This document shows positions 1 to 64,000 of a stretch of DNA of 64,000 bases, piece after piece. The position numbers were made by a program, and so were the translations under genes. A model generated the notes under the pieces. It was not told the DNA's origin, searched no databases, and worked only from the letters and a program-made list of their open reading frames with translations. This DNA is from Kluyveromyces lactis (lineage: Eukaryota; Ascomycota; Saccharomycetes; Saccharomycetales; Saccharomycetaceae). The stretch covers positions 682,001 to 746,000 of the forward strand of contig NC_006038.1 of assembly GCF_000002515.2 (NCBI RefSeq). Reading direction: 5' to 3'. Numbering within the stretch: position 1 is the first letter of the stretch; each line of letters opens with the position of its first letter.

Positions 1-191
1 ATAAATGTCTTGTTGTGAACGAATTCGAATTCATCAGCTGGATAACCCTTGACATACTCGAAGGCCTTGCTGAAAATCGGCCACAAATGCAAACCAAAAG
101 GCCTTTCTGGACTTGGGATATCGTATTCAATCCACGAGCATCCATTTAAGTTATCTAAAACTTGTTTGAAACCCGATTGAATGTCACTCAT
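1..191 (-). CDS. ELO3: Fatty acid elongase ELO3/SUR4, N-terminal 63 codons (partial)
   Basis: Only the N-terminus is in the window; the gene continues off the left end. The protein starts MSDIQSGFKQ and reads through PERPFGLHLWPIFSKAFEY to GYPADEFEFVHNKTF. This closely parallels the N-terminus I remember for Sc Elo3 (IENPFGIELWPIFSKVFEY..GYPAEQFEFIHNKTF) and is clearly less like Elo1 or Elo2. The family consists of polytopic ER enzymes that condense malonyl-CoA with acyl-CoA to make C24-C26 fatty acids for sphingolipids. The ATG is at 191-189. Its neighbour ROM2 matches the Sc order YLR371W-YLR372W. The catalytic histidine box lies outside the window, so activity cannot be judged here. Confidence 0.88.
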   Translation of the reverse strand, partial: MSDIQSGFKQVLDNLNGCSWIEYDIPSPERPFGLHLWPIFSKAFEYVKGYPADEFEFVHNKTF

Positions 192-959
192 TATTTTTTA
201 GGCTAAAATTTCAAAAACTTGTCACGAGTATTAGTAATATGATCCTTATTCAACGTGATAATCCAAACCGTATAATATGGGTTGTTCAGTCAAATTTCAG
301 ATGCCAAATTACGTCTTATTCTGTTCAGAAAAAAAAACTATCAACAAAGAACTGATATCCAGACACAAACTAGATCAGGTTACTATAACGCCAAAGCAAA
401 AAGAAAGACAAAAATAGAAAAGAAAAGGAAAAGATCGTTCGTAAGCGCCTAACTTCCTTAACTCTGAGAGCAGCGCCTTAGTTTCAAAAATCCCAATGGG
501 TTGTACTGGTTCTATGTATTGAAATTTAAAGCATCATCGCATATCTCTATATAATCGTATGTATGTTAAAATCTTTATGTTCGAGTAACGAATCCTGATT
601 TTTAATTTTTCATTTTGTTTTTCATCATCATTTCTTTTGTTGGTTTTTTCCTTTTTCGAGCCTGTGAAATATTTCAGTCTTCTCGCTTGTTAGTGAAGGA
701 CCCTCGGGTCCAGTGATAAGAACCGAAATGTGGTTCGGAATCCCAGCTGACATGCGATTCATAAGGGAAAGCAGAAAATGTAGAATTATCTGAATGCATA
801 TACGTACATATATATATGGGTGTGTGATGTATTTGTATATACATTTACGATAGTTAATGAATGAATGAATGAACAAAATAATAACTTGCGTGAAATTGGT
901 AGAGTCTAGTAAATTCTCTTTCGGTTTTTATTTGCTGTCTCTGTTGCCGTTGTCCTTCT
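192..959. other. Intergenic: ELO3 promoter and ROM2 3' flank
   Basis: A 768-base A/T-rich gap between two minus-strand genes. It must hold the ELO3 promoter and the ROM2 terminator. Visible content is A tracts near 330, TATATATA around 808-816 and a short GAAT-type tetranucleotide run near 857-875. No credible ORF or RNA gene was seen. Confidence 0.7.
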
Positions 960-3900
960 CTACTTACCCCAGAAATCAAGAGATGCAATCGTATCGTAGC
1001 CTCTTTCATCCTCGTAGACATAGAGGATCTCCTGTGAACTGGTTTGAAGGAGTCTTATTTTCTCACCGACTACGCATCTGATCAGCTCTCCGGTTTCTAC
1101 CTTTCTGATCTCAATGAAGTTACTGTCAAATGCAATGATGTAAGGATACCAAATGGCGAACTTTTCTGGTTCACCTTCCCAGTGTACAACATTGTACTCT
1201 TTTTTACGCCAGCCCTGGTTGTTGACGAAGAAGGCGAATTCTGTATAACATAAGAAAAACATGTTTCCAACGCGGTATATGACTTGAGGATGTAGTGAAT
1301 CCTTTAATGCAAAATCTAAAGAGGTGTCCGCAGGGTCTAATAAAGGTTCGTGTGCGTTTTGTGATACTGATACAATTTGGAAACCCTTTTTACAACCGAT
1401 ACATAAATTCGCTTTTAAGAATGATATGGATACTGGCTCGCTATCAAACTCGACCTCGGTGAATTTCTTCTTGGTGTGTTTCTTTTCATGCAATAATGGA
1501 TGTTCGTGCTCAAAGTATTTGATGGAATTGTGAGAAGTGTGTGCAGTTACGATTAACTTTTTACCGTTACAGTCTCCATCACTGAAGAAAGAGACGTGGG
1601 TTACTAGTTCCTTGGCATGTTTCTTGAAATAAGTGTTCCCCGCTTGAGGATCTGTTATTTTTAAAATATCAAATGAACAGCTGTATAATTTTTTGTCAGC
1701 TAAGATCAAGATCGATTGGAATTCTTCTAACACAGAGAGTTGTGAGATGTTACTCTTTGTCAGAAGCTTTGTAGGAGCCCCGAATATTATAGAGTTTTCT
1801 GCTCTTCTAATGTTACTGTAAAATAGGCCTTGCGAGGTGGCGATTATTAACTTCCGTCCGCCATCACAAGATGCAACGCTGTTAATCTTATTGGAGTAAT
1901 CAAAATACCTATCACTAATTTTGCAAACGTTAAAGATATCGTTTTCTTTGATAATCCTAGCTTGTTCCTGCTTTATCTTCTCAAGAAGCGTTTGCATTGC
2001 TGCGAACTGTGCTGCGTATAACGTTACTTGGTATTTGTTTTTAGCACCATAATACGTGAAAGAGATAGCATTTCTGGGATTCGTGCCAGCGATTGCATCA
2101 GGATAAATAACCATACCTTGACTATCCGGTTTACCGCAAATATGTCTCTTTAAACTTGGCATTTCTTCACCAGGAGCGGCAAATAACAACGGGAGAGGTA
2201 TAGGCCGCTGGAAAACTTTATGTTGATTCCATTTATTGACTGCTTTTGACTTCAAAAATAATAACATATTGTCCAGTAGATAAAATTGAAGGTCACCTGT
2301 AACACCATTTTCATTCTTGGTAATTTCTTTTCTTGATAGAAGGCCTTCATGCTTGATCTTCCGTTTATCATCATTCAATCCCATGTTGACATACTCATTC
2401 TTGAAAAGAATCTTTTGCTTCAACAATTTAACATCATGTCTGTCCTGAGCAGCACCACTAGCCTTATCAATACGTTTCATAAATGCACGAAGGGCTTCTA
2501 GGGCCCTTGTTAAATTCTCCAAGTCCCTCTTTTCAGTTTCAGGGTCGGTAGACTTCATTATTTCTCTAACAAGTAGGACATAACGACCTGGCCTAGAAAC
2601 ACCTTGAGACAAAAAGGAATCAATCCCATGTCTTAACTTAGAGTTCATCAGGTCATCATCAAACCGAGCGAAATATGGGTTAACGGACCTCTGAGTTTCG
2701 ATCAAATATTTAGCATACGGCCTGGATGCCACATACATAACAAAAGGTTCAAAAAATGGAACGAAACGTAGTAAAATATCACCAATTCCATCGACTATCG
2801 GAGATGCTTTTTGTCTTTCTGACAAAGCGTCTAGGAGCCGTCTGTTTACGGAATATATGTCATTAACATGGGCGAAAACATGTTTGATAAAATTTTTGCG
2901 TATATCGGCAGGAATGATGTTAGTTTCAGCTAGTTTCTTCATAAATGTATCTCTAAGAATCTCAAGGGATTTGACAAATTTCTTTTCTGTGCTGTAGACT
3001 TCGTAAATAGCTTCCTGTCTTTTAATCTCACGTTTGGTAAGTGAACTCCAGAGTTCTTCTGGAACAGAACTTGTCCATGATGATTTTTCTTCATCGTCAT
3101 CATCAATTGCCATAGAAATATTTCTTTTTAATCCACCATTTGGCTTTAAATTCAAACGAGCTTGTTGTTCGAGTCGCTTTGGACATGAAATAGAATAACA
3201 TAACCTGTTTCTAGTACAAGTTGGAGAGTAACATTCTGCTAACAATGTGAATACACCGTTCACTTGATGATAAGAGTCTAGATCCTCCGGTTTCTCCATC
3301 AGAGACAGACTAGATTCGGATTTGGAAGGTGCGATGGTAGTGCTGGATTGGGAAGCAGAGAAATTGTTAGTAGAACCGATCTCATATATGCCTTTACCGA
3401 TAACTCTGGAATTGCCTGTAAATTCGTAAACTTCGTTAGGGGAATCACGAAGCCTGTGTTCATAAATCACATCGTGGAAGAGTTTTTGAGCATCAAGTGC
3501 TCTCCCCAATAACAAAGCTAAATTACGATCATTTGTCCTTATTATTGAGCAGATGACATCAATGGCTTGTTGACCAGTAAATGCGTCTCTGTAAACTAGT
3601 CCATCTTTTTTGTGTTCGCACAATGTGATTGACTTTCTGAAAGCTGTCGCAACTCTCGATAGCATTGCGGGATACACCTGGGGTCTCCTAATAGAACTTG
3701 ATACCACTATATGCTTTGTGTGTAATGAGCTGGTGGATGTTCTACGTATATGCCTCGACATAGCTGATTCGGTGGACAACGATGCAGAAGATGCTCTTTG
3801 TTTGATGCCCAGACCTAGCGTTGAATCAAGCAATGGGTTCGTTGAGTGATCGTACTTTTGCGGAATGGTTCGACCACCAACGGTTTTAGTTTTCCCATGC

Positions 3901-4643
3901 AAAGAAGAAGTAAAGTTTTTGAAAGTAGAAGAACTTATAGACTGAGTCCTTCCGAAAATGTGATCAGATGATGAGTTATTATTGTAATTATTCGACGAAA
4001 GGTTTGCATCCGCTTGCAAATATTTCGAGCTAGATCTTGAAAATAGTCCAAATCCTTGCAGCGGAGATTTTTTGGCACTGAATGATCCCCGTGAATTAAG
4101 ATTACTAATGTTGTTGCTATAGTTGTTGCTGCTGTTGTTGTTAATTTGTCCTGTAGTTGAAAGTTTTGGTAAAGACGGCTTTGAATTGAAATTTTCACTC
4201 TTTGACCTTCTCGGTGATTCATGAATCATGTCCATGGCGGGCGGCGCTGGTCTACCATGATGATGATGCGACATAGGTCGCTGCTTAGGTAAAGAAAGAT
4301 CCTCTGGTGGATACGCCTGTGGAGAAGTCGACTCTGGAGGAGTCACAATATCATCCTCCGTGTCCATACTTGGAACGTCACTTATTTGACGAACATGGAC
4401 AGGACTTCTGAAAACACTCCTTTCAGTCCCAGTTTTGTTTTCTGAGATCTGACCTCTATTTTGCAGTAAATCGTTCTCTACATCTTCATTGAGCACAGCC
4501 TTTAAACTCATCATATCTAAAGAATCTGGCAGTTCTCTCGGTACATTACTTGGGGGAGGCGACAAAGGCCGCTCAATACCAAAAATCTGGGTGAACAATT
4601 GCCTCCTGGAGTCTTGTTCCATATCATTGGAGGAAAAACTCAT
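960..4643 (-). CDS. ROM2: Rho1 GDP/GTP exchange factor (Rom1/Rom2 family)
   Basis: A 1227-residue protein with the full Rom2 layout. A long low-complexity N-terminus rich in Ser and Asn comes first. A DEP domain follows at about 325-405 (FRKSITLCEHKKDGLVYRDA). The Dbl-homology catalytic domain lies at about 538-738 (KRQEAIYEVYSTEKKFVKSL). A PH domain follows at about 760-900, and a citron homology domain runs at about 930-1215. Rom2 activates Rho1 at the plasma membrane in cell-wall integrity and actin polarity signalling. Sc Rom2 is about 1356 residues; most of the difference would be in the disordered N-terminus. The ATG at 4643-4641 is the first in frame. Placement between ELO3 and ARC18 matches Sc YLR371W. 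A pre-duplication species would have one gene for both Rom1 and Rom2. Confidence 0.93.
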   Translation of the reverse strand: MSFSSNDMEQDSRRQLFTQIFGIERPLSPPPSNVPRELPDSLDMMSLKAVLNEDVENDLLQNRGQISENKTGTERSVFRSPVHVRQISDVPSMDTEDDIVTPPESTSPQAYPPEDLSLPKQRPMSHHHHGRPAPPAMDMIHESPRRSKSENFNSKPSLPKLSTTGQINNNSSNNYSNNISNLNSRGSFSAKKSPLQGFGLFSRSSSKYLQADANLSSNNYNNNSSSDHIFGRTQSISSSTFKNFTSSLHGKTKTVGGRTIPQKYDHSTNPLLDSTLGLGIKQRASSASLSTESAMSRHIRRTSTSSLHTKHIVVSSSIRRPQVYPAMLSRVATAFRKSITLCEHKKDGLVYRDAFTGQQAIDVICSIIRTNDRNLALLLGRALDAQKLFHDVIYEHRLRDSPNEVYEFTGNSRVIGKGIYEIGSTNNFSASQSSTTIAPSKSESSLSLMEKPEDLDSYHQVNGVFTLLAECYSPTCTRNRLCYSISCPKRLEQQARLNLKPNGGLKRNISMAIDDDDEEKSSWTSSVPEELWSSLTKREIKRQEAIYEVYSTEKKFVKSLEILRDTFMKKLAETNIIPADIRKNFIKHVFAHVNDIYSVNRRLLDALSERQKASPIVDGIGDILLRFVPFFEPFVMYVASRPYAKYLIETQRSVNPYFARFDDDLMNSKLRHGIDSFLSQGVSRPGRYVLLVREIMKSTDPETEKRDLENLTRALEALRAFMKRIDKASGAAQDRHDVKLLKQKILFKNEYVNMGLNDDKRKIKHEGLLSRKEITKNENGVTGDLQFYLLDNMLLFLKSKAVNKWNQHKVFQRPIPLPLLFAAPGEEMPSLKRHICGKPDSQGMVIYPDAIAGTNPRNAISFTYYGAKNKYQVTLYAAQFAAMQTLLEKIKQEQARIIKENDIFNVCKISDRYFDYSNKINSVASCDGGRKLIIATSQGLFYSNIRRAENSIIFGAPTKLLTKSNISQLSVLEEFQSILILADKKLYSCSFDILKITDPQAGNTYFKKHAKELVTHVSFFSDGDCNGKKLIVTAHTSHNSIKYFEHEHPLLHEKKHTKKKFTEVEFDSEPVSISFLKANLCIGCKKGFQIVSVSQNAHEPLLDPADTSLDFALKDSLHPQVIYRVGNMFFLCYTEFAFFVNNQGWRKKEYNVVHWEGEPEKFAIWYPYIIAFDSNFIEIRKVETGELIRCVVGEKIRLLQTSSQEILYVYEDERGYDTIASLDFWGK

Positions 4644-5700
4644 TGTCTCGCTTTAGAAAGAACAAAAAGACACTTAATGCAAAAATCCTGTTCTAAGCTT
4701 CTCTTAGGTCAACCAAAAGCAAAAAGAAAGACACTAATCCCAGAAATGAAAGGAATAATGGAATACTCAAGTTTGAAAGGATATTGGAACTGGAATAACA
4801 GACAACCTCAACCAAAATAAAAATACAATAATAAAGGAAAACTGAAACCAAAACGAAAACCGAACAGAGTTTGTAATTGCGCCTTATGAAATTATTCCCG
4901 TTCACACACACCAAACGTACTCTCTCAGATTACTGTACACCACCCTAAGTTTCCAATCTGCCGTTCCGGTATCGAAATAACACTTTCTTAGCCCAAATCT
5001 CTGTGTCAACAAAACCTTCAATCAAGCCTTGCTCCTTATTATTTATCAGGTTTCCGTTATTTTCTTTCAAATGATCAAATCAAATCAAATTCTCAACTTA
5101 CGAAACATCGGTGCATGAAGTTGAGATTTGGGACATCATCATAGTGCGGAAAACAAGCAAAAAATATGGAAAAAAAAATAGCAGTGAAAATAGAAATTTA
5201 CGTCCGGTAATTTGTGTATAACCTTGCTGTTCCAGATCCTGTCACTAGCCTCAATCAGATGGTTATCGTGACTATTGGCACAGTGGCTTCTGTATGCGTA
5301 TTTTTATTTTTTATTGTATTATGTAATTTTTTGAAGTCAGGGGAAGCTGAATCTGTATTACATGAGTCACGTGATTGCTACTTTTGGGATGGTATCAAAA
5401 GACTAGTTGATTAGGCCTCGATAATTCCGGACCCTCCTCTATCTTCCCTTTGCTATACCTACTTGATGCTTTAGATCATCACTAATACATCACCAAGTGA
5501 TCGAATCAACTGTTGTAACTTCTGTTAGTGAAACCCCTTTTCTCTGCCTAAAACTGAAAAGCTACTTCAATATGAAAACTAAACTATGAAATAACATATG
5601 TGGTAAAATATATGATTAGGTAGCTAAAGTACGTCTGAATTAAAATCGCAGGAGTATCAAATCGGGTGATAATCTCGTCAGACCTTAATACAAACACATA
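4644..5700. other. Divergent promoter region ROM2/ARC18
   Basis: 1057 bases between two diverging genes. A TCACGTGA E-box lies at 5367-5374. The short open frames here start at non-ATG codons and look like chance. No RNA gene was seen. Confidence 0.6.
5367..5374. promoter_or_regulatory. TCACGTGA E-box (Cbf1/bHLH type)
   Basis: Palindromic CACGTG core with T and A flanks, the classical Cbf1 or CDEI-like site. It lies about 330 bp upstream of ARC18. Function is inferred from the motif only. Confidence 0.45.
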
Positions 5701-6231
5701 ATGCCAGCTTTCCATTCTACTTTTCTAGCGGACCCAGCTACTGATCGTTTCGTGGGTAACTTTGCACTACTTCCATTGAATACGAAATATAGAGGACCAG
5801 CTTACCAGTCCAATTCAGACTACGATATTATCGATGAATGTCTAGATCTTTTCCGTGCCAATTCCTTCTTTAAGAACTTTGAGATCAAATCCCCAGCTGA
5901 TAGAATATTAATCTACGGCATTCTATTCATAAACGACTGTTTGGCAAATTTGAATTTATCGACTAGTTATAACGAAGCTGTTAAGAAATTAATGAATCTA
6001 GGTTTAGATAGCTTTGCTATCCCAGGCACTCCAGGTTTCCCATTGAACACTGTCTACTCCATTCCATTGGACAACCCAGCAGATGTGGAGCTTTTAAAAA
6101 GTTATATCCAACAATTCCGTCAAGAACTGGCTATGAGATTGCTAGAAAGAGTGTATAAAGATAACAGAGAAGTGCCTTCGAAGTTCTGGTTGGCATTCAC
6201 TAGAAGGAGATTCATGAACAAGTCGTTATAA
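5701..6231 (+). CDS. ARC18: Arp2/3 complex subunit ARPC3
   Basis: 176 residues, about the length of Sc Arc18 (178). The N-terminus MPAFHSTF, the segment NFALLPLNTKYRGPAY and the C-terminus SKFWLAFTRRRFMNKSL are nearly identical to the Sc protein as I remember it. The protein is a structural subunit of the seven-protein Arp2/3 complex, which nucleates branched actin filaments in cortical endocytic patches. No membrane segment or targeting signal is visible. The gene diverges from ROM2 and converges on SSQ1 with only 139 bases between stop codons. This is the arrangement of Sc YLR369W-YLR371W. It is a single intact exon. Confidence 0.97.
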   Translation: MPAFHSTFLADPATDRFVGNFALLPLNTKYRGPAYQSNSDYDIIDECLDLFRANSFFKNFEIKSPADRILIYGILFINDCLANLNLSTSYNEAVKKLMNLGLDSFAIPGTPGFPLNTVYSIPLDNPADVELLKSYIQQFRQELAMRLLERVYKDNREVPSKFWLAFTRRRFMNKSL

Positions 6232-6370
6232 GCAGTCTCGGCTATATAATTTTGTGATATATATCCAGAAACTTAGTATAAGATGAAAAAAATGTCTGTA
6301 TGTATATACAAATGAAATGGATGTTTACGTTGATAATAGGAATGTAACCTCGACATTTAAGGGTGTACTC

Positions 6371-8308
6371 TTATTTCTGCTCGTTCTTAGAACTTTGTTT
6401 TTGTTTTGAGGCTTCTTGGAATAATTTCAAACACTGGTTCTGTACAGCATCTGTTTCTTTCTTGATAACGTTGACATCTAAGCTCAGATCGGAATCATTT
6501 TGTTTGAAATGATCGATTTTTGCCCTCACGGCCTTCACAGAGTTAAGGGTATCTTCGTATGAAGGGCTGTTGACGATTATATCATGGAATCGTTCGAATG
6601 CATTTTCAGTGTCGCTAATCATAATGTCCGCCTTTGTGATTAACTCGACTCTTTGTCTTATCAGATTATCACGTTCTCTGTTAGCATTGGCTTCTTCAAC
6701 TATAGAGTTGATTTCCTCCTCAGTTAAACCACTATTTGCTATTACTGTTATCTTCTCCTCCTTCCCACTACTGGTTTCTGCGGCTGATACATTGATGATT
6801 CCATCCGCGTCTATATCAAAAGTAACTTGTATTTGAGGTACACCTTTGGGCATTGGAGGAATACCAGCTAACTTCAAATCACCAATTAATTTGTTATCTC
6901 TGACAAGTCCTCTTTCACCTTGGTAAACCCTGATGTCTACACCTGTTTGACCATCTACACCCGTGCTAAACATCTCTGTTTTTTTGATAGGAACAGTGGA
7001 ATTTCTAGGGATTAAGGGTGAGAAAACACCACCATAAGTCTCAATTCCGATAGTTAATGGTGTGACATCCAATAGTAGAACATTCTTGATTTCACCAGAA
7101 AGGACACCACCTTGAATTGCTGCACCTAATGCAACAGTTTCGTCAGGATTAACACTAACGTTGGGTTTTTGTCCGAACAAACCTGCAACAATTGTCCTAA
7201 TCTTAGGCATCCTAGTCATACCTCCAACAAGAATAACATCATCTATATCTTCGGCGTCAATATCAGCATCTTTTAAGGCCTTTTTAACAGGAGGAACTGT
7301 CTTAGCGATCAAGTGCATGGTAATGTTATCAAGTTCTACCTCTTTTAATGGAACATTGATGTGTTTATTTTCATAAGCGAATGGAATTTCAATATTTGTT
7401 TCTTTGACATGTGATAACCTGATCTTAGCAGTTTCTGATGCATCTTTAATTCTTTGCATCAGCTCTCTATTTGCCACAATATCCTCTCTTTTCAAAGAAG
7501 GATTCTGTTCCACAAATTTGTCAATGACGTAGTTTACTACGACATTATCGAAATCCTCACCACCTAAGTGGGTGTCACCATTGGTGGCTCTAACTTCAAA
7601 GACACCATCCTCAATATCTAAGATAGAGATATCAAATGTACCACCACCAAGATCATAAACTGCAATGATACCATCATTTTTGCTATCTAGTCCGAAACTT
7701 AGCGCGGCAGCTGTAGGCTCATTAACAACACGCATAACTTTCAAACCAGCCATGGTTCCAGCATCTTTTGTTGCCTGTCTTTGAGAATCATTGAAGTAAG
7801 CAGGGACCGTAATGACTGCCTTATTCACTGTCTCCTCTAGATATTTCTCTGCAACTCCCTTCAAATATTTCAGAACAAATGATCCAATTTCGCTAGGCGA
7901 TTTCTGGCTTCCGTCAGATGTCTGTAGATAAGCTTGACCGTTTGATTTGTTCTCTACAATTGTGTATGGTAACACATCCAAATCCTTTTGTGTCTCTGAA
8001 TCCTGGAAAGATCTCCCGATTAATCTCTTAGTAGCAAAGAAGGTATTCTCCGAATTAATTAGTGACTGTCTCTTCGCTGCTGCTCCGACTAAAACTTTCC
8101 CGTTCTTATCAAATGCAACGACTGATGGTGTTGTTCTTTGTCCCTCGTCATTCTCAATGATTGATGCTGACTTTTTATCGTTTGAATCCCTAATGTAGGC
8201 AACAGCACTGTTGGTGGTCCCTAAATCTATTCCGATCACTTTGGTACTGGCATATCTCACACACCTGTTACTGAAGAATTTTGCAGTTTGAGGCCTGAGT
8301 CTTAGCAT
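6371..8308 (-). CDS. SSQ1: Mitochondrial Hsp70 for Fe-S cluster biogenesis
   Basis: A 645-residue DnaK-family chaperone. A basic presequence of about 20 residues (MLRLRPQTAKFFSNRCVRYAST) suits matrix import. The ATPase motifs IGIDLGTTNSAV, VYDLGGGTFDISILDI and VILVGGMTRMPKIR are all present, followed by the substrate-binding and helical lid regions. The stretch AVAYIRDSNDKKS is identical to what I recall of Sc Ssq1. That, and its position between ARC18 and MDM30 as in Sc YLR369W, favour Ssq1 over the general matrix Hsp70 Ssc1. Ssq1 works with the J-protein Jac1 to move Fe-S clusters off Isu1. The first in-frame ATG is at 8308-8306. No defects were seen. Confidence 0.93.
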   Translation of the reverse strand: MLRLRPQTAKFFSNRCVRYASTKVIGIDLGTTNSAVAYIRDSNDKKSASIIENDEGQRTTPSVVAFDKNGKVLVGAAAKRQSLINSENTFFATKRLIGRSFQDSETQKDLDVLPYTIVENKSNGQAYLQTSDGSQKSPSEIGSFVLKYLKGVAEKYLEETVNKAVITVPAYFNDSQRQATKDAGTMAGLKVMRVVNEPTAAALSFGLDSKNDGIIAVYDLGGGTFDISILDIEDGVFEVRATNGDTHLGGEDFDNVVVNYVIDKFVEQNPSLKREDIVANRELMQRIKDASETAKIRLSHVKETNIEIPFAYENKHINVPLKEVELDNITMHLIAKTVPPVKKALKDADIDAEDIDDVILVGGMTRMPKIRTIVAGLFGQKPNVSVNPDETVALGAAIQGGVLSGEIKNVLLLDVTPLTIGIETYGGVFSPLIPRNSTVPIKKTEMFSTGVDGQTGVDIRVYQGERGLVRDNKLIGDLKLAGIPPMPKGVPQIQVTFDIDADGIINVSAAETSSGKEEKITVIANSGLTEEEINSIVEEANANRERDNLIRQRVELITKADIMISDTENAFERFHDIIVNSPSYEDTLNSVKAVRAKIDHFKQNDSDLSLDVNVIKKETDAVQNQCLKLFQEASKQKQSSKNEQK

Positions 8309-8558
8309 TGTTGTTTGTATATGTACAGCGTGGCTTATACTGTATGGCTTAACTTGCAGGATAGTATCTTTTCAATTAATGATCTACCTTGGACGAATAC
8401 ATTGGTGTCACTGAATTGCTAAAGAGAAGTATGCTTTTTTTTTTTAGGTATTATACATTATGCACATTATGAAAAAATATGGGTCATGTGACTGGAAGCT
8501 TGCCGGTTATTGGCGGTGAAACGGTTCGAAGTGCTTTGTTCCAGAAGCTACCGCTAAG

Positions 8559-10301
8559 TTACGTATGTAACTTATCCATGAGTTGTAGAACAAGAACATT
8601 ATCTTCGGTGGATGTTTGTCTGAACAAGTAATCAAGTCTCTGCTTTTTGTTAATGGTGAGAAATTCATGATATTCTGGGTCGTCTACATTGTAGTGAACA
8701 ATTGATAGTGAGTCCACTTCGGCAAATAAAACATATTTTTTCCCATCGTGCGCAAGAAGCTCAAAACAGTCTCTTTCACTTCTTATATCATAATTCGTTA
8801 CGAGGCTCGGGTGATCATTTTCGTTACGTTTGACGAATTTGCCTATTATTTCATTTCTTCTAAGCGGCACCGAATAGGGTTCAAAAAGATACTGCTGCAA
8901 AGATGTAGATAGGAAATCCTCTTTCGTTCTATCTGTTTTTATTGAATGGAAATTAATCGCTAGGTCCATAGGGTACCAACGAAACATCGATCGCCGAAAT
9001 TTTCTCTCTATGACATCGAAGTCATGGCGTCTAATATCTCTTGTTTCATACAATTGACAAACCTTCCTAAATGTCCCAAAAAATGATATTTCATCTGGAT
9101 CAATTCCGAATTTGGATATTGGGTATGTGGCTGATGATAGCTTTGGGTCCTGGCATATCTCATTGTATCTTACAACTGCGGATTCTTCCGACTGAGAAAT
9201 GTACATTAAAAACTCTGTATAAATATCTCTTGCAGATAATTTCATTGTTGCTGTTTCAAAATCTACAATGGCACCCCCATCTTGAACACCGTTCATATCA
9301 TTAATCAAATCCTTGAAAGTAGCTTCAGTCAAAAACTGATATTCAAATTGATGATACGTTTTCTTTCTTAGAATAAGGTATGTGACACCTTGAGGTGAGA
9401 GTGAATCTGGTATTACTAGTGCACCGTTAGCGACAGTAATTTTGATATCTAGCTGCCTTGCAAATTCCTGGAGGATGCATATGATTATTAATTCATTAGG
9501 GTCTGATTCCCCCGAGTATACTCTTGGAAGAAAATACTCTTCAATGGTTCCCTGTTGAGACTCCTTGAGCAAGTAGGTTTCTTCCATCACACGCATGAGG
9601 GTTTCAATGGCTTGCTTCACCACAAGAGTAGGAGATATCTTCTTGATCTTTTCTAAGTTCTTCATCTTTCTATTCAGCAATCGGTGACATTTATTATAGA
9701 ATAAGATTCTTTTATCGATTAAAGAGAAAAAGGAGCTATCCATAGCAGCCAACGGCAGCAGCAATTGGTTCTCATAACTATCTAAATGTTCTTCACAGCT
9801 CGAATATTTTTCCATAGCCTTGAACACCATGTTATGCCTCATTGCAGTGAGAAAAGAAAAGCTTATTTTATCTTTTGCATTAAGCTCAGTGACCGGATAT
9901 TTGGAGTCAATCTTCACCAAATACGGTACTATATCATAATTTAATACGTGCTTGTAAAAAATTTCCCAATATTCCCGTGAAAACCCTAATTCAGTCATTC
10001 GATCAATATCATCACTTACCTGTCTCTCCAATCGTTTTCTTTTGGCAAAATACTCCATGTAGTCTTCGTTTACAATATTACACTCAGACTCAAAAAGTAA
10101 TAGATTCTGAAAGCAGTGGCGATATGATTCCTCTAGGTAGAACCATTCTTCGTTAGACTTACGCAACCATAGTTGCTTGTTCCGACCCATGTTTTCGCAG
10201 AGCTGAGAACAAGTCGTTGCAAAATTGAATACATCCTGTGCTGGTAAGAGTTCTGCAATCCTATAAATCAACTCCTCCGGAAGATTGAGCAACTGAACCA
10301 T
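8559..10301 (-). CDS. MDM30: F-box protein, Mdm30-like
   Basis: 580 residues. The N-terminus is an F-box (about 5-45: LNLPEELIYRIAELLPAQDVFNFATTCSQL..NKQLW), so the product is likely a substrate receptor of an SCF ubiquitin ligase. The gene symbol rests mainly on position: it follows SSQ1 in the same orientation as Sc YLR368W (MDM30, 598 residues). Sc Mdm30 drives turnover of the mitofusin Fzo1 and so controls mitochondrial fusion. Residues of about 190-330 (LPRVYSGESDPNELIIICILQ) faintly recall the transglutaminase-like core of FBXO21. Residues of about 490-570 (GKFVKRNEND..YVLFAEVDSL) recall a YccV-like domain. These two readings are weak and from memory. The ATG is at 10301-10299. Confidence 0.75.
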   Translation of the reverse strand: MVQLLNLPEELIYRIAELLPAQDVFNFATTCSQLCENMGRNKQLWLRKSNEEWFYLEESYRHCFQNLLLFESECNIVNEDYMEYFAKRKRLERQVSDDIDRMTELGFSREYWEIFYKHVLNYDIVPYLVKIDSKYPVTELNAKDKISFSFLTAMRHNMVFKAMEKYSSCEEHLDSYENQLLLPLAAMDSSFFSLIDKRILFYNKCHRLLNRKMKNLEKIKKISPTLVVKQAIETLMRVMEETYLLKESQQGTIEEYFLPRVYSGESDPNELIIICILQEFARQLDIKITVANGALVIPDSLSPQGVTYLILRKKTYHQFEYQFLTEATFKDLINDMNGVQDGGAIVDFETATMKLSARDIYTEFLMYISQSEESAVVRYNEICQDPKLSSATYPISKFGIDPDEISFFGTFRKVCQLYETRDIRRHDFDVIERKFRRSMFRWYPMDLAINFHSIKTDRTKEDFLSTSLQQYLFEPYSVPLRRNEIIGKFVKRNENDHPSLVTNYDIRSERDCFELLAHDGKKYVLFAEVDSLSIVHYNVDDPEYHEFLTINKKQRLDYLFRQTSTEDNVLVLQLMDKLHT

Positions 10302-11509
10302 GTTCGCATCCTATGGAGTTTAAAATCGTCTTCTCTGCTCGCGTTCCATCTCATCTGTTATTTCCCTTTAACACAATGGTATGTTAGTTAATCATCCCAA
10401 AAATATCCATATAACAATTTTTTCTGATATATTAAGGTAAATTCTGTTCTTTGATCAACGAATTTCGCATCAATACAAAGTATACGTAACGGTGCTCGCT
10501 CTAAATAAAGTATGGAGCGGGAATACCTGTAGTGAGAACCGCATTCTATGGTACAACAAACTGTTCATTTGAATAAATTAAATGACAGAATTATGTTCCT
10601 AAGAAGAGAAACAGAACTCTCAGACAACAGAAGGCACCTCATGTAAATAGCAACCGTACTAAACATAAACAGTACTTGTTCCTAAGATCATCAGTAGCAA
10701 TATATGCAGCACTAGCCCAACAATGTGAGCTGACCAACCTTTCAATTTACAGTTCAGTTTCAAAAGAAGTCGTTAAACTACGTTGCATGGACGCATTAGA
10801 GTTTCTTGCAAGAATGAGAAAACTGAGTGAAAAGAGAACTGAGTTATCCCTCCATTTTTTGCCACAAAAATACATTACAGCATGCGTTGAAGTACAGACA
10901 CAATGCCTATAACAGATGTAATAGCAACTATCACGGCAACCCCTATTAACTGCAGTCCGAAAAATAAGCACTCGAGGCGATATCTGTTTCCGATCACATA
11001 GAAGAAATAATTTCCTCCGGTGGTTAGTCTAAAACATCAGAATTTCTTACCTCTTAGTTCCATTCGGATAGACACACTTCTATCTCAGCCTTATTTGTGC
11101 CGATATATTACATAGGTTGGTTGTTTGCTTTATCGCAATAACGTCGCACGGCAGAAGCAAATCAAGGGCTCGAGCAATTCTTTGACGATCAAATAGAGGA
11201 AAGAAAAGTGTAAATAAAAAAAAAAAGAAGAATATATATGCAATCACAGATTGCAAAAAGAACCAGTAAGTTGAGATTTAAAGGGCAAAATATGGTATAT
11301 ATTCACTCTGTATTTAATCTTAAAGGATTTTACGGTTTCCTATTTATAGGTACAGGCCTAACAAGAAGTCTTTGACGTGGTTTTTCTAGCTTTATATCAA
11401 ATTAGCAGTGCTCTCTCCTCTTTTGATTTGGAGGGGAGGATTATTATATTGTGATAGATCAAGTGAAATTACCTCTTCGAACTGAATTCGGATTTTGGCT
11501 GACTTCTCA
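10302..11509. other. Divergent promoter region MDM30/ART5
   Basis: About 1.2 kb between divergent genes. An A-rich run is followed by TATATAT near 11230-11240, a possible TATA element about 270 bp from ART5. Small open frames within it have no recognisable content. No RNA gene was seen. Confidence 0.55.
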
Positions 11510-13624
11510 ATGTTTGCTGGGCTCCACAAGACCAACCATAACAACATCAACAGTTCCAGTGGGATTGGTGGTGTTTCTAAGAAGACTCCCATTATATTTG
11601 ACATTCGAATTGCCTCCAAATATGGGAATGTTAAATTTATGTCAGGGTCTGCGTTAGATGCTGAGCCCACTGTTCTACGTGGTGATACAGTGTTTTCTTT
11701 GCCTGAAGCTTTACATGTGAAGAGAATTACTTTACGTCTTGTTGGTAAGTTTAAGCTTGAGTTTTTACAAGTGGGTCAGCATAAGAATAATAATTTGGCT
11801 AGTATAGTCAAAGAGGACCAAACCATCTTTGAAGCTTTCTGGCATAACTTGTTGGTTGACAAAGAGGGTGTAGTATTGAAGGGCTCCGATGCTTCCGGTG
11901 CTGGTACTGGGAGTAGTAGTTCTGGTTCTGGAAATAGTAGTTCCTCTTCTTCCTTATCTTCAAAACCAATTCTTTCTAGGGTTCGATCTGTACCCATAAT
12001 GAACAATCCAGCAAAAATGAAATTGAGCAAGACAAGCTCTCCGACGGTACTTAAATTACCTAGTAACGGAGTTAGTGGTACACCTTATAATGGAACGAAT
12101 GCGCCAACTGGAGCCAGTTTCATGTTACCGCCCGGAAATTATGAGTTACCATTCCAAATTGTCTTCCCGGATGATATGCCAGAAACCGTAGAAGGTTTAC
12201 AAAGCGGATCTGTATTATACACAATGGAATCTTGCATTGAGAGACATGGGTTCAATAAGGCAAATTTTACCAAATACGAATACTTGAGAATTTTTAGAAC
12301 GTTGAAGCCTGATAATCTCGCCATTCAAGAAGAAGTCACCGTAGGTAAAAGTTGGCCTGATAAACTACAATACGAAATCTCTATCCCAAGCAAAGCTATC
12401 CCTATCGGTGGTGCTACTCCGCTTACAGTAAAACTTTACCCGTTCCAAAAAGGATACAAGTTGAAGAAAATTGTGGTATCGTTGCTTCAATACTATGCAT
12501 TCAAAGACAGTGCGGGAGAAGTTTACGACGATGAAAACGTGATACAAAAGCAAATGTTGGCCAGGTTCGATGACCTTCCCGGATGTGATCCAACTCAGGA
12601 TAATCTTTTGATAGATCAGATTAAACTCAATTCAGTGCTTCAATTCCCGGATGATTTGAAGCGAGCCACCCAGGACTGTGATGTTGGTGCCGATTTGATC
12701 AAAGTACGTCACAAATTACAAGTTCATATCACTTTGAAAAGGAACGTTATTCATAAAGACAAACCAGATGATCCGCCGTACGAACAGTCTACAGAAATTA
12801 AAGTGAACCTACCGATTAAATTGTATTTGATGGAACATGTTCCGATCCAAGGAAGAATGGTATTATTAGATCATTTCGGTAAGATCCACTTCAGGCCGGG
12901 CCAATTTTGTCCATTGTTCGAACAATCAGATGAATCCAACGGTGGAACTTCTCCTGCAGAACCAGCTGATATCACCGGGATGAATAGCAGTACAAATGAT
13001 AACAATGCCAATGTTAACACTACGGTACCCGGCGCGCACGGCAACCGTGGAGGTGTCACAAGACTAGAGGACGGGTCCTTTTCTGTACAGTATTTCCCAG
13101 AAACAGATAACCAAGCTCCTCCGAGCTATGAAGCGTATCAGAGAGAATCTACTCCAGTACAAATGACAAGATCCTTACCCACCACACCCCCACAACAACT
13201 AGATGATATTCTGTCCAGGGACCAACCACCATCTTCTTCATACTTTGATGGCCCACCGCCATCTTGGAGATTGCAAGCACCTCAGCCGAACAATAATTCA
13301 GTGGCATTAAATGCCTTACTAAATACATCGGGAGATGCTGGAAATTTACAACGACAAAGTCGTAATTCATCATCCAATAGACTTGCTGCACTAGCTGCTG
13401 CGGCTGCCGGTGTTGCTGGCAATACTGCAAGTGGCAATGGTACCAACAGCGGTTCCTCAGCTGCTGGCGCCCTAGGCGTCAGCAGCAATGCCTCAAGTAA
13501 CGCAGCCTCAATGACAGATCTCCTAAGTCACCTCCAGAGGTTACCCTCATACGAAGAGTCTAGAGTCCGTTACGAAAATGTATCACGTGAACCTACCCCA
13601 CTATACATTCCATCACAACAATAA
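11510..13624 (+). CDS. ART5: Alpha-arrestin ubiquitin-ligase adaptor (Art5-like)
   Basis: 704 residues from the first ATG at 11510; the open frame extends 15 bases upstream only through a TTG. The arrestin N-like half (FDIRIASKYGNVKF..RGDTVFSLPEALHVKRITLRLVGKF) and C-like half (SWPDKLQYEISIPSKAIPIGGATPLTVKLYPFQKGYKLKKI..VRHKLQVHITLKRN) are both clear. A disordered tail holds PPSY (residues 537-540) and LPSY (near 678), PY-type motifs that bind the WW domains of Rsp5. Such adaptors direct Rsp5 to plasma-membrane permeases for endocytosis. Position next to a YGR067C-like gene and VHT1 matches Sc YGR068C (ART5, linked to the inositol transporter Itr1). Ser, Gly and Asn runs interrupt the arrestin fold near residues 125-155. 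The paralogues Rod1 and Rog3 are the alternatives on sequence alone. Confidence 0.82.
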   Translation: MFAGLHKTNHNNINSSSGIGGVSKKTPIIFDIRIASKYGNVKFMSGSALDAEPTVLRGDTVFSLPEALHVKRITLRLVGKFKLEFLQVGQHKNNNLASIVKEDQTIFEAFWHNLLVDKEGVVLKGSDASGAGTGSSSSGSGNSSSSSSLSSKPILSRVRSVPIMNNPAKMKLSKTSSPTVLKLPSNGVSGTPYNGTNAPTGASFMLPPGNYELPFQIVFPDDMPETVEGLQSGSVLYTMESCIERHGFNKANFTKYEYLRIFRTLKPDNLAIQEEVTVGKSWPDKLQYEISIPSKAIPIGGATPLTVKLYPFQKGYKLKKIVVSLLQYYAFKDSAGEVYDDENVIQKQMLARFDDLPGCDPTQDNLLIDQIKLNSVLQFPDDLKRATQDCDVGADLIKVRHKLQVHITLKRNVIHKDKPDDPPYEQSTEIKVNLPIKLYLMEHVPIQGRMVLLDHFGKIHFRPGQFCPLFEQSDESNGGTSPAEPADITGMNSSTNDNNANVNTTVPGAHGNRGGVTRLEDGSFSVQYFPETDNQAPPSYEAYQRESTPVQMTRSLPTTPPQQLDDILSRDQPPSSSYFDGPPPSWRLQAPQPNNNSVALNALLNTSGDAGNLQRQSRNSSSNRLAALAAAAAGVAGNTASGNGTNSGSSAAGALGVSSNASSNAASMTDLLSHLQRLPSYEESRVRYENVSREPTPLYIPSQQ

Positions 13625-15884
13625 ACTCAGTAATACACCGTCTCAACCCTAGCTCCCGGTGAACCTCGTCCCGGGCATTCACTACCACTAACCACAAGAT
13701 CTGAAAGTCCATTAAGAAACCCATATATACAGTAGTTACAAAGCAAACGTAGGTACGGGCCTTGTCATCTCCGAAACGGGACCCACAGCAATAAACACTG
13801 TAACACTGTTATCCTAAGCCCTACCTATTTCAGAAGAAATGAAAAGTCCAGCTAAACGACTCAGGCACAAAGTACCCAGTCACGATACCAATGTGTGGAC
13901 TGTTTCATGTTCTCCATCTCAATCCGAAAGGGCATCTAAGTAACAATAAGCCTTCGGCTCTTGAATCGGCTTTGTTGCCTTGCCTCCTGGGGTAACCCGC
14001 CCCTCTCCCCCCTCGTTACCGATTCCCCTCTCTCTCGCCCCACCACACATGTCCTACCAGGGTTTTTATGTGCATACTCCTGCATTCCCGACTTCAGATT
14101 TTCCTTTTCTTTGGCATAGCGGCCGCAAATGGCACCAAAACCATGAAAAAGTTGTAATCACGTGGTATCCGCGTGACTGTGAATTTTTTCCAAATTTTTC
14201 GCCGCCGGCGTATTGAAAACGTGTGCCCCTCCAATGGAGGGGATGGGAAGGGAAACCAGGGACTAATTACGGCAGCCCCTCCGAAAAAATCGGAGATTGG
14301 CTGGATATCGTTGCTGTTCCTAACAAAATTCACTTTTTTGCACATATTATTTTTTTTGAGCACCACCGAGGTACTTGTGACATATTTTTGGCACAGAAGA
14401 GGCGTTAGCAGCCTTATGATCTCTGTAAAACCGGTCTCTGTGAAGCATTGTGTTTTTAAGCTGTATATGCCTATGGAAAAACCATCACAGTTTATCGGGA
14501 TATCGAAAGATATCGCAAGAACAGAGAGGGGTTATGAGAGAGTTTTGAGCTATCCGATTGATTCCCTTTACATTGGACTGTTTGGATGGCTCAGTAGAAT
14601 TACGTGGTGATTAAGACTTATTATGGGATTGTAGATAGTGGTAATGGTAACAACAAAAAAAACCTGGAACTTTATGCGTACTGCAGGAGTCACACTGTCT
14701 CAGTATACCAATGGAGTTAATCATTCCTTATTTGCCATAGGCACTTTTGTGTGAATGTTTTCAAGTATGTTGTCAAGTTTGGTTAAAGTACGTGGAACAA
14801 CGAGAAACGAGGGGCGGGGAGAATTTGAAAGTTGTTTTACTCATTAGTGGGTTTACCATCCTTTATAAAGACGACGAAAAGTTCCTTTTCAGAGAACAAG
14901 ATTTGTAGTATTCTGTTTAACATTTGGCATTAAAGTTTCGGTACTTGGAGCTTACACTTTTGACACTTTTATAATTGGTGTCACGTTTTTTCTGTCACGA
15001 GTTCTGCTTACTGTTACATTAATATACGTCTACTTCTTCTCCTTCTCCTTCTTCTTCTGTAAAAGGTTTTCTGATAATAAAACGATTATACTTAAGTTTC
15101 GGTTTGTGGTGCGTGTCGGTAGAATACTTCAAGGCACGATAATTCTCCGTTTATTTTGTTGTTATTGTTGTTTATTTTTATGGGTTTCGCCACATTATAA
15201 ATACTAATAATAATTTTGATATTAATATTGATACTAATACAATACTATTGGGCATAGGATAGACACTTTCGTTACTACTGCTGCTGCTACTGCTACATTG
15301 TGTTGCATATCTTTCTGTCCTCAATCTGCCATCGCTAGTTTGTGAAAGAAAGGAAAAAAGTCAAGACTTTCTTATTTTCCTATACAGGACATCAATATCC
15401 GATAAAAATCACTCATTTGAACCGGTCCTTTTTTTTTTTTGAAGGCATCTTGAGTTCACTGTGTCGCTCTCTGTTTAAACCGGAAAATCACGGACATCAA
15501 AGCATATAGAGTAAGCAAGTGAGATTTAAGAAGAGCAAGGAAATCTGATTTTACTTTGGATTTTTAGCCTGTCCTTGAGAAAATAAGTGAGGTTTTAATT
15601 TTATTTTTGAATTTTTCACTTATATTACAGTGGAGTTTTTCCAGTTTAGCTTGGAAGTATTCTGAAGTCATAATTGTTAGGATTTGAGGCATAGCGTTGG
15701 ATAAACCTTTGGCGTTAGCACTATTCTGACAATATTTTTTCTTTGCCTTAAGAATTATTTTTTTTCTTTCTTTTTGGCTTATACCAGCCGAACTTAATTT
15801 TTCACTTAAGATTACAGAGCCTGTCGCAGAAAACTGAGCGTCAGAACAAGTGAAACAGAAGCAGAGGTACTTGTTATAGATAGG
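13625..15884. other. 2.26-kb intergenic: ART5 3' flank and long promoter of the C2H2 gene
   Basis: The longest gap in the window. It includes a G/C-rich patch (about 13970-14290) with several CCCCT/AGGGG stress or glucose elements, a TCACGTGG box at 14158-14165, a second GGGG-rich site near 14810-14820, and long A/T runs further on. A 146-codon open frame at 14173-14610 starts with GTG and reads as noise. No RNA gene was recognised. Confidence 0.6.
14000..14280. promoter_or_regulatory. Cluster of CCCCT/AGGGG elements with a 17-bp palindrome
   Basis: CCCCT occurs at 14000-14004, 14009-14013, 14226-14230 and 14276-14280, and AGGGG at 14238-14242. The segment 14226-14242 is a perfect inverted repeat, 8-bp arms around one base. 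On the minus strand it contains TTGGAG, the core recognised by Adr1. These are sites of the Msn2/4, Mig1 and Adr1 types, about 1.6-1.9 kb upstream of an Adr1-like factor gene. Regulation by stress or carbon source is inferred. Confidence 0.45.
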
Positions 15885-18653
15885 ATGGTTGCTTCTCAAA
15901 GGAAATACATCTGTTCGTTTTGTGCCAAGCCATTTTCTAGGTCAGAACATAAGGCTAGGCATGAGAGGTCACATACGGGGTCTAAACCATTTTCGTGTTC
16001 CATTTGTTCTCACTCATTTGTGAGAAGGGACTTATTGCAGCGGCACATCAGGACTGTTCACAAATCATCATTGAATTCGATGCTGAAAACTGGTAATAAA
16101 AACATGGAAGAAGTAATGAACTCGTTAATTAAGATCTCTTCACCCGTACATTCAATACCTGGAAGTAGTCCTAACAGTTCGCAGCAACCAATGGATTCAG
16201 TGACTAAAGTCACCCCCAATACACCATTAACAGCTCATGTCCTACGATCTGAGATAGATAACTGCGAAGATGACCATGCTTCTGGCATTGTTGCCCCACA
16301 AGATAATGCGGTTTCCTCTTCGAATCCCAACAAACCATTACCCATGACTCCTTCTGATGAAGATGACGTTGATGATGTGACTATCCAAAATCCGAGCCCG
16401 GATTTAAACAAACAAAAGTTAATGGCTCCGTTGGCTAATCGTACTGATTCTCATGAGGGCAAGGGTAATGGATCCCTTGTGTTCAACAAACACACTCTGC
16501 CGATTTCGTTGGATTCTGAAGTTTTGAAAACTATTTTCATCGGTCGTTTCCGCAATATATTGGACGATCCAGAGGTTCTTTTGAGTAAAGCGTTCTCTTA
16601 CCTTCACCGTAACTCGTTATTCCCGGGAACTTTGTCTATTCAATGGACAGCTGCTATTCAGAATGAAGCTACCTTCGACAATTGGTGTAAGACGTCTCCT
16701 TTACCTTTAGCCTTGTTATCTGTTAATTTGTTAGAGAATTTGGACAGTGATCACGAGAAGAAGAAAGAATTCTTGCATATATGGCAAACCTGTTGGCAAC
16801 AGTGTATGAAAAATCCTTATAATGATAGTTTCTTACCACTTTCGATCTTGATCTACATCCATATTCATTCCAAAGAGAGTTTGTCTCATTCGATATTGAC
16901 GACTTCTATAATGTACCAACAGATTCTATTTGCGATGATCAAAACGGTTACTGACACATTGACCGGTCAAATTTATGAAATTTGGTCCGTTTTCGATATA
17001 TTCGTCAGCTTGTTATTAAAATCAGGGGAATTTACCGAAGTATCGACTTTAATATATCAATGGTTCCTTACCAAGGAGGTTTACCAGAACTTCACGTTGT
17101 CAGAGTTTATGGATCGGATATTACAAGCAGATGTCGACCATATGAACGTACCGATGGATGCTTTGCTCGTAGTGAACCAGGCTCTTTTCTGCGAAACTAT
17201 CATGTTCAAAGGATTTGACACACACTATAAGACTAAACATTCGTTGCACAATACGATCATCTTGGTAAACAGATTGGCATCAAAGTTCTTAAGACAAACA
17301 CAGAATTCGGATCCAAAAAGTACTGCATTCAACACTTGGAAAATTCAAGTATTTATCTTGCATGCTCCTCCAAAATTTGTTGATATGATCAATTCGTACT
17401 GTGTCAACCCATCCGCTTCCCAATATTGGCAATTGTATATTGCTACCTGGTTCGAATTCATACAGGATGTGATACCGCCAACAAAAGAGACTGTTAATGT
17501 CAGCTGGGCAAAATTCCATCTAAATAACAGATGGTTCCATCACAGAGTAGACTTCTCTGCGGAAAGCATATTGCAAGAATTAAAATCAATCCCTTTGATA
17601 GAAAAAAATATCAATAACAATTTGGCCATTTGTTGTCTACCTATTATCTCAAGTGTCCAACATGATACGGATATGGTCCTTGTGGATCCATTAGTGAAAA
17701 AATTAGTTTTCAGCACCCTATTATTCCAAGTGAAATTATTTGCAACCACGCTCCTATTGACTAGGGATGATTCAAAGGAAACTGTAACACAATCGATGAA
17801 TGTATTCAGTAATCCGATCATTCATCTCTTACTCTTTGTTTGGTATTGTTCTATCTACCATAGATCAGACGGTATGCCGAAGCTGTTGTATAGACGCGGT
17901 AGCGAGAATGATTTCGATAATTATACTATGGAAAACCATTCTGTATCTCAGTTCATCAAACGGTATATTGTTCTATCAAGAAAATGTGTGGATATCGATG
18001 CCCTCATTGAAAATGACTTTAAGAAGTTGTTGTTCAGGGATGAAGTGAGAAACGCAGATGATTTCACATATTTCAAAGGGTTTCATTTCCTACTGAGTCG
18101 AATCCTTGATTCGATCATTAGACACTTGCAGCAAACTATCTCTTCCTCAGATCCGGAATTTGAAGCCACTACGAAGCTTATCCAAGAGTTGAACAACACC
18201 ATTTCTCAAATTCAAGACAAGATCAATAACAGTCCTCAGGGTAGAAACTCACAACTATTAGTGCCAGTAAGACCAGTTTCACCAATGTCAACCTCCTCAC
18301 CTACATCTGCAGTTAACACTCCACGCGAAGAACCAAAGAGATCCAACAGCATTTCTCTTGGAATGATCCAGAATGCAGGGGACATACAATCCAACGATGG
18401 GTTTTTCTGCCATGTTGATAATACTTCTGTCAAGTTGCCGCCTCTAAAGATCAATTTGGTCCATGAGAACCACGGCAATAATTTTGCATCAAATAACACC
18501 AATTCACGCTTTGAAACAGCCACCAATAATACTGGGAATATTGGAAGCTCTCATATCTTTTTACCTCCTCCTATGGTTCAATCAGCATTCATGAACAGAG
18601 ACAGAGAGCATTTCACCCTACCACCTCCATCGACCTTCTTTCCAATGAAATAA
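15885..18653 (+). CDS. C2H2 zinc-finger transcription factor (YGR067C-like)
   Basis: 922 residues. Two adjacent C2H2 fingers sit at the extreme N-terminus: C10, C13, H26, H30 and C38, C41, H54, H59. The finger helices RSEHKARHERSH and RRDLLQRHIRTVH resemble Adr1 and Rsf2/Tda9. A Pro/Ser/Asn-rich linker follows. Residues of about 215-770 are a helical, globular-looking region like the middle domain of fungal zinc-finger regulators. The last 130 residues are again Ser/Asn/Pro-rich. Placement between ART5 and VHT1 homologues matches Sc YGR067C, described as an Adr1-like zinc-finger protein of uncertain role (804 residues). The ATG at 15885 lies eight codons before the first finger. Target genes cannot be read from the sequence. 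Confidence 0.85.
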   Translation: MVASQRKYICSFCAKPFSRSEHKARHERSHTGSKPFSCSICSHSFVRRDLLQRHIRTVHKSSLNSMLKTGNKNMEEVMNSLIKISSPVHSIPGSSPNSSQQPMDSVTKVTPNTPLTAHVLRSEIDNCEDDHASGIVAPQDNAVSSSNPNKPLPMTPSDEDDVDDVTIQNPSPDLNKQKLMAPLANRTDSHEGKGNGSLVFNKHTLPISLDSEVLKTIFIGRFRNILDDPEVLLSKAFSYLHRNSLFPGTLSIQWTAAIQNEATFDNWCKTSPLPLALLSVNLLENLDSDHEKKKEFLHIWQTCWQQCMKNPYNDSFLPLSILIYIHIHSKESLSHSILTTSIMYQQILFAMIKTVTDTLTGQIYEIWSVFDIFVSLLLKSGEFTEVSTLIYQWFLTKEVYQNFTLSEFMDRILQADVDHMNVPMDALLVVNQALFCETIMFKGFDTHYKTKHSLHNTIILVNRLASKFLRQTQNSDPKSTAFNTWKIQVFILHAPPKFVDMINSYCVNPSASQYWQLYIATWFEFIQDVIPPTKETVNVSWAKFHLNNRWFHHRVDFSAESILQELKSIPLIEKNINNNLAICCLPIISSVQHDTDMVLVDPLVKKLVFSTLLFQVKLFATTLLLTRDDSKETVTQSMNVFSNPIIHLLLFVWYCSIYHRSDGMPKLLYRRGSENDFDNYTMENHSVSQFIKRYIVLSRKCVDIDALIENDFKKLLFRDEVRNADDFTYFKGFHFLLSRILDSIIRHLQQTISSSDPEFEATTKLIQELNNTISQIQDKINNSPQGRNSQLLVPVRPVSPMSTSSPTSAVNTPREEPKRSNSISLGMIQNAGDIQSNDGFFCHVDNTSVKLPPLKINLVHENHGNNFASNNTNSRFETATNNTGNIGSSHIFLPPPMVQSAFMNRDREHFTLPPPSTFFPMK

Positions 18654-19122
18654 TTACCTTTCAGCCCCGGGCCATGGCATGACCCCATTTTTGATAACGG
18701 ATTATCATATTTTATCTTCACATGTTAAAGTACTTTGTTGACATGTTCCATTTCTACGTAATGACCTGTTGCCTGGTTTTATTGATTAATTGTCTTTTAT
18801 TTTAAACTTAGACCCACCACTGACAGACAATTCCGTTTTTAATATTTATTTAATATCAGTTTGATGTAATAGCATATCTCTCAAACGAAAACCTTTTTAC
18901 GTTAAACATTTGCACAAAAAGGGTGGTTATGAGAAGAAGATAAAACTAAGGTATAGCATCTAGTTATCTTAGTTGTGATTACCTCTTGGAAAGTGAGGAG
19001 ATATTATATGATTTCAGTTCTTGTAAAACCAGCTAAATGTAATTATAAAAGATATGGTATGTCTGAATTATATATATATATATCAAAACCTTATTGTACA
19101 ACGAAAGACTCTATTGATGTGA
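18654..19122. other. Convergent 3' flanks (C2H2 gene / RPS22)
   Basis: 469 bases between convergent genes, A/T-rich with TATATATATATA near 19070-19082, as expected of polyadenylation regions. No gene was seen. Confidence 0.6.
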
Positions 19123-20652
19123 TTAGTAGACGAAACCCAAGATCTTACCGGAAACGTGCTTTCTGTGAGCTTCTTCGTGGTCCATAATGCCAGCAGAAGT
19201 AGTCAAGATAACGTAACCGAATTGTCTAGCAGGCAACAAGTTAGCAGTCCACTTTTCGACATCAGCAATTTTAACGTTGAATCTTGGAGAGATAACACCA
19301 CACTTGTTCAATCTACCGTTCAATTGAACGACGATCTTACCAGATCTGTGGTCATCAATGTATTCAAACTCACCAATGTATCCTGAATCAATATTGAAAC
19401 GAAGAATTTTCGTAATTAGAGTTAGTAAGAATGTATTTTAAAAAGTACTACTTCGTGAAAGGTTTGTGCATGGCTAATGAATCATAGCTTGAAAATTGTA
19501 TATGAATTAATTCATCACCTAATGAATTGTTGAAAACATATGCTTAACAGAATGAATAACAGGATTTATCCATGTTTCTCTTCACCTTGAATGAAATTGA
19601 TACCAATTGAGCGTTAATATTTGAGTTGCGTCTTACTGGGACACATGTTGGGAAAAAGTAAACGAGTTTAAAACATTGATAGGTAATAACTCGTGTAAGA
19701 AGCATTCTCTCAAAATTATTCTCCCGGACAATTAAAAGACAGTAAGGGACTGGATTAGTGCATTTTACTGCCCGATCAAACCATCCAGTTATCAGTCCGG
19801 GAACACTCATAATTCAAAATAAGCACTCAATTCATGGGGGAACTGTATTTATCTGCAGTGGCACATGTTTTCAACAATCGGATACGGATTCAAAAAGTCA
19901 CAACTTCGAAAGAAATCTTTCTGAGAAGCAAAGTACTTTGATACTTCATGGAGAACGGGAAAATTGACATACCGTGCTTTTGCATAACTTGCAAAAACTT
20001 GATAATGACCTTGGAGGAAGGTCTGATCAAAACTTGACGCTTACCGGTCTTTTCGGCGTTGTTGATAGCGTTTAGAGCATCGGCTAGAACAGAAGTACGA
20101 GTCACTACTCAGAAAAATGATATTTATTGAATCCAGTTAGTATAGCTTTTCTCAAACTAAAGCATGGATAGATAAAATAAAATCACACACATGTTTGTCA
20201 TTTGTGAATAGAAACAGTTTCATTTGGCAAAGTAAACGAAGACGGTGGTTGGTTTTCATTGTCTTGCTGGTGTCTGTTTCCTCTAGCGAGAACCAAAAAA
20301 AAACAGAGCAACAAGACCGGGATAAAAGAAGGACTCATTATCCAAGACAATAAAGGGTATCAGGTGGTCTATGCTTTCGTAAAACACATCTCCTCGACAG
20401 AGGAAAGTTGAAATGATAAGGAATAAAGTTAAAACAAAAACTAATGTGTTTACTCAAAAGAATACTCAATCCATTTCCCGACAAAACGGAAACTCTCAGG
20501 ACGTATCAGCATAAATTGACTTGATTCTTACCGTCTAACCAGACTCTCGTTATAACTTCTCAAAACTTTTCACACTCAAAAACACAACTGATGAGTGTGA
20601 GAATACATATATCCTCCCTTCATCTCACTTATTTTAACAGCGCTAACATACT
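19123..20652 (-). CDS. RPS22B: 40S ribosomal protein uS8 (Rps22), two introns
   Basis: The spliced product is 130 residues, the normal Rps22 length, and near-identical to Sc ([31 protein letters not shown]). Coding exon 20104-19973 joins exon 19382-19123 at a split Gly codon: donor GTATGT at 19972-19967, branch site TACTAAC at 19427-19421, acceptor CAG ending at 19383. No ATG follows the upstream acceptor. The open frame begins TG-ACT-CGT just after TAG at 20107-20105, so the A of the ATG must come from an earlier exon. A donor GTATGT at 20651-20646 preceded by A at 20652 restores ATG with A at -3. A branch site TACTAAC lies at 20142-20136. Sc RPS22B (YLR367W) likewise has a roughly 0.55-kb upstream intron and a second intron carrying snR44. 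uS8 is an essential small-subunit protein that binds 18S rRNA. Confidence 0.93.
19383..19972 (-). other. RPS22 second intron (590 nt)
   Basis: The donor is GTATGT (19972-19967), the branch site an exact TACTAAC (19427-19421) and the acceptor CAG (19385-19383). The intron interrupts the Gly codon after MQKH. It hosts the H/ACA snoRNA described separately, leaving about 170 nt upstream and about 260 nt downstream of the RNA. Confidence 0.95.
19643..19802 (-). ncRNA. SNR44: Intronic H/ACA snoRNA, snR44-like
   Basis: The 5' hairpin is closed by a 6-bp stem CCGGAC (19800-19795) / GTCCGG (19729-19724). The H box AGAATA (19722-19717) follows one base later. Pocket arms GATAACT (19793-19787) and TTTAAT (19736-19731) are complementary to 18S rRNA AGTTATC and ATTAAA, which flank U106-C107. 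TTTAAT starts 14 nt before the H box, the spacing required of an H/ACA guide. The 3' hairpin has stem ACGAGTT (19694-19688) / AACTCGT (19668-19662), and an ACA lies at 19648-19646, three bases from the predicted end. Sc snR44 sits in the RPS22B intron and guides 18S pseudouridine 106. The RNA is about 160 nt here against about 211 nt in Sc. Exact ends are estimates. Confidence 0.88.
20105..20651 (-). other. RPS22 first intron (547 nt, predicted), splits the ATG
   Basis: The acceptor TAG (20107-20105) and an exact TACTAAC branch site (20142-20136) are firm. The donor GTATGT at 20651-20646 is the choice that regenerates ATG, and the length is close to the roughly 557 nt I recall for the Sc leader intron. 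An alternative donor-like GTAAGA near 20530 would not give an ATG. An imperfect extended hairpin lies at 20261-20317. Confidence 0.75.
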
Positions 20653-20863
20653 AGTTAGTTTGTTATAGTGTGTGTATGTGTAGTTGGTCTCACGAATCAC
20701 TAGGAAGCTGGAAGTAACTGTTCTATAAGCTAGTTCAATGTAATACTTAACTGTTAAAGAATGGCAAAAGTATTTTTTTTTTCATTAAAAAGTTCAGGCG
20801 ATGAATATAGTGAAATAAAAATTTTTCACTTCGATGAAGTGCGTGGTGTGGTGTACGTGTGTG

Positions 20864-20871
20864 TCACGTGA
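20864..20871. promoter_or_regulatory. TCACGTGA E-box upstream of RPS22
   Basis: Perfect 8-bp palindrome, about 210 bp upstream of the predicted RPS22 start. Assignment to Cbf1 is inferred from the motif. Confidence 0.45.
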
Positions 20872-21629
20872 TCATTATTTGAACTTGATTTTCTTCTGTC
20901 AGAAACCGGGAGCAGACTCATCCAAGTATTATATTGGAAAAAATCATGAAAGAATTGAATAATTTTAAACTGGCGCCGGCAATAGACGTCTCAGCAGATC
21001 ATCTTAAGATTGACTGGGGAGATTAATCAATAATATAGAGCTTTTGTATGGATGTAACGGGACCAAAATGATGTATTACACAAAGTTTGGCACTTTTCAT
21101 AGGCTAATTACAGTGACCGGGAACTTAGTTAAGTCATCTTTTTCACTAATGTTATCAGATTCAACAATGATAATCAAATTATTTGCCTGACATAAAAAAG
21201 TTTGTTGGGACCATGATTGGTACATATTATGCATATTATGTGCCGCATGAGTATAAGGGACTCTTGTGAGTCTTTCCAAAGTGATTGGGGGATCCGTACC
21301 GCATTTTCTAGCCTTTTAGTCTCTTGAGTCATGTCGGTGAGACTCATTTTCCAGAGGGAAAGAAATTCTTGAAGCAGCAAAAAAATGTCAAAAAGAAAGT
21401 TTCGGCGAAAAAAATTTGATAAAGCTTGGAGCACTACATTGTTTTAGTAAAGGAAATAGAGAATTGACAAAGGGCCTAAGTAGTATGCATTTTTGATGGT
21501 TGAATGACTGATTTGTTGGGTATTGATGTGTATTTCTAGTGTTTCTGGTACATGGCTAATGATTCATGGTAGATCAAAGTGTGGGGGTGAAAAATTGGGA
21601 TTGTGTAGTTGAACTAACGTTGAAAAGTT

Positions 21630-21636
21630 TATATAA
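21630..21636 (+). promoter_or_regulatory. TATA box of VHT1
   Basis: TATATAA followed by AG, about 150 bp before the VHT1 ATG, the usual yeast spacing once a leader is allowed for. Confidence 0.6.
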
Positions 21637-21781
21637 AGAGGATAGAATCTTCTGAAATAGTTATTCAAGTGTCCTCATCTTCATCTCTATATCTAGTTCT
21701 CTTTTATCAATCACTCATTCACTCTGAATTATAGTAATCACTGCAAAGCAAAAGATATAGTCCCACTACACCGAAATTACC

Positions 21782-23578
21782 ATGGGTCTAGGCAATTGGA
21801 GAAAGTATTTCCCACATGAGAGGATCGTCAAGGAATATTCTTCAGAAGTTGATGTATCTGCTGAAGATTATAGCGAAGTGAGTTCTAATGAGCAAGGAAC
21901 GGAGAAGAAGCTTTCTCAGGACCATGAAATCACCAAACGTGTTTCCGTGGTTACCGAGGAAGGTACGTTGAGAACTGATGTACCATATGAGTTGAGAGAT
22001 GAAGCAGACAGGAAATGGTGGAAATTCTTCGATGAGTTTGAGTACAGGGCCAATAAAGAATACAAGAAGTCAAGAAACTGGTACAGTTTCATGTATCCAA
22101 ACCATACCACGCAAACCAAAGCAGAAAGGACTCTATTGTACAAGTTGGATCTTATGATCGGTTTGTACTTCTTGATGCTTTGTTGGAGTAAATCTTTGAA
22201 CACCAATAACTATACTAGTGCATATGTGTCCCATATGAGAGAGGATTTGAATATGAAGGGTAACGATTATATTAACACTTCTGTTATCAGTAACGTTGGT
22301 GCCATTGTCTTCCAATTGCCATTCATGTACGTGTTACCTAGATTCCCAGCTCATATTATTTTGCCTATTATGGACATGGGTTGGACTTGGTTCACATTTG
22401 CTTGCTTTAGAGCAAACAACTTGGCTTCATTGAGAGCTTACCGTTTCCTATTGAGTGCTTTTGGTGCTGCTTACTACCCTGTTTCTCAATACGTCTTAGG
22501 TTCCTGGTACGCCCCAGATGAAATCTCTTCTAGAGTGTGTCTTTTCTTCTTTGGTCAATTGTTAGGTGGTGTGACATCCGGTCTATTACAGGCCAGAATT
22601 TTCAAAAGTTTGAACGGTGTTTTGGGCCATGCAGGTTGGAGATGGATGTTCTTGATTGATTCTATGGCAATTTCATTGCCAACTGCTTTCATTGGATTCT
22701 TTGTTATTCCAGGCATCCCATCTAAATGTTACTCTTTGTTCTTGACCGATGAAGAAATCGTCATTGCTAGACGTAGGAATTTAAGAAACCAAATTAAAGA
22801 TGGTGTTCAAAAGTCCCAATTGCCATCTTTGCTGTCCTTAAAGTTATGGAAAAAAGTGTTTTGCACTCCGACTTTTTGGGTTCTAGTTGTGTTCGATACT
22901 TGTTCTTGGAATAATATGACAGCCTTCAGTGGTTCTTACACATTGTGGTTAGATTCTATTCCATCTTACAGCACTGTACAAGTTAATAACCTTTCTGTCC
23001 TACCGGCATGTCTAGGTTTCGCTTTCGTCGCTATCTGTGCCTTTGGTGCTGATTTCTTCCGTTGTAAATGGTTCTTCATGGTCTTTGCAGCTATGATGAA
23101 CTGCATCTCCTGTGCTATCCTAATTAAATGGGATGTGTCTTCTGGTGCCAAATGGTTTGCTTTCTTGATGACTTATTGGTCTGTGGCTCCATCCCCATGT
23201 CTATGGTCATTCATCAATGATTTCTTAAGATTCGATCCGCAAGTTAAAGCCATTACTTGGATTGCGATTTATTCCATCTCACAATCCACTTATGCATGGA
23301 TTCCTTCTCTAGCCTGGAAAACTGAACAATCCCCAAGATTCAAAGTCGGTTATACAGTCTCACTTGTCTTCGGTGCTATTTATGGTCTATGGACATTCGT
23401 CGTGTTGTACTTCTACAAGAGACAAGAACGTAGACATGCATTGGACAACGGTATCATCTTGTACAACTCCAAGATGAGTGAACCAATACCTAGTTTCGTT
23501 GAATCTGAATTAGTTAAAGAGGGAGAGTACTATTATTTAAAGAGCGAAACTAATGAACCTGAACGTGTATATAACTAA
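21782..23578 (+). CDS. VHT1: Plasma-membrane biotin-proton symporter
   Basis: 598 residues, near the 593 of Sc Vht1 and strongly alike throughout. Shared stretches include EFEYRANKEYKKSRNWYSFMYPNHTTQTKAER, NVGAIVFQLPFMYVLPRFP, SAFGAAYYPVSQYVLG and QVKAITWIAIYSISQSTYAWIP. It is a major-facilitator protein of the anion-cation symporter (Dal5) family with about 12 hydrophobic segments and a charged cytoplasmic N-terminus of about 120 residues. It takes up biotin (vitamin H) with protons. The ATG at 21782 has a purine-rich context with C at -1. Vht1 is biotin-regulated in Sc through Vhr1; I found no clear AATCA-N8-TGAYT element here. Position matches Sc YGR065C between YGR067C and SPT4. It is intact. 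Confidence 0.96.
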   Translation: MGLGNWRKYFPHERIVKEYSSEVDVSAEDYSEVSSNEQGTEKKLSQDHEITKRVSVVTEEGTLRTDVPYELRDEADRKWWKFFDEFEYRANKEYKKSRNWYSFMYPNHTTQTKAERTLLYKLDLMIGLYFLMLCWSKSLNTNNYTSAYVSHMREDLNMKGNDYINTSVISNVGAIVFQLPFMYVLPRFPAHIILPIMDMGWTWFTFACFRANNLASLRAYRFLLSAFGAAYYPVSQYVLGSWYAPDEISSRVCLFFFGQLLGGVTSGLLQARIFKSLNGVLGHAGWRWMFLIDSMAISLPTAFIGFFVIPGIPSKCYSLFLTDEEIVIARRRNLRNQIKDGVQKSQLPSLLSLKLWKKVFCTPTFWVLVVFDTCSWNNMTAFSGSYTLWLDSIPSYSTVQVNNLSVLPACLGFAFVAICAFGADFFRCKWFFMVFAAMMNCISCAILIKWDVSSGAKWFAFLMTYWSVAPSPCLWSFINDFLRFDPQVKAITWIAIYSISQSTYAWIPSLAWKTEQSPRFKVGYTVSLVFGAIYGLWTFVVLYFYKRQERRHALDNGIILYNSKMSEPIPSFVESELVKEGEYYYLKSETNEPERVYN

Positions 23579-23660
23579 TCTAAACGGAAGAGCACTAGTA
23601 ACCACATACTTCATTCCTCTCCCTCGTATATAATAATAGATATTATTCTCTTCTAATATT

Positions 23661-23996
23661 CTAATCTACCAGTCCGATCTTCTGTAACTCTTCTTTCAAA
23701 GTACCATTCCTTTCAAATCTCGCTAACTCTGATTCAGTACCCCAAACCTTACCATCAACGTACAAAGTTGGCAAGTTTCTTGAGCCAGTGGCCTTTTGAA
23801 ATGCATCTCTGATTTCATTCCATTCGGATCTACTGTTAGTCACTTCAGCAATATCATAATTGAAGATCTTGTCCGTAACGCCGAATTTCTTCCATATGGA
23901 ATTGGAATATACACAATCAGGACACCATCCCGCACTCAATTGAACAAACTTGTGAGAAGAAACTACTTCACGGGCGATAGCAATATACTTAGACAT
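23661..23996 (-). CDS. GRX8: Glutaredoxin-like dithiol protein
   Basis: 111 residues (Sc Grx8 is 109). A thioredoxin-fold protein with active site WCPDC (about residues 23-27) inside LSAGWCPDCVYSNSIWKKF. The cis-Pro loop SRNLPTLYVDG and WGTESELARFERNGTL both match Sc Grx8. The unusual WCPDC motif, rather than CPYC or CGFS, is characteristic of Grx8. It is cytosolic, with low oxidoreductase activity in vitro in Sc. It converges on VHT1, with only 82 bases between stop codons, and diverges from SPT4. The VHT1-GRX8-SPT4 order interleaves the Sc VII and XII blocks. Confidence 0.95.
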   Translation of the reverse strand: MSKYIAIAREVVSSHKFVQLSAGWCPDCVYSNSIWKKFGVTDKIFNYDIAEVTNSRSEWNEIRDAFQKATGSRNLPTLYVDGKVWGTESELARFERNGTLKEELQKIGLVD

Positions 23997-24555
23997 CCTC
24001 TGTAAATTGACTAGTTCTTTCCTGATGATATGAGAATTACTTTACCGAGAATAAGCTACATTCTGTTCACATTTGGGGGATGACCCTCATCTTATATAAC
24101 AGAAAGGTTGAAATCTTCAAGTTTCTTTTGAAAATCTGACCTTTAAATATTCATTAAGACCATCCACAGTTTTTCCGTGCTGAAACTCCGCCATTCCCAC
24201 AGAAAAGACACCGTTGATGCCACTAAGAATTGAAATACGGTAGTATGTCTCTAACGCGTGCGAACAGTTGCATCTAGTAAAGGGTATAACATGATGTAGT
24301 TTCGTTCCCTGTATGTGGCATTTTACTCTGTTTGGGGTATTATACAGATTTGTTGTTACCCTGATTATGATCTTTATCAACGAGCATCGATTCTCAGTTT
24401 TCCAATTTGAAAAAGCTGTAAGCATCAAGCTACATACTCACATTAGGTAAGTTAATGCGATCTTTTATGGGTAAGAACCAGTTCATACGTTGTGATTAGA
24501 GCTGGAATCAAAGCCTCAATATATATAAGAACATATCATCGAAAAGAGTGGGGAA
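23997..24555. other. Divergent promoter region GRX8/SPT4
   Basis: 559 bases. A minus-strand open frame at 24117-24425 could encode about 102 residues ending in a protein-like tail (FSVGMAEFQHGKTVDGLNEY). I do not recognise it, and the N-terminal half looks random. TATATATAAG lies about 25-40 bp upstream of SPT4. Confidence 0.5.
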
Positions 24556-24864
24556 ATGTCAACGGACAGAGCTTGTATGTTATGTGGACTGGTGCAATCG
24601 ACTGCTGAATTCAATAGGAATGGGTGCCCGAACTGTCAATCGATCTTTGAAGAGGCAGGTGTTTCGGCTGTTGAATGTACTTCCCCATCTTTTGAAGGTT
24701 TGGTTGGTATGTGTAAACCTAGCAGGTCGTGGGTAGCGAGATGGATGAGTATTGACAGTTATATTCCAGGAATGTACGCTGTCAAAATTGATGGTCGTTT
24801 ACCAATAGAGGTAACGGAACTTTTGCCTCACTATAAACCGAGAGATGGAAGTCAAGTTGATTAA
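24556..24864 (+). CDS. SPT4: Transcription elongation factor Spt4 (DSIF)
   Basis: 102 residues, exactly the Sc length. A four-cysteine zinc ribbon CMLC...CPNC (about residues 8-28) opens the protein. The body [38 protein letters not shown] is typical Spt4. It heterodimerises with the NGN domain of Spt5 on RNA polymerase II to promote processivity and couple elongation to chromatin and splicing. An overlapping start eight bases upstream in another frame is a shadow. Position before COX18 and ADE6 matches Sc YGR063C. Confidence 0.97.
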
Positions 24865-25311
24865 TTTTAAGCACTTGTTAAGCACTTGTCTGTTTTAGTT
24901 TTTTTATGTTGAAATCGTCATGGGGCCGTTTTGGTGCCCCCATTTATTAATTTCCTCTTGCATCCTATAAGGTGGCTCCCTTATTACATGTATATTTATC
25001 CTTCGAAATATATCAAATGTTCTGTACTATATCTATTAAACCAAAAAAAAAGTTGAATTGAAAAGCGCAATCGCTGTATCAATCTATCTATATCTATGTT
25101 ACCGAATATCTAAAGGATCTGGCGTAAAATTGGTGGTTGTACCCCATGTCCACTATGATTTTTGATCATTTCAACATTTTTTGTCATTTCAAAGATCATC
25201 CATTAAACTACAATTTTCTATCAAATGCAGTACATCTTTGCTCGCCTTGAAAGGTGAAGTAAAGAGTCCAGATTGAGATTGGATCGGTATCTTGGGGGTT
25301 TTACATCAACT
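24865..25311. other. Intergenic: SPT4 3' flank and COX18 promoter
   Basis: 447 bases, A/T-rich, with a short poly-A run near 25044-25052 and TATCTATATC near 25085-25098. No gene was seen. The open frame into COX18 begins at a TTG (25273); the first ATG is at 25312. Confidence 0.55.
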
Positions 25312-26253
25312 ATGTTACTTCGAAGATTACCTGCCGTACATTTTGCGAAGGGTTCGAGACAATTTGGATCATTGCAAGCTATTGCTGATAGTTTTGTACA
25401 GTTACACGATGCCTCTGGAGTACCATGGTTAGTACTCATACCAACTGCCACTTTTGCATTGAGAACGGTGTTCACTTTACCACTAAGTATATGGCAAAGG
25501 AAACGTATAGTGAAGCAGCAAGAGCTTCGGAAAGTTGTGCAAAGTGTTCCCCCTGTGGTGAAGCTAAGATTGGCTTCGATGACTGCGAAGGCTAATGACG
25601 AAGAATTGACAAGTTCTGGTAGTGCAATACAAACTAAAGAGGAAACGGTCGGAGCGCTTCAAAGAGGAAAAAGGCAGTTAACGCCAGATCAAATAACGAT
25701 GTTATCGTTGAAAGAAATGCGTAAGAGACAAAAAGTTTTATTCAAAAAATACAACGTACAGATGTGGAAGAATAGTGTTCTACCGTTAGTTCAAGTCCCT
25801 CTATGGGTGACTATGTCAATGGGGCTTAGGAAGCTTACTGATAGTAGGTTAGTGGACACAAATATGCCTCACGCACATGTATTACAAGATCTTTCAGAGA
25901 CAAGTTGGTTAACTCATATAGGTTCTTTAGACCTAAGTTTGCCCTTGGACGCAGCACCAATGCTAATACCCATCATTTTAGGAACCGTTTCGATGATCAA
26001 TGTTGAGTATAACGGTAAGACGATGCAAGCAACTGCAGTAGGAACTTCTGGCATTACCACTGCTACTGACACACAATCGAGAACGTCACAGACGGTAAAC
26101 AGTATCCTCACAGCGACTAGACTAAGCACAATTTTTCTAATTGGGGTCTCCACGCAGGCTTCGGTCTTACTTTCACTATATTGGATCACATCTCAGGTTT
26201 ATTCGTTGATTCAGAACAGAATTCTCGATTTGCTATGGCCATATCAGAGATAA
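25312..26253 (+). CDS. COX18: Mitochondrial inner-membrane insertase Cox18 (Oxa1 family)
   Basis: 313 residues from the first ATG (Sc 316). The arginine-containing start MLLRRLPAVHFAKGSRQFGS suits a matrix presequence. YidC/Oxa1-family features follow: a first membrane segment WLVLIPTATFALRTVFTLPLSIWQRKR, a charged loop, then FKKYNVQMWKNSVLPLVQVPLWVTMSMGLR and two late membrane segments (residues of about 218-237 and 270-300). Cox18 exports the C-terminal tail of Cox2 across the inner membrane during cytochrome oxidase assembly. The divergent sequence is normal for Cox18. Identity is strengthened by the SPT4-COX18-ADE6 order of Sc YGR063C-YGR061C. Confidence 0.88.
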   Translation: MLLRRLPAVHFAKGSRQFGSLQAIADSFVQLHDASGVPWLVLIPTATFALRTVFTLPLSIWQRKRIVKQQELRKVVQSVPPVVKLRLASMTAKANDEELTSSGSAIQTKEETVGALQRGKRQLTPDQITMLSLKEMRKRQKVLFKKYNVQMWKNSVLPLVQVPLWVTMSMGLRKLTDSRLVDTNMPHAHVLQDLSETSWLTHIGSLDLSLPLDAAPMLIPIILGTVSMINVEYNGKTMQATAVGTSGITTATDTQSRTSQTVNSILTATRLSTIFLIGVSTQASVLLSLYWITSQVYSLIQNRILDLLWPYQR

Positions 26254-26379
26254 TGGAGCTTCTATCTTTTAACACATATAAGTTAATTTAATCGTTTATA
26301 AAACTTTCACTGTACATAGTTAATATTTCTGTTTAGCAAACAGTGGTCTTTGTTCGAAGCTTCACAGCAAGATGGGTCC

Positions 26380-26649
26380 TTATTTCTTCTTGCCCTCTAG
26401 CTTCTTTTCTTGCTTTGCCAACTCCTTACGGGTACCCTTCAATAGCTCGAGATGACCAACACGACTTGATATTAGTCTTTCAGTGGATTCTGTAATAGAG
26501 TATGTCTTGTTCAATTTTTTCAAATGCTGAAGAGATTGTTTCTTTGATTTGATCTGTAGTGGAGCTGCTTTCTTTAAGTTCTTTTGTTTCTTAGTAACCC
26601 TGCGTGGGTCCTTAGCCTTCTTTGTCACTTTCAAAGCTTTTTGCGGCAT
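26380..26649 (-). CDS. Small basic protein, UPF0390-like (YLR363W-A homologue)
   Basis: 89 residues from ATG 26649-26647, very Lys-rich and without acidic blocks. MPQKALKVTKKAKDPRRVTKKQ resembles the start of UPF0390 (Leydig-cell-tumour 10-kDa-like) proteins as I remember them. The C-terminal half is helical (LEL-LKGTRKELAKQEKKLEGKKK). The open frame reaches two codons further up only through TTG. Position and strand fit Sc YLR363W-A, a small nuclear protein of unknown function lying between GRX8 and NMD4. A nucleolar role is plausible from the composition and from the GATGA-repeat (PAC-like) run just upstream, but it is an inference. Confidence 0.75.
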   Translation of the reverse strand: MPQKALKVTKKAKDPRRVTKKQKNLKKAAPLQIKSKKQSLQHLKKLNKTYSITESTERLISSRVGHLELLKGTRKELAKQEKKLEGKKK

Positions 26650-26732
26650 ATTCAAATACTCGACTGGTGTGGGATCAAATTACTGGTACTGATGTAGCCT
26701 CTAAATGCTGTCACCTTACAAACTTATGTCTG

Positions 26733-26760
26733 AGATGATGAGATGAGATGAGATGAGATG
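26733..26760. repeat. GATGA pentanucleotide repeat (PAC-like)
   Basis: Tandem GATGA units about 85-110 bp upstream of the YLR363W-A homologue. GATGAG is the core of the PAC element of ribosome-biogenesis genes. The same repeat occurs upstream of RRP5. Confidence 0.5.
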
Positions 26761-26950
26761 TTAGTTATAAGATGAATCTGATATTAGATTTCTTTTTCTA
26801 AATATTACGGAAGAATGAGAGAATAGAGTAAGACAGAAGAGAGGGGACGTTTTGCCGGTACAATCTCGCTATTACTTATCTATTACTCAAGTTGATATAA
26901 TGTACTGCTCTGCTAGTCGATGAACAACAACCTGAGTCTATCCCCAGTTA

Positions 26951-26983
26951 TTATTTATCATGTGAGTATCACGTGATAAATAA
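26951..26983. repeat. 33-bp near-perfect palindrome with E-box
   Basis: Arms 26951-26965 and 26969-26983 are 15 bp each with one mismatch around a 3-bp centre. The right arm contains TCACGTGA, and both arms carry TTATTTATCA at their outer ends. Confidence 0.8.
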
Positions 26984-27499
26984 TTTAAATCCCTATATAA
27001 ACTAATATGTTGGCACTACTTTCGGGTAACTGTATATAGCTGCTCCCAATTAAACTATTCGTGTCGTATCTGATATCAAACCGATTAGCCTCTACTATAC
27101 TTCACTGAATATACCCCCTTCCACTTTCTAGCGTACTCATCACCATTTGTCCAAGTCAAAACAAATTGGCCTTGCTCAACTGAAAAAGAAAAACTAATTA
27201 CTATGATCGCTCAGAAAAAATTGCTGCTCGAAAAGACACTATTATTTTCCTTTTTCTTTGATGACCACCCATGGCTCTACTGAAGGCACTACCGTTGGTT
27301 ATAGAGCAATCCAGTATTGGAAATGGCTCTTGATCATACCTTAAATCTCACTGCTTTTCAATTTCTTGGTTCATTTTCAATTTTGACATGGACTTTTTTC
27401 CATATATCAGGTATATTACAATTATGCACTTTACATGTTGATTATATATATATATGTGGAATTTGGTGAAGATACTTTTTCATAGATTTAAAGATGAGA

Positions 27500-27506
27500 T
27501 GAGTCA
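27500..27506. promoter_or_regulatory. TGAGTCA (Gcn4/Bas1-type) site upstream of ADE6
   Basis: Contains TGACTC on the minus strand, the Bas1/Bas2 core found at Sc ADE promoters, and matches the Gcn4 consensus. It lies 250 bp before the ADE6 ATG. Confidence 0.6.
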
Positions 27507-27755
27507 AATAAGAGGAGATGGAATTTATCTTGACGAGACATTCGACGATAGCAGTTTAGATAGATATTGTAGCTTGGTAATAACAATAGATTTATCGTTC
27601 CTTTTCACATTTAGTCGAAGAGCTGAATAGAAACCTATAGTGCAAACACACAACTAGTTATCGTTTGCTGTGTGTTATAGCTTTCTTTCTCTTTCTTCAT
27701 TTCTGTTGTTAAAGACCTCATCAAGGAATTGGAACAGAATATAAGCAAATTCACT

Positions 27756-30700
27756 ATGTCTGTTAGTATCTTACCGGGGCCACAAGCTCTTTCTCAATTC
27801 AGAGTTGAAAACTTGGTGAAAGCTTTGGAAACTCATTGTAACAGTACCGGTTTCATTGATGAAATTCGTTCCTGTTACGTTCACTACATCGATTTGAAGA
27901 CCGAACTATCTAAAGAGGATGAAGATCTTGTTTCTGTGTTGTTGACTTACGATACAGCTTTAGACTTGACTGACAGTTTGAATCAGTTGTTAGTTCAGTC
28001 ATTGGAGCAGAACTCAGATGCGAATTTGGGTAATGACACTTATTTGATCAGAGTCACCCCACGTCGTGGTACCATCTCTCCATGGTCTTCAAAGGCTACA
28101 AACATTGCACATGTTTGTAACTTGGAAGATAAGGTTAACAGAATCGAAAGAGGTGTTGCGTTATTGATCAAATGTAACCCAGGTTTCCCAATATTAGACC
28201 GTTTGAACGATGTTTCGTTGAAATCCGTTTACGATAGAATGACTCAAGAGTTATTCTTGGATCAACCACCTCATGCCACTGAACTTTTCAACCACGATGC
28301 TCCAAAGCCTTTAGTTCATGTTCCTTTAGTCAGTTCTCACACTGGTTCTCCAGCAGATATTTTGGCTAAGGCTAACGTCGAGTTGGGTTTGGCATTGGAT
28401 GCTGGTGAAATCGAATATTTGATCCGTGCCTTCGTAGAGACCATGAACAGAGACCCTACAGATGTCGAATTGTTCATGTTTGCACAAGTGAACTCTGAAC
28501 ATTGTCGTCACAAGATTTTCAATGCTGATTGGACCATCGACGGTCTGCAAAAGGATTTGTCTTTGTTCAAGATGATCAGAAATACCCACCAAATCACACC
28601 AGATTTCACGTTGTCTGCGTACTCTGATAATGCAGCTGTTCTAGATACGGAAAATGATTCTTACTACTATGCTCCAGATTTCAAGACCAAGAAATGGACT
28701 GCTACCAAGGAAAGAGTACCAATGTTGATCAAGGTTGAAACACATAACCATCCAACCGCTGTTTCTCCATTCCCAGGTGCTTCTACAGGTTCAGGTGGTG
28801 AAATTAGAGATGAAGGTGCAACTGGTAGAGGTTCCAAGAGCAAGTGTGGTCTTTCTGGTTTCTCTGTTTCTGATTTGTTGATTCCAGGTAAAGTACAACC
28901 ATGGGAATTGAACGTAGGTAAACCAAACCATATCGCTTCAGCACTTGATATTATGATCGAAGCTCCGCTAGGTTCTGCTGCCTTCAACAATGAATTCGGA
29001 AGACCATGTATCAACGGTTATTTCAGAACCCTAACTACCAATGTCATTAACTCTGACGGTAAAGAAGAAATTAGAGGTTTCCACAAGCCAATTATGATTG
29101 CAGGTGGTTTTGGTGCTGTTAGACCACAATTTGCTTTGAAGAATAAGCCAATCACTGCTGGCTCTAATTTGATCGTTTTAGGTGGCCAATCTATGTTGAT
29201 CGGTTTGGGTGGTGGTGCTGCCTCATCCATCGCATCAGGTGAAGGTTCCGCTGATTTGGACTTTGCCTCTGTTCAAAGAGGTAACCCAGAAATGGAGCGT
29301 CGTTGTCAGCAAGTCATTGATGCATGTGTCTCTTTGAATGAAAGTAACCCAATCCAATCTATTCACGATGTTGGTGCTGGTGGTCTTTCAAATGCTTTGC
29401 CAGAATTGGTTCACGACAACGACTTAGGTGCCAAGTTTGACATAAGAAAGGTTCTATCTTTGGAACCTGGTATGTCTCCAATGGAAATTTGGTGTAATGA
29501 ATCCCAAGAACGTTACGTTCTTGGTGTTTCTCAACAAGATTTGGCTACGTTCGAAGAAATCTGTAAGAGAGAAAGAGCACCATTTGCTGTTGTTGGTCAT
29601 GCCACTGCAGAACAAAAGTTGATCGTTGAAGATCCTCTGTTAAAGAGTACTCCAATCGATTTGGAAATGTCTATCTTATTCGGTAAGCCTCCAAAGATGG
29701 CAAGAACTGCTATCACTGAGCCACTTCAACTACCACAACCGGACTTATCTGTCATTCCATCAATGGAAGACGCTATCGACCGTGTTTTGCATCTACCTTC
29801 AGTTGGTTCCAAATCTTTTTTGATCACCATTGGTGACAGGACTGTTACTGGTTTGATTGACAGAGATCAATTTGTCGGTCCATGGCAAGTTCCTGTTGCT
29901 GATGTGGGTGTCACTGCTACCGCTTTAGGTGATGCTATTCTTTCTACTGGTGAGGCCATGGCTATGGGCGAAAGACCAACTACAGCCTTGATCTCTGCTG
30001 CCGCATCAGCCAAACTTTCCGTGGCGGAATCCCTATTGAACGTATTTGCTGCTGATATTAAATCTTTACAGCATGTCAAGCTTTCTGCAAACTGGATGTC
30101 TCCAGCTTCGCATAAGGGTGAAGGTGCTAAACTATATGAAGCCGTCCAAGCCATTGGTATGGATCTCTGTCCTGAGTTAGGAGTATCTATTCCTGTTGGT
30201 AAGGATTCTATGTCTATGAAGATGAAATGGGATGACAAAGAAGTTACTGCTCCTTTGTCAGTCACCATTACAGCTTTCGCGCCAGTCAACAATACCTCAA
30301 AGACCTGGACACCAGTTTTGAATAGCGAAGCTGGTGACACTATTTTGGTTCTTGTTGATTTGGCTGCCTTGCAGGAAAAAAGATCTTTAGGTTCATCCGC
30401 TTTCTTACAGGTTTACAATCAAATTGGTGACACTGCACCAACCGTCCATGACAATAAAGTACTAAGAGGGTTTTTGGAATCGCTTTTGGACCTACATAAA
30501 ACCGATTTGGTGTTGTCTTACCATGACAGATCAGATGGCGGTTTGTTAGTCACTTTACTTGAAATGGCATTTGCTTCAAGATGTGGTTTAGATGTTGTTA
30601 TTGACACCGTTAAGGACGGAAATCCATTTGTACCGCTCTTTAACGAAGAATTAGGTGCTGTTTTCCAAATCAAAGAGTCTTCTCTATCAGAGTTCCAATC

Positions 30701-31805
30701 TGTCCTAAACGCTCATGGTGTCTCCAATGAATACATTTCTGTTGTCGCTAAACCAAACTTTGCAGCACATCAAATTACCATTTCTGATAAAGCCGGCTCT
30801 GCTATTTTCCAAGGCACGAGAGGCAAATTGCAACAAGCATGGTCCTCTACCTCCTATGAAATGCAAAAGCTAAGAGATAATCCAAAAACTACTGTTCAAG
30901 AATTTTCTGCCATTAACGATGATAAGGACCCAGGTTTACATTATGCCTTGACCTACAACCCTACTGATGACCTGCAAATTGGTGCCCAACTATCTGCAGT
31001 AAGACCTAAGGTTGCTATTCTAAGAGAACAAGGTGTTAATGGTCAAATGGAAATGGCATGGTGTTTCCAACAAGCTGGTTTCGATCCCATCGATGTTACT
31101 ATGACTGATTTGATTGGTGGCAAATTTAATTTGAACGAATTCACTGGTATGGCTGCTTGTGGTGGTTTCTCTTACGGTGACGTTTTGGGTGCTGGTGCTG
31201 GTTGGGCTAAATCTGTGTTGTATCACGAAGGTGTTCGCAAACAGTTTGTCAACTTCTTCCAAGAAAGAGAAGATACTTTTGCCTTCGGTGCATGTAATGG
31301 TTGTCAATTCTTGAGTAGATTGAAATCTATCATTCCAGGATGTGAGAATTGGCCATCTTTCGAAAGAAACCTTAGTGAGCAGTATGAAGCCCGTGTCTGT
31401 ATGGTAGAAATTGTCCAAGATGACGGAGCTGAAGCTCAATCTGTGTTCTTCAACGGTATGGTGGGTTCTAAATTGCCAATTGCTGTTGCTCATGGAGAAG
31501 GTAAGGCTACATTCACTGATGAAGATCAATTGAAGAGATTCGAAGAACAAGGCTTAACTGGTGTCAGATACGTTGACAACTACGGCAACGTAACAGAGAA
31601 ATTCCCATTCAATCCAAACGGTTCGCCAAATGGTATTTCAGGTATCAAGTCTCCAAACGGTAGGGTTCTAGCGATGATGCCTCATCCAGAGAGAGTTTGC
31701 AGACTAGAATCCAACTCCTGGTACCCAGATGGTAAATACGAGGAATGGGAAGGATACGGTCCTTGGATCAGGTTGTTCAGATCTGCCAGAAAATGGGTCG
31801 GTTAA
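27756..31805 (+). CDS. ADE6: Phosphoribosylformylglycinamidine synthase
   Basis: 1349 residues from ATG 27756 (Sc 1358); the open frame extends nine codons up only through TTG. Large PurL type: an N-terminal PurS-like domain ([16 protein letters not shown]), a linker, two FGAM-synthase halves with ATP-binding segments ([33 protein letters not shown] and [17 protein letters not shown]), and a C-terminal class-I glutamine amidotransferase. In the last part the nucleophile is FGACNGCQF and the catalytic His lies in MMPHPERV. The enzyme converts FGAR, glutamine and ATP to FGAM, the fourth step of purine synthesis, in the cytosol. Frequent use of preferred codons suggests high expression. Sc synteny (YGR061C) is kept with COX18 and ERG25. 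Confidence 0.98.
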   Translation: [1349 protein letters not shown]

Positions 31806-32157
31806 GAAAAAAATAACCCATTTTGAAGTTTCTCGATCTATATAACCAAACGTATATGTATATTAATTAGATATAATAACCAGTCATAATAATGTTAACT
31901 AAATGTTTTGAGAAGAGAAAGAGCGATAGCTTGAAAAGAGTTTACCATTAGTTTTATACTTTAAAAAGTGCTACATATACAATATACGAAGATAAATTCC
32001 GTCTTTGAAAAAAAAAAAAAGATATAATCATATAGGAACGCTTTATAGACGCGTTTTAAAACACTGAGAGAATGAGAGTTTAATTGATGTTGTGTGTTGT
32101 ATCAAGAGGAAAAACCAATTTCATCATCTATTTGTGATGAAATTTGACCTAAAGAAC
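31806..32157. other. Convergent 3' flanks ADE6/ERG25
   Basis: 352 bases, A/T-rich with a poly-A run near 32009-32021. No gene was seen. Confidence 0.6.
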
Positions 32158-33108
32158 TTAATTAGCTTTCTTTGCCTTCTTTTCAGCCTTTAGCTTCATT
32201 CTTTCTTCTCTTTCAGCTTTAGCTTCCGGGCCAGCTTCAGTGTCCAATACATAATCCCACCATCTGAAAGAGGAAGCGTAGTTCCCGATGAAGTAATGGT
32301 GATGTAGATCGTGATGTTCAGCACCAGACCAGAATGGCAAGAATTTGTTTAAAGACCATGGGAAATCGTAACCAGAGTGAGAATCGACGGCTTGGAATAA
32401 TCTCATGGTAATCCATAGACACAAAGTGAATAGATGCAAGTTACCGGTGTACATGACGTAGAAGATTGGCATACCAACGGTACCGAAACCCAAGGACAAA
32501 GTTTCGACAGGGTGAGCGTACTCAGCAGCTAGACCGAAAGGAGCCGCGTAACGATGATGTTGCTTGTGAATATACTTGTAGAAGACACCGTAATGGAACA
32601 AACGATGGAACCAATAATGCCAAGCATCTTCTAGGAAGAAGAACAAAGAAATTTGTTTAGCCATAGTAGTCAAAGATGGGAAGGGTACCGCGACAGAGAT
32701 ACCTAATTTTTGACACATTGGATGGAAAGTCCAAATTGGAATAGCTTCCACTAGGAAATGTGATAGAAGAACAGATTTCAGACAGAAAAGTTGTTCCTTC
32801 GCAGAAGGAATCTTTGTTGGTTGAATCTTCCATCTTCTGAAATATGGTATTTGATCGATGATAGCCCAAGGGAGACATCTGAAAAAGTACATGAATTCAT
32901 GTAACAAGAAAAACATCAAACCGGTAGCCAAGATATCGTTATTCATATAACAGTACCAAGCAGCCCAATATTGTTCCATGAAGTTTAATTGTGGTTGAAC
33001 AACTTTTATGTTAGAGAGCACCTGGCCATAACTCAAACCTTGACCTTGACCAACAAGTTCAGCAATTGTACCATTGCTGAACACTGAAGACATGACAGCA
33101 GAAGACAT
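32158..33108 (-). CDS. ERG25: C-4 methylsterol oxidase
   Basis: 316 residues from ATG 33108 or 311 from ATG 33093. The shorter start ([14 protein letters not shown]) aligns better with Sc MSAVFNNATLSGLV. The rest is almost collinear with Sc Erg25 (309). The three histidine clusters that bind the di-iron centre are present: HRLFH, HKQHH and HHDLHHH. Several membrane segments precede them. A Lys-rich tail ([12 protein letters not shown]) resembles a C-terminal ER retrieval signal. Erg25 removes the C-4 methyl groups of 4,4-dimethylzymosterol together with Erg26 and Erg27. The start lies 41 bp from a TCACGTGA box. A sterol-response-like palindrome lies about 370 bp upstream. Confidence 0.97.
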
Positions 33109-33148
33109 GATTGGGAATTTGAGAACTTAATGAAGAAGTTATTTTGTA

Positions 33149-33156
33149 TCACGTGA
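33149..33156. promoter_or_regulatory. TCACGTGA E-box of ERG25
   Basis: Perfect palindromic E-box 41 bp upstream of the first ERG25 ATG, unusually close to the start codon. Use by Cbf1 or another bHLH factor is inferred. Confidence 0.45.
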
Positions 33157-33423
33157 TGTGTTATTTCTGTTGAAGAAGGGTGTTTTCGATACTATCCACG
33201 AAACTACAAGAAAAAAACACACACAATTGGGTAGGAATACGGTTTCTATTCCTTTGTTTCCTGACCTGTTTGTTAACTGATGTTAGCCCTTGTGAAGTGT
33301 CACAGAAAGATCACTTATTCTATCTTTGGTCTCTCTTCCTCTATCTTGAAACCCACTTTATATACTTTACATACAAATTTATACAGTGAAAACAATGAAG
33401 ACCCATTTTTTACTCACTAAAAC

Positions 33424-33444
33424 AATTTTGTTTTATACAAAATT
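33424..33444. repeat. 21-bp palindrome upstream of ERG25
   Basis: AATTTTGT and ACAAAATT arms around TTTAT. Similar in plan to the palindrome that follows at 33471-33496. Confidence 0.75.
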
Positions 33445-33470
33445 TCAATTACAGCTTCGTTTCGTTCCAT

Positions 33471-33496
33471 AAAAATTTCGTTTATACGAAATTTTT
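33471..33496. promoter_or_regulatory. 26-bp palindrome containing a sterol-response core
   Basis: Eleven-base perfect arms (33471-33481 and 33486-33496) around TTAT. It includes TATACGA at 33483-33489, the reverse of the Upc2/Ecm22 core TCGTATA known from sterol genes. Regulation of ERG25 by it is inferred. Confidence 0.6.
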
Positions 33497-34130
33497 CTCA
33501 TTCAGTTTCTTGGTCTGATTTCTCTGATCATTTTTTTTTCCGTTCCAGATTTGCTGTAACGAGATGAGATGAGCTGGAAATTGGGCCTGCAAAAATTGAA
33601 GAAAAGGCACAAGCCATGCCATCCCCTGGCTGAATTCAGTGAGTGCGGTTTCAATTCTCGTTCGGCCCTTTCTTTTTTTTTTTATGTGCTTCTCGTTCTT
33701 TTCGGCAGGAGATAATCTTCTGGGCTAATTCGAGAGGAAAAAGTGGTTGCTGTACGTAGTTTCTAAGTAACAGAACTTCGTTTAGGGCAGATACAGCCGA
33801 CAAAGAAGGGAGGCGATTAGAATTGTTTACTTAGGTGGTGAATATGATATGGAGAATCAGCTCATGTGGAGGGAACATCGGCGTGTAAGAATATGGTGGT
33901 GGTTTAGGAGGGAGTAAAGTGCGAATTCTATCGCACTTTTGTTTATCGCTCTCGTTTAGTGTTCGTTAAATTAAACGAAAGAAAGTGGTGTGCAGCTTTT
34001 GGTTGTTTTTTTTTTTTTACGGTAAACGATGTCATGATGTTGACGTCGTGTTTTTTTTTTTGGTTTTGTGACACTTGGATTCGTTACCCGGATCTCAGTG
34101 TGAAGAATGATAAATCAAAAGAAACTTTTG

Positions 34131-34138
34131 TCACGTGA
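34131..34138. promoter_or_regulatory. TCACGTGA E-box upstream of NMD4
   Basis: Palindromic E-box about 170 bp before the NMD4 ATG. Confidence 0.4.
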
Positions 34139-34304
34139 CTGTTCTTGTTCTCGATGCCTTTCCCATCTCATGCAAAAATTATACCTGCGCATTCATACAT
34201 ACATCGGTATTCCATCGATGACATAGGAACGGAAATTATACATACATACATACATTTATATACGTGTACCTCCTCGGTCAGATCTGTTCCCTGCTGTTTC
34301 ATCT

Positions 34305-35039
34305 ATGATCCTCAATTTCATCATAGACTCGTCGTCATTTGAAAAAGGGTTGGGAAACATTGCCATATGGTCGAAACTTAACGACCCGAAATTGACCATT
34401 AATGCTTATCTACCGCTATTCACTATTCAGGAATTGGATTTCCAACGGTTTAAACGCAAGTCAGTAGTCGCCAAGAGGGCACTACATTTCATCGATTTGT
34501 TACAAGATAGTACCAGTTTCAAGTTGCATTTAGAGTACCCAGAATTGAATGAAGCCATCTCGTGGAATGAAACGGTCAAGTTGTGCCAGCAAAATTCACA
34601 TACGTCTTTATCCCAGCATCAGATCTCCGTCATACCGATTAGGTTTAAGAAGTTGCTCAAGAGTTGCTATTACAAATGTCACTATAAATCGCACGATCTC
34701 GATGAGGATATAGATCATACAAATGAGAAATCAGATCCCGATGATAAGGGATGGGTTTTAGTTACAGAGGATGACACTGTGAGGTCGTTGGCAACACAGT
34801 TCCAGATCCCGTTTATCTCGGTAGTGGAAGCAGACGCTATCATCAATGCATGTATCAAAGATAAATCATACGTTGTCAATGAGAAATTCTCAAAGACAGT
34901 TATTAAAAAGGCTAATAAAGTTAAAGAACAAGAAGACGGGAAAAAAGTGTTCGTTACTGACTTTAAGAACGACTTCTTGGCCCCAAGAGCTAAAAGCGGT
35001 GAATTGTGGACGCCAACTTCGGCCAAGAATAAATCTTGA
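34305..35039 (+). CDS. NMD4: PIN-domain nonsense-mediated decay factor Nmd4
   Basis: 244 residues (Sc 218). The N-terminus NFIIDSSSFEKGLGNI..W matches Sc NFIIDASAFEKGLGNI..W, with the first PIN acidic residue in IIDSS. Further matches are LFTIQELDFQRFKRKSVVAKRALHFIDLL, RFKKLLKSCYYKCH, GWVLVTEDDTVRSLATQFQIPFISVVEADAI and the C-terminal SGELWTP. Nmd4 binds Upf1 and assists nonsense-mediated mRNA decay; it corresponds to the SMG6-type PIN module. The extra length is an Asp/Glu-rich insertion before GWVLVTEDD. Strand and position (Sc YLR363C) fit the interleaved map. Confidence 0.93.
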   Translation: MILNFIIDSSSFEKGLGNIAIWSKLNDPKLTINAYLPLFTIQELDFQRFKRKSVVAKRALHFIDLLQDSTSFKLHLEYPELNEAISWNETVKLCQQNSHTSLSQHQISVIPIRFKKLLKSCYYKCHYKSHDLDEDIDHTNEKSDPDDKGWVLVTEDDTVRSLATQFQIPFISVVEADAIINACIKDKSYVVNEKFSKTVIKKANKVKEQEDGKKVFVTDFKNDFLAPRAKSGELWTPTSAKNKS

Positions 35040-36085
35040 AAACTGTCTCTCTTTTTTTTTGCAATTCCCCACCTTCAATCCTTGCTTGCATTAATGAAAA
35101 ATTCGGTTTGTTTCATAATGATTTCCAGTTAGAATTAACCTAACTTGAAGGAATACACCCATACTAACGGCTATGGTTTATTGGGAAGAAGTACTATTCT
35201 AGTTTTCCTTCCAATGCGTGATGTGATACTATTGTTGTTTCCCGTTGTGAAGTTTTGTTCGTTGCTATTCGACGAAATGCTTCCGGCTGGTGAAAGTCAC
35301 ATATAGCTCCACCGTTCTACATAATAGGTCCTCAGATGAAGCTGCTTCATCCAAGACTTGGTAACTACGACTGTTTGCCGTCAAGCATTAGATTCTTTTA
35401 TCTATCTAATTCAAGTTCTACGTATTTCAAATGCAAATGGTTATATTATTTGTTTCATTTCAGTTATTATGGTTAAAGGTTTCTATTCATCGAGTGAGAA
35501 GTACTTAAACGCCCACCCTAACATTAGAGATGCCAGAAATGTACCTAGATGTAGTCATCATTGAAATCTTTGTGATTGAGACTAGACAGGGTTTCCAATG
35601 CCTAATCTCAAGTCATATAATCTTCGCATATATTTCTATAAAGAAAAAGAAGAGTAACCGAAGACAACTCTTACACACATCAACCGTGAAGAACACTTTC
35701 CTCGCCATTCATGTATGTTGAGTGTCAGCCAGTATATTTACCCTCTGTTGGTCTTTTTAACTTCCTACTTTCCATTACGATTAGTTGATAGTAAAGAGAT
35801 GTAACTGTAGGCAGTTTTGGATTTTTTATACAAAATTTTTTTAAACCTCTGTTGTTTATTTTTACCCGGATATGCGTCAGTTCAAGCACTTCAAATAATG
35901 TCATTAGGGCAGATAGAAACAAATTATTCCGGCAGGATGATAACTGAACTGATTATCAGAAAAAATATCAAATTTATTATGTTAATGACGTATTGAGCAT
36001 ACTATTCTATATCTTTATTTATTTTTTTATGTCTTCCGATTTTCACTGAAATGGATAAACTGTGCCTTTCTCAAGCAAAAGACTT
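35040..36085. other. 1.05-kb gap between convergent NMD4 and SPR3
   Basis: Unusually long for convergent genes here. Only short open frames, mostly from non-ATG starts, were seen. No tRNA-like internal promoter boxes were seen by eye. Possibly an unrecognised RNA gene or a decayed gene, but nothing supports either directly. Confidence 0.5.
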
Positions 36086-37732
36086 TCATCTAGCTAATTC
36101 AGAATGTGAAGATAATCCAAGTTTAGAAAATCTCCTGGGCCTCTGTTTATTCACCCTTGTCTCCAATTCATTGCATTCGGAACGAATCTGTTGGACTATT
36201 GTATGAAGATCCTCGATCTCGTGGTTGAATAAATTTTGCTTGTTTAGCAAATCCTGTTTCCAATCCTTGAATCTTTTTTCTTCCATTGACACAATCTCGC
36301 TAAGCCGTTTCTTTGCTTCCCATTGCTTATGGATAAACTCAGGGGACCATTCGATAATCAAATCATCCATAAATTTCTTGTTGAAGGCTTCATAGAATTT
36401 ATAGTTTTCTAATCCATTCTGATCGGGATTATCAAGATCTAAGTTAGTCAAATCCAAATGATCTGGACAGTTGGTCTTAGCCTGTTGAATTCTTGATAAT
36501 AAGATATGAGAACGACATTTTTCGTAGTAATTTTCACATCCTACAGCGAAATCAACAAGATTTTTAGACATTAACACTGTTCTTAAAGCAGTAAATTCGG
36601 AATGTAGCGGATTCTCAACTTCCACATTTCCCCATTTGTATTTTCTACCACGTACCAATTTCCCTTCGTTATTTGTTACCATTTCATCGGAACAAACGAT
36701 ACCGAACGGATACGTATCGAATATTGTTTGGCAGTTGGGATGGTTTTGATCCAAGAAAGAACAAACTTTTATCTCTTGCTTTTGAAGAGTTTCTCTGATT
36801 TTCCTCTTATACATTTCTAAGTCAGCCGAGGTTAACCCATCAATTTTGGCGATAACAGGGATCAAATTAACCCTTTTAGAAATTTCTTCCATTGCCGCAA
36901 TGTCTAATGCACTCAAGCCATTTCTGGTCAAGTTTATGAAATATAAGCAACAGTGAATACGGTTATCCTTAAGGGAAGCTCTCAATGGCTGCTCTTCTTG
37001 AAAGATATAAGATCTATATTGCTCATCAATGTAATTTACAATTGGTGACCAAGAAAAATTATTGTTTGCAAGGTCGCCAAATCCAGGTGTGTCAATGACA
37101 GTATATCTCAAGGTAAACCCATTTTCAACTAACTCACTCTCATGGCGAACGATTTTCGTTGTCTTTGTGACTCCTCTTTCTGTCATATCAGATTCCCATA
37201 CAGTAGGTAGAAGTGAAGTTCCGAACAAGGTATTGATGAAAGTTGTCTTACCTAATCCAGATTGCCCTACTACCATCATGGTGAATTGAACACCGTTTTT
37301 TTCAATGAAAGTTTCCTTTTGTAGAGGAATAGAATCGATACCAATGTGATAGTGTTCATCAATAACAGACGGAGTGATAAACTTCGAGCAGTTCTCTTGA
37401 GTTGTATTGGCTGTAGAAGAATTCATGACCGAATTTAGCGTATAGAAGTCACCTTGAACGTTTATATCCACATCTAGACTCTTCAAAGCGCTGTTAGATT
37501 CTGTGGAATCAGCTTCGAACAATCGTCTAACCGAATCGAGCACCTCTTTTTTTTCTTGAGACTGCGGTTTCACTTCAGTACATTCTTCTTCAGGTTGCTC
37601 GTTAATGACTTCCAGGTTATCTGCATTCGAACCATATTTTGCTGGTCCATAGGAAATGGAATCATATTCAACACCAGTTGCTTCAATATAATGATCCATT
37701 GATGAACCCCAGCCATTCTTAGTTGAATTCAT
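36086..37732 (-). CDS. SPR3: Septin, sporulation-type (Spr3)
   Basis: 548 residues (Sc Spr3 is 512). A septin GTPase domain at about 140-430: P-loop GQSGLGKTTFINTLFG (near 153), switch II DTPGFGD, and the septin-unique KRKIRETLQKQEIKVCSFL and YPFGIVCSDEMV segments. The G4-type motif is divergent: IAKIDGLTSAD replaces the usual AKAD. A C-terminal coiled coil covers about 475-535. The N-terminal 130 residues are variable. Placement between ERG25 and PEF1 matches Sc YGR059W. Sc Spr3 replaces a vegetative septin at the prospore membrane in meiosis. A mid-sporulation-like element at 37861-37869 agrees with that timing. Confidence 0.9.
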   Translation of the reverse strand: MNSTKNGWGSSMDHYIEATGVEYDSISYGPAKYGSNADNLEVINEQPEEECTEVKPQSQEKKEVLDSVRRLFEADSTESNSALKSLDVDINVQGDFYTLNSVMNSSTANTTQENCSKFITPSVIDEHYHIGIDSIPLQKETFIEKNGVQFTMMVVGQSGLGKTTFINTLFGTSLLPTVWESDMTERGVTKTTKIVRHESELVENGFTLRYTVIDTPGFGDLANNNFSWSPIVNYIDEQYRSYIFQEEQPLRASLKDNRIHCCLYFINLTRNGLSALDIAAMEEISKRVNLIPVIAKIDGLTSADLEMYKRKIRETLQKQEIKVCSFLDQNHPNCQTIFDTYPFGIVCSDEMVTNNEGKLVRGRKYKWGNVEVENPLHSEFTALRTVLMSKNLVDFAVGCENYYEKCRSHILLSRIQQAKTNCPDHLDLTNLDLDNPDQNGLENYKFYEAFNKKFMDDLIIEWSPEFIHKQWEAKKRLSEIVSMEEKRFKDWKQDLLNKQNLFNHEIEDLHTIVQQIRSECNELETRVNKQRPRRFSKLGLSSHSELAR

Positions 37733-38151
37733 TGCTTTACCGTTCGAAGCCTCCTGGTAAACGTCAACAAATGTAACACTTCCACGATAAATCCAGTCAC
37801 TGGGGGGTCAGTTCCTTGTTTTACTACTCTTATACTATTATAGATTTTTTTCTGTCGCTGGACACAAAAATCAAAAAAGTATTGAAATAGAAAAATTAGT
37901 ACTTTATGTCACTACAGATATTTCATATGCCAGTGATTTTTTCTTGTTGCTCGAAGTGACTCTGCTCATCGCTCTAGTCTGAGGATGTAGTTTTTTTTTA
38001 GCTTCGAACGAGGGAACAAGCTAAGTGTCGCGATCTTCTTCAGCTGGATAATGAAAGTGTAGAATAATTAAAGATTAATAGAATATTTGTTATTCGATAG
38101 GAATTACGGTTCCTGGTGAATCTGCTTCACCATATAGTACATTTTTTAGAA
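37733..38151. other. SPR3 promoter and PEF1 3' flank
   Basis: 419 bases. Contains GACACAAAA at 37861-37869. Otherwise A/T-rich with no gene seen. Confidence 0.55.
37861..37869 (+). promoter_or_regulatory. Mid-sporulation element (Ndt80-type) upstream of SPR3
   Basis: GACACAAAA fits GNCRCAAAW exactly and lies about 130 bp upstream of the SPR3 ATG, on the opposite strand. Sc SPR3 is a classical Ndt80 target. Confidence 0.55.
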
Positions 38152-39436
38152 TTAATGTGGCAAGAATTTGCCTAAGTACAAAGTTAGATCTATGAAATCT
38201 TTGTATGCAATGGTTGCAGTCCCTTCTTGTTGCAAGTCATACTTACGGAAAACTTTGGTTAGTCGCATTAACCATACTAACGTTTCAACAAATCTATCAA
38301 ACTTCATTTCTTTGTTTAGCCTTTGCTGGTCAAAGTATTCCGCATAGCATTCAAACAATTTCTCACTAACTTCAAAAGGAATTAGATATCCCAACGATTG
38401 GACAGCTTTATGAAACTCAGCCATCGTTAGCGTAAATGAGCCGTTGATATCGTTATCTACAAAACATTTTCTCCATTTTTTAACTCTCTTGTATAACGAA
38501 ATGAATTCATTTAAGTTGACAGTACCAAATCTAGAGCCACCAAACAAGTTTATTAGTGATTCAATTGAACTTGTACAAAATTTCGACCCATCATCATTCT
38601 GTAACAAATTATGCAGTTCGTCTGCCGTGAGTCTGCCCATGTTTTTCAAGTCATGGTTGTTGAAAAGCTCGGTTGCGATTAAGTTATCTTGTTGTTCTTG
38701 TTGGGACTCTTGTGATGCTATAGAACCTGCGCTAGATGCGGCCAGTGGCTGATTTTTGCGATACTGTACTTGAGGTGCCGATGAAGACTGCATAGAGCGT
38801 GGTGGTGGAGGGTTTGGGGCCCTTATTGAGATATTTTGTGGTGAAGAATGCGGTACTGTTGCTACTGGATGACCTGCAGTTTGACTTTGATAGTAAACCT
38901 GTTGTGGTGGAGCATAAGTTGACATACTGGCGGAACTACCATTATGGGCAGGCATTTGAGCCATCACCCTGGAAGGTGCAGGTGGCTGTTCATAGCTCGG
39001 TACCCTTGGTTGAGATCTTTGTAGCCCAGGTCCTGCTCCGTGTTCGTAACCAGACATCATGGTTCTCTGCTGTGGCAGTTGTGATTGTTTTTGATAACTT
39101 GAATCCAGTGAGTATGACGAAGGTGCATGGTGAATGGATGGGTTCACAGGTACTGGCTGTTGTTGCAGCTTTGGATTGATACCATATTTCATCTGCCGGC
39201 GTCTTCTCTCTACCTCTTCTCTCCTTTTACCCTCTTTCATCGCTTCTTCTGGGGTCGCGTACAACTGTAATTATTAAGTGTTTAGGAATGGAAAGTTAGT
39301 GACAATGACATTATTATCGGGGGGGGGGGGGGGGGGGGGATGGGGAGCTCTTACCCTCATTAACCTTATAAGTACTTCAATCGATACATACTGGTAATTC
39401 ATCTCCTCCGGAGTAATTTATTTTGTTTGGAGCCAT
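38152..39436 (-). CDS. PEF1: Penta-EF-hand protein Pef1, one intron
   Basis: Exon 1 (39436-39392) encodes 15 codons, MAPNKINYSGGDELP. Exon 2 (39264-38152) continues LYATPEEAMKEG to the stop. The joined product is 385 residues. The join reproduces the Sc start as I remember it (MCAKKLKYAAGDDFVRYATPKEAM). Exon 2 has no ATG at its open-frame start (TTG), so splicing is required. A Pro/Gln/Ser-rich N-terminal half is followed by five EF-hand-like repeats (about 215-385); loops such as DNDINGSFTLTMAEF and LQNDDGSKF are visible. Pef1 is the yeast ALG-2/sorcin relative, a calcium- or zinc-binding protein needed for polar bud growth. It is the last gene of the YGR058-068 block. Confidence 0.92.
39265..39391 (-). 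other. PEF1 intron (127 nt) with poly-C tract
   Basis: Donor GTATGT (39391-39386), branch-like CACTAAC (39301-39295) and acceptor CAG (39267-39265), phase 0. Between donor and branch site lie 21 consecutive C in the transcript (G on the plus strand, 39319-39339). Confidence 0.9.
39319..39339. repeat. Homopolymer G21 (plus strand)
   Basis: Uninterrupted run of 21 G inside the PEF1 intron. The count may vary between strains or be uncertain in sequencing. Confidence 0.85.
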
Positions 39437-40253
39437 GATAGGGTGATAAATCAGAATGCTACTATATTGAACAAAAATTCACAACATTCAGCTTCAAATT
39501 AGTATATGACTCGGGTTTTATCACTCTAATTAATGCTAAGATCTATCAGTGCTACTGTTATCCATTCACGAGAAATCAAACGGGATATATTTCATTCTAA
39601 CAGCTCTTGTTTGCTAAGTGTGTTGTTGAAAGTTTATGTTTGGATTTATTTTTAATTTCCGAGATAACTACTGAATGAAAGAATGTCGAAAACCCTGACG
39701 ATGAAAATATACAAAACGATCGGCAGCAGAGAGAGGAACCAAAAATAGCTTCTGTACAGGCTTGAAAAAAAACACCAGCTATATGTTGCTTTATGAGACT
39801 ATAAAAGACAATATACAGTTACGTGAGAGTATGGATTATGTGAAGTTTTTTGGAGCAATGTAACGACACTGCAATAGACCCAAGAAAAATAGTAAAATGA
39901 CAAAAGGATACTACTCCTCACATTTATAAGTATGTGATTTATAGTAATAATAATATTGGAAAATAAAAATGATATCATGTGCGATAATAACGTGTTAACC
40001 CATTTGAATATTGAATAAAGAACCGACAACTATGTTTGAGTAAATTTAAGAAAAAGGAATCCAAGGATATTCATTTCCTCAGGAAATGAATAACAACTGA
40101 GGTTCCACATCTTGCTCACTTGTACGACTTTATTGTAAATTAATACGAATCCAAACAGTTGACATTAACAACGTTTTACTGACAGTATGATGAGAAAATA
40201 CGGGTAAAACACAACTTCCCCATCACACAAAGTCAGGCCATGTCTCAGTCAAT
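39437..40253. other. PEF1 promoter and RPS10 3' flank; synteny junction
   Basis: 817 bases separating the Sc VII/XII-type block from the Sc XIII/XV-type block. A/T-rich. No tRNA, repeat or mobile-element remnant could be seen at the junction. Confidence 0.55.
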
Positions 40254-40574
40254 TTAGTACTTCTTACCTTGTGGTCTTTGGTCACCAGATTGACCAGCCA
40301 AGTAAGTAGCTGGGAAGATGTGTTCTGGCAAGTTCAAGTACTCTCTCAAGTAAACTACACCTTCTTCAGTCAAGGTGTAGTAGTAGTATTGCCATGAGAA
40401 TTGAGTCTTGACAAAACCCTTGGAAGTCAAAGATTGCAAAGCCTTGATGACAAACAAGTTCTTGGTGTCAATTTCTTCATGCTTTGGTTGGTTGAAGTCC
40501 TTCTTGGCAACCAAGACACCTTCTTGGAACAAGTGTTGGTAGATCTTCTTTCTGTCTTCCTTTGGAATTAACAT
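40254..40574 (-). CDS. RPS10: 40S ribosomal protein eS10
   Basis: 106 residues (Sc 105), with strong identity: MLIPKEDRKKIYQHLFQEGVLVAKKDFNQPKHEEIDTKNLFVIKALQSL..GFVKTQFSWQYYYYTLTEEGVVYLREYLNLPEHI. The tail diverges (PATYLAGQSGDQRPQGKKY). It sits on the 40S head near the mRNA entry and is a target of regulatory ubiquitylation in stalled ribosomes. Both Sc copies (YOR293W, YMR230W) have an intron near codon 18; here the frame is continuous through that point. Neighbours match both Sc copies: YOR292C and YPK9 on one side, RRP5 beyond. Preferred codons and a 20-base poly(dA:dT) tract upstream suit high expression. Confidence 0.97.
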   Translation of the reverse strand: MLIPKEDRKKIYQHLFQEGVLVAKKDFNQPKHEEIDTKNLFVIKALQSLTSKGFVKTQFSWQYYYYTLTEEGVVYLREYLNLPEHIFPATYLAGQSGDQRPQGKKY

Positions 40575-41298
40575 TTTGTTCTGCTGTTGCTTACTTGATT
40601 GAACTTACTTTTCTCTGAAACAGGTTACAAAACACATAACATAAATTATAAAACAATAAGTAAGAACTAAATTGTACAAATGCTAATACCAATTATAAAA
40701 CTAACTGTCAATAACCAAATGTAAGTTGTAATTCCTCTATAATTCATTGAAACTTTTCAAACATCGACAAAATCAAAAAAAAAAAAAAAAAAAATTGAAC
40801 TGATCGTTAACGTAACTAAGTCTGTAGCTTGCAGTACATTATGGATTTCAGATTGTTAGACAGTTAGCAGTGAATCGATGAGGTACTTTCCCATCTCTAC
40901 GGCTATTTGTAAGTGAGTGATTCCTAACGTCAGCTTGTACGATATACTCTGTGAGGAGACCTGACATTTGCTTGGGTTCGGTTTCTCTAATGGTGAGATT
41001 ACAATTTCCCCATTTGATAACTTTAATATCTTTCTAAATGTATGGGTGTTCCGAAAAGTGGCGTTTTGTTTTTGGATGTCCAGGTGTTTTGCAATTGGCC
41101 AGTCCCTCGTATTTGTATGTCACGTGTGTGTTATTCTGTCTCATTTTAGGTTGATATCTCTTTATATGAATTAAGGACAGCATCGTATGGCACTTTGTTC
41201 CGCTTTGATATATATACCTTACAAAGGGATTCTTAAGTGTACACTCTTCTGGTAATACAATATCATCACACTAAACTTCTGTCATTTCCGATTTTCCC
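40575..41298. other. Divergent promoter region RPS10/YOR292C homologue
   Basis: 724 bases with a poly-A run of 20 at 40775-40794 (nucleosome-excluding tract for RPS10), a TCACGTG at 41120-41126 and TATATATA at 41209-41216 about 85 bp before the plus-strand gene. No gene was seen. Confidence 0.6.
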
Positions 41299-42291
41299 AT
41301 GCCATTATCATTACCTGAGGAATCAGGGTTTGCCTCTTTTGAGTCCGGACTAAGAGACAGCCTTACCAATAAGATCGAACAATGGAAAACTATAACACTG
41401 AACCTAATTTATAGCTTACGACGATTCAAAATATTGAAGATTACGATTATACATTGGTCCATTTTGTCTACTTGGATTGTTCTTCTACTGCACTTCACAT
41501 CTGTTTACGGGTCTTTATACCAGTCTTCTGCATTGTTAGCCACCATGTGCACCAATGTACTCTTGTTCGGAACTTCAGATTGCTTGGCACAATGCATTTC
41601 ATGTTTCTTATCATACAAAGTAGACCCGGTACCTGAAGTTGTCGATAAGGTAACTAGGAATTTAGTTGCAGGACTCTCGTTCCGTCGCACGGAATCCTTT
41701 GATGATAATTATAGTGACAACGTCTCGATATTCAACGACTATGGTGTCGAGAGACCTTCTTTCGAGGGTCAAACGGATACTCGCAATGCTAGTCCTGGCA
41801 TTGATTCAGAGCTTCGTCATGACTGGGATCTTGACTCAAACTTGGATTACGATGCTGATGGTACATCGTCGTCTAACAATGAGCTTTTCAGCTTTTACAG
41901 ATGGATCTGTTTTATGTCCTGGGGCTGGTTCCTATCATTCTTTCAAGTACCGTGGTACAAATTCTTAAATTATTTTTATACCGAGGATCCAACGGTGGTT
42001 CAAGTCCTGGAAAGAGTGCTATCAGATCAATTGGTTTATTCTCCAATTTCTTTATACTGTTTCTTCATGTATTCAAACTATATTATGGAACATGGTGATG
42101 CAGAATCTTTCCAAATTAAAATCAGAAACATATACATTACTACGTTGGGATGCAATTATCTTGTTTGGCCGCTGGTTCAGTTCATCAATTTTTTAATGGT
42201 CCCTAAACACCTACAGGTTCCCTTCAGTTCATCGGTTGGCGTTCTATGGAACTGTTTCCTTTCAATGAGAAATTCTTCAAACTCCTTGTAA
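41299..42291 (+). CDS. Mpv17/PMP22-family membrane protein (YOR292C homologue)
   Basis: 330 residues (Sc YOR292C about 309). Membrane segments appear at about 47-67 (TIIHWSILSTWIVLLLHFTSVYG), 75-105, 200-225 (YRWICFMSWGWFLSFFQVPWYKFL), 245-265 and 275-300. The signature of the Mpv17/PMP22 family is visible: PWYKFLNYF, LSDQLVYSPISLYCFF and the late NYLVWPLVQFINFLMVPKHLQVPFSSSVGVLWNCFLS. An acidic insertion (about 135-195, rich in Asp, Asn and Ser) separates the halves. The family includes Sc Sym1; the YOR292C product is vacuolar and its function is unknown. It ends 72 bases from the YPK9 stop. Confidence 0.9.
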   Translation: MPLSLPEESGFASFESGLRDSLTNKIEQWKTITLNLIYSLRRFKILKITIIHWSILSTWIVLLLHFTSVYGSLYQSSALLATMCTNVLLFGTSDCLAQCISCFLSYKVDPVPEVVDKVTRNLVAGLSFRRTESFDDNYSDNVSIFNDYGVERPSFEGQTDTRNASPGIDSELRHDWDLDSNLDYDADGTSSSNNELFSFYRWICFMSWGWFLSFFQVPWYKFLNYFYTEDPTVVQVLERVLSDQLVYSPISLYCFFMYSNYIMEHGDAESFQIKIRNIYITTLGCNYLVWPLVQFINFLMVPKHLQVPFSSSVGVLWNCFLSMRNSSNSL

Positions 42292-42363
42292 TTTAGTGAG
42301 ACAAACAATACCGAAGAAAGATACAGGTAGAAGCATTTCCGTATACACAGTAAATATTTCAAT

Positions 42364-45300
42364 CTATACAAAGTTTAGCTGTTGCTGCTTCCTGTCAATG
42401 TTCTTGTATTTCTTGCTACTTTGTTTCTTCTTGAACAAATGTTTGAACTTTTCGGGGATATATTTTGATGCGTAGTAATTAGCTGCAGCCGTTGTCAGGA
42501 TTAACCATTTGAAAGTATCAGATATGTTTGTTAACTGGAGCAATTCTCCTAACCAGGTTTGCACATTCAAATACATCAATCCAAAACTAACTAACATAGA
42601 AAGAGAAATGTCCAAAATGAACCCGATGTTCTTAATCATAGGTTCACGGTATGGAGGACCTTGGGATAAAACCACTGCAGTAAGAATGTACTGGAAATTA
42701 GAGACGAAGAATAGAACAGTATTGTCACTGGATTGCACGGCGTCATCTCCACCGACAACTGGTTTCATATACCAAGAGGTGTATTGAACTGCAATCCATG
42801 GTAGTAATTGGAATATCAATATAAGAGTGATGTTCAGACAAAGGGGTACCAATATCTTTGGTGAAACAAGATTAGCGCTAGGCCTTTTCTTCACTAATTT
42901 GCTATTCGGCTTGGACCATGACATTGAAATAGCTATTGGAACGATTAACAATAAGTCAATGTATAAAAATTGGAAATCTCCTAGGTTTGATCCTCTGCTG
43001 TATAAGATGGTAATGGTAATGAATTGAATTGCTGAGTACAAACTCATATATTGGAAACAGGAGAAGGAGGTCACCAATGATGCTCTACCTTCCTTTATGA
43101 CGTCCAGAACGCAACTGATATCAAAAACAGCCGAAGTAAATGGAGCAGCAACTGATGCTTCCGCTTCTGATAAAGAAATACCAATATTGGCTGCTTTTAA
43201 AGCCCCACAATCGTTAGCTCCATCGCCACAGAAACCAACGTTGTAATCTAATTTTTGTAATTGTTCCACTAATTCGTGCTTCTCATCTGGAGACATTCTG
43301 GCGTAAATTGAACCCTTCATTAAAACTGTGCTGATATAATCATCTGGCAAAATTTCATCATTTCTGAAGAGAATACGGAAAATATCACCGGTTATGGCTA
43401 ATGTATAACTCTTTTCTGGATCGTTTAAAGGCTTTAAAGTGACAGCATCTAGGACAGAACCTTCTTCATCAACGTCTCTCCAAGAAAGTAAATGTCTGCT
43501 TTCTTCGAGATTGTCGTTTAAGAAAGGAATGAAGACTCTTTCAGACGATATTAGGCCTGAATCCCTACCCACAGAGACAGCCGTAAGAACATTATCACCG
43601 GTACACATAACTGTACGAATATTCGCATTCTGCAACTCTTTTAGAGCAGCCTTGGTACGGGACTTCAATTTATTTTCGAAAACGATGAAACCTAAAAACT
43701 CTAGATTGTCCTCAACCTCTTCCCTGCTGACTTTCTGGGAATACAACCAAGAACTCTTAGGAAGGGTCTTACCAGCACAGGCAATGATTCTAAAACCATT
43801 ATGCGTGTAATGGTGTAACAATTCATGAAAGTCTTTTGGAATTGTGGCAGGGTTGCAGATATCGGCAATTACCTCGGGTGCACCCTTAGTGAACGACCAG
43901 TAAGTGTTTTCCTTGAAACCCTTAACAATGACACTCATTCTTCTTAATTCAGACAAGAATTCGAAGCTTCTTATCACACCGATGAGGTTATCAGGATCAT
44001 TTTCAATAAAGTTACAGTTAGACGTTGGATGTACAACCGCTGGTGAGATGCCAGTTTTATCTTCAGCATTCTTGAACTTCCAGCTCTCATAGCCTTCTTC
44101 GTAAGCCCATTTTGTGAACTCAAACATTTTCAGATCTAGTGGATCACCTAAAAGTTCACCATCAATGTGCTTCAACGAATGGCAAGTTAGAAGCGAAACC
44201 AAAAAGTTCTTCGCTTTGAACTCTTCCGCACTGTTGCAATCGGAAAGTGTATGCTTTTGCAGTACTTCATCACAGTCAGTTATCAAATCGCTTAGTTGCA
44301 AAATGGTAGAAGAGCCTTCAGGTTTGGCAAAATGAATTCCCAACACGTCTAAACCCTCTTCTGTCAATGTACCTGTTTTGTCAAAACACATCATATCCAC
44401 TTTTCCTCCGACATTTACCCTAGTAGGTGAAATACAGAAAATACCCTTCTTCTTGAGTCTGCCTAAAGCAAAACTTGTTCCTATCGTCAATGTAGCGGGA
44501 AGTGCCGGTGGCACCACAATTGTGATGATATCCAACGCTCTTAGTATCATAACCTTATACTCTAATCCCAACCTGATGAATTGGATACAACTAATTGAGA
44601 AACCAAACATGGCAATCAGCGTCATGAAACCGATGTACTTGAAAGAATCTTCGTAAAATTTGAATCCCACAGGTTTTGGAAACACCATTGACCTTACCAA
44701 AGAACCTTTGGTTGTGGAGAATCCCGTTCTAATCACCAGTGCCAATGCCATTCCTTGTCCTGGTTGATTTCGGACCCTAATGATTTTAGTACCGTTGAAT
44801 AAGAATGATTTTGAGACGAAACTAGACACTTGAGACGATTTGAAGTCCTGTAACAGTTGAGCCATTGTGGCTTCTGTGGCCGCATATTTTGAAACTGGAA
44901 CAGATTCTCCCGTTAGCATAGATTCGTTGACAATACAGTCACCAGATATTAAAACAGCATCACAAGGTAAAACCACTAACGATGGATCTGATATTTCAAA
45001 GAGATCTCCGGGTACTAGGTCAGATGAGTTCACTTGAGTCCAAAATCTGTCTTTATACACTCTAACCTCACAATTGAAGTGCGATATATCTGCTAGTTTT
45101 TCGGAGTTCTTTTTCGTTTCTATCACCGTATCGATGATGGATAAGACTGAGATGAGAAAGATACATCCGGCGTAATAATAGTAATCATCCGCCAGCCAAA
45201 GAATTATTGAAAAGATCTGGAAAACATAAAAAGGATGAAGAGCTTCATCAAATAAAATCTCTGTAACGGTTTTCTGTTTCAAATTGACAGAGTTTTTACC

Positions 45301-46683
45301 GAATGCAAGTGTTCTGTCTTCTTGGATAGAAGATGTAAGCCCGTGCTGAACAACTTCCAAGTCCAGCCAATCTGGATCAGCCCAATTGCTGTTGCTTCTA
45401 AATATATCATCAATTGGTGAGTACACCAACGTAAAGTATCTATACTGAAAAGAAATCAAAATGGGCAAATTAGGGTTCCACTCAGTTTCGTGATGATGAT
45501 AGTGACGACTTTCTGGTGTTCCTATCCTATCCTCATTTGTTTCCATAAGAACTGTACTAAGTGGTCTATTATACCATCTTCTTTTCACCGATTCGACAGT
45601 GAGTTCTCCGAATTCATTCTCTACAACCACCCATTCAGCTTTTCCCAATGGTGTCTTTTCCCCGATCATCTTCACCCTCATGGTCGGCTTCCATCTGAAG
45701 ACTAGAAATGCAAGTCCCAAAGTGATAATACAAAGTAGATAGTAGCATTGTAGCCTAAATCTTGATGTGCGATAACCAGCTATCGCAACAACTAGGTCTT
45801 CTTCGGCGATGTAAAATCTCTGATAATGCAAATATGGCACGTTGTTGGGGAAAAATCTTGAATGGTACTGAGGCTTTAAGAACTCAGAGTGGTAAGATTT
45901 CTTGTTCTGTTCCTGATCTTCTTCTGCTCTTGAATTGTAATCGTCATTAGCTTCAGCTTCCTCATCCTCACTTTCTGACGAAGCTGACGATCTGAGCTCC
46001 GAATCATCTACATCGTGAGTAGTGGAAATTTCCAATTCGGCAGGAATTCTATCTCTTAGAGTGTATCTCGAGGAACTTGAGGAAGAACGTGGGGAAGTAG
46101 AGTACAACCGATCTTCACTTTTACGTGATCGTACTGAATACTTTCGATTAGGTGTAAAAGTTCTCATCGCATAGTCGTTACCATCTTGTCTCAATGATGT
46201 TTTCGATGACCTCGGTTGAATATGTAGACGTTCTTGCTCATATGTCGGTATGGCATCCCAATCCATATCATAATCAGCATTTTCTACACTAGAAGTGATA
46301 CCTTCAGCATTTTCGACCTGTTCTTCTGTGAAAAACTGGAATCCACGACCTCTTGAAGAGCTAGACCGACGAGAGGTTGTTGTACTCAATAGTAAAGGGT
46401 CATGTTCTGATGATCTACCACGCCTTTCCAAATTAGTGGAAGAGCCAGCACTAGCACCATAACCACTAGATTGGAATGAATGTGGATGATAGAAAGATAC
46501 GATAGAACTTGGTACAGTCTCTACAGCAGCACCAGAATATGGTTCTGTGTTGTTTTGTTCCAAGATTGCTGATGAAGTAGTTGTATTAGCGCTGGATCCC
46601 GTCCTTGTCGAAGAAAAGGACGGTCTTGCTGATTTATTCGCACTATGGGGTATTCCTGTAAATCTGCTGTCGAATGATGACAT
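42364..46683 (-). CDS. YPK9: Vacuolar P5B-type ATPase (Ypk9, ATP13A2-like)
   Basis: 1439 residues from ATG 46683-46681 (Sc 1472); five further upstream codons are open only from TTG. P-type ATPase landmarks in order are: an Ser/Arg-rich acidic N-terminus of about 270 residues; P5B N-terminal hydrophobic segments; actuator motif MLTGES (near 588); the PPALP segment VVPPALPATLTIG; phosphorylation site CFDKTGT (near 766); KGAPEVI; and hinge GDGANDCGALKAA (near 1152). Six more membrane segments follow. Human ATP13A2 and yeast Ypk9 export polyamines from the vacuole or lysosome and protect against manganese and other metals. Position between YOR292C and SNF2 homologues matches Sc YOR291W. Confidence 0.95.
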   Translation of the reverse strand: MSSFDSRFTGIPHSANKSARPSFSSTRTGSSANTTTSSAILEQNNTEPYSGAAVETVPSSIVSFYHPHSFQSSGYGASAGSSTNLERRGRSSEHDPLLLSTTTSRRSSSSRGRGFQFFTEEQVENAEGITSSVENADYDMDWDAIPTYEQERLHIQPRSSKTSLRQDGNDYAMRTFTPNRKYSVRSRKSEDRLYSTSPRSSSSSSRYTLRDRIPAELEISTTHDVDDSELRSSASSESEDEEAEANDDYNSRAEEDQEQNKKSYHSEFLKPQYHSRFFPNNVPYLHYQRFYIAEEDLVVAIAGYRTSRFRLQCYYLLCIITLGLAFLVFRWKPTMRVKMIGEKTPLGKAEWVVVENEFGELTVESVKRRWYNRPLSTVLMETNEDRIGTPESRHYHHHETEWNPNLPILISFQYRYFTLVYSPIDDIFRSNSNWADPDWLDLEVVQHGLTSSIQEDRTLAFGKNSVNLKQKTVTEILFDEALHPFYVFQIFSIILWLADDYYYYAGCIFLISVLSIIDTVIETKKNSEKLADISHFNCEVRVYKDRFWTQVNSSDLVPGDLFEISDPSLVVLPCDAVLISGDCIVNESMLTGESVPVSKYAATEATMAQLLQDFKSSQVSSFVSKSFLFNGTKIIRVRNQPGQGMALALVIRTGFSTTKGSLVRSMVFPKPVGFKFYEDSFKYIGFMTLIAMFGFSISCIQFIRLGLEYKVMILRALDIITIVVPPALPATLTIGTSFALGRLKKKGIFCISPTRVNVGGKVDMMCFDKTGTLTEEGLDVLGIHFAKPEGSSTILQLSDLITDCDEVLQKHTLSDCNSAEEFKAKNFLVSLLTCHSLKHIDGELLGDPLDLKMFEFTKWAYEEGYESWKFKNAEDKTGISPAVVHPTSNCNFIENDPDNLIGVIRSFEFLSELRRMSVIVKGFKENTYWSFTKGAPEVIADICNPATIPKDFHELLHHYTHNGFRIIACAGKTLPKSSWLYSQKVSREEVEDNLEFLGFIVFENKLKSRTKAALKELQNANIRTVMCTGDNVLTAVSVGRDSGLISSERVFIPFLNDNLEESRHLLSWRDVDEEGSVLDAVTLKPLNDPEKSYTLAITGDIFRILFRNDEILPDDYISTVLMKGSIYARMSPDEKHELVEQLQKLDYNVGFCGDGANDCGALKAANIGISLSEAEASVAAPFTSAVFDISCVLDVIKEGRASLVTSFSCFQYMSLYSAIQFITITILYSRGSNLGDFQFLYIDLLLIVPIAISMSWSKPNSKLVKKRPSANLVSPKILVPLCLNITLILIFQLLPWIAVQYTSWYMKPVVGGDDAVQSSDNTVLFFVSNFQYILTAVVLSQGPPYREPMIKNIGFILDISLSMLVSFGLMYLNVQTWLGELLQLTNISDTFKWLILTTAAANYYASKYIPEKFKHLFKKKQSSKKYKNIDRKQQQLNFV

Positions 46684-47435
46684 TGAGTCCCTCTTCAAAG
46701 GTGCGTTGGTCGACCTTATCTATTGATAGAATCCACTCCATATTACTTTTTAAAGGTTTCTGATATATATGAGAATGTAGGTTGATAAATTGAAGATAAT
46801 TGATTTAATGAAATTTCATACCAAGACACATAATACATAAGGAAGGATAGGAGAAAAGGCAGGCCAATGATACCTCACGTTACAATGTGGAACTTTACTG
46901 TGTTGATAAAACTCTCGTAGTTCGATAGATATATAGACTGCCCCTGAAAATGGATCGAAAGGAGCCAGAAACAGCTTTAGACTGTAATATGATGGTGCTT
47001 TTATGCCTTATAATAAATATTTCCGGCTGTGAAAGTACCTTTAGAAATGAAATTGAACAAAAAAGAGAAAAAACATATAGTCTGATCTGAAACTATTACC
47101 ATAGAAGGCATTCCACTCGTAATTGCACAAATTTTTCTTAGCATGACCAACAAAACTCTTATCACTCCCCTAGAACCTTTTAGTTACATGGTTTCCACCA
47201 TTACAGATATGTAATTATTATACCTCTTTAAGAAGATAGAATAACTGGCTAACAAAAGCCCTTAATAGTTAAGAAGTATGTCATGCATTCAAAAGACCCT
47301 AATCCGTGGATACGGTTCAAACAAACTCCAGTGATAACAACGGAAGATCTGTACAACGTTCCATTATTAAACTGTCACTGCATCAAAGGCGCGATTACAT
47401 TTCGTCTATGTCGTTTTGATTTCTTTTTTTTAATA

Positions 47436-47449
47436 TTGAAAATTTTCAA
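47436..47449 (+). promoter_or_regulatory. RRPE element of RRP5
   Basis: TTGAAAATTTTCAA, a palindromic form of the rRNA-processing element core (TGAAAATTTT). It lies 9 bp before the PAC element and about 400 bp upstream of RRP5. Confidence 0.65.
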
Positions 47450-47457
47450 AAATCGAT

Positions 47458-47485
47458 GCGATGAGATGAGATGAGATGAGATGAG
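47458..47485 (+). promoter_or_regulatory. PAC element extended into a GATGA repeat, upstream of RRP5
   Basis: GCGATGAG at 47458-47465 matches the PAC core and continues as tandem GATGA units to 47485. RRPE plus PAC is the classic promoter pair of ribosome-biogenesis genes, which fits RRP5. Confidence 0.7.
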
Positions 47486-47849
47486 CTTTAGCTACTTAAG
47501 TGCTGGATCATTTGTATTGGTATGCTAACACATTTCTGAGCTTTGTTGATTCTAGAAACCAAGTGCAACTTTCTTAATTCTGGTAAAGATAAGTCTGGTT
47601 TACTTTCTCAAACAGGAAACAGTTTGGTATAACATATTTTGTATCTTTCTCTGAATTCTTTTTGCTTTGTGCTTTCTATTGGCTTTATTGGTTTCTATCT
47701 TCACAGAAGACAAAAACAACAACAACTTGGGAACAGGAGCTTCAATAGTTTGCAAGACACTTCAAGAAAAACATAGGTTTACATCTAAATTGCTAGGTGT
47801 AATTTGTTTTGAAAACAGGCATATCTAAATACCGAAAAAGATCACAAAC

Positions 47850-50800
47850 ATGGTTGCTCCACAAAGTAAAAGAAAGAGAGACGATGAGTCTCCTTTAGTA
47901 AGACAGGATGCTACCGAAGCACCAGCCAAATCTGCATTGAGTAAATCCGAGGAAATCTCATTTCCAAGAGGTGGTTCTTCTGCTTTATCCCCATTGGAAG
48001 TTAAGCAGGTTGGTAACGAAGTGGTTGCTGATGTTTTATTTGGCAAGGATGAATCAGCTACTGGTGCAGAGGGCCCAACGAAGAAGAAAAAGAAGAATGC
48101 TAAGAATAATTTTGATCAAATTACCACAGGTGATGATGAAGAAAAAGAGGACAAGACTGATTTAATTGAGCATTTTGGAATGAAACAAATGACCAAAGGG
48201 ACCATTGTCTTGGGTCAAATCCAATCGATCAGCAAACATGAACTGAAAATATCTTTGGTGGACGGTTTGCATGGTTACGTCTCATTAACAGATATCTCTG
48301 AACAAATGACCAAGATTTTGGAAAATTTGGACGAATCCATGGAAAGCGATGATGAAAAAAATGAGGACTCAGAATACGATTCTTCAGATGATGAAAGCGA
48401 CATAACAACTCCTAAAGAATTACCTGATCTCAATAAATATTTCAAAATAGGCCAATGGTTGAGGTGCATGGTACAAAATAACAGCGCTTTAGAATCAAAC
48501 AAGAACAAAAAGTTAGACTTATCCATCGAACCCTCTGTAGTAAACGTGTTTGAAGATGATGATTTAGCTAAAAACTGTCCACTACAGTGTTCGTTGAAAA
48601 GTATAGAAGATCACGGTGCCATTCTTGATATCGGTATTGAGAACTTAACAGGTTTTATCTCAAAGAAGGATATACCTGAATTCAGTTCTTTGTTACCAGG
48701 TATGGTGTTCTTAGCTACAGTGACGAAAAGATCTGGTAGAACTGTAAATGTCAACTTGGATTTGGCCAGTAAAAACACCAAGGTCGAAAAGATCTCTTCC
48801 ATAGATGCCATCGTGCCGGGTCAATCGATTGACTTTTTACCTCAAACTATCACAAATCACGGTGTTATCGGTAAAGCCTTCGGTCTAATAACTGCATTTT
48901 TGCCATTGCCACATTCCAATTTCTTTACGGTAGAGGATTTGAAGCATCACTACTCCATTGGTGACTTAGTCAATGCTAGAATTTTGGCAACCACTATAGT
49001 GAAAAGCGGCGATAAAGTTGCTGTCGTTTCCACACAACCTCATATCATCTCATTGCATCCAAAATTACAGGAGACCGAAGCGTTAGAATCTTTCCCCGTT
49101 GGCTATATCTTCGATTCTTGCACAGTTAAAGGCAGGGATAGTCAATTTTTCTACGTATCAATCAACAATGAACAGGTGGGACAAATTCATTTGTCAAAGG
49201 CAGGAGAAACTGAACCAACGGGAACTGTGAAAGCAAGAATACTCGGCTATAACAATGTAGATAAACTTTACACATTGACGTCTGATCCAGCCTTACTTGA
49301 TGTCAAATACCTAAGATCGTCCGATATTCCAGCAGGCGAAGTTTTGAGCGCTTGTGAGATTGTCACAGTGTCAGGAAAAGGTATTGAATTAAAAATTTTC
49401 AATGATCAATTTAAGGCATTTGTTCCTCCCTTACACATATCTGATACCAGACTTGTGTATCCTGAAAGAAAATTCAAAATTGGTTCAAAGGTTAAAGGTA
49501 GAGTTCTCAATGTCGATTCTGTGGGCCGTGTCACTGTGACATTGAAAAAGTCTATTGTAAATGCAGACGAAGAATCTGTGACGTTAGTCTGCAAAAATGA
49601 TGATATTCAGACTGTTGAAAGTCAAGAATTGAAAACAATTGGTACTGTTGAAATATTCAAGCCTAATGGTTGTGTTATCTCGTTCTTTAATAATATCAAA
49701 GCTTTCGTTCCAAACAAAGAAATTTCAGAAGCATTTGTAAAGAAACCACAAGAACACTTAAGACTAGGACAAAGTGTTTTGGTTAAAATTTTGAATCATG
49801 ACTTCGAAAGAAACAGAATTATTGCTTCTTGTAAAATTTCAGCAGAGTCTTCTTCCAAGCAAAAGAGTGCTATTGAATCTTTAGTTGTCGGTAAATCTAT
49901 CATCGATGCAATTGTTATTGAAAAGACTAAAGATTCCGTCATCGTAGAATCTAAAGATTCAGGGTTGCGCGGTGTTATTTACACCGGCCATTTGTCAGAT
50001 GATAGAATTGAACAAAACAGAGCTTCGCAGAAAAAGTTAAAGATTAACTCTGAAGTTAGAGGTTTGGTTTTGGACAAGGACATCAGGACTCATGTGTTCA
50101 ACATGTCCTGTAAAAAATCATTGATTAAAGATGCTGAAGACGGTACCCTTCCTTTAAGTTTTTCCGACATCAAAAATAAAGACAAAACAGAACCGATGCA
50201 TGGTTACGTTAAATCTGTTTCTGACCGTGGTGTTTTTGTTGCATTCAATGGTAAATTTGTCGGTTTGGTTTTACCAAGTTATGCAGCAGAAACCAGAGAT
50301 ATTGATATTCATAAGAAATACTACATCAATCAATCCGTGACCGTGTATTTATTGAGAACAGATGAGGAACATGAAAGATTTTTATTGACTATTTTAAAAC
50401 AAAAGACCGATGTTAAGAAGATCAATTCATCTGTAATTAACCCAGTCGACAAGTCTATCAAAGATTTGTCGGACTTCACTATCGGTAAGGTTACAAAGGC
50501 TACAATTACATCAGTTAAGAAGAACCAGCTTAACGTTACGTTGGCTGATAATGTACATGGTCGTATCAGTATTTCTGAAGTTTTCGACAGTTTCGAAGAT
50601 ATCAAAGAACAAAAGGCACCATTAAGTGTGTACAAGAAAAATGATTCACTCTCAGTCAGAGTTATCGGGTTCCACGATATTAAAAGCCGTAAATTCTTAC
50701 CAATTTCTCACACAACATCCAAGAGCCATCTAGTCGAACTGAGCGCAAAGCCATCTTCATTAACTTCTCCAGTTTCCGAAAAGAAACTCAAGGACTTCAC

Positions 50801-53039
50801 TCCAGAGCAAACAACCTTTGGATTCATTAATAATTATAGCAACGATACCGCATGGTTGACTATCACTCCTACTGTCAAGGCCAAACTACCAATCTTTGAG
50901 ATCTCAGATGAAGGTCATGACTTTTCCTTACCAATTGAAGAGAAATACCCAATAGGTACAGCTGTCAGAGTAACCGTCAAATCTATTGATACTGAGCATG
51001 ATTCACTAGTTGTTTCTGCTAGATCGCACGCCATCTCCTCTATTTCAGAAATTAAAGAAGGCGATGTTCTACCTGCTAGGGTAATTTCTGTTCAGGATAC
51101 TTACGTTTTATTGTCTTTAGGTAAAGATGTTACTGGTGTTTCATTCATAACCGATGCTTTAGATGATTATTCTCTATCGTTGAAAGATGTCTATGACTCC
51201 AAAAAGAAGAACATTGTTTCCGCCACAGTTTTGAATGTTGACATAGACAATAACAAGATCAATTTATCCTTGCGTTCTTCTTCTCCAAAGGACCGTACCA
51301 TCATCTCCTCCTCTGAATTGAAGAGAGGTGATATTGTTCGTGGTTTTGTTAAATCTATCACTGACAAAGGTGTTTTTATTAGTTTGAGCAGTGTATTGCA
51401 AGCATTCGTTCCAGTTTCCAAGCTTACGGATGCCTTTATCAAGGATTGGAAGAAATTTTTCAGAAGAGGTCAAAGTGTTGTCGGTAAGGTTGTGAACTGT
51501 GATAATGATGATCGCGTACTATTAACTTTGAGGGAATCTGAAGTCAACGGTCAATTGAACGTATTAAAATCATACTCTGATATTAATGTGGGCGATATTT
51601 TCCAAGGTTCTGTGAAGAATGTTACTGACTTTGGTGTTTTCGTAAAGTTGGACGGTACAGTCAACGTAACTGGTTTGGCCCACAAAAGTGAAGTCGCTGA
51701 CGCTAAAATAGATAATTTACAAAACCTTTTCGGTGAAGGTGACAAAGTTAAAGCAATCGTCTTAAAGACCAATCCTGAAAAGAAGCAAATATCTCTAGGT
51801 TTGAAGGCTTCATACTTCACTAACGAGAAGCCTGAAACCGTTGAAGAAGGTAATGAAGAAGAAGAAGAGCTCGAAGGTGTAGATGATCTAGATATCGATA
51901 TGGAAGATGGACAGAAGGAAAGCGATGCTTCCGACAAAGATGAAGACAAAGATGAAGACCAAGATGAGATCATGGACGATGCTCAATTTGGACATTCCGA
52001 TTCAGAAGCGGAAGACACAACTAGACCTAAAAATTCTGCCCCAGTCAGCACTGACGGACTTTCATTGAGTACCGGATTCGATTGGACTGCAAGCATCCTT
52101 GACCAAGCTCAAGACGAAGAAGAATCCTCCGAAGAAGATGAGGACTTCATTAAATCTAGGAAGCAAAAGAAGAAGAAGACTCAGATTGTTCAAGATAAGA
52201 CTGTTGATATCAACACCAGGATTCCAGAATCCGTAGGCGACTTTGAACGTTTAATCATGGGTAATCCAAACTCTTCCGTGGTATGGATGAACTACATGGC
52301 TTTCCATTTACAACTAAGTGAAGTCGAAAAAGCCCGTGAGATCGTTGAACGTGCACTGAAGACCATCAATTTCAGAGAGGAATCTGAAAAGCTTAACATA
52401 TGGATTGCTTCACTCAATTTGGAGAATACTTTCGGTACCGAAGAAACAGTTGAAGATGTTTTCACTAAGGCGTGCCAGTACATGGACTCCTTTACGATGC
52501 ATATGAAACTATTGTCTATCTATCAAATGAGTGAGAAGATAGAAAAGGCCAAGGAACTTTTCAAAATAACTGCAAAGAAATTCGGAAGTGAAAAGGTATC
52601 AATATGGGTCGCTTGGGGTGAATTTTTGATTGACAACAATTTAATAGACGAGGCTCATGAAGTTCTAGGAAACTCTTTAAAATCCCTACCAACACGTAAC
52701 CATATCGAAGTAGTCAGAAAGTTTGCACAATTAGAATTCAGTAAAGGTGACCCAGAACAAGGTCGTTCCTTATTTGAAGGTCTTTTGGCAGATGCTCCAA
52801 AGAGAGTCGATCTATGGAATGTGTACATTGATCAAGAAATTAAACATGGTGAAAAATCCAAGGCTGAGGATCTCTTTGAAAGAGTTATCACTAAAAAGAT
52901 CACTAGAAAACAAGCAAAGTTCTTTTTCAACAAGTGGTTACAATTTGAAGAACAGAAGGACGATCAAAAACTGGTCGACTATGTTAAAGCCAAGGCTGCT
53001 GAATATGTTAAAAAGAACAAATCGGCGGACACCGAGTAA
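47850..53039 (+). CDS. RRP5: Ribosome-biogenesis factor Rrp5 (S1-repeat/TPR protein)
   Basis: 1729 residues, the same as Sc Rrp5 as remembered. A Lys-rich nuclear-type N-terminus comes first. Multiple S1 RNA-binding repeats fill about 107-1325; examples are KGTIVLGQIQSISKHELKISLVDGLHGYVSLTDIS near 115 and VGDIFQGSVKNVTDFGVFVKLDGTVNVTGLAHKSEV near 1250. An acidic linker (about 1328-1450) follows. The HAT/TPR domain from about 1459 to the end starts RIPESVGDFERLIMGNPNSSVVWMNYMAFHL. Rrp5 acts on both subunits: S1 repeats support 27S/60S processing and the C-terminus supports 18S maturation. The gene is one open exon with no interruptions. Next to RPS10 and MTF1, as in Sc YMR230W-YMR228W. Confidence 0.97.
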   Translation: MVAPQSKRKRDDESPLVRQDATEAPAKSALSKSEEISFPRGGSSALSPLEVKQVGNEVVADVLFGKDESATGAEGPTKKKKKNAKNNFDQITTGDDEEKEDKTDLIEHFGMKQMTKGTIVLGQIQSISKHELKISLVDGLHGYVSLTDISEQMTKILENLDESMESDDEKNEDSEYDSSDDESDITTPKELPDLNKYFKIGQWLRCMVQNNSALESNKNKKLDLSIEPSVVNVFEDDDLAKNCPLQCSLKSIEDHGAILDIGIENLTGFISKKDIPEFSSLLPGMVFLATVTKRSGRTVNVNLDLASKNTKVEKISSIDAIVPGQSIDFLPQTITNHGVIGKAFGLITAFLPLPHSNFFTVEDLKHHYSIGDLVNARILATTIVKSGDKVAVVSTQPHIISLHPKLQETEALESFPVGYIFDSCTVKGRDSQFFYVSINNEQVGQIHLSKAGETEPTGTVKARILGYNNVDKLYTLTSDPALLDVKYLRSSDIPAGEVLSACEIVTVSGKGIELKIFNDQFKAFVPPLHISDTRLVYPERKFKIGSKVKGRVLNVDSVGRVTVTLKKSIVNADEESVTLVCKNDDIQTVESQELKTIGTVEIFKPNGCVISFFNNIKAFVPNKEISEAFVKKPQEHLRLGQSVLVKILNHDFERNRIIASCKISAESSSKQKSAIESLVVGKSIIDAIVIEKTKDSVIVESKDSGLRGVIYTGHLSDDRIEQNRASQKKLKINSEVRGLVLDKDIRTHVFNMSCKKSLIKDAEDGTLPLSFSDIKNKDKTEPMHGYVKSVSDRGVFVAFNGKFVGLVLPSYAAETRDIDIHKKYYINQSVTVYLLRTDEEHERFLLTILKQKTDVKKINSSVINPVDKSIKDLSDFTIGKVTKATITSVKKNQLNVTLADNVHGRISISEVFDSFEDIKEQKAPLSVYKKNDSLSVRVIGFHDIKSRKFLPISHTTSKSHLVELSAKPSSLTSPVSEKKLKDFTPEQTTFGFINNYSNDTAWLTITPTVKAKLPIFEISDEGHDFSLPIEEKYPIGTAVRVTVKSIDTEHDSLVVSARSHAISSISEIKEGDVLPARVISVQDTYVLLSLGKDVTGVSFITDALDDYSLSLKDVYDSKKKNIVSATVLNVDIDNNKINLSLRSSSPKDRTIISSSELKRGDIVRGFVKSITDKGVFISLSSVLQAFVPVSKLTDAFIKDWKKFFRRGQSVVGKVVNCDNDDRVLLTLRESEVNGQLNVLKSYSDINVGDIFQGSVKNVTDFGVFVKLDGTVNVTGLAHKSEVADAKIDNLQNLFGEGDKVKAIVLKTNPEKKQISLGLKASYFTNEKPETVEEGNEEEEELEGVDDLDIDMEDGQKESDASDKDEDKDEDQDEIMDDAQFGHSDSEAEDTTRPKNSAPVSTDGLSLSTGFDWTASILDQAQDEEESSEEDEDFIKSRKQKKKKTQIVQDKTVDINTRIPESVGDFERLIMGNPNSSVVWMNYMAFHLQLSEVEKAREIVERALKTINFREESEKLNIWIASLNLENTFGTEETVEDVFTKACQYMDSFTMHMKLLSIYQMSEKIEKAKELFKITAKKFGSEKVSIWVAWGEFLIDNNLIDEAHEVLGNSLKSLPTRNHIEVVRKFAQLEFSKGDPEQGRSLFEGLLADAPKRVDLWNVYIDQEIKHGEKSKAEDLFERVITKKITRKQAKFFFNKWLQFEEQKDDQKLVDYVKAKAAEYVKKNKSADTE

Positions 53040-53278
53040 AACTAAAGTATATCGCACATTACTATTGTCATTATAATTATTGTACATTATTAAATTTAGG
53101 AAACGCATCTAACAGACGGTCTTTTCATTGTTGTTGGTGAAAAGACAATGTTTGTTGTGCATTGGACATAATTTTATAAACTTTTAAAATCCTGTATATT
53201 TAAAAAAATTAAAGACGTTACAATAGTCATAGCAGGTTCTAACCATGACACAAAAGGACAAAAGTATTGCAAGCAACT

Positions 53279-54346
53279 ATGGAAGGGTCTCCAGTGAGAG
53301 TATGTGCTCACCATAAGCTTTTGATATTAACTTTAGCAATAACATTGTGGTCTTGGTTCTCGGGAATATCACGTTCGGGTGAAGATATCCTTGGTGACAG
53401 TTTAAGGTCATACAAAATTTGTGTGAGTAACAATATTTCGGAGAAACAATGTCTAGATTACTTCAAAATTCATACTCTTGAAAGGGCAGCGGGCAAGTTT
53501 TCCAAGAATAAGCTTACAGATATTCATACTTGTTATGCAAAGCAGGAAGAAAGGCTGTCTGCAGCGCAATTGACCACCGTAAGTCAGAGTATGCAATATT
53601 TTGAAGAGTGTTTTCTGGGTGATGTATTGACACAAGAAAGTAAAACCTTCAGAGTATGGCCGTACATTATAATTCTGGGTGGATCAATATTAGGGTGGGG
53701 ATTAATTAAGATGAAATTGCTTGAAAACGAATTTCAACAAGAGAAGAACAAAATAGAGGATCTGAAAGAGCAAATCAATAAATTGACAGAGGAGACGACT
53801 TCAAAACAGAAAATGATGACAGAGCAGCTAAATAGAACCAATCAAAAGGTATTTGAATTGGAATATGATAATGAAATTTGGGAGAAAATCCATGAAATGG
53901 AACAAGTTCAAACAAGGGTGCAATTGCTGTTAGAGCAAACAAAAAAAGAGTTGAAGTATGAAACATCAAGGATTAACAATAATTTAAGCTCTTTAACAAC
54001 GGTAAGTTCGAAGGACACCAAGTCACCCTTTGTCATTCAAGAGAAAGAAAAGGGATTGTTATTCGACATGACCACAAAGAAGGGGTTAGATAGATGGAGG
54101 GATTACGTTAGTAAAAGTGATCAGAAAGAAAAAATAGAAATAAAAGCACCACAACTCACTCCATTGTCATTCTCGCCAATTTCTCCAGATTTGAGTAAGG
54201 TTAATCTTTTTGACAAAAATGGAAAACCTTTCAGAAGGGTATTCTTACCTGGAACAGGTTGGGTAGCAAGAGACACATGCATTCAAATCATGAAAGGTGC
54301 CAGTAGCCCAAAGACCGGTGAAAATACAAATTCTATCACGTATTAA
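53279..54346 (+). CDS. Unrecognised membrane/coiled-coil protein
   Basis: 355 residues from ATG 53279; the frame is open four codons further up only through TTG. I recognise no family. What is visible is a hydrophobic segment at about 14-30 (LLILTLAITLWSWFSGI), a signal peptide or anchor. A region of about 95 residues with cysteines at 48, 58, 85 and 111 follows. A clear membrane segment lies at about 127-143 (WPYIIILGGSILGWGLI). A strong coiled coil spans about 145-235 (LENEFQQEKNKIEDLKEQINKLTEE). A polar tail ends with KPFRRVFLPGTGWVARDTCIQIMKG. The lay-out suggests a lumenal Cys-bearing domain and a cytosolic or nucleoplasmic coil, as in ER or nuclear-envelope proteins. No Sc gene lies between RRP5 and MTF1 or beside YPK9/SNF2. 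Length, ordered composition and clean spacing between RRP5 and MTF1 argue it is real. Confidence 0.8.
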   Translation: MEGSPVRVCAHHKLLILTLAITLWSWFSGISRSGEDILGDSLRSYKICVSNNISEKQCLDYFKIHTLERAAGKFSKNKLTDIHTCYAKQEERLSAAQLTTVSQSMQYFEECFLGDVLTQESKTFRVWPYIIILGGSILGWGLIKMKLLENEFQQEKNKIEDLKEQINKLTEETTSKQKMMTEQLNRTNQKVFELEYDNEIWEKIHEMEQVQTRVQLLLEQTKKELKYETSRINNNLSSLTTVSSKDTKSPFVIQEKEKGLLFDMTTKKGLDRWRDYVSKSDQKEKIEIKAPQLTPLSFSPISPDLSKVNLFDKNGKPFRRVFLPGTGWVARDTCIQIMKGASSPKTGENTNSITY

Positions 54347-54482
54347 GGTATGTACAGGAGAAGTATGATTAAGATGTATATATACACATATATAAATGAT
54401 GCGCAAACTCGAATGCCAACAAAATTCTTGTAAAGACGATAATGAAACCCGAAAATTATGCTAAGATGGGTACGCTTTAATT

Positions 54483-55490
54483 CTAATCCTCGTTTTCATC
54501 GTAGAAATCCACTAATAAAGATGGTTTAAATGGCCACAGTGCAAATACTTTTGCAATTTCATCAATTTCCAAATACGTCAACTCGTAAGGTTTTTTCTTC
54601 AATAAGACTGGATCCAAACGAGAAATGAACCAATCACGAGCCCCATGCCCCAAAATTTCAATCATCTCTTCTACTGGTTTGGATTTAAGGATCATTAACT
54701 TTTGCGTTACGAAATCCCAATGGTCCAAATCTATGCTGTGATCCCTAGGGTTGATTTCAACAAGTGAAAGATCGTCTGGACTTTTATTATCTGAGGGAAT
54801 TATCACGGGATCAAACTTCTCTATGCAATCTGGAAGGAACTTTTTTACTGAGTTTTCAGAAGTCGCAACGAGCTTTGTATTAGTAGCTAATTCGGATAGA
54901 AGAGTAAGCCTGTTTCTGTCTTTGTTTGAAAATGGTGCGAATAATTTCCTTGCAGTTTGCTGAGGTATCCAAACTAACATCTTGACCAGACCAAATCTTT
55001 GCATCCAATTCTGGTTCGCTATACACTGCAAATATTGCACGTATAGCTGTTCACCCTTTTTATTGGTCAAATTGGCAGCGATCAAGAATTCATTGTGAAT
55101 ATGATCTCTTTTCTGCATGCTAGGAGTAAGGACTCTGTCTTCATTTGTCATTTCTAAAAATGTCTCCCATTTATATGGATTTTTATTGTAATTAACCATC
55201 GATGGGTGATCCTTCAAAGTTGCTTGATACAACTCCACAAATTTCAATCGATCCTCTAACAGGACATGCTTCTTTGGTTTCAGTCTTTCATTAAGTATGA
55301 CTGATTGAATCAAAGGCCCGGCGTATATATCCAGTATTTGTAAGCTTTCAGACTTGTAGTATGATTCTAAATTCAACTTGTCTAATATTTGGTTTATTAC
55401 CTTGGGGTTTTTCTCAAATTGACTTCCATAACTGGTATGAATCTTATTTGCTAGTGGTAGAACCGACTTCAGAAACGAACTCTTGGTCAT
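54483..55490 (-). CDS. MTF1: Mitochondrial transcription specificity factor
   Basis: 335 residues (Sc Mtf1 341). Related to rRNA dimethyladenosine transferases. The methyltransferase-like motif I is degenerate ([19 protein letters not shown]; Sc LKVLDLYPGVGIQSAIF). Further matches are [76 protein letters not shown] and the C-terminal [17 protein letters not shown]. Mtf1 joins the polymerase Rpo41 to open mitochondrial promoters and no longer methylates RNA. No obvious cleavable presequence, as in Sc. The ATG is at 55490-55488. It converges on the unknown gene (136 bases between stops) and diverges from TAF7, as in Sc YMR228W-YMR227C. Confidence 0.93.
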
Positions 55491-55966
55491 GATTAGGAAA
55501 AATTCTGTAGTGTATTTGACAATAGAGAACGGATATTGTATATTGGAGCACAGAACTCATATAGAAGGTGCCAGTTCCATCCAATGAGTGCAGATCTGCT
55601 GTGACTTGTTTACAACTTTCATCTGGACAAAATGAAGCGATGAGTTGAAATATGAGCTTTTCCATTTTTCAATTCGGAATTTTATAGTGATGATGACGCT
55701 GGTGTTATAAAGACACCTAGGATAGTTGCGAACTATAAGCTATGATCATCAGAAGTTTCAAACTATTTTAAGTAGTTACTCCCTGATAGTATACAGTAGT
55801 ACTTTAACATGACTTGCAATGCATTAAGCCAAATTCAGCGTTAGTCTGGACGTTTCCACGTGATCAAAACTCGCTTCAAATTACATAATGGAGGAAATCG
55901 TGAAATTGGAAATAATGTTCGACGGAAAATGTTTAGCTATCTAGATGTACAGTGAAAGTAAAATGA
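55491..55966. other. Divergent promoter region MTF1/TAF7
   Basis: 476 bases with a CACGTG at 55857-55862. A 73-codon minus-strand frame (55665-55444) overlaps the MTF1 start and is unconvincing. A speculative C/D-like arrangement (C-like box 55690-55696, D-like box 55783-55786) is discussed under findings. Confidence 0.5.
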
Positions 55967-58174
55967 ATGGTTGACCCAATTGGTGTGACACATACGACAA
56001 GGGGTCTCTCAAAAGACAGTAAACATTCAGTTTTAGTACAGTATCCCACAATGGGTCCGATAATCAGAATTAACAAACCCAAGGAGCCTGAATCAGGCGG
56101 TGGAACGGAACCTAAACTAAAAAAGATCAAGTTAAAGACTGGAGGAAGCAGTTCCAGCAGCAATAATTCCAAGCCTGCACCAAAGCTTAAAATCAAACTG
56201 AAAAAGCGTGATAATCAAGAGGATAAAGATATCAGCAATAATAATAATGTGGGCACTTCGAAGGGAAGCTCGCGGCCCATGAAGTTAAAAATCAATCTAA
56301 AAAAACGGGAAGATTCACATCCACAATTAGTGCCGCACTCCCAATCGCATCAGCAGCAGCAGCAGCGCAAAAGTACGAGTGTTGTCAAGACTCCTAAGTT
56401 CAGAATCAAACCTGTACGAGTTCCCGGTGAAGGGTACGATTCTGAGGCCAGTGATGTAGAGGATGATCCGCTAATCGAGGAAGGTATAATTCTAAGAGTA
56501 TTACCAGATTTGAGTGCAGAATTCGTTAAAAACTCTATAGAGAGTGGTGATTACTCTGATGTCAGTATCAAATGGAAGGGTGAGAGACACGCGGTTGTGA
56601 AAGTGAATGGGGTGCAATATGGTGCTGTATTAGTCAACTTGCCAAGTATAATCGAAGTTAACAAGAGTGTTGACAGAAAGAACTTATTGAAGACGTTTGA
56701 CGTTAGTCAGATGTTAATATGTGTTCGTACAGTGAATAAGGAAGAAGAAGTGTTTTCTTTGCAAGTAAGCGATACGGAAGATCTTACTAAGAAACATTTT
56801 GAAGAGTATCAGAAGGAAATTACCGAGCAACGGAAACAGCAACTCAGAGGGTACAATGGCGGCCCATTGACTGATGCTGAAAGTAAAAACATCGAACAAA
56901 TCATAAACAAGCGTTACGATTATAAGCATGGTATCACCCCTCCTTTGTATAATGCTCGCAACCGTCGCTTCAGACATAGGATGGGACCAACTGCCTTTGA
57001 TTATGTGGAACGTACTGTTGAAAAATTATTGAAATTAGATGCTGAAGCTGAAGAGTTCGGGTACGAGCTAGTTAATGAGGATGCAATTCAACAGCAAAGG
57101 TCTACAAGTGCAGCAGATCTTGCACATTATCAAAAGGCTGGTGAGCATATGGATGAAACATCTTCTGTTGGCTACAGCCAAGAGATCAAACCACATCATG
57201 TTACAGGTGCCGCGGAAGAAGATGAGGAAGAGGATCATGAAGAAGATCTTGAATTGGAATTGGAACAAGCTCTACAAACAGAAACTACTGATGGTTCTAT
57301 ACCGGCAAGCATGGTTAATGGACCGGCTGGAGCAGCGATGTCTACAGATACTGGCAGTGTTGTAAGACCAGGACAACTTCTTGAGGAGACCGGTGATGAC
57401 GTTGAACAAGATAACGGTGATGATGAAGACGAAGAGGAGGAGGACGAAGAGGAAGAAGAGGAGGAAGAAGAGGATGAAGAAGAGGAGGATGAAGAGAACG
57501 GTGCTGATGGATTATCCGGATCAGTTACAACAGGAACAACTAAGTCACGTGTCTCAGACAACGATGGTGCTAACGAAGAAGAGCAACACAGAGAATTATT
57601 ACTTGATGAATTGAGGGAACTAGAAAGTACGTTAGAATTAAACCGGAATAAAGCCAGTAGGACTACGAATCCGTTGTTAAAGACAAGATTCTTAGAAAGT
57701 ATCAAGAAGCTTGAGAAAGAAGTTGAATTGAAACGAAAACAGTTAGGAGAACCAGTTGTTGTAGACGATGCAGGAAATGTACAGACAGCTCAAGACATCT
57801 CAGAAAACGTACCCGATACTGAAGCCGGTGCAGTATCGAACAAGGCCGCAATCAGAAATGGCAGCGTTAGTAGCGGTGGTAGTGGCGTAACCGGATCGGC
57901 ATCAATTCCAAACAATGCTACGATTACCAATGGAGTGGAAAACATTGGTACCGAAGGGAATCTTTATGAGGAGGAGGATGAACTAGAAGAAGAGGAAGAA
58001 GAGGAGGAGGAGGAAGAGGAGGGAGAAGAAGAGGAAGAAGAAGAGGAAGAGGAACAGGAAGAGCAACGGCCGGACGAAGAACCGCAACAAGGACAAGAAG
58101 CAAGACAAGGTACTGAAGAACTTGATCAAGATGACATGGATATGATGCTTCTTTTCGGAGCGGATAACGATTAG
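55967..58174 (+). CDS. TAF7: TFIID subunit Taf7
   Basis: 735 residues from ATG 55967 or 707 from ATG 56051 (MGPIIRINKPKE), which may be the better start. An ATG at 55963 in another frame stops after three codons. The TAFII55 N-terminal domain covers about 168-270 (LIEEGIILRVLPDLSAEFVKNSIESGDYSDVSIKW..VVKVNGVQYGAVLVNLPSIIEVNKS). A Lys-rich repeat-like leader (KLKIKLKK, KLKINLKK) precedes it. Downstream conserved parts include NGGPLTDAESKNIEQIINKRYDYKHGITPPLYNARNRRFRHR. The protein is longer than Sc Taf7 (590) because of Glu/Asp tracts at about 405-425, 470-515 and 665-705. Taf7 binds Taf1 within TFIID and restrains its activity until initiation. Confidence 0.93.
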   Translation: MVDPIGVTHTTRGLSKDSKHSVLVQYPTMGPIIRINKPKEPESGGGTEPKLKKIKLKTGGSSSSSNNSKPAPKLKIKLKKRDNQEDKDISNNNNVGTSKGSSRPMKLKINLKKREDSHPQLVPHSQSHQQQQQRKSTSVVKTPKFRIKPVRVPGEGYDSEASDVEDDPLIEEGIILRVLPDLSAEFVKNSIESGDYSDVSIKWKGERHAVVKVNGVQYGAVLVNLPSIIEVNKSVDRKNLLKTFDVSQMLICVRTVNKEEEVFSLQVSDTEDLTKKHFEEYQKEITEQRKQQLRGYNGGPLTDAESKNIEQIINKRYDYKHGITPPLYNARNRRFRHRMGPTAFDYVERTVEKLLKLDAEAEEFGYELVNEDAIQQQRSTSAADLAHYQKAGEHMDETSSVGYSQEIKPHHVTGAAEEDEEEDHEEDLELELEQALQTETTDGSIPASMVNGPAGAAMSTDTGSVVRPGQLLEETGDDVEQDNGDDEDEEEEDEEEEEEEEEDEEEEDEENGADGLSGSVTTGTTKSRVSDNDGANEEEQHRELLLDELRELESTLELNRNKASRTTNPLLKTRFLESIKKLEKEVELKRKQLGEPVVVDDAGNVQTAQDISENVPDTEAGAVSNKAAIRNGSVSSGGSGVTGSASIPNNATITNGVENIGTEGNLYEEEDELEEEEEEEEEEEEGEEEEEEEEEEQEEQRPDEEPQQGQEARQGTEELDQDDMDMMLLFGADND

Positions 58175-60204
58175 GTTTGAACTGAGAGAAAAGAAACCAC
58201 TAAAAGAAAAACAAAAACAGAAAAAAAATCAATACCCGAAGAGACAATAAGAGATACGTGATGATTTAGCATGTTATCTGAGTTTGGAATAGCATTACAG
58301 CTTCCCATGCTCTACAAGGGTGAACGATATGACTGAATGCCTGAACGAATGCGTGAATGAGTTGTGTAATCTGAATGTATAACTGAATTTATCTAGAAGC
58401 ATTTTTTTTTTTTTTAAATTCTTTAAAGGGAAGTAGAAACAAGAATCAAGACAGGCAAGGAAGTAATGGATGGAGATCAATGGGAAACACGGGGCAACAA
58501 CAAGAGGAAAATTACGAATGCGAACCTCTTCTCGTTTGCCGAAGCCTCTTGACGACGGCACACAAAGGGAAAGAGGCAGCAGGTGTTAAGAGGCACCTCA
58601 CTTCGCCGTTTCTTTTTACTGCCTACAGAGCGGCTGAAAGAAAAAGGCCCTGCCATGTACATCTCAAAAAGGTGAATTGCGCAAAAGAAGAGCCAAAGCC
58701 CAATGATTGACCCAGTGAAGACATAACATTTATAGAGAGTTAAGAATCACAGAATGGGAATGAGGGAAAATACCCGAATTATAATGGGTTAACTAAGTCC
58801 TGTTTTAGAACCGTTCCTGGTGGTCGCAAAAGAAAAAAAAAAAAAAAAAAAAGAGAGAGAGAAAGAGAAGCACAACTTAATTTCACCTCGACATCTTATG
58901 ATATGGTAATTAGGAAAAAAAAGTACTACTGTCGGATTGATAGAGAATAGAACAGAATTGATTACTTAACTAACCAGTTTTGATCCCGTCTAATTCCGCA
59001 ATCAAATACGGTCATGTATCTTGTCAACGTAAAAAAAAAAAATTGGAATTAGCTTTTGCCAAATGAGTGGGGCAAATAACCTCGTACACATACATAGAAC
59101 ATGAGATTAACACAGAGAAAGGCAGCTTTTCTTTTCAAAGACCATTCTCTAATTTCCAATTTCCCCTTCCTTCTCTTCCATTTCCTATCTGGTACAGCTA
59201 CATAACATATAACGTAACATAGCAAAAACCCCCCTACCGATGTGTTCAGTTCCGAGAGAGACGGAGAATGAGTATTTAATCTACTCTACTAGTCACACTA
59301 CTGCCTGCACTAGTGAACGATCAGAAATCAAAAGCCTAGTTGCACAGGGCAACAAATGATGTAGAAATAGAACAGAGAAGTGATAGAATCGGTGGAAAGA
59401 AAGAATAAGCAGAAATAAAAAAAAGAGGTATCCACACGTTACTTCCTATGCATCTAAGGCCCGGCACAGAATCAGCATAGCAGCAAGTCATACTTAGTCT
59501 TACCTCAGTCTCTAATTCACTCTCTGTGCCTTTCTTGTTTCACTTAATTTCTCACAAGACGAATGGGATGGGGGGGGGGGGGGTCTGTCACTATATCCAT
59601 TCAATCCATATCAGATTCCACTGTACACTTGCATGTACTGCGCACATCCCTAAAATGTATATCCATATCTATGTATCTTATATACACACATGCAGCACGT
59701 CATCTTGTATATTCCGCAGCTATTGTCCAGTTCCATCCCGACATACTCTTAACGCCTCAAACGTATGTCTTAAACTTGCCTTAAAGTGTGCTTTAAACCC
59801 ATGTTTTAAGCCCCAGTGCCAGTCAAAATTCACACAGAAAGCATGATTACAAAAGCGAATAATTTACACAAAAAAAAAATTTTTTTTTGTGTTACGCTGT
59901 AAAACATAAACAAAATAACTTTAGTAAACGGAAACGGAGAAGGGAAATAAACACAGAAAACAACAGAACCGTTGTGCATACAGGCTTTGCGTGTGTTTAA
60001 GGTAACTTCCTTCGGTTGGTATTTTACTTTTCGGATAGTCTGCAGTGCCATATCGTCGGCGGCTAAGCAGTACTTTTTCTGTTTTTTGTTTATCCTTTAG
60101 CTTCGGCTTGAATTAAGAATTGCTTTGCTCTCTTTGCTAGTGACAAGCGTTTTTATTACTGGTAATAGTATTAGTATTAGTGTTGCGATAGGCCTGTTTT
60201 GGCA
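58175..60204. other. 2.03-kb SNF2 upstream region
   Basis: Long intergenic between two plus-strand genes. It holds several poly-A runs (near 58400, 58830-58850, 59030, 59868), a purine GA run at 58850-58870 and a G14 homopolymer at 59570-59583. Short open frames have no recognisable content and several begin at non-ATG codons. No RNA gene was identified. Confidence 0.55.
59570..59583. repeat. Homopolymer G14
   Basis: Run of 14 G in the SNF2 upstream region, about 620 bp before the ATG. Confidence 0.8.
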
Positions 60205-63200
60205 ATGGATTTAGAGTTCAGTCCTCCCAGGAGGGAATATACGCGTGAAGAGATTAATCGTTGCTACCTGCGGTGGCAGCAGCTTCGTAACGAACATGGT
60301 GCGAATGTCGAGTCTATGAAGGAGTACCAGTACTATACGGCTGTGTTGAGGATGGCTGCCAGACAACAGCAGCAGCGACAACAACAACAACAACAACAAC
60401 AGCAGCAGCAGCAATTGCAGAATGCAACAACAGCAGCAGCAGCTAGTTCGGCTTCGCCGAATAACATACCGACTCCGTCTGCTTATACCCCTGGCAGTAA
60501 TGGTATGGGCCCTGTAGCAGCAACAGCGGTACCACCACCACATATGTCACCACAGGTAGGACCTCAGCCGATCGCGCCGGCTTCTGGTCTAACAGTAGGA
60601 GTGAATACGCCAGCTAGCACCAATTCTAATTCTAATTCTAATTCTAATAATAATAATAATAATAATAACGCGTCATCATCACGGTCTTTGTTCACAGATG
60701 AACAGTCGCTCTTGTTGAAGGCACAGATCCAATCTCTTAAGATGATGGCTAACCACATGGTCGTACCACCAGAGATTATGATGGTCATTGATCGGTCTTT
60801 GACCAATTTACTGGATTTCAAATCCATTCTACTGGCGTTGAGTGCCGATTTACAAGCTCATAATGCTGGCCAGCAGATGCAACCTCCAGTACAACAACAA
60901 CAACAACAACAACAACAACAGAATAATGTACCGCAGCAGAAGCTTTCGCCTCAGGTACGCCAAGGCGTGAAGAAACCAGTACAGAAGGTTCGTCAACCCA
61001 AAAAGGGTAAGGTGGAATCACCAGTAGCAGCAGCTTCGCAACCACTTGTACAAAATAACATGCCTGCTCAACTGGTAAATACCACGGCAAATATAAACCC
61101 AGCTTCTCCTATAGTGACGTCAGAACCCACTCCTATGGCAGTTCAGTCCCCAATGGTGGAACCTTCGCGCCCTATTTCTCCTCCTATTCCGGACCAGGAC
61201 CCCCCAAAACAAGAACCTCCCGCTCTTTTATCCACATACAAGAAGCAACATGAAGATATAGAAAAGTACATCGACGTAGCTTCACCGCATATTATGGTGG
61301 ATTGTTTCTCGTACCCAGAACAAGGCGGCATTCCAGGCTCCACACCGTTGGTACCACCAATTAGTTATACGGATCTTCTTAACCAACAAAATCTTTCTAT
61401 CACCCCCAGTCTGTTACCCGTTGGTCTGGATCCAAGGTCTGCTATGGAAACTTACCAAACTCTCATCGCTTTGGATTTAGATACATCACTGGATTTTTGT
61501 TTGCAACAACTATTAGAATCAGATTCTCAAGTAAAGGATAAAGGGGAATTGATTATGGACTATAATGCAATGCAGTTACTTCCTTTACAAAAAGCTATTA
61601 GAGGTTATGTATTGTCATTTGAATGGTATCAAAGCACACTTCTCACTAATATTCATCCTAACTTTTTATCCAAAAATCGTGGTTTAAACATTCAAGATGC
61701 TTTGTTGACTAGAGAATTGTTTAAATCACGAGAATTACAACAGTACGAAAAACAACAACTTGAAAAATCTTCTAAATTGAATTCAATCTTGGACCGTTGT
61801 AAATCGATACATGATTTGAGAATAGATAAAAAAGCTCAGCGTGTTAAGTTAGGTCACAGGTTGATAAACTTACACACGAACTTGGAAAAAGAAGAATTGA
61901 AAAGAATTGAAAGAAATGCCAAACAACGTTTGCAAGCATTGAAAGCTAACGATGAAGAAGCATATATTAAGTTGTTGGATCAGACAAAGGACACAAGAAT
62001 TACGCATTTGTTGAAACAGACTAACACTTTCTTGGATTCTTTAACCAAAGCTGTTAAGGATCAACAGTCTTTCACTAAAGATAAGATCGAATCTCACCTT
62101 GACACTCAGGAACTTAGCGAAGACAACGTGGGTGATAAAAACGGAGCAGACTCTGATGATGACTTGGAACGTGAGAGAATCGATTATTATGAAGTTGCTC
62201 ATAGTATCAAGGAAGAAGTGAAACAACAACCATCCATCCTTGTAGGTGGTACTTTGAAAGAATATCAATTGAAAGGTCTACAGTGGATGGTGTCTCTTTT
62301 CAATAACCACTTGAACGGTATCTTAGCAGACGAAATGGGTCTAGGTAAAACTATTCAAACAATTTCTCTTTTAACCTACTTGTACGAAGCTAAGGGGGTC
62401 CATGGTCCATTTTTAGTTATTGTTCCGTTATCCACTTTGACCAACTGGAATGCAGAGTTTGATAAATGGGCACCTAAGTTGCGGAAGATAGCTTTCAAGG
62501 GTCCTCCAATGGAACGTAAACCTAAACAAGCGTTAATCAAAAATCGTGAATTTGATGTAGTGTTAACAACCTTCGAATATATTATCAAAGAGCGTCCATT
62601 ACTTTCTAAGATAAAATGGGTTCACACAATTATTGATGAGGGTCACAGAATGAAGAACGCTCAATCTAAGCTTTCTTTAACTTTGAACACATATTATCAT
62701 TCTGATTATCGTTTGATTTTGACTGGTACCCCTTTACAGAATAATTTGCCAGAACTATGGGCCCTTTTAAACTTCGTTTTGCCAAAAATTTTCAATTCTG
62801 TGAAATCTTTCGATGAATGGTTCAATACACCGTTTGCAAACACTGGTGGTCAAGACAAGATAGCATTGAGCGAAGAAGAAACTTTATTGGTCATTAGAAG
62901 ATTACATAAGGTACTCAGACCTTTCTTGCTTCGTCGTTTAAAGAAAGATGTTGAAAAAGATCTTCCTGATAAAGTAGAAAAGGTTTTGAAATGTAAGATG
63001 AGTGCATTACAACACAAATTATACCAACAGATGTTGAAGCATCGTAGGCTATTCATTTTTGATGATTCAAGTAACCAGAAGTTCTCTAGTTCTCGTGGGT
63101 TTAACAATCAAATCATGCAACTCAGGAAGATTTGTAATCATCCGTTCGTATTCGAAGAAGTGGAAGATCAAATCAATCCAGCAAGGGAAACGAACGATAC

Positions 63201-64000
63201 CATTTGGAGAAGTGCCGGTAAATTCGAACTGCTAGAACGTATTTTACCAAAGTTCAAGGCTACCGGTCATAGAGTTCTAATTTTCTTCCAAATGACGCAA
63301 GTTATGGATATCATGGAAGATTTCTTGAGATATCTTGACATGAAATACTTAAGATTAGACGGTCATACTAAATCTGATGATCGTACTGCATTATTAAACA
63401 CTTTCAATGCCCCAAACTCTGATTATTTCTGTTTCCTTTTATCTACAAGAGCTGGTGGTTTAGGTTTAAATTTGCAAACTGCAGATACCGTTATCATTTT
63501 TGATACTGATTGGAATCCTCACCAGGATTTACAGGCCCAAGACAGAGCTCATAGAATCGGTCAAAAGAATGAAGTGCGTATTCTTAGATTAATTACAGAC
63601 AATTCAGTGGAAGAAGCAATTCTTGATAAGGCGCATGCCAAATTGGACATTGACGGAAAAGTTATTCAAGCAGGTAAGTTTGATAACAAATCAACAGCTG
63701 AAGAACAAGAGGCATTATTGAGATCGTTACTAGAAGCTGAGGAAGAGGAAAAGAAAAGACGTGAGTTAGGCATTGAAGAAGAAGAGCAGTTGGATGATAA
63801 CGAACTCAATGAAATCTTGGCGAGAAACGAAAATGAAATAAAAGTATTCCAGGAGTTGGATGCTCAAAGGATCAGAACACAGATGGAAAACGGTATAACA
63901 AACAGACTTATGGAGAACTCAGAGCTTCCTGAATGTTACAATGTTGACATTGAAGCAAAGCTTGCAGAAGAGGAAAAGCAGAACGTGTTTGTTGGAGGAA
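60205..64000 (+). CDS. SNF2: SWI/SNF chromatin-remodelling ATPase Snf2 (partial, 1265 codons)
   Basis: Open from ATG 60205 to the window end; the C-terminus with AT-hooks and bromodomain lies outside. The start MDLEFSPPRREYTREEINRCYLRWQQLRNEHG matches Sc Snf2 (EEVNRCYLRWQQLRNEHG). A QLQ motif is at about 160-195. The HSA domain is at about 520-600 (HRLINLHTNLEKEELKRIERNAKQRLQALKANDEEAYIKLLDQTKDTRI). The ATPase has motif I DEMGLGKT (about 709), DEGH (about 809), TGTPLQNNLPELWALLNF and the helicase C part with STRAGGLGLNLQ and QAQDRAHRIGQ. Gln and Asn repeats from CAA/CAG, TCTAAT and AAT codons fill the N-terminus. Synteny with YPK9 (Sc YOR290C-YOR291W) and the N-terminus exclude the RSC paralogue Sth1. 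Confidence 0.97.
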   Translation, partial: MDLEFSPPRREYTREEINRCYLRWQQLRNEHGANVESMKEYQYYTAVLRMAARQQQQRQQQQQQQQQQQQLQNATTAAAASSASPNNIPTPSAYTPGSNGMGPVAATAVPPPHMSPQVGPQPIAPASGLTVGVNTPASTNSNSNSNSNNNNNNNNASSSRSLFTDEQSLLLKAQIQSLKMMANHMVVPPEIMMVIDRSLTNLLDFKSILLALSADLQAHNAGQQMQPPVQQQQQQQQQQNNVPQQKLSPQVRQGVKKPVQKVRQPKKGKVESPVAAASQPLVQNNMPAQLVNTTANINPASPIVTSEPTPMAVQSPMVEPSRPISPPIPDQDPPKQEPPALLSTYKKQHEDIEKYIDVASPHIMVDCFSYPEQGGIPGSTPLVPPISYTDLLNQQNLSITPSLLPVGLDPRSAMETYQTLIALDLDTSLDFCLQQLLESDSQVKDKGELIMDYNAMQLLPLQKAIRGYVLSFEWYQSTLLTNIHPNFLSKNRGLNIQDALLTRELFKSRELQQYEKQQLEKSSKLNSILDRCKSIHDLRIDKKAQRVKLGHRLINLHTNLEKEELKRIERNAKQRLQALKANDEEAYIKLLDQTKDTRITHLLKQTNTFLDSLTKAVKDQQSFTKDKIESHLDTQELSEDNVGDKNGADSDDDLERERIDYYEVAHSIKEEVKQQPSILVGGTLKEYQLKGLQWMVSLFNNHLNGILADEMGLGKTIQTISLLTYLYEAKGVHGPFLVIVPLSTLTNWNAEFDKWAPKLRKIAFKGPPMERKPKQALIKNREFDVVLTTFEYIIKERPLLSKIKWVHTIIDEGHRMKNAQSKLSLTLNTYYHSDYRLILTGTPLQNNLPELWALLNFVLPKIFNSVKSFDEWFNTPFANTGGQDKIALSEEETLLVIRRLHKVLRPFLLRRLKKDVEKDLPDKVEKVLKCKMSALQHKLYQQMLKHRRLFIFDDSSNQKFSSSRGFNNQIMQLRKICNHPFVFEEVEDQINPARETNDTIWRSAGKFELLERILPKFKATGHRVLIFFQMTQVMDIMEDFLRYLDMKYLRLDGHTKSDDRTALLNTFNAPNSDYFCFLLSTRAGGLGLNLQTADTVIIFDTDWNPHQDLQAQDRAHRIGQKNEVRILRLITDNSVEEAILDKAHAKLDIDGKVIQAGKFDNKSTAEEQEALLRSLLEAEEEEKKRRELGIEEEEQLDDNELNEILARNENEIKVFQELDAQRIRTQMENGITNRLMENSELPECYNVDIEAKLAEEEKQNVFVGG

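Follow-up and report, generated by a model that had tools for sequence, protein, structure and literature searches.

snR44 of Kluyveromyces lactis in the second intron of RPS22, and the complementary intron arms that bracket it

Does the second intron of the K. lactis RPS22 gene carry an intact guide RNA of the snR44 family, and what might the remainder of that long intron do for the RNA lying within it? The question comes from a 64,000-nucleotide stretch of the genome (the window, in which all positions below are counted), where a sequence-only reading had placed an snR44-type H/ACA snoRNA at 19643-19802, inside an RPS22 intron. The host gene, the snoRNA and the intron arms described here all lie on the minus strand.

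The snR44 gene and its host

A covariance-model search with the snR44 family (Rfam RF01262), put forward with that reading as a check, returned exactly 19643-19802 on the minus strand. The score is 99.5 bits where the family cut-off is 33, with E 1.4e-18 over the 64 kb, and the alignment spans the entire model, from 1 to 211. Among the best candidates scored genome-wide (10,729,447 bases, seven contigs) this was the single RF01262 match. At about 160 nt the RNA lacks 51 nt relative to the 211-nt model, mostly within the two hairpins, so the estimate that it is about 50 nt short was accurate. Three more Rfam matches near the locus, seen at a low threshold, were all under their family cut-offs and were taken as chance, and no tRNA was found in the 64-kb window. 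Elsewhere in the window, at 35458-35566 on the minus strand, lies the box C/D snoRNA snR48 (RF00471, 101.2 bits), the genome's sole match to its family. Relatives' DNA was sought with 29 letters from the conserved 5' hairpin of snR44, a pattern without an exact match in either viral_contigs or genome_contigs.

The elements follow one another as hairpin, H box, second hairpin, and ACA with three further nucleotides. As originally described, the 5' hairpin stands on a 6-bp basal stem, CCGGAC/GTCCGG, followed by one G and then by the H box AGAATA (19717-19722), which fits ANANNA; the ACA box is read at 19646-19648, 3 nt before the 3' end. In H/ACA RNAs about 14 nt separate the pocket from the H or ACA box. 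The right guide arm of the 5' hairpin measures 14 nt from the H box, the distance given earlier, and that of the 3' hairpin is likewise 14 nt from ACA.

The 5' pocket is formed by a left arm, GATAACT (19787-19793), complementary to AGTTATC of the species' own 18S rRNA, and a right arm, TTTAAT (19731-19736), complementary to ATTAAA. These pair with that 18S over 7+6 bp flanking a UC, and the unpaired U is 18S base 106, which confirms against the genome's own rRNA the earlier claim that the arms pair on either side of U106-C107. A pattern that runs from the right arm's complement through U and one free base to the complement of the left arm has three matches in the genome, all of them in rDNA repeats of a single contig at intervals of about 8.7 kb, and each reading ATTAAATCAGTTATC; one target locus scores 1458.9 bits as SSU_rRNA_eukarya, and the reversed control of the pattern has no genome match. 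The 3' pocket, with left arm CTTCTTACA (19694-19702) and right arm TTTA (19659-19662), is likely to serve 25S rRNA. Its left arm would, we assume, pair with S. cerevisiae 25S over nine bases. A pattern tried for the 25S site had 0 matches in the genome sequence open to the search, from which most of the rDNA was withheld (6927 of the 7300 bases of one rDNA stretch), and this count therefore weighs neither way. Because the letters of this pocket hold the conserved positions of RF01262 in the alignment, K. lactis snR44 has probably kept the equivalent of the family's second target, which passages of PMC8307265 give as 25S-1056.

By analogy with S. cerevisiae, snR44 would be transcribed within the RPS22 pre-mRNA, come free once intron 2 is spliced out and debranched, be trimmed to about 160 nt, and be bound by the H/ACA core proteins Cbf5, Nhp2, Nop10 and Gar1. 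The 5' hairpin would then guide pseudouridylation of 18S U106, and the 3' hairpin very probably that of the 25S counterpart of position 1056. For K. lactis, how the RNA is released, assembled into an RNP and made to catalyse, and which 25S site it targets, are inferred from that species. Loss of Dbr1 in S. cerevisiae lowers 18S Psi106 by 36.8%, an effect linked to snR44 of RPS22B intron 2 in passages of PMC9045821.

The host call is also upheld, and can be made more exact. Intron 1 (20105-20651) splits the start codon as A|TG, exon 2 covers 19973-20104, the 590-nt intron 2 that hosts snR44 runs over 19383-19972 (GTATGT, TACTAAC at 19427-19421, CAG), and exon 3, including the stop codon, occupies 19123-19382; GTATGT and TACTAAC are carried by both introns. 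The spliced frame encodes an intact 130-aa protein, RPS22/uS8, of the family Ribosomal_S8 (82.1 bits against 24), and its best solved relative is the K. lactis 40S protein S22 (PDB name KLLA0B07931p). The snoRNA is thus within intron 2 of a two-intron gene, and the agreement with S. cerevisiae snR44 claimed for host, intron and 18S target stands, namely RPS22 intron 2 and a pocket for U106. Passages of PMC4202332 already describe the split start codon of K. lactis and Eremothecium as a case of intron sliding.

A second, intronless RPS22 gene lies at C2:664026-664415, about 37 kb from the window's RPS22, and encodes an identical protein with 369 of 393 coding bases identical. Its neighbours read as RPL39 and RPS14, presumably the same surroundings as those of S. 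cerevisiae RPS22A, and because of this resemblance the gene pair, one copy with introns and one without, may be older than the divergence of K. lactis and S. cerevisiae. A scan of the two introns for NGNN-capped (Rnt1-type) stems gave nothing better than -8.2 kcal/mol in intron 2, and in intron 1 a best stem of -13.4 kcal/mol having a 13-nt loop and no closed tetraloop. The lack of an Rnt1-type hairpin in intron 1 fits passages of PMC4937481, which list an intron-1 structure for Saccharomycetaceae 'except L. lactis', presumably K. lactis.

The folding energy of the snoRNA is unremarkable (z -1.33; 16 of 200 shuffles fold equally well) and would not by itself reveal a snoRNA; what identifies it is the covariance model together with the boxes and the match to the target. 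That energy, together with a length about 51 nt below the model, is what one might cite for a decayed copy, still recognisable as a family member but no longer guiding, while another gene does the work. We considered this and rejected it as extremely improbable: the genome holds no other RF01262 match, the functional elements are all intact with a pocket that matches the species' own 18S exactly, and a Neurospora homologue of only 136 nt is a listed guide (passages of PMC2780460). Family membership, boxes, host intron and complementarity to the species' own 18S at U106 are observed directly, and we are close to certain that the locus is the K. lactis snR44 gene, from RPS22 intron 2, a guide for 18S U106 and very probably also for the 25S equivalent of 1056.

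Complementary arms on either side of snR44

The sequence-only reading missed a 19-bp helix that brackets the snoRNA. Positions 19879-19861 (the 5' arm) pair with 19543-19525 (the 3' arm), and the 317-nt loop between them holds the entire snoRNA, the ends of which are 59 and 100 nt away from the helix. This is the longest helix in the window on either strand (at most two G-U pairs, span at most 600; runner-up 16 bp), and the longest in 308,000 strand-bases (154 kb, comprising the window and nine 10-kb nuclear stretches, span 100 to 600), where the runners-up are 18 and 17 bp. Its pair probability is 0.97 whether or not the snoRNA is masked, the inner arms were equalled in 0 of 1000 shuffles, and the fold of the entire intron 2 has a z of -3.32 (0 of 100 shuffles). 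Chance complementarity or a relic inverted repeat would be consistent with the 18- and 17-bp helices at other places in the DNA sampled, but we think this improbable: 19 bp was reached by none of 1500 arm shuffles (the best was 17, once), the arm duplex was matched by 0 of 150 shuffles and in another run by 0 of 300, and the arms fall short of perfect complementarity at just two pairs, each of them G-U. Elsewhere in the window, an inverted repeat at 26950-26984 has 16-bp arms and a 3-nt loop.

Outside the 19-bp helix is an outer helix of 8+5 bp, with its 5' arm at 19925-19939 (P 0.90 and 0.96), starting 33 nt past the 5' splice site, and its 3' arm at 19442-19454, ending 20 nt before the branch A. 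The rule for zipper stems given in passages of PMC12350175 asks for a linker of 42-85 nt. The outer helix falls within the rule, with 8 bp, a linker of 53, an end exactly at the 20-nt limit before the branch A and P 0.90; the 19-bp helix, with its linker of 196 nt, alone falls outside it. As stand-alone evidence the outer helix was dismissed, since 87 of 1000 shuffles did as well, too many for significance. Counting the bracketing pairs of intron 2 in its minimum-energy fold gives a z of only 1.3, and 22 of 200 shuffles score as high.

Four further intronic snoRNAs were located in K. lactis, U24 in ASC1, snR38 in TEF4, snR191 in NOG2 and U18 in EFB1, the host names resting on our reading of open frames; we take these hosts to be the same as in S. 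cerevisiae. Together with snR44 they make up the five introns of the arm-pairing set, and snR54/IMD4 and the RPL7-intron snoRNAs lie outside it. For S. cerevisiae, eight intronic snoRNAs are given in passages of PMC4202332. Scored as a duplex against shuffled arms, pairing across the snoRNA has a z of -5.2 for snR44, -4.6 for U24, -4.8 for snR38, -6.5 for snR191 and -4.4 for U18, in each case with 0 of 150 shuffles as strong. The control long introns gave -0.9 (RPS22 intron 1), -5.4 (RPL28), -1.7 (RPS17), -2.9 (ACT1), -1.2 (RPL39) and 0.5 (RPS14). A z of -4.4 or lower is thus found in five of five snoRNA introns and in one of six others, in a small sample in which arm lengths differ (controls trimmed to 160 and 180 nt, snoRNA introns whole at 80 to 222 nt). 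When each entire intron half served as an arm, RPL28 reached -5.8 and the other five controls -0.3 to -2.1, and with the 160 nt adjoining the centre all six controls lay between 0.2 and -2.2. Random placements showed such arm pairing in 0 of 210 cases, never below a z of -2.7. The RPL28 intron, for which we know of no snoRNA, has strongly complementary arms in its own right.

In minimum-energy folds, bracketing-pair counts do not separate the five snoRNA introns (z 1.3, 2.9, -1.3, 3.2, 1.7) from the six others (0.2, 2.1, 1.5, 1.3, 1.3, 0.0), and this overlap disfavours the simple claim that snoRNA introns are more zipped. The five are also not uniform. A separate shuffle run on four of the introns reached the snR38 arms once in 300 and the other three not at all in 300, and in the ensemble the snR38 arms are not stably paired (15.3 expected pairs). 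Helices of at least 6 bp with a linker of 42-85 nt and P of at least 0.9 occur in three of the five (snR44, snR191 and U18), U24 and U18 have stems near the snoRNA ends, and the 19 bp of snR44 form the longest uninterrupted bracketing helix of the set.

Possible roles of the arms

From the modelled pairing, the arms around snR44 are predicted to act as a zipper or as external stems that would aid both splicing and release of the snoRNA. Extended to the set, K. lactis snoRNA introns may take the form of a zipper whose tip holds the snoRNA, for H/ACA and C/D RNAs alike, so that one structure would join the splice sites and free the snoRNA; we put this forward tentatively, giving it somewhat less than an even chance. 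Almost an even chance goes to a plainer view, in which the arms are the ordinary intron zipper of long yeast introns, unrelated to the snoRNA lying inside. Zipper stems are enriched in K. lactis introns generally, among other species (n=151; passages of PMC12350175), and the plainer view would further explain why RPL28, without a known snoRNA, reaches a z of -5.4, why the minimum-energy pair count fails to tell snoRNA introns from others, and why the outer helix obeys the linker rule. Against it stands the duplex result, a z at or below -4.4 in all five snoRNA introns against one of six others (a small sample with unequal arm lengths), and with whole halves as arms still just RPL28 stands out among the six controls.

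The arms might instead serve snoRNA processing, as a protective or positioning external stem or as the entry site of a double-strand RNase. The 19-bp helix does enclose the snoRNA, U24 and U18 likewise have their nearby stems, and Rnt1 release without splicing is cited for S. cerevisiae in passages of PMC9045821. We nevertheless hold such a role to be less likely than not, given the 59 and 100 nt between the helix and the snoRNA ends, and given an intron 2 without a notable NGNN-capped stem of the kind that Rnt1 requires (according to passages of PMC12508059). The bracketing arms could matter more than snR44 itself, bearing as they do on whether snoRNA introns splice well by means of zippers while carrying a cargo of 92-268 nt.

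Relation to known systems

The snR44 gene is an ordinary finding, since the family, its host and its wide conservation are already published. It shares with S. cerevisiae snR44 (RPS22B intron 2) the host gene, the intron number, two hairpins with H and ACA boxes, and the pocket for 18S U106, and differs in its 160 nt against a 211-nt family model, the gaps falling mostly inside the hairpins. A published probe for the S. cerevisiae RNA spans the same 5' arm with few differences from K. lactis (passages of PMC2862742). The likeness extends, by description, to Nc ACA1 of Neurospora crassa, an intronic snR44 homologue of 136 nt (against about 160 nt here) with 18S and 26S targets in passages of PMC2780460, and snR44 is reported from both Saccharomycotina and Pezizomycotina in passages of PMC4937481. 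With the family so widespread and a Neurospora homologue that is both intronic and shorter still, neither retention in the host nor the short RNA is unusual, and the surprise implied by the earlier reading is not borne out. The locus adds one more conserved guide retained by its host intron, with the 18S target checked within the same genome.

That the arms flanking a snoRNA matter is no new idea, as a 2007 paper on snoRNA position in yeast introns reportedly speaks of stable external stems. What the K. lactis arms have in common with these is pairing of the intron on both sides of the snoRNA; the external stems are said to have been described for box C/D snoRNAs, whereas snR44 and snR191 are H/ACA RNAs. 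Mammalian snoRNAs are reported to pair with the introns that host them (PMC10324135). No account of bracketing stems as a general feature of snoRNA introns in K. lactis was found in the abstracts and passages searched, and a DMS study of S. cerevisiae introns left its eight snoRNA introns aside, according to passages of PMC12350175. With the zipper stems of that study, in RPS17B and others, the arms share long-range pairing that shortens the distance from the 5' splice site to the branch point, and the outer helix around snR44 fits the same 42-85 nt rule; the strongest helix around snR44 differs from them in having a 196-nt linker and in enclosing a snoRNA.
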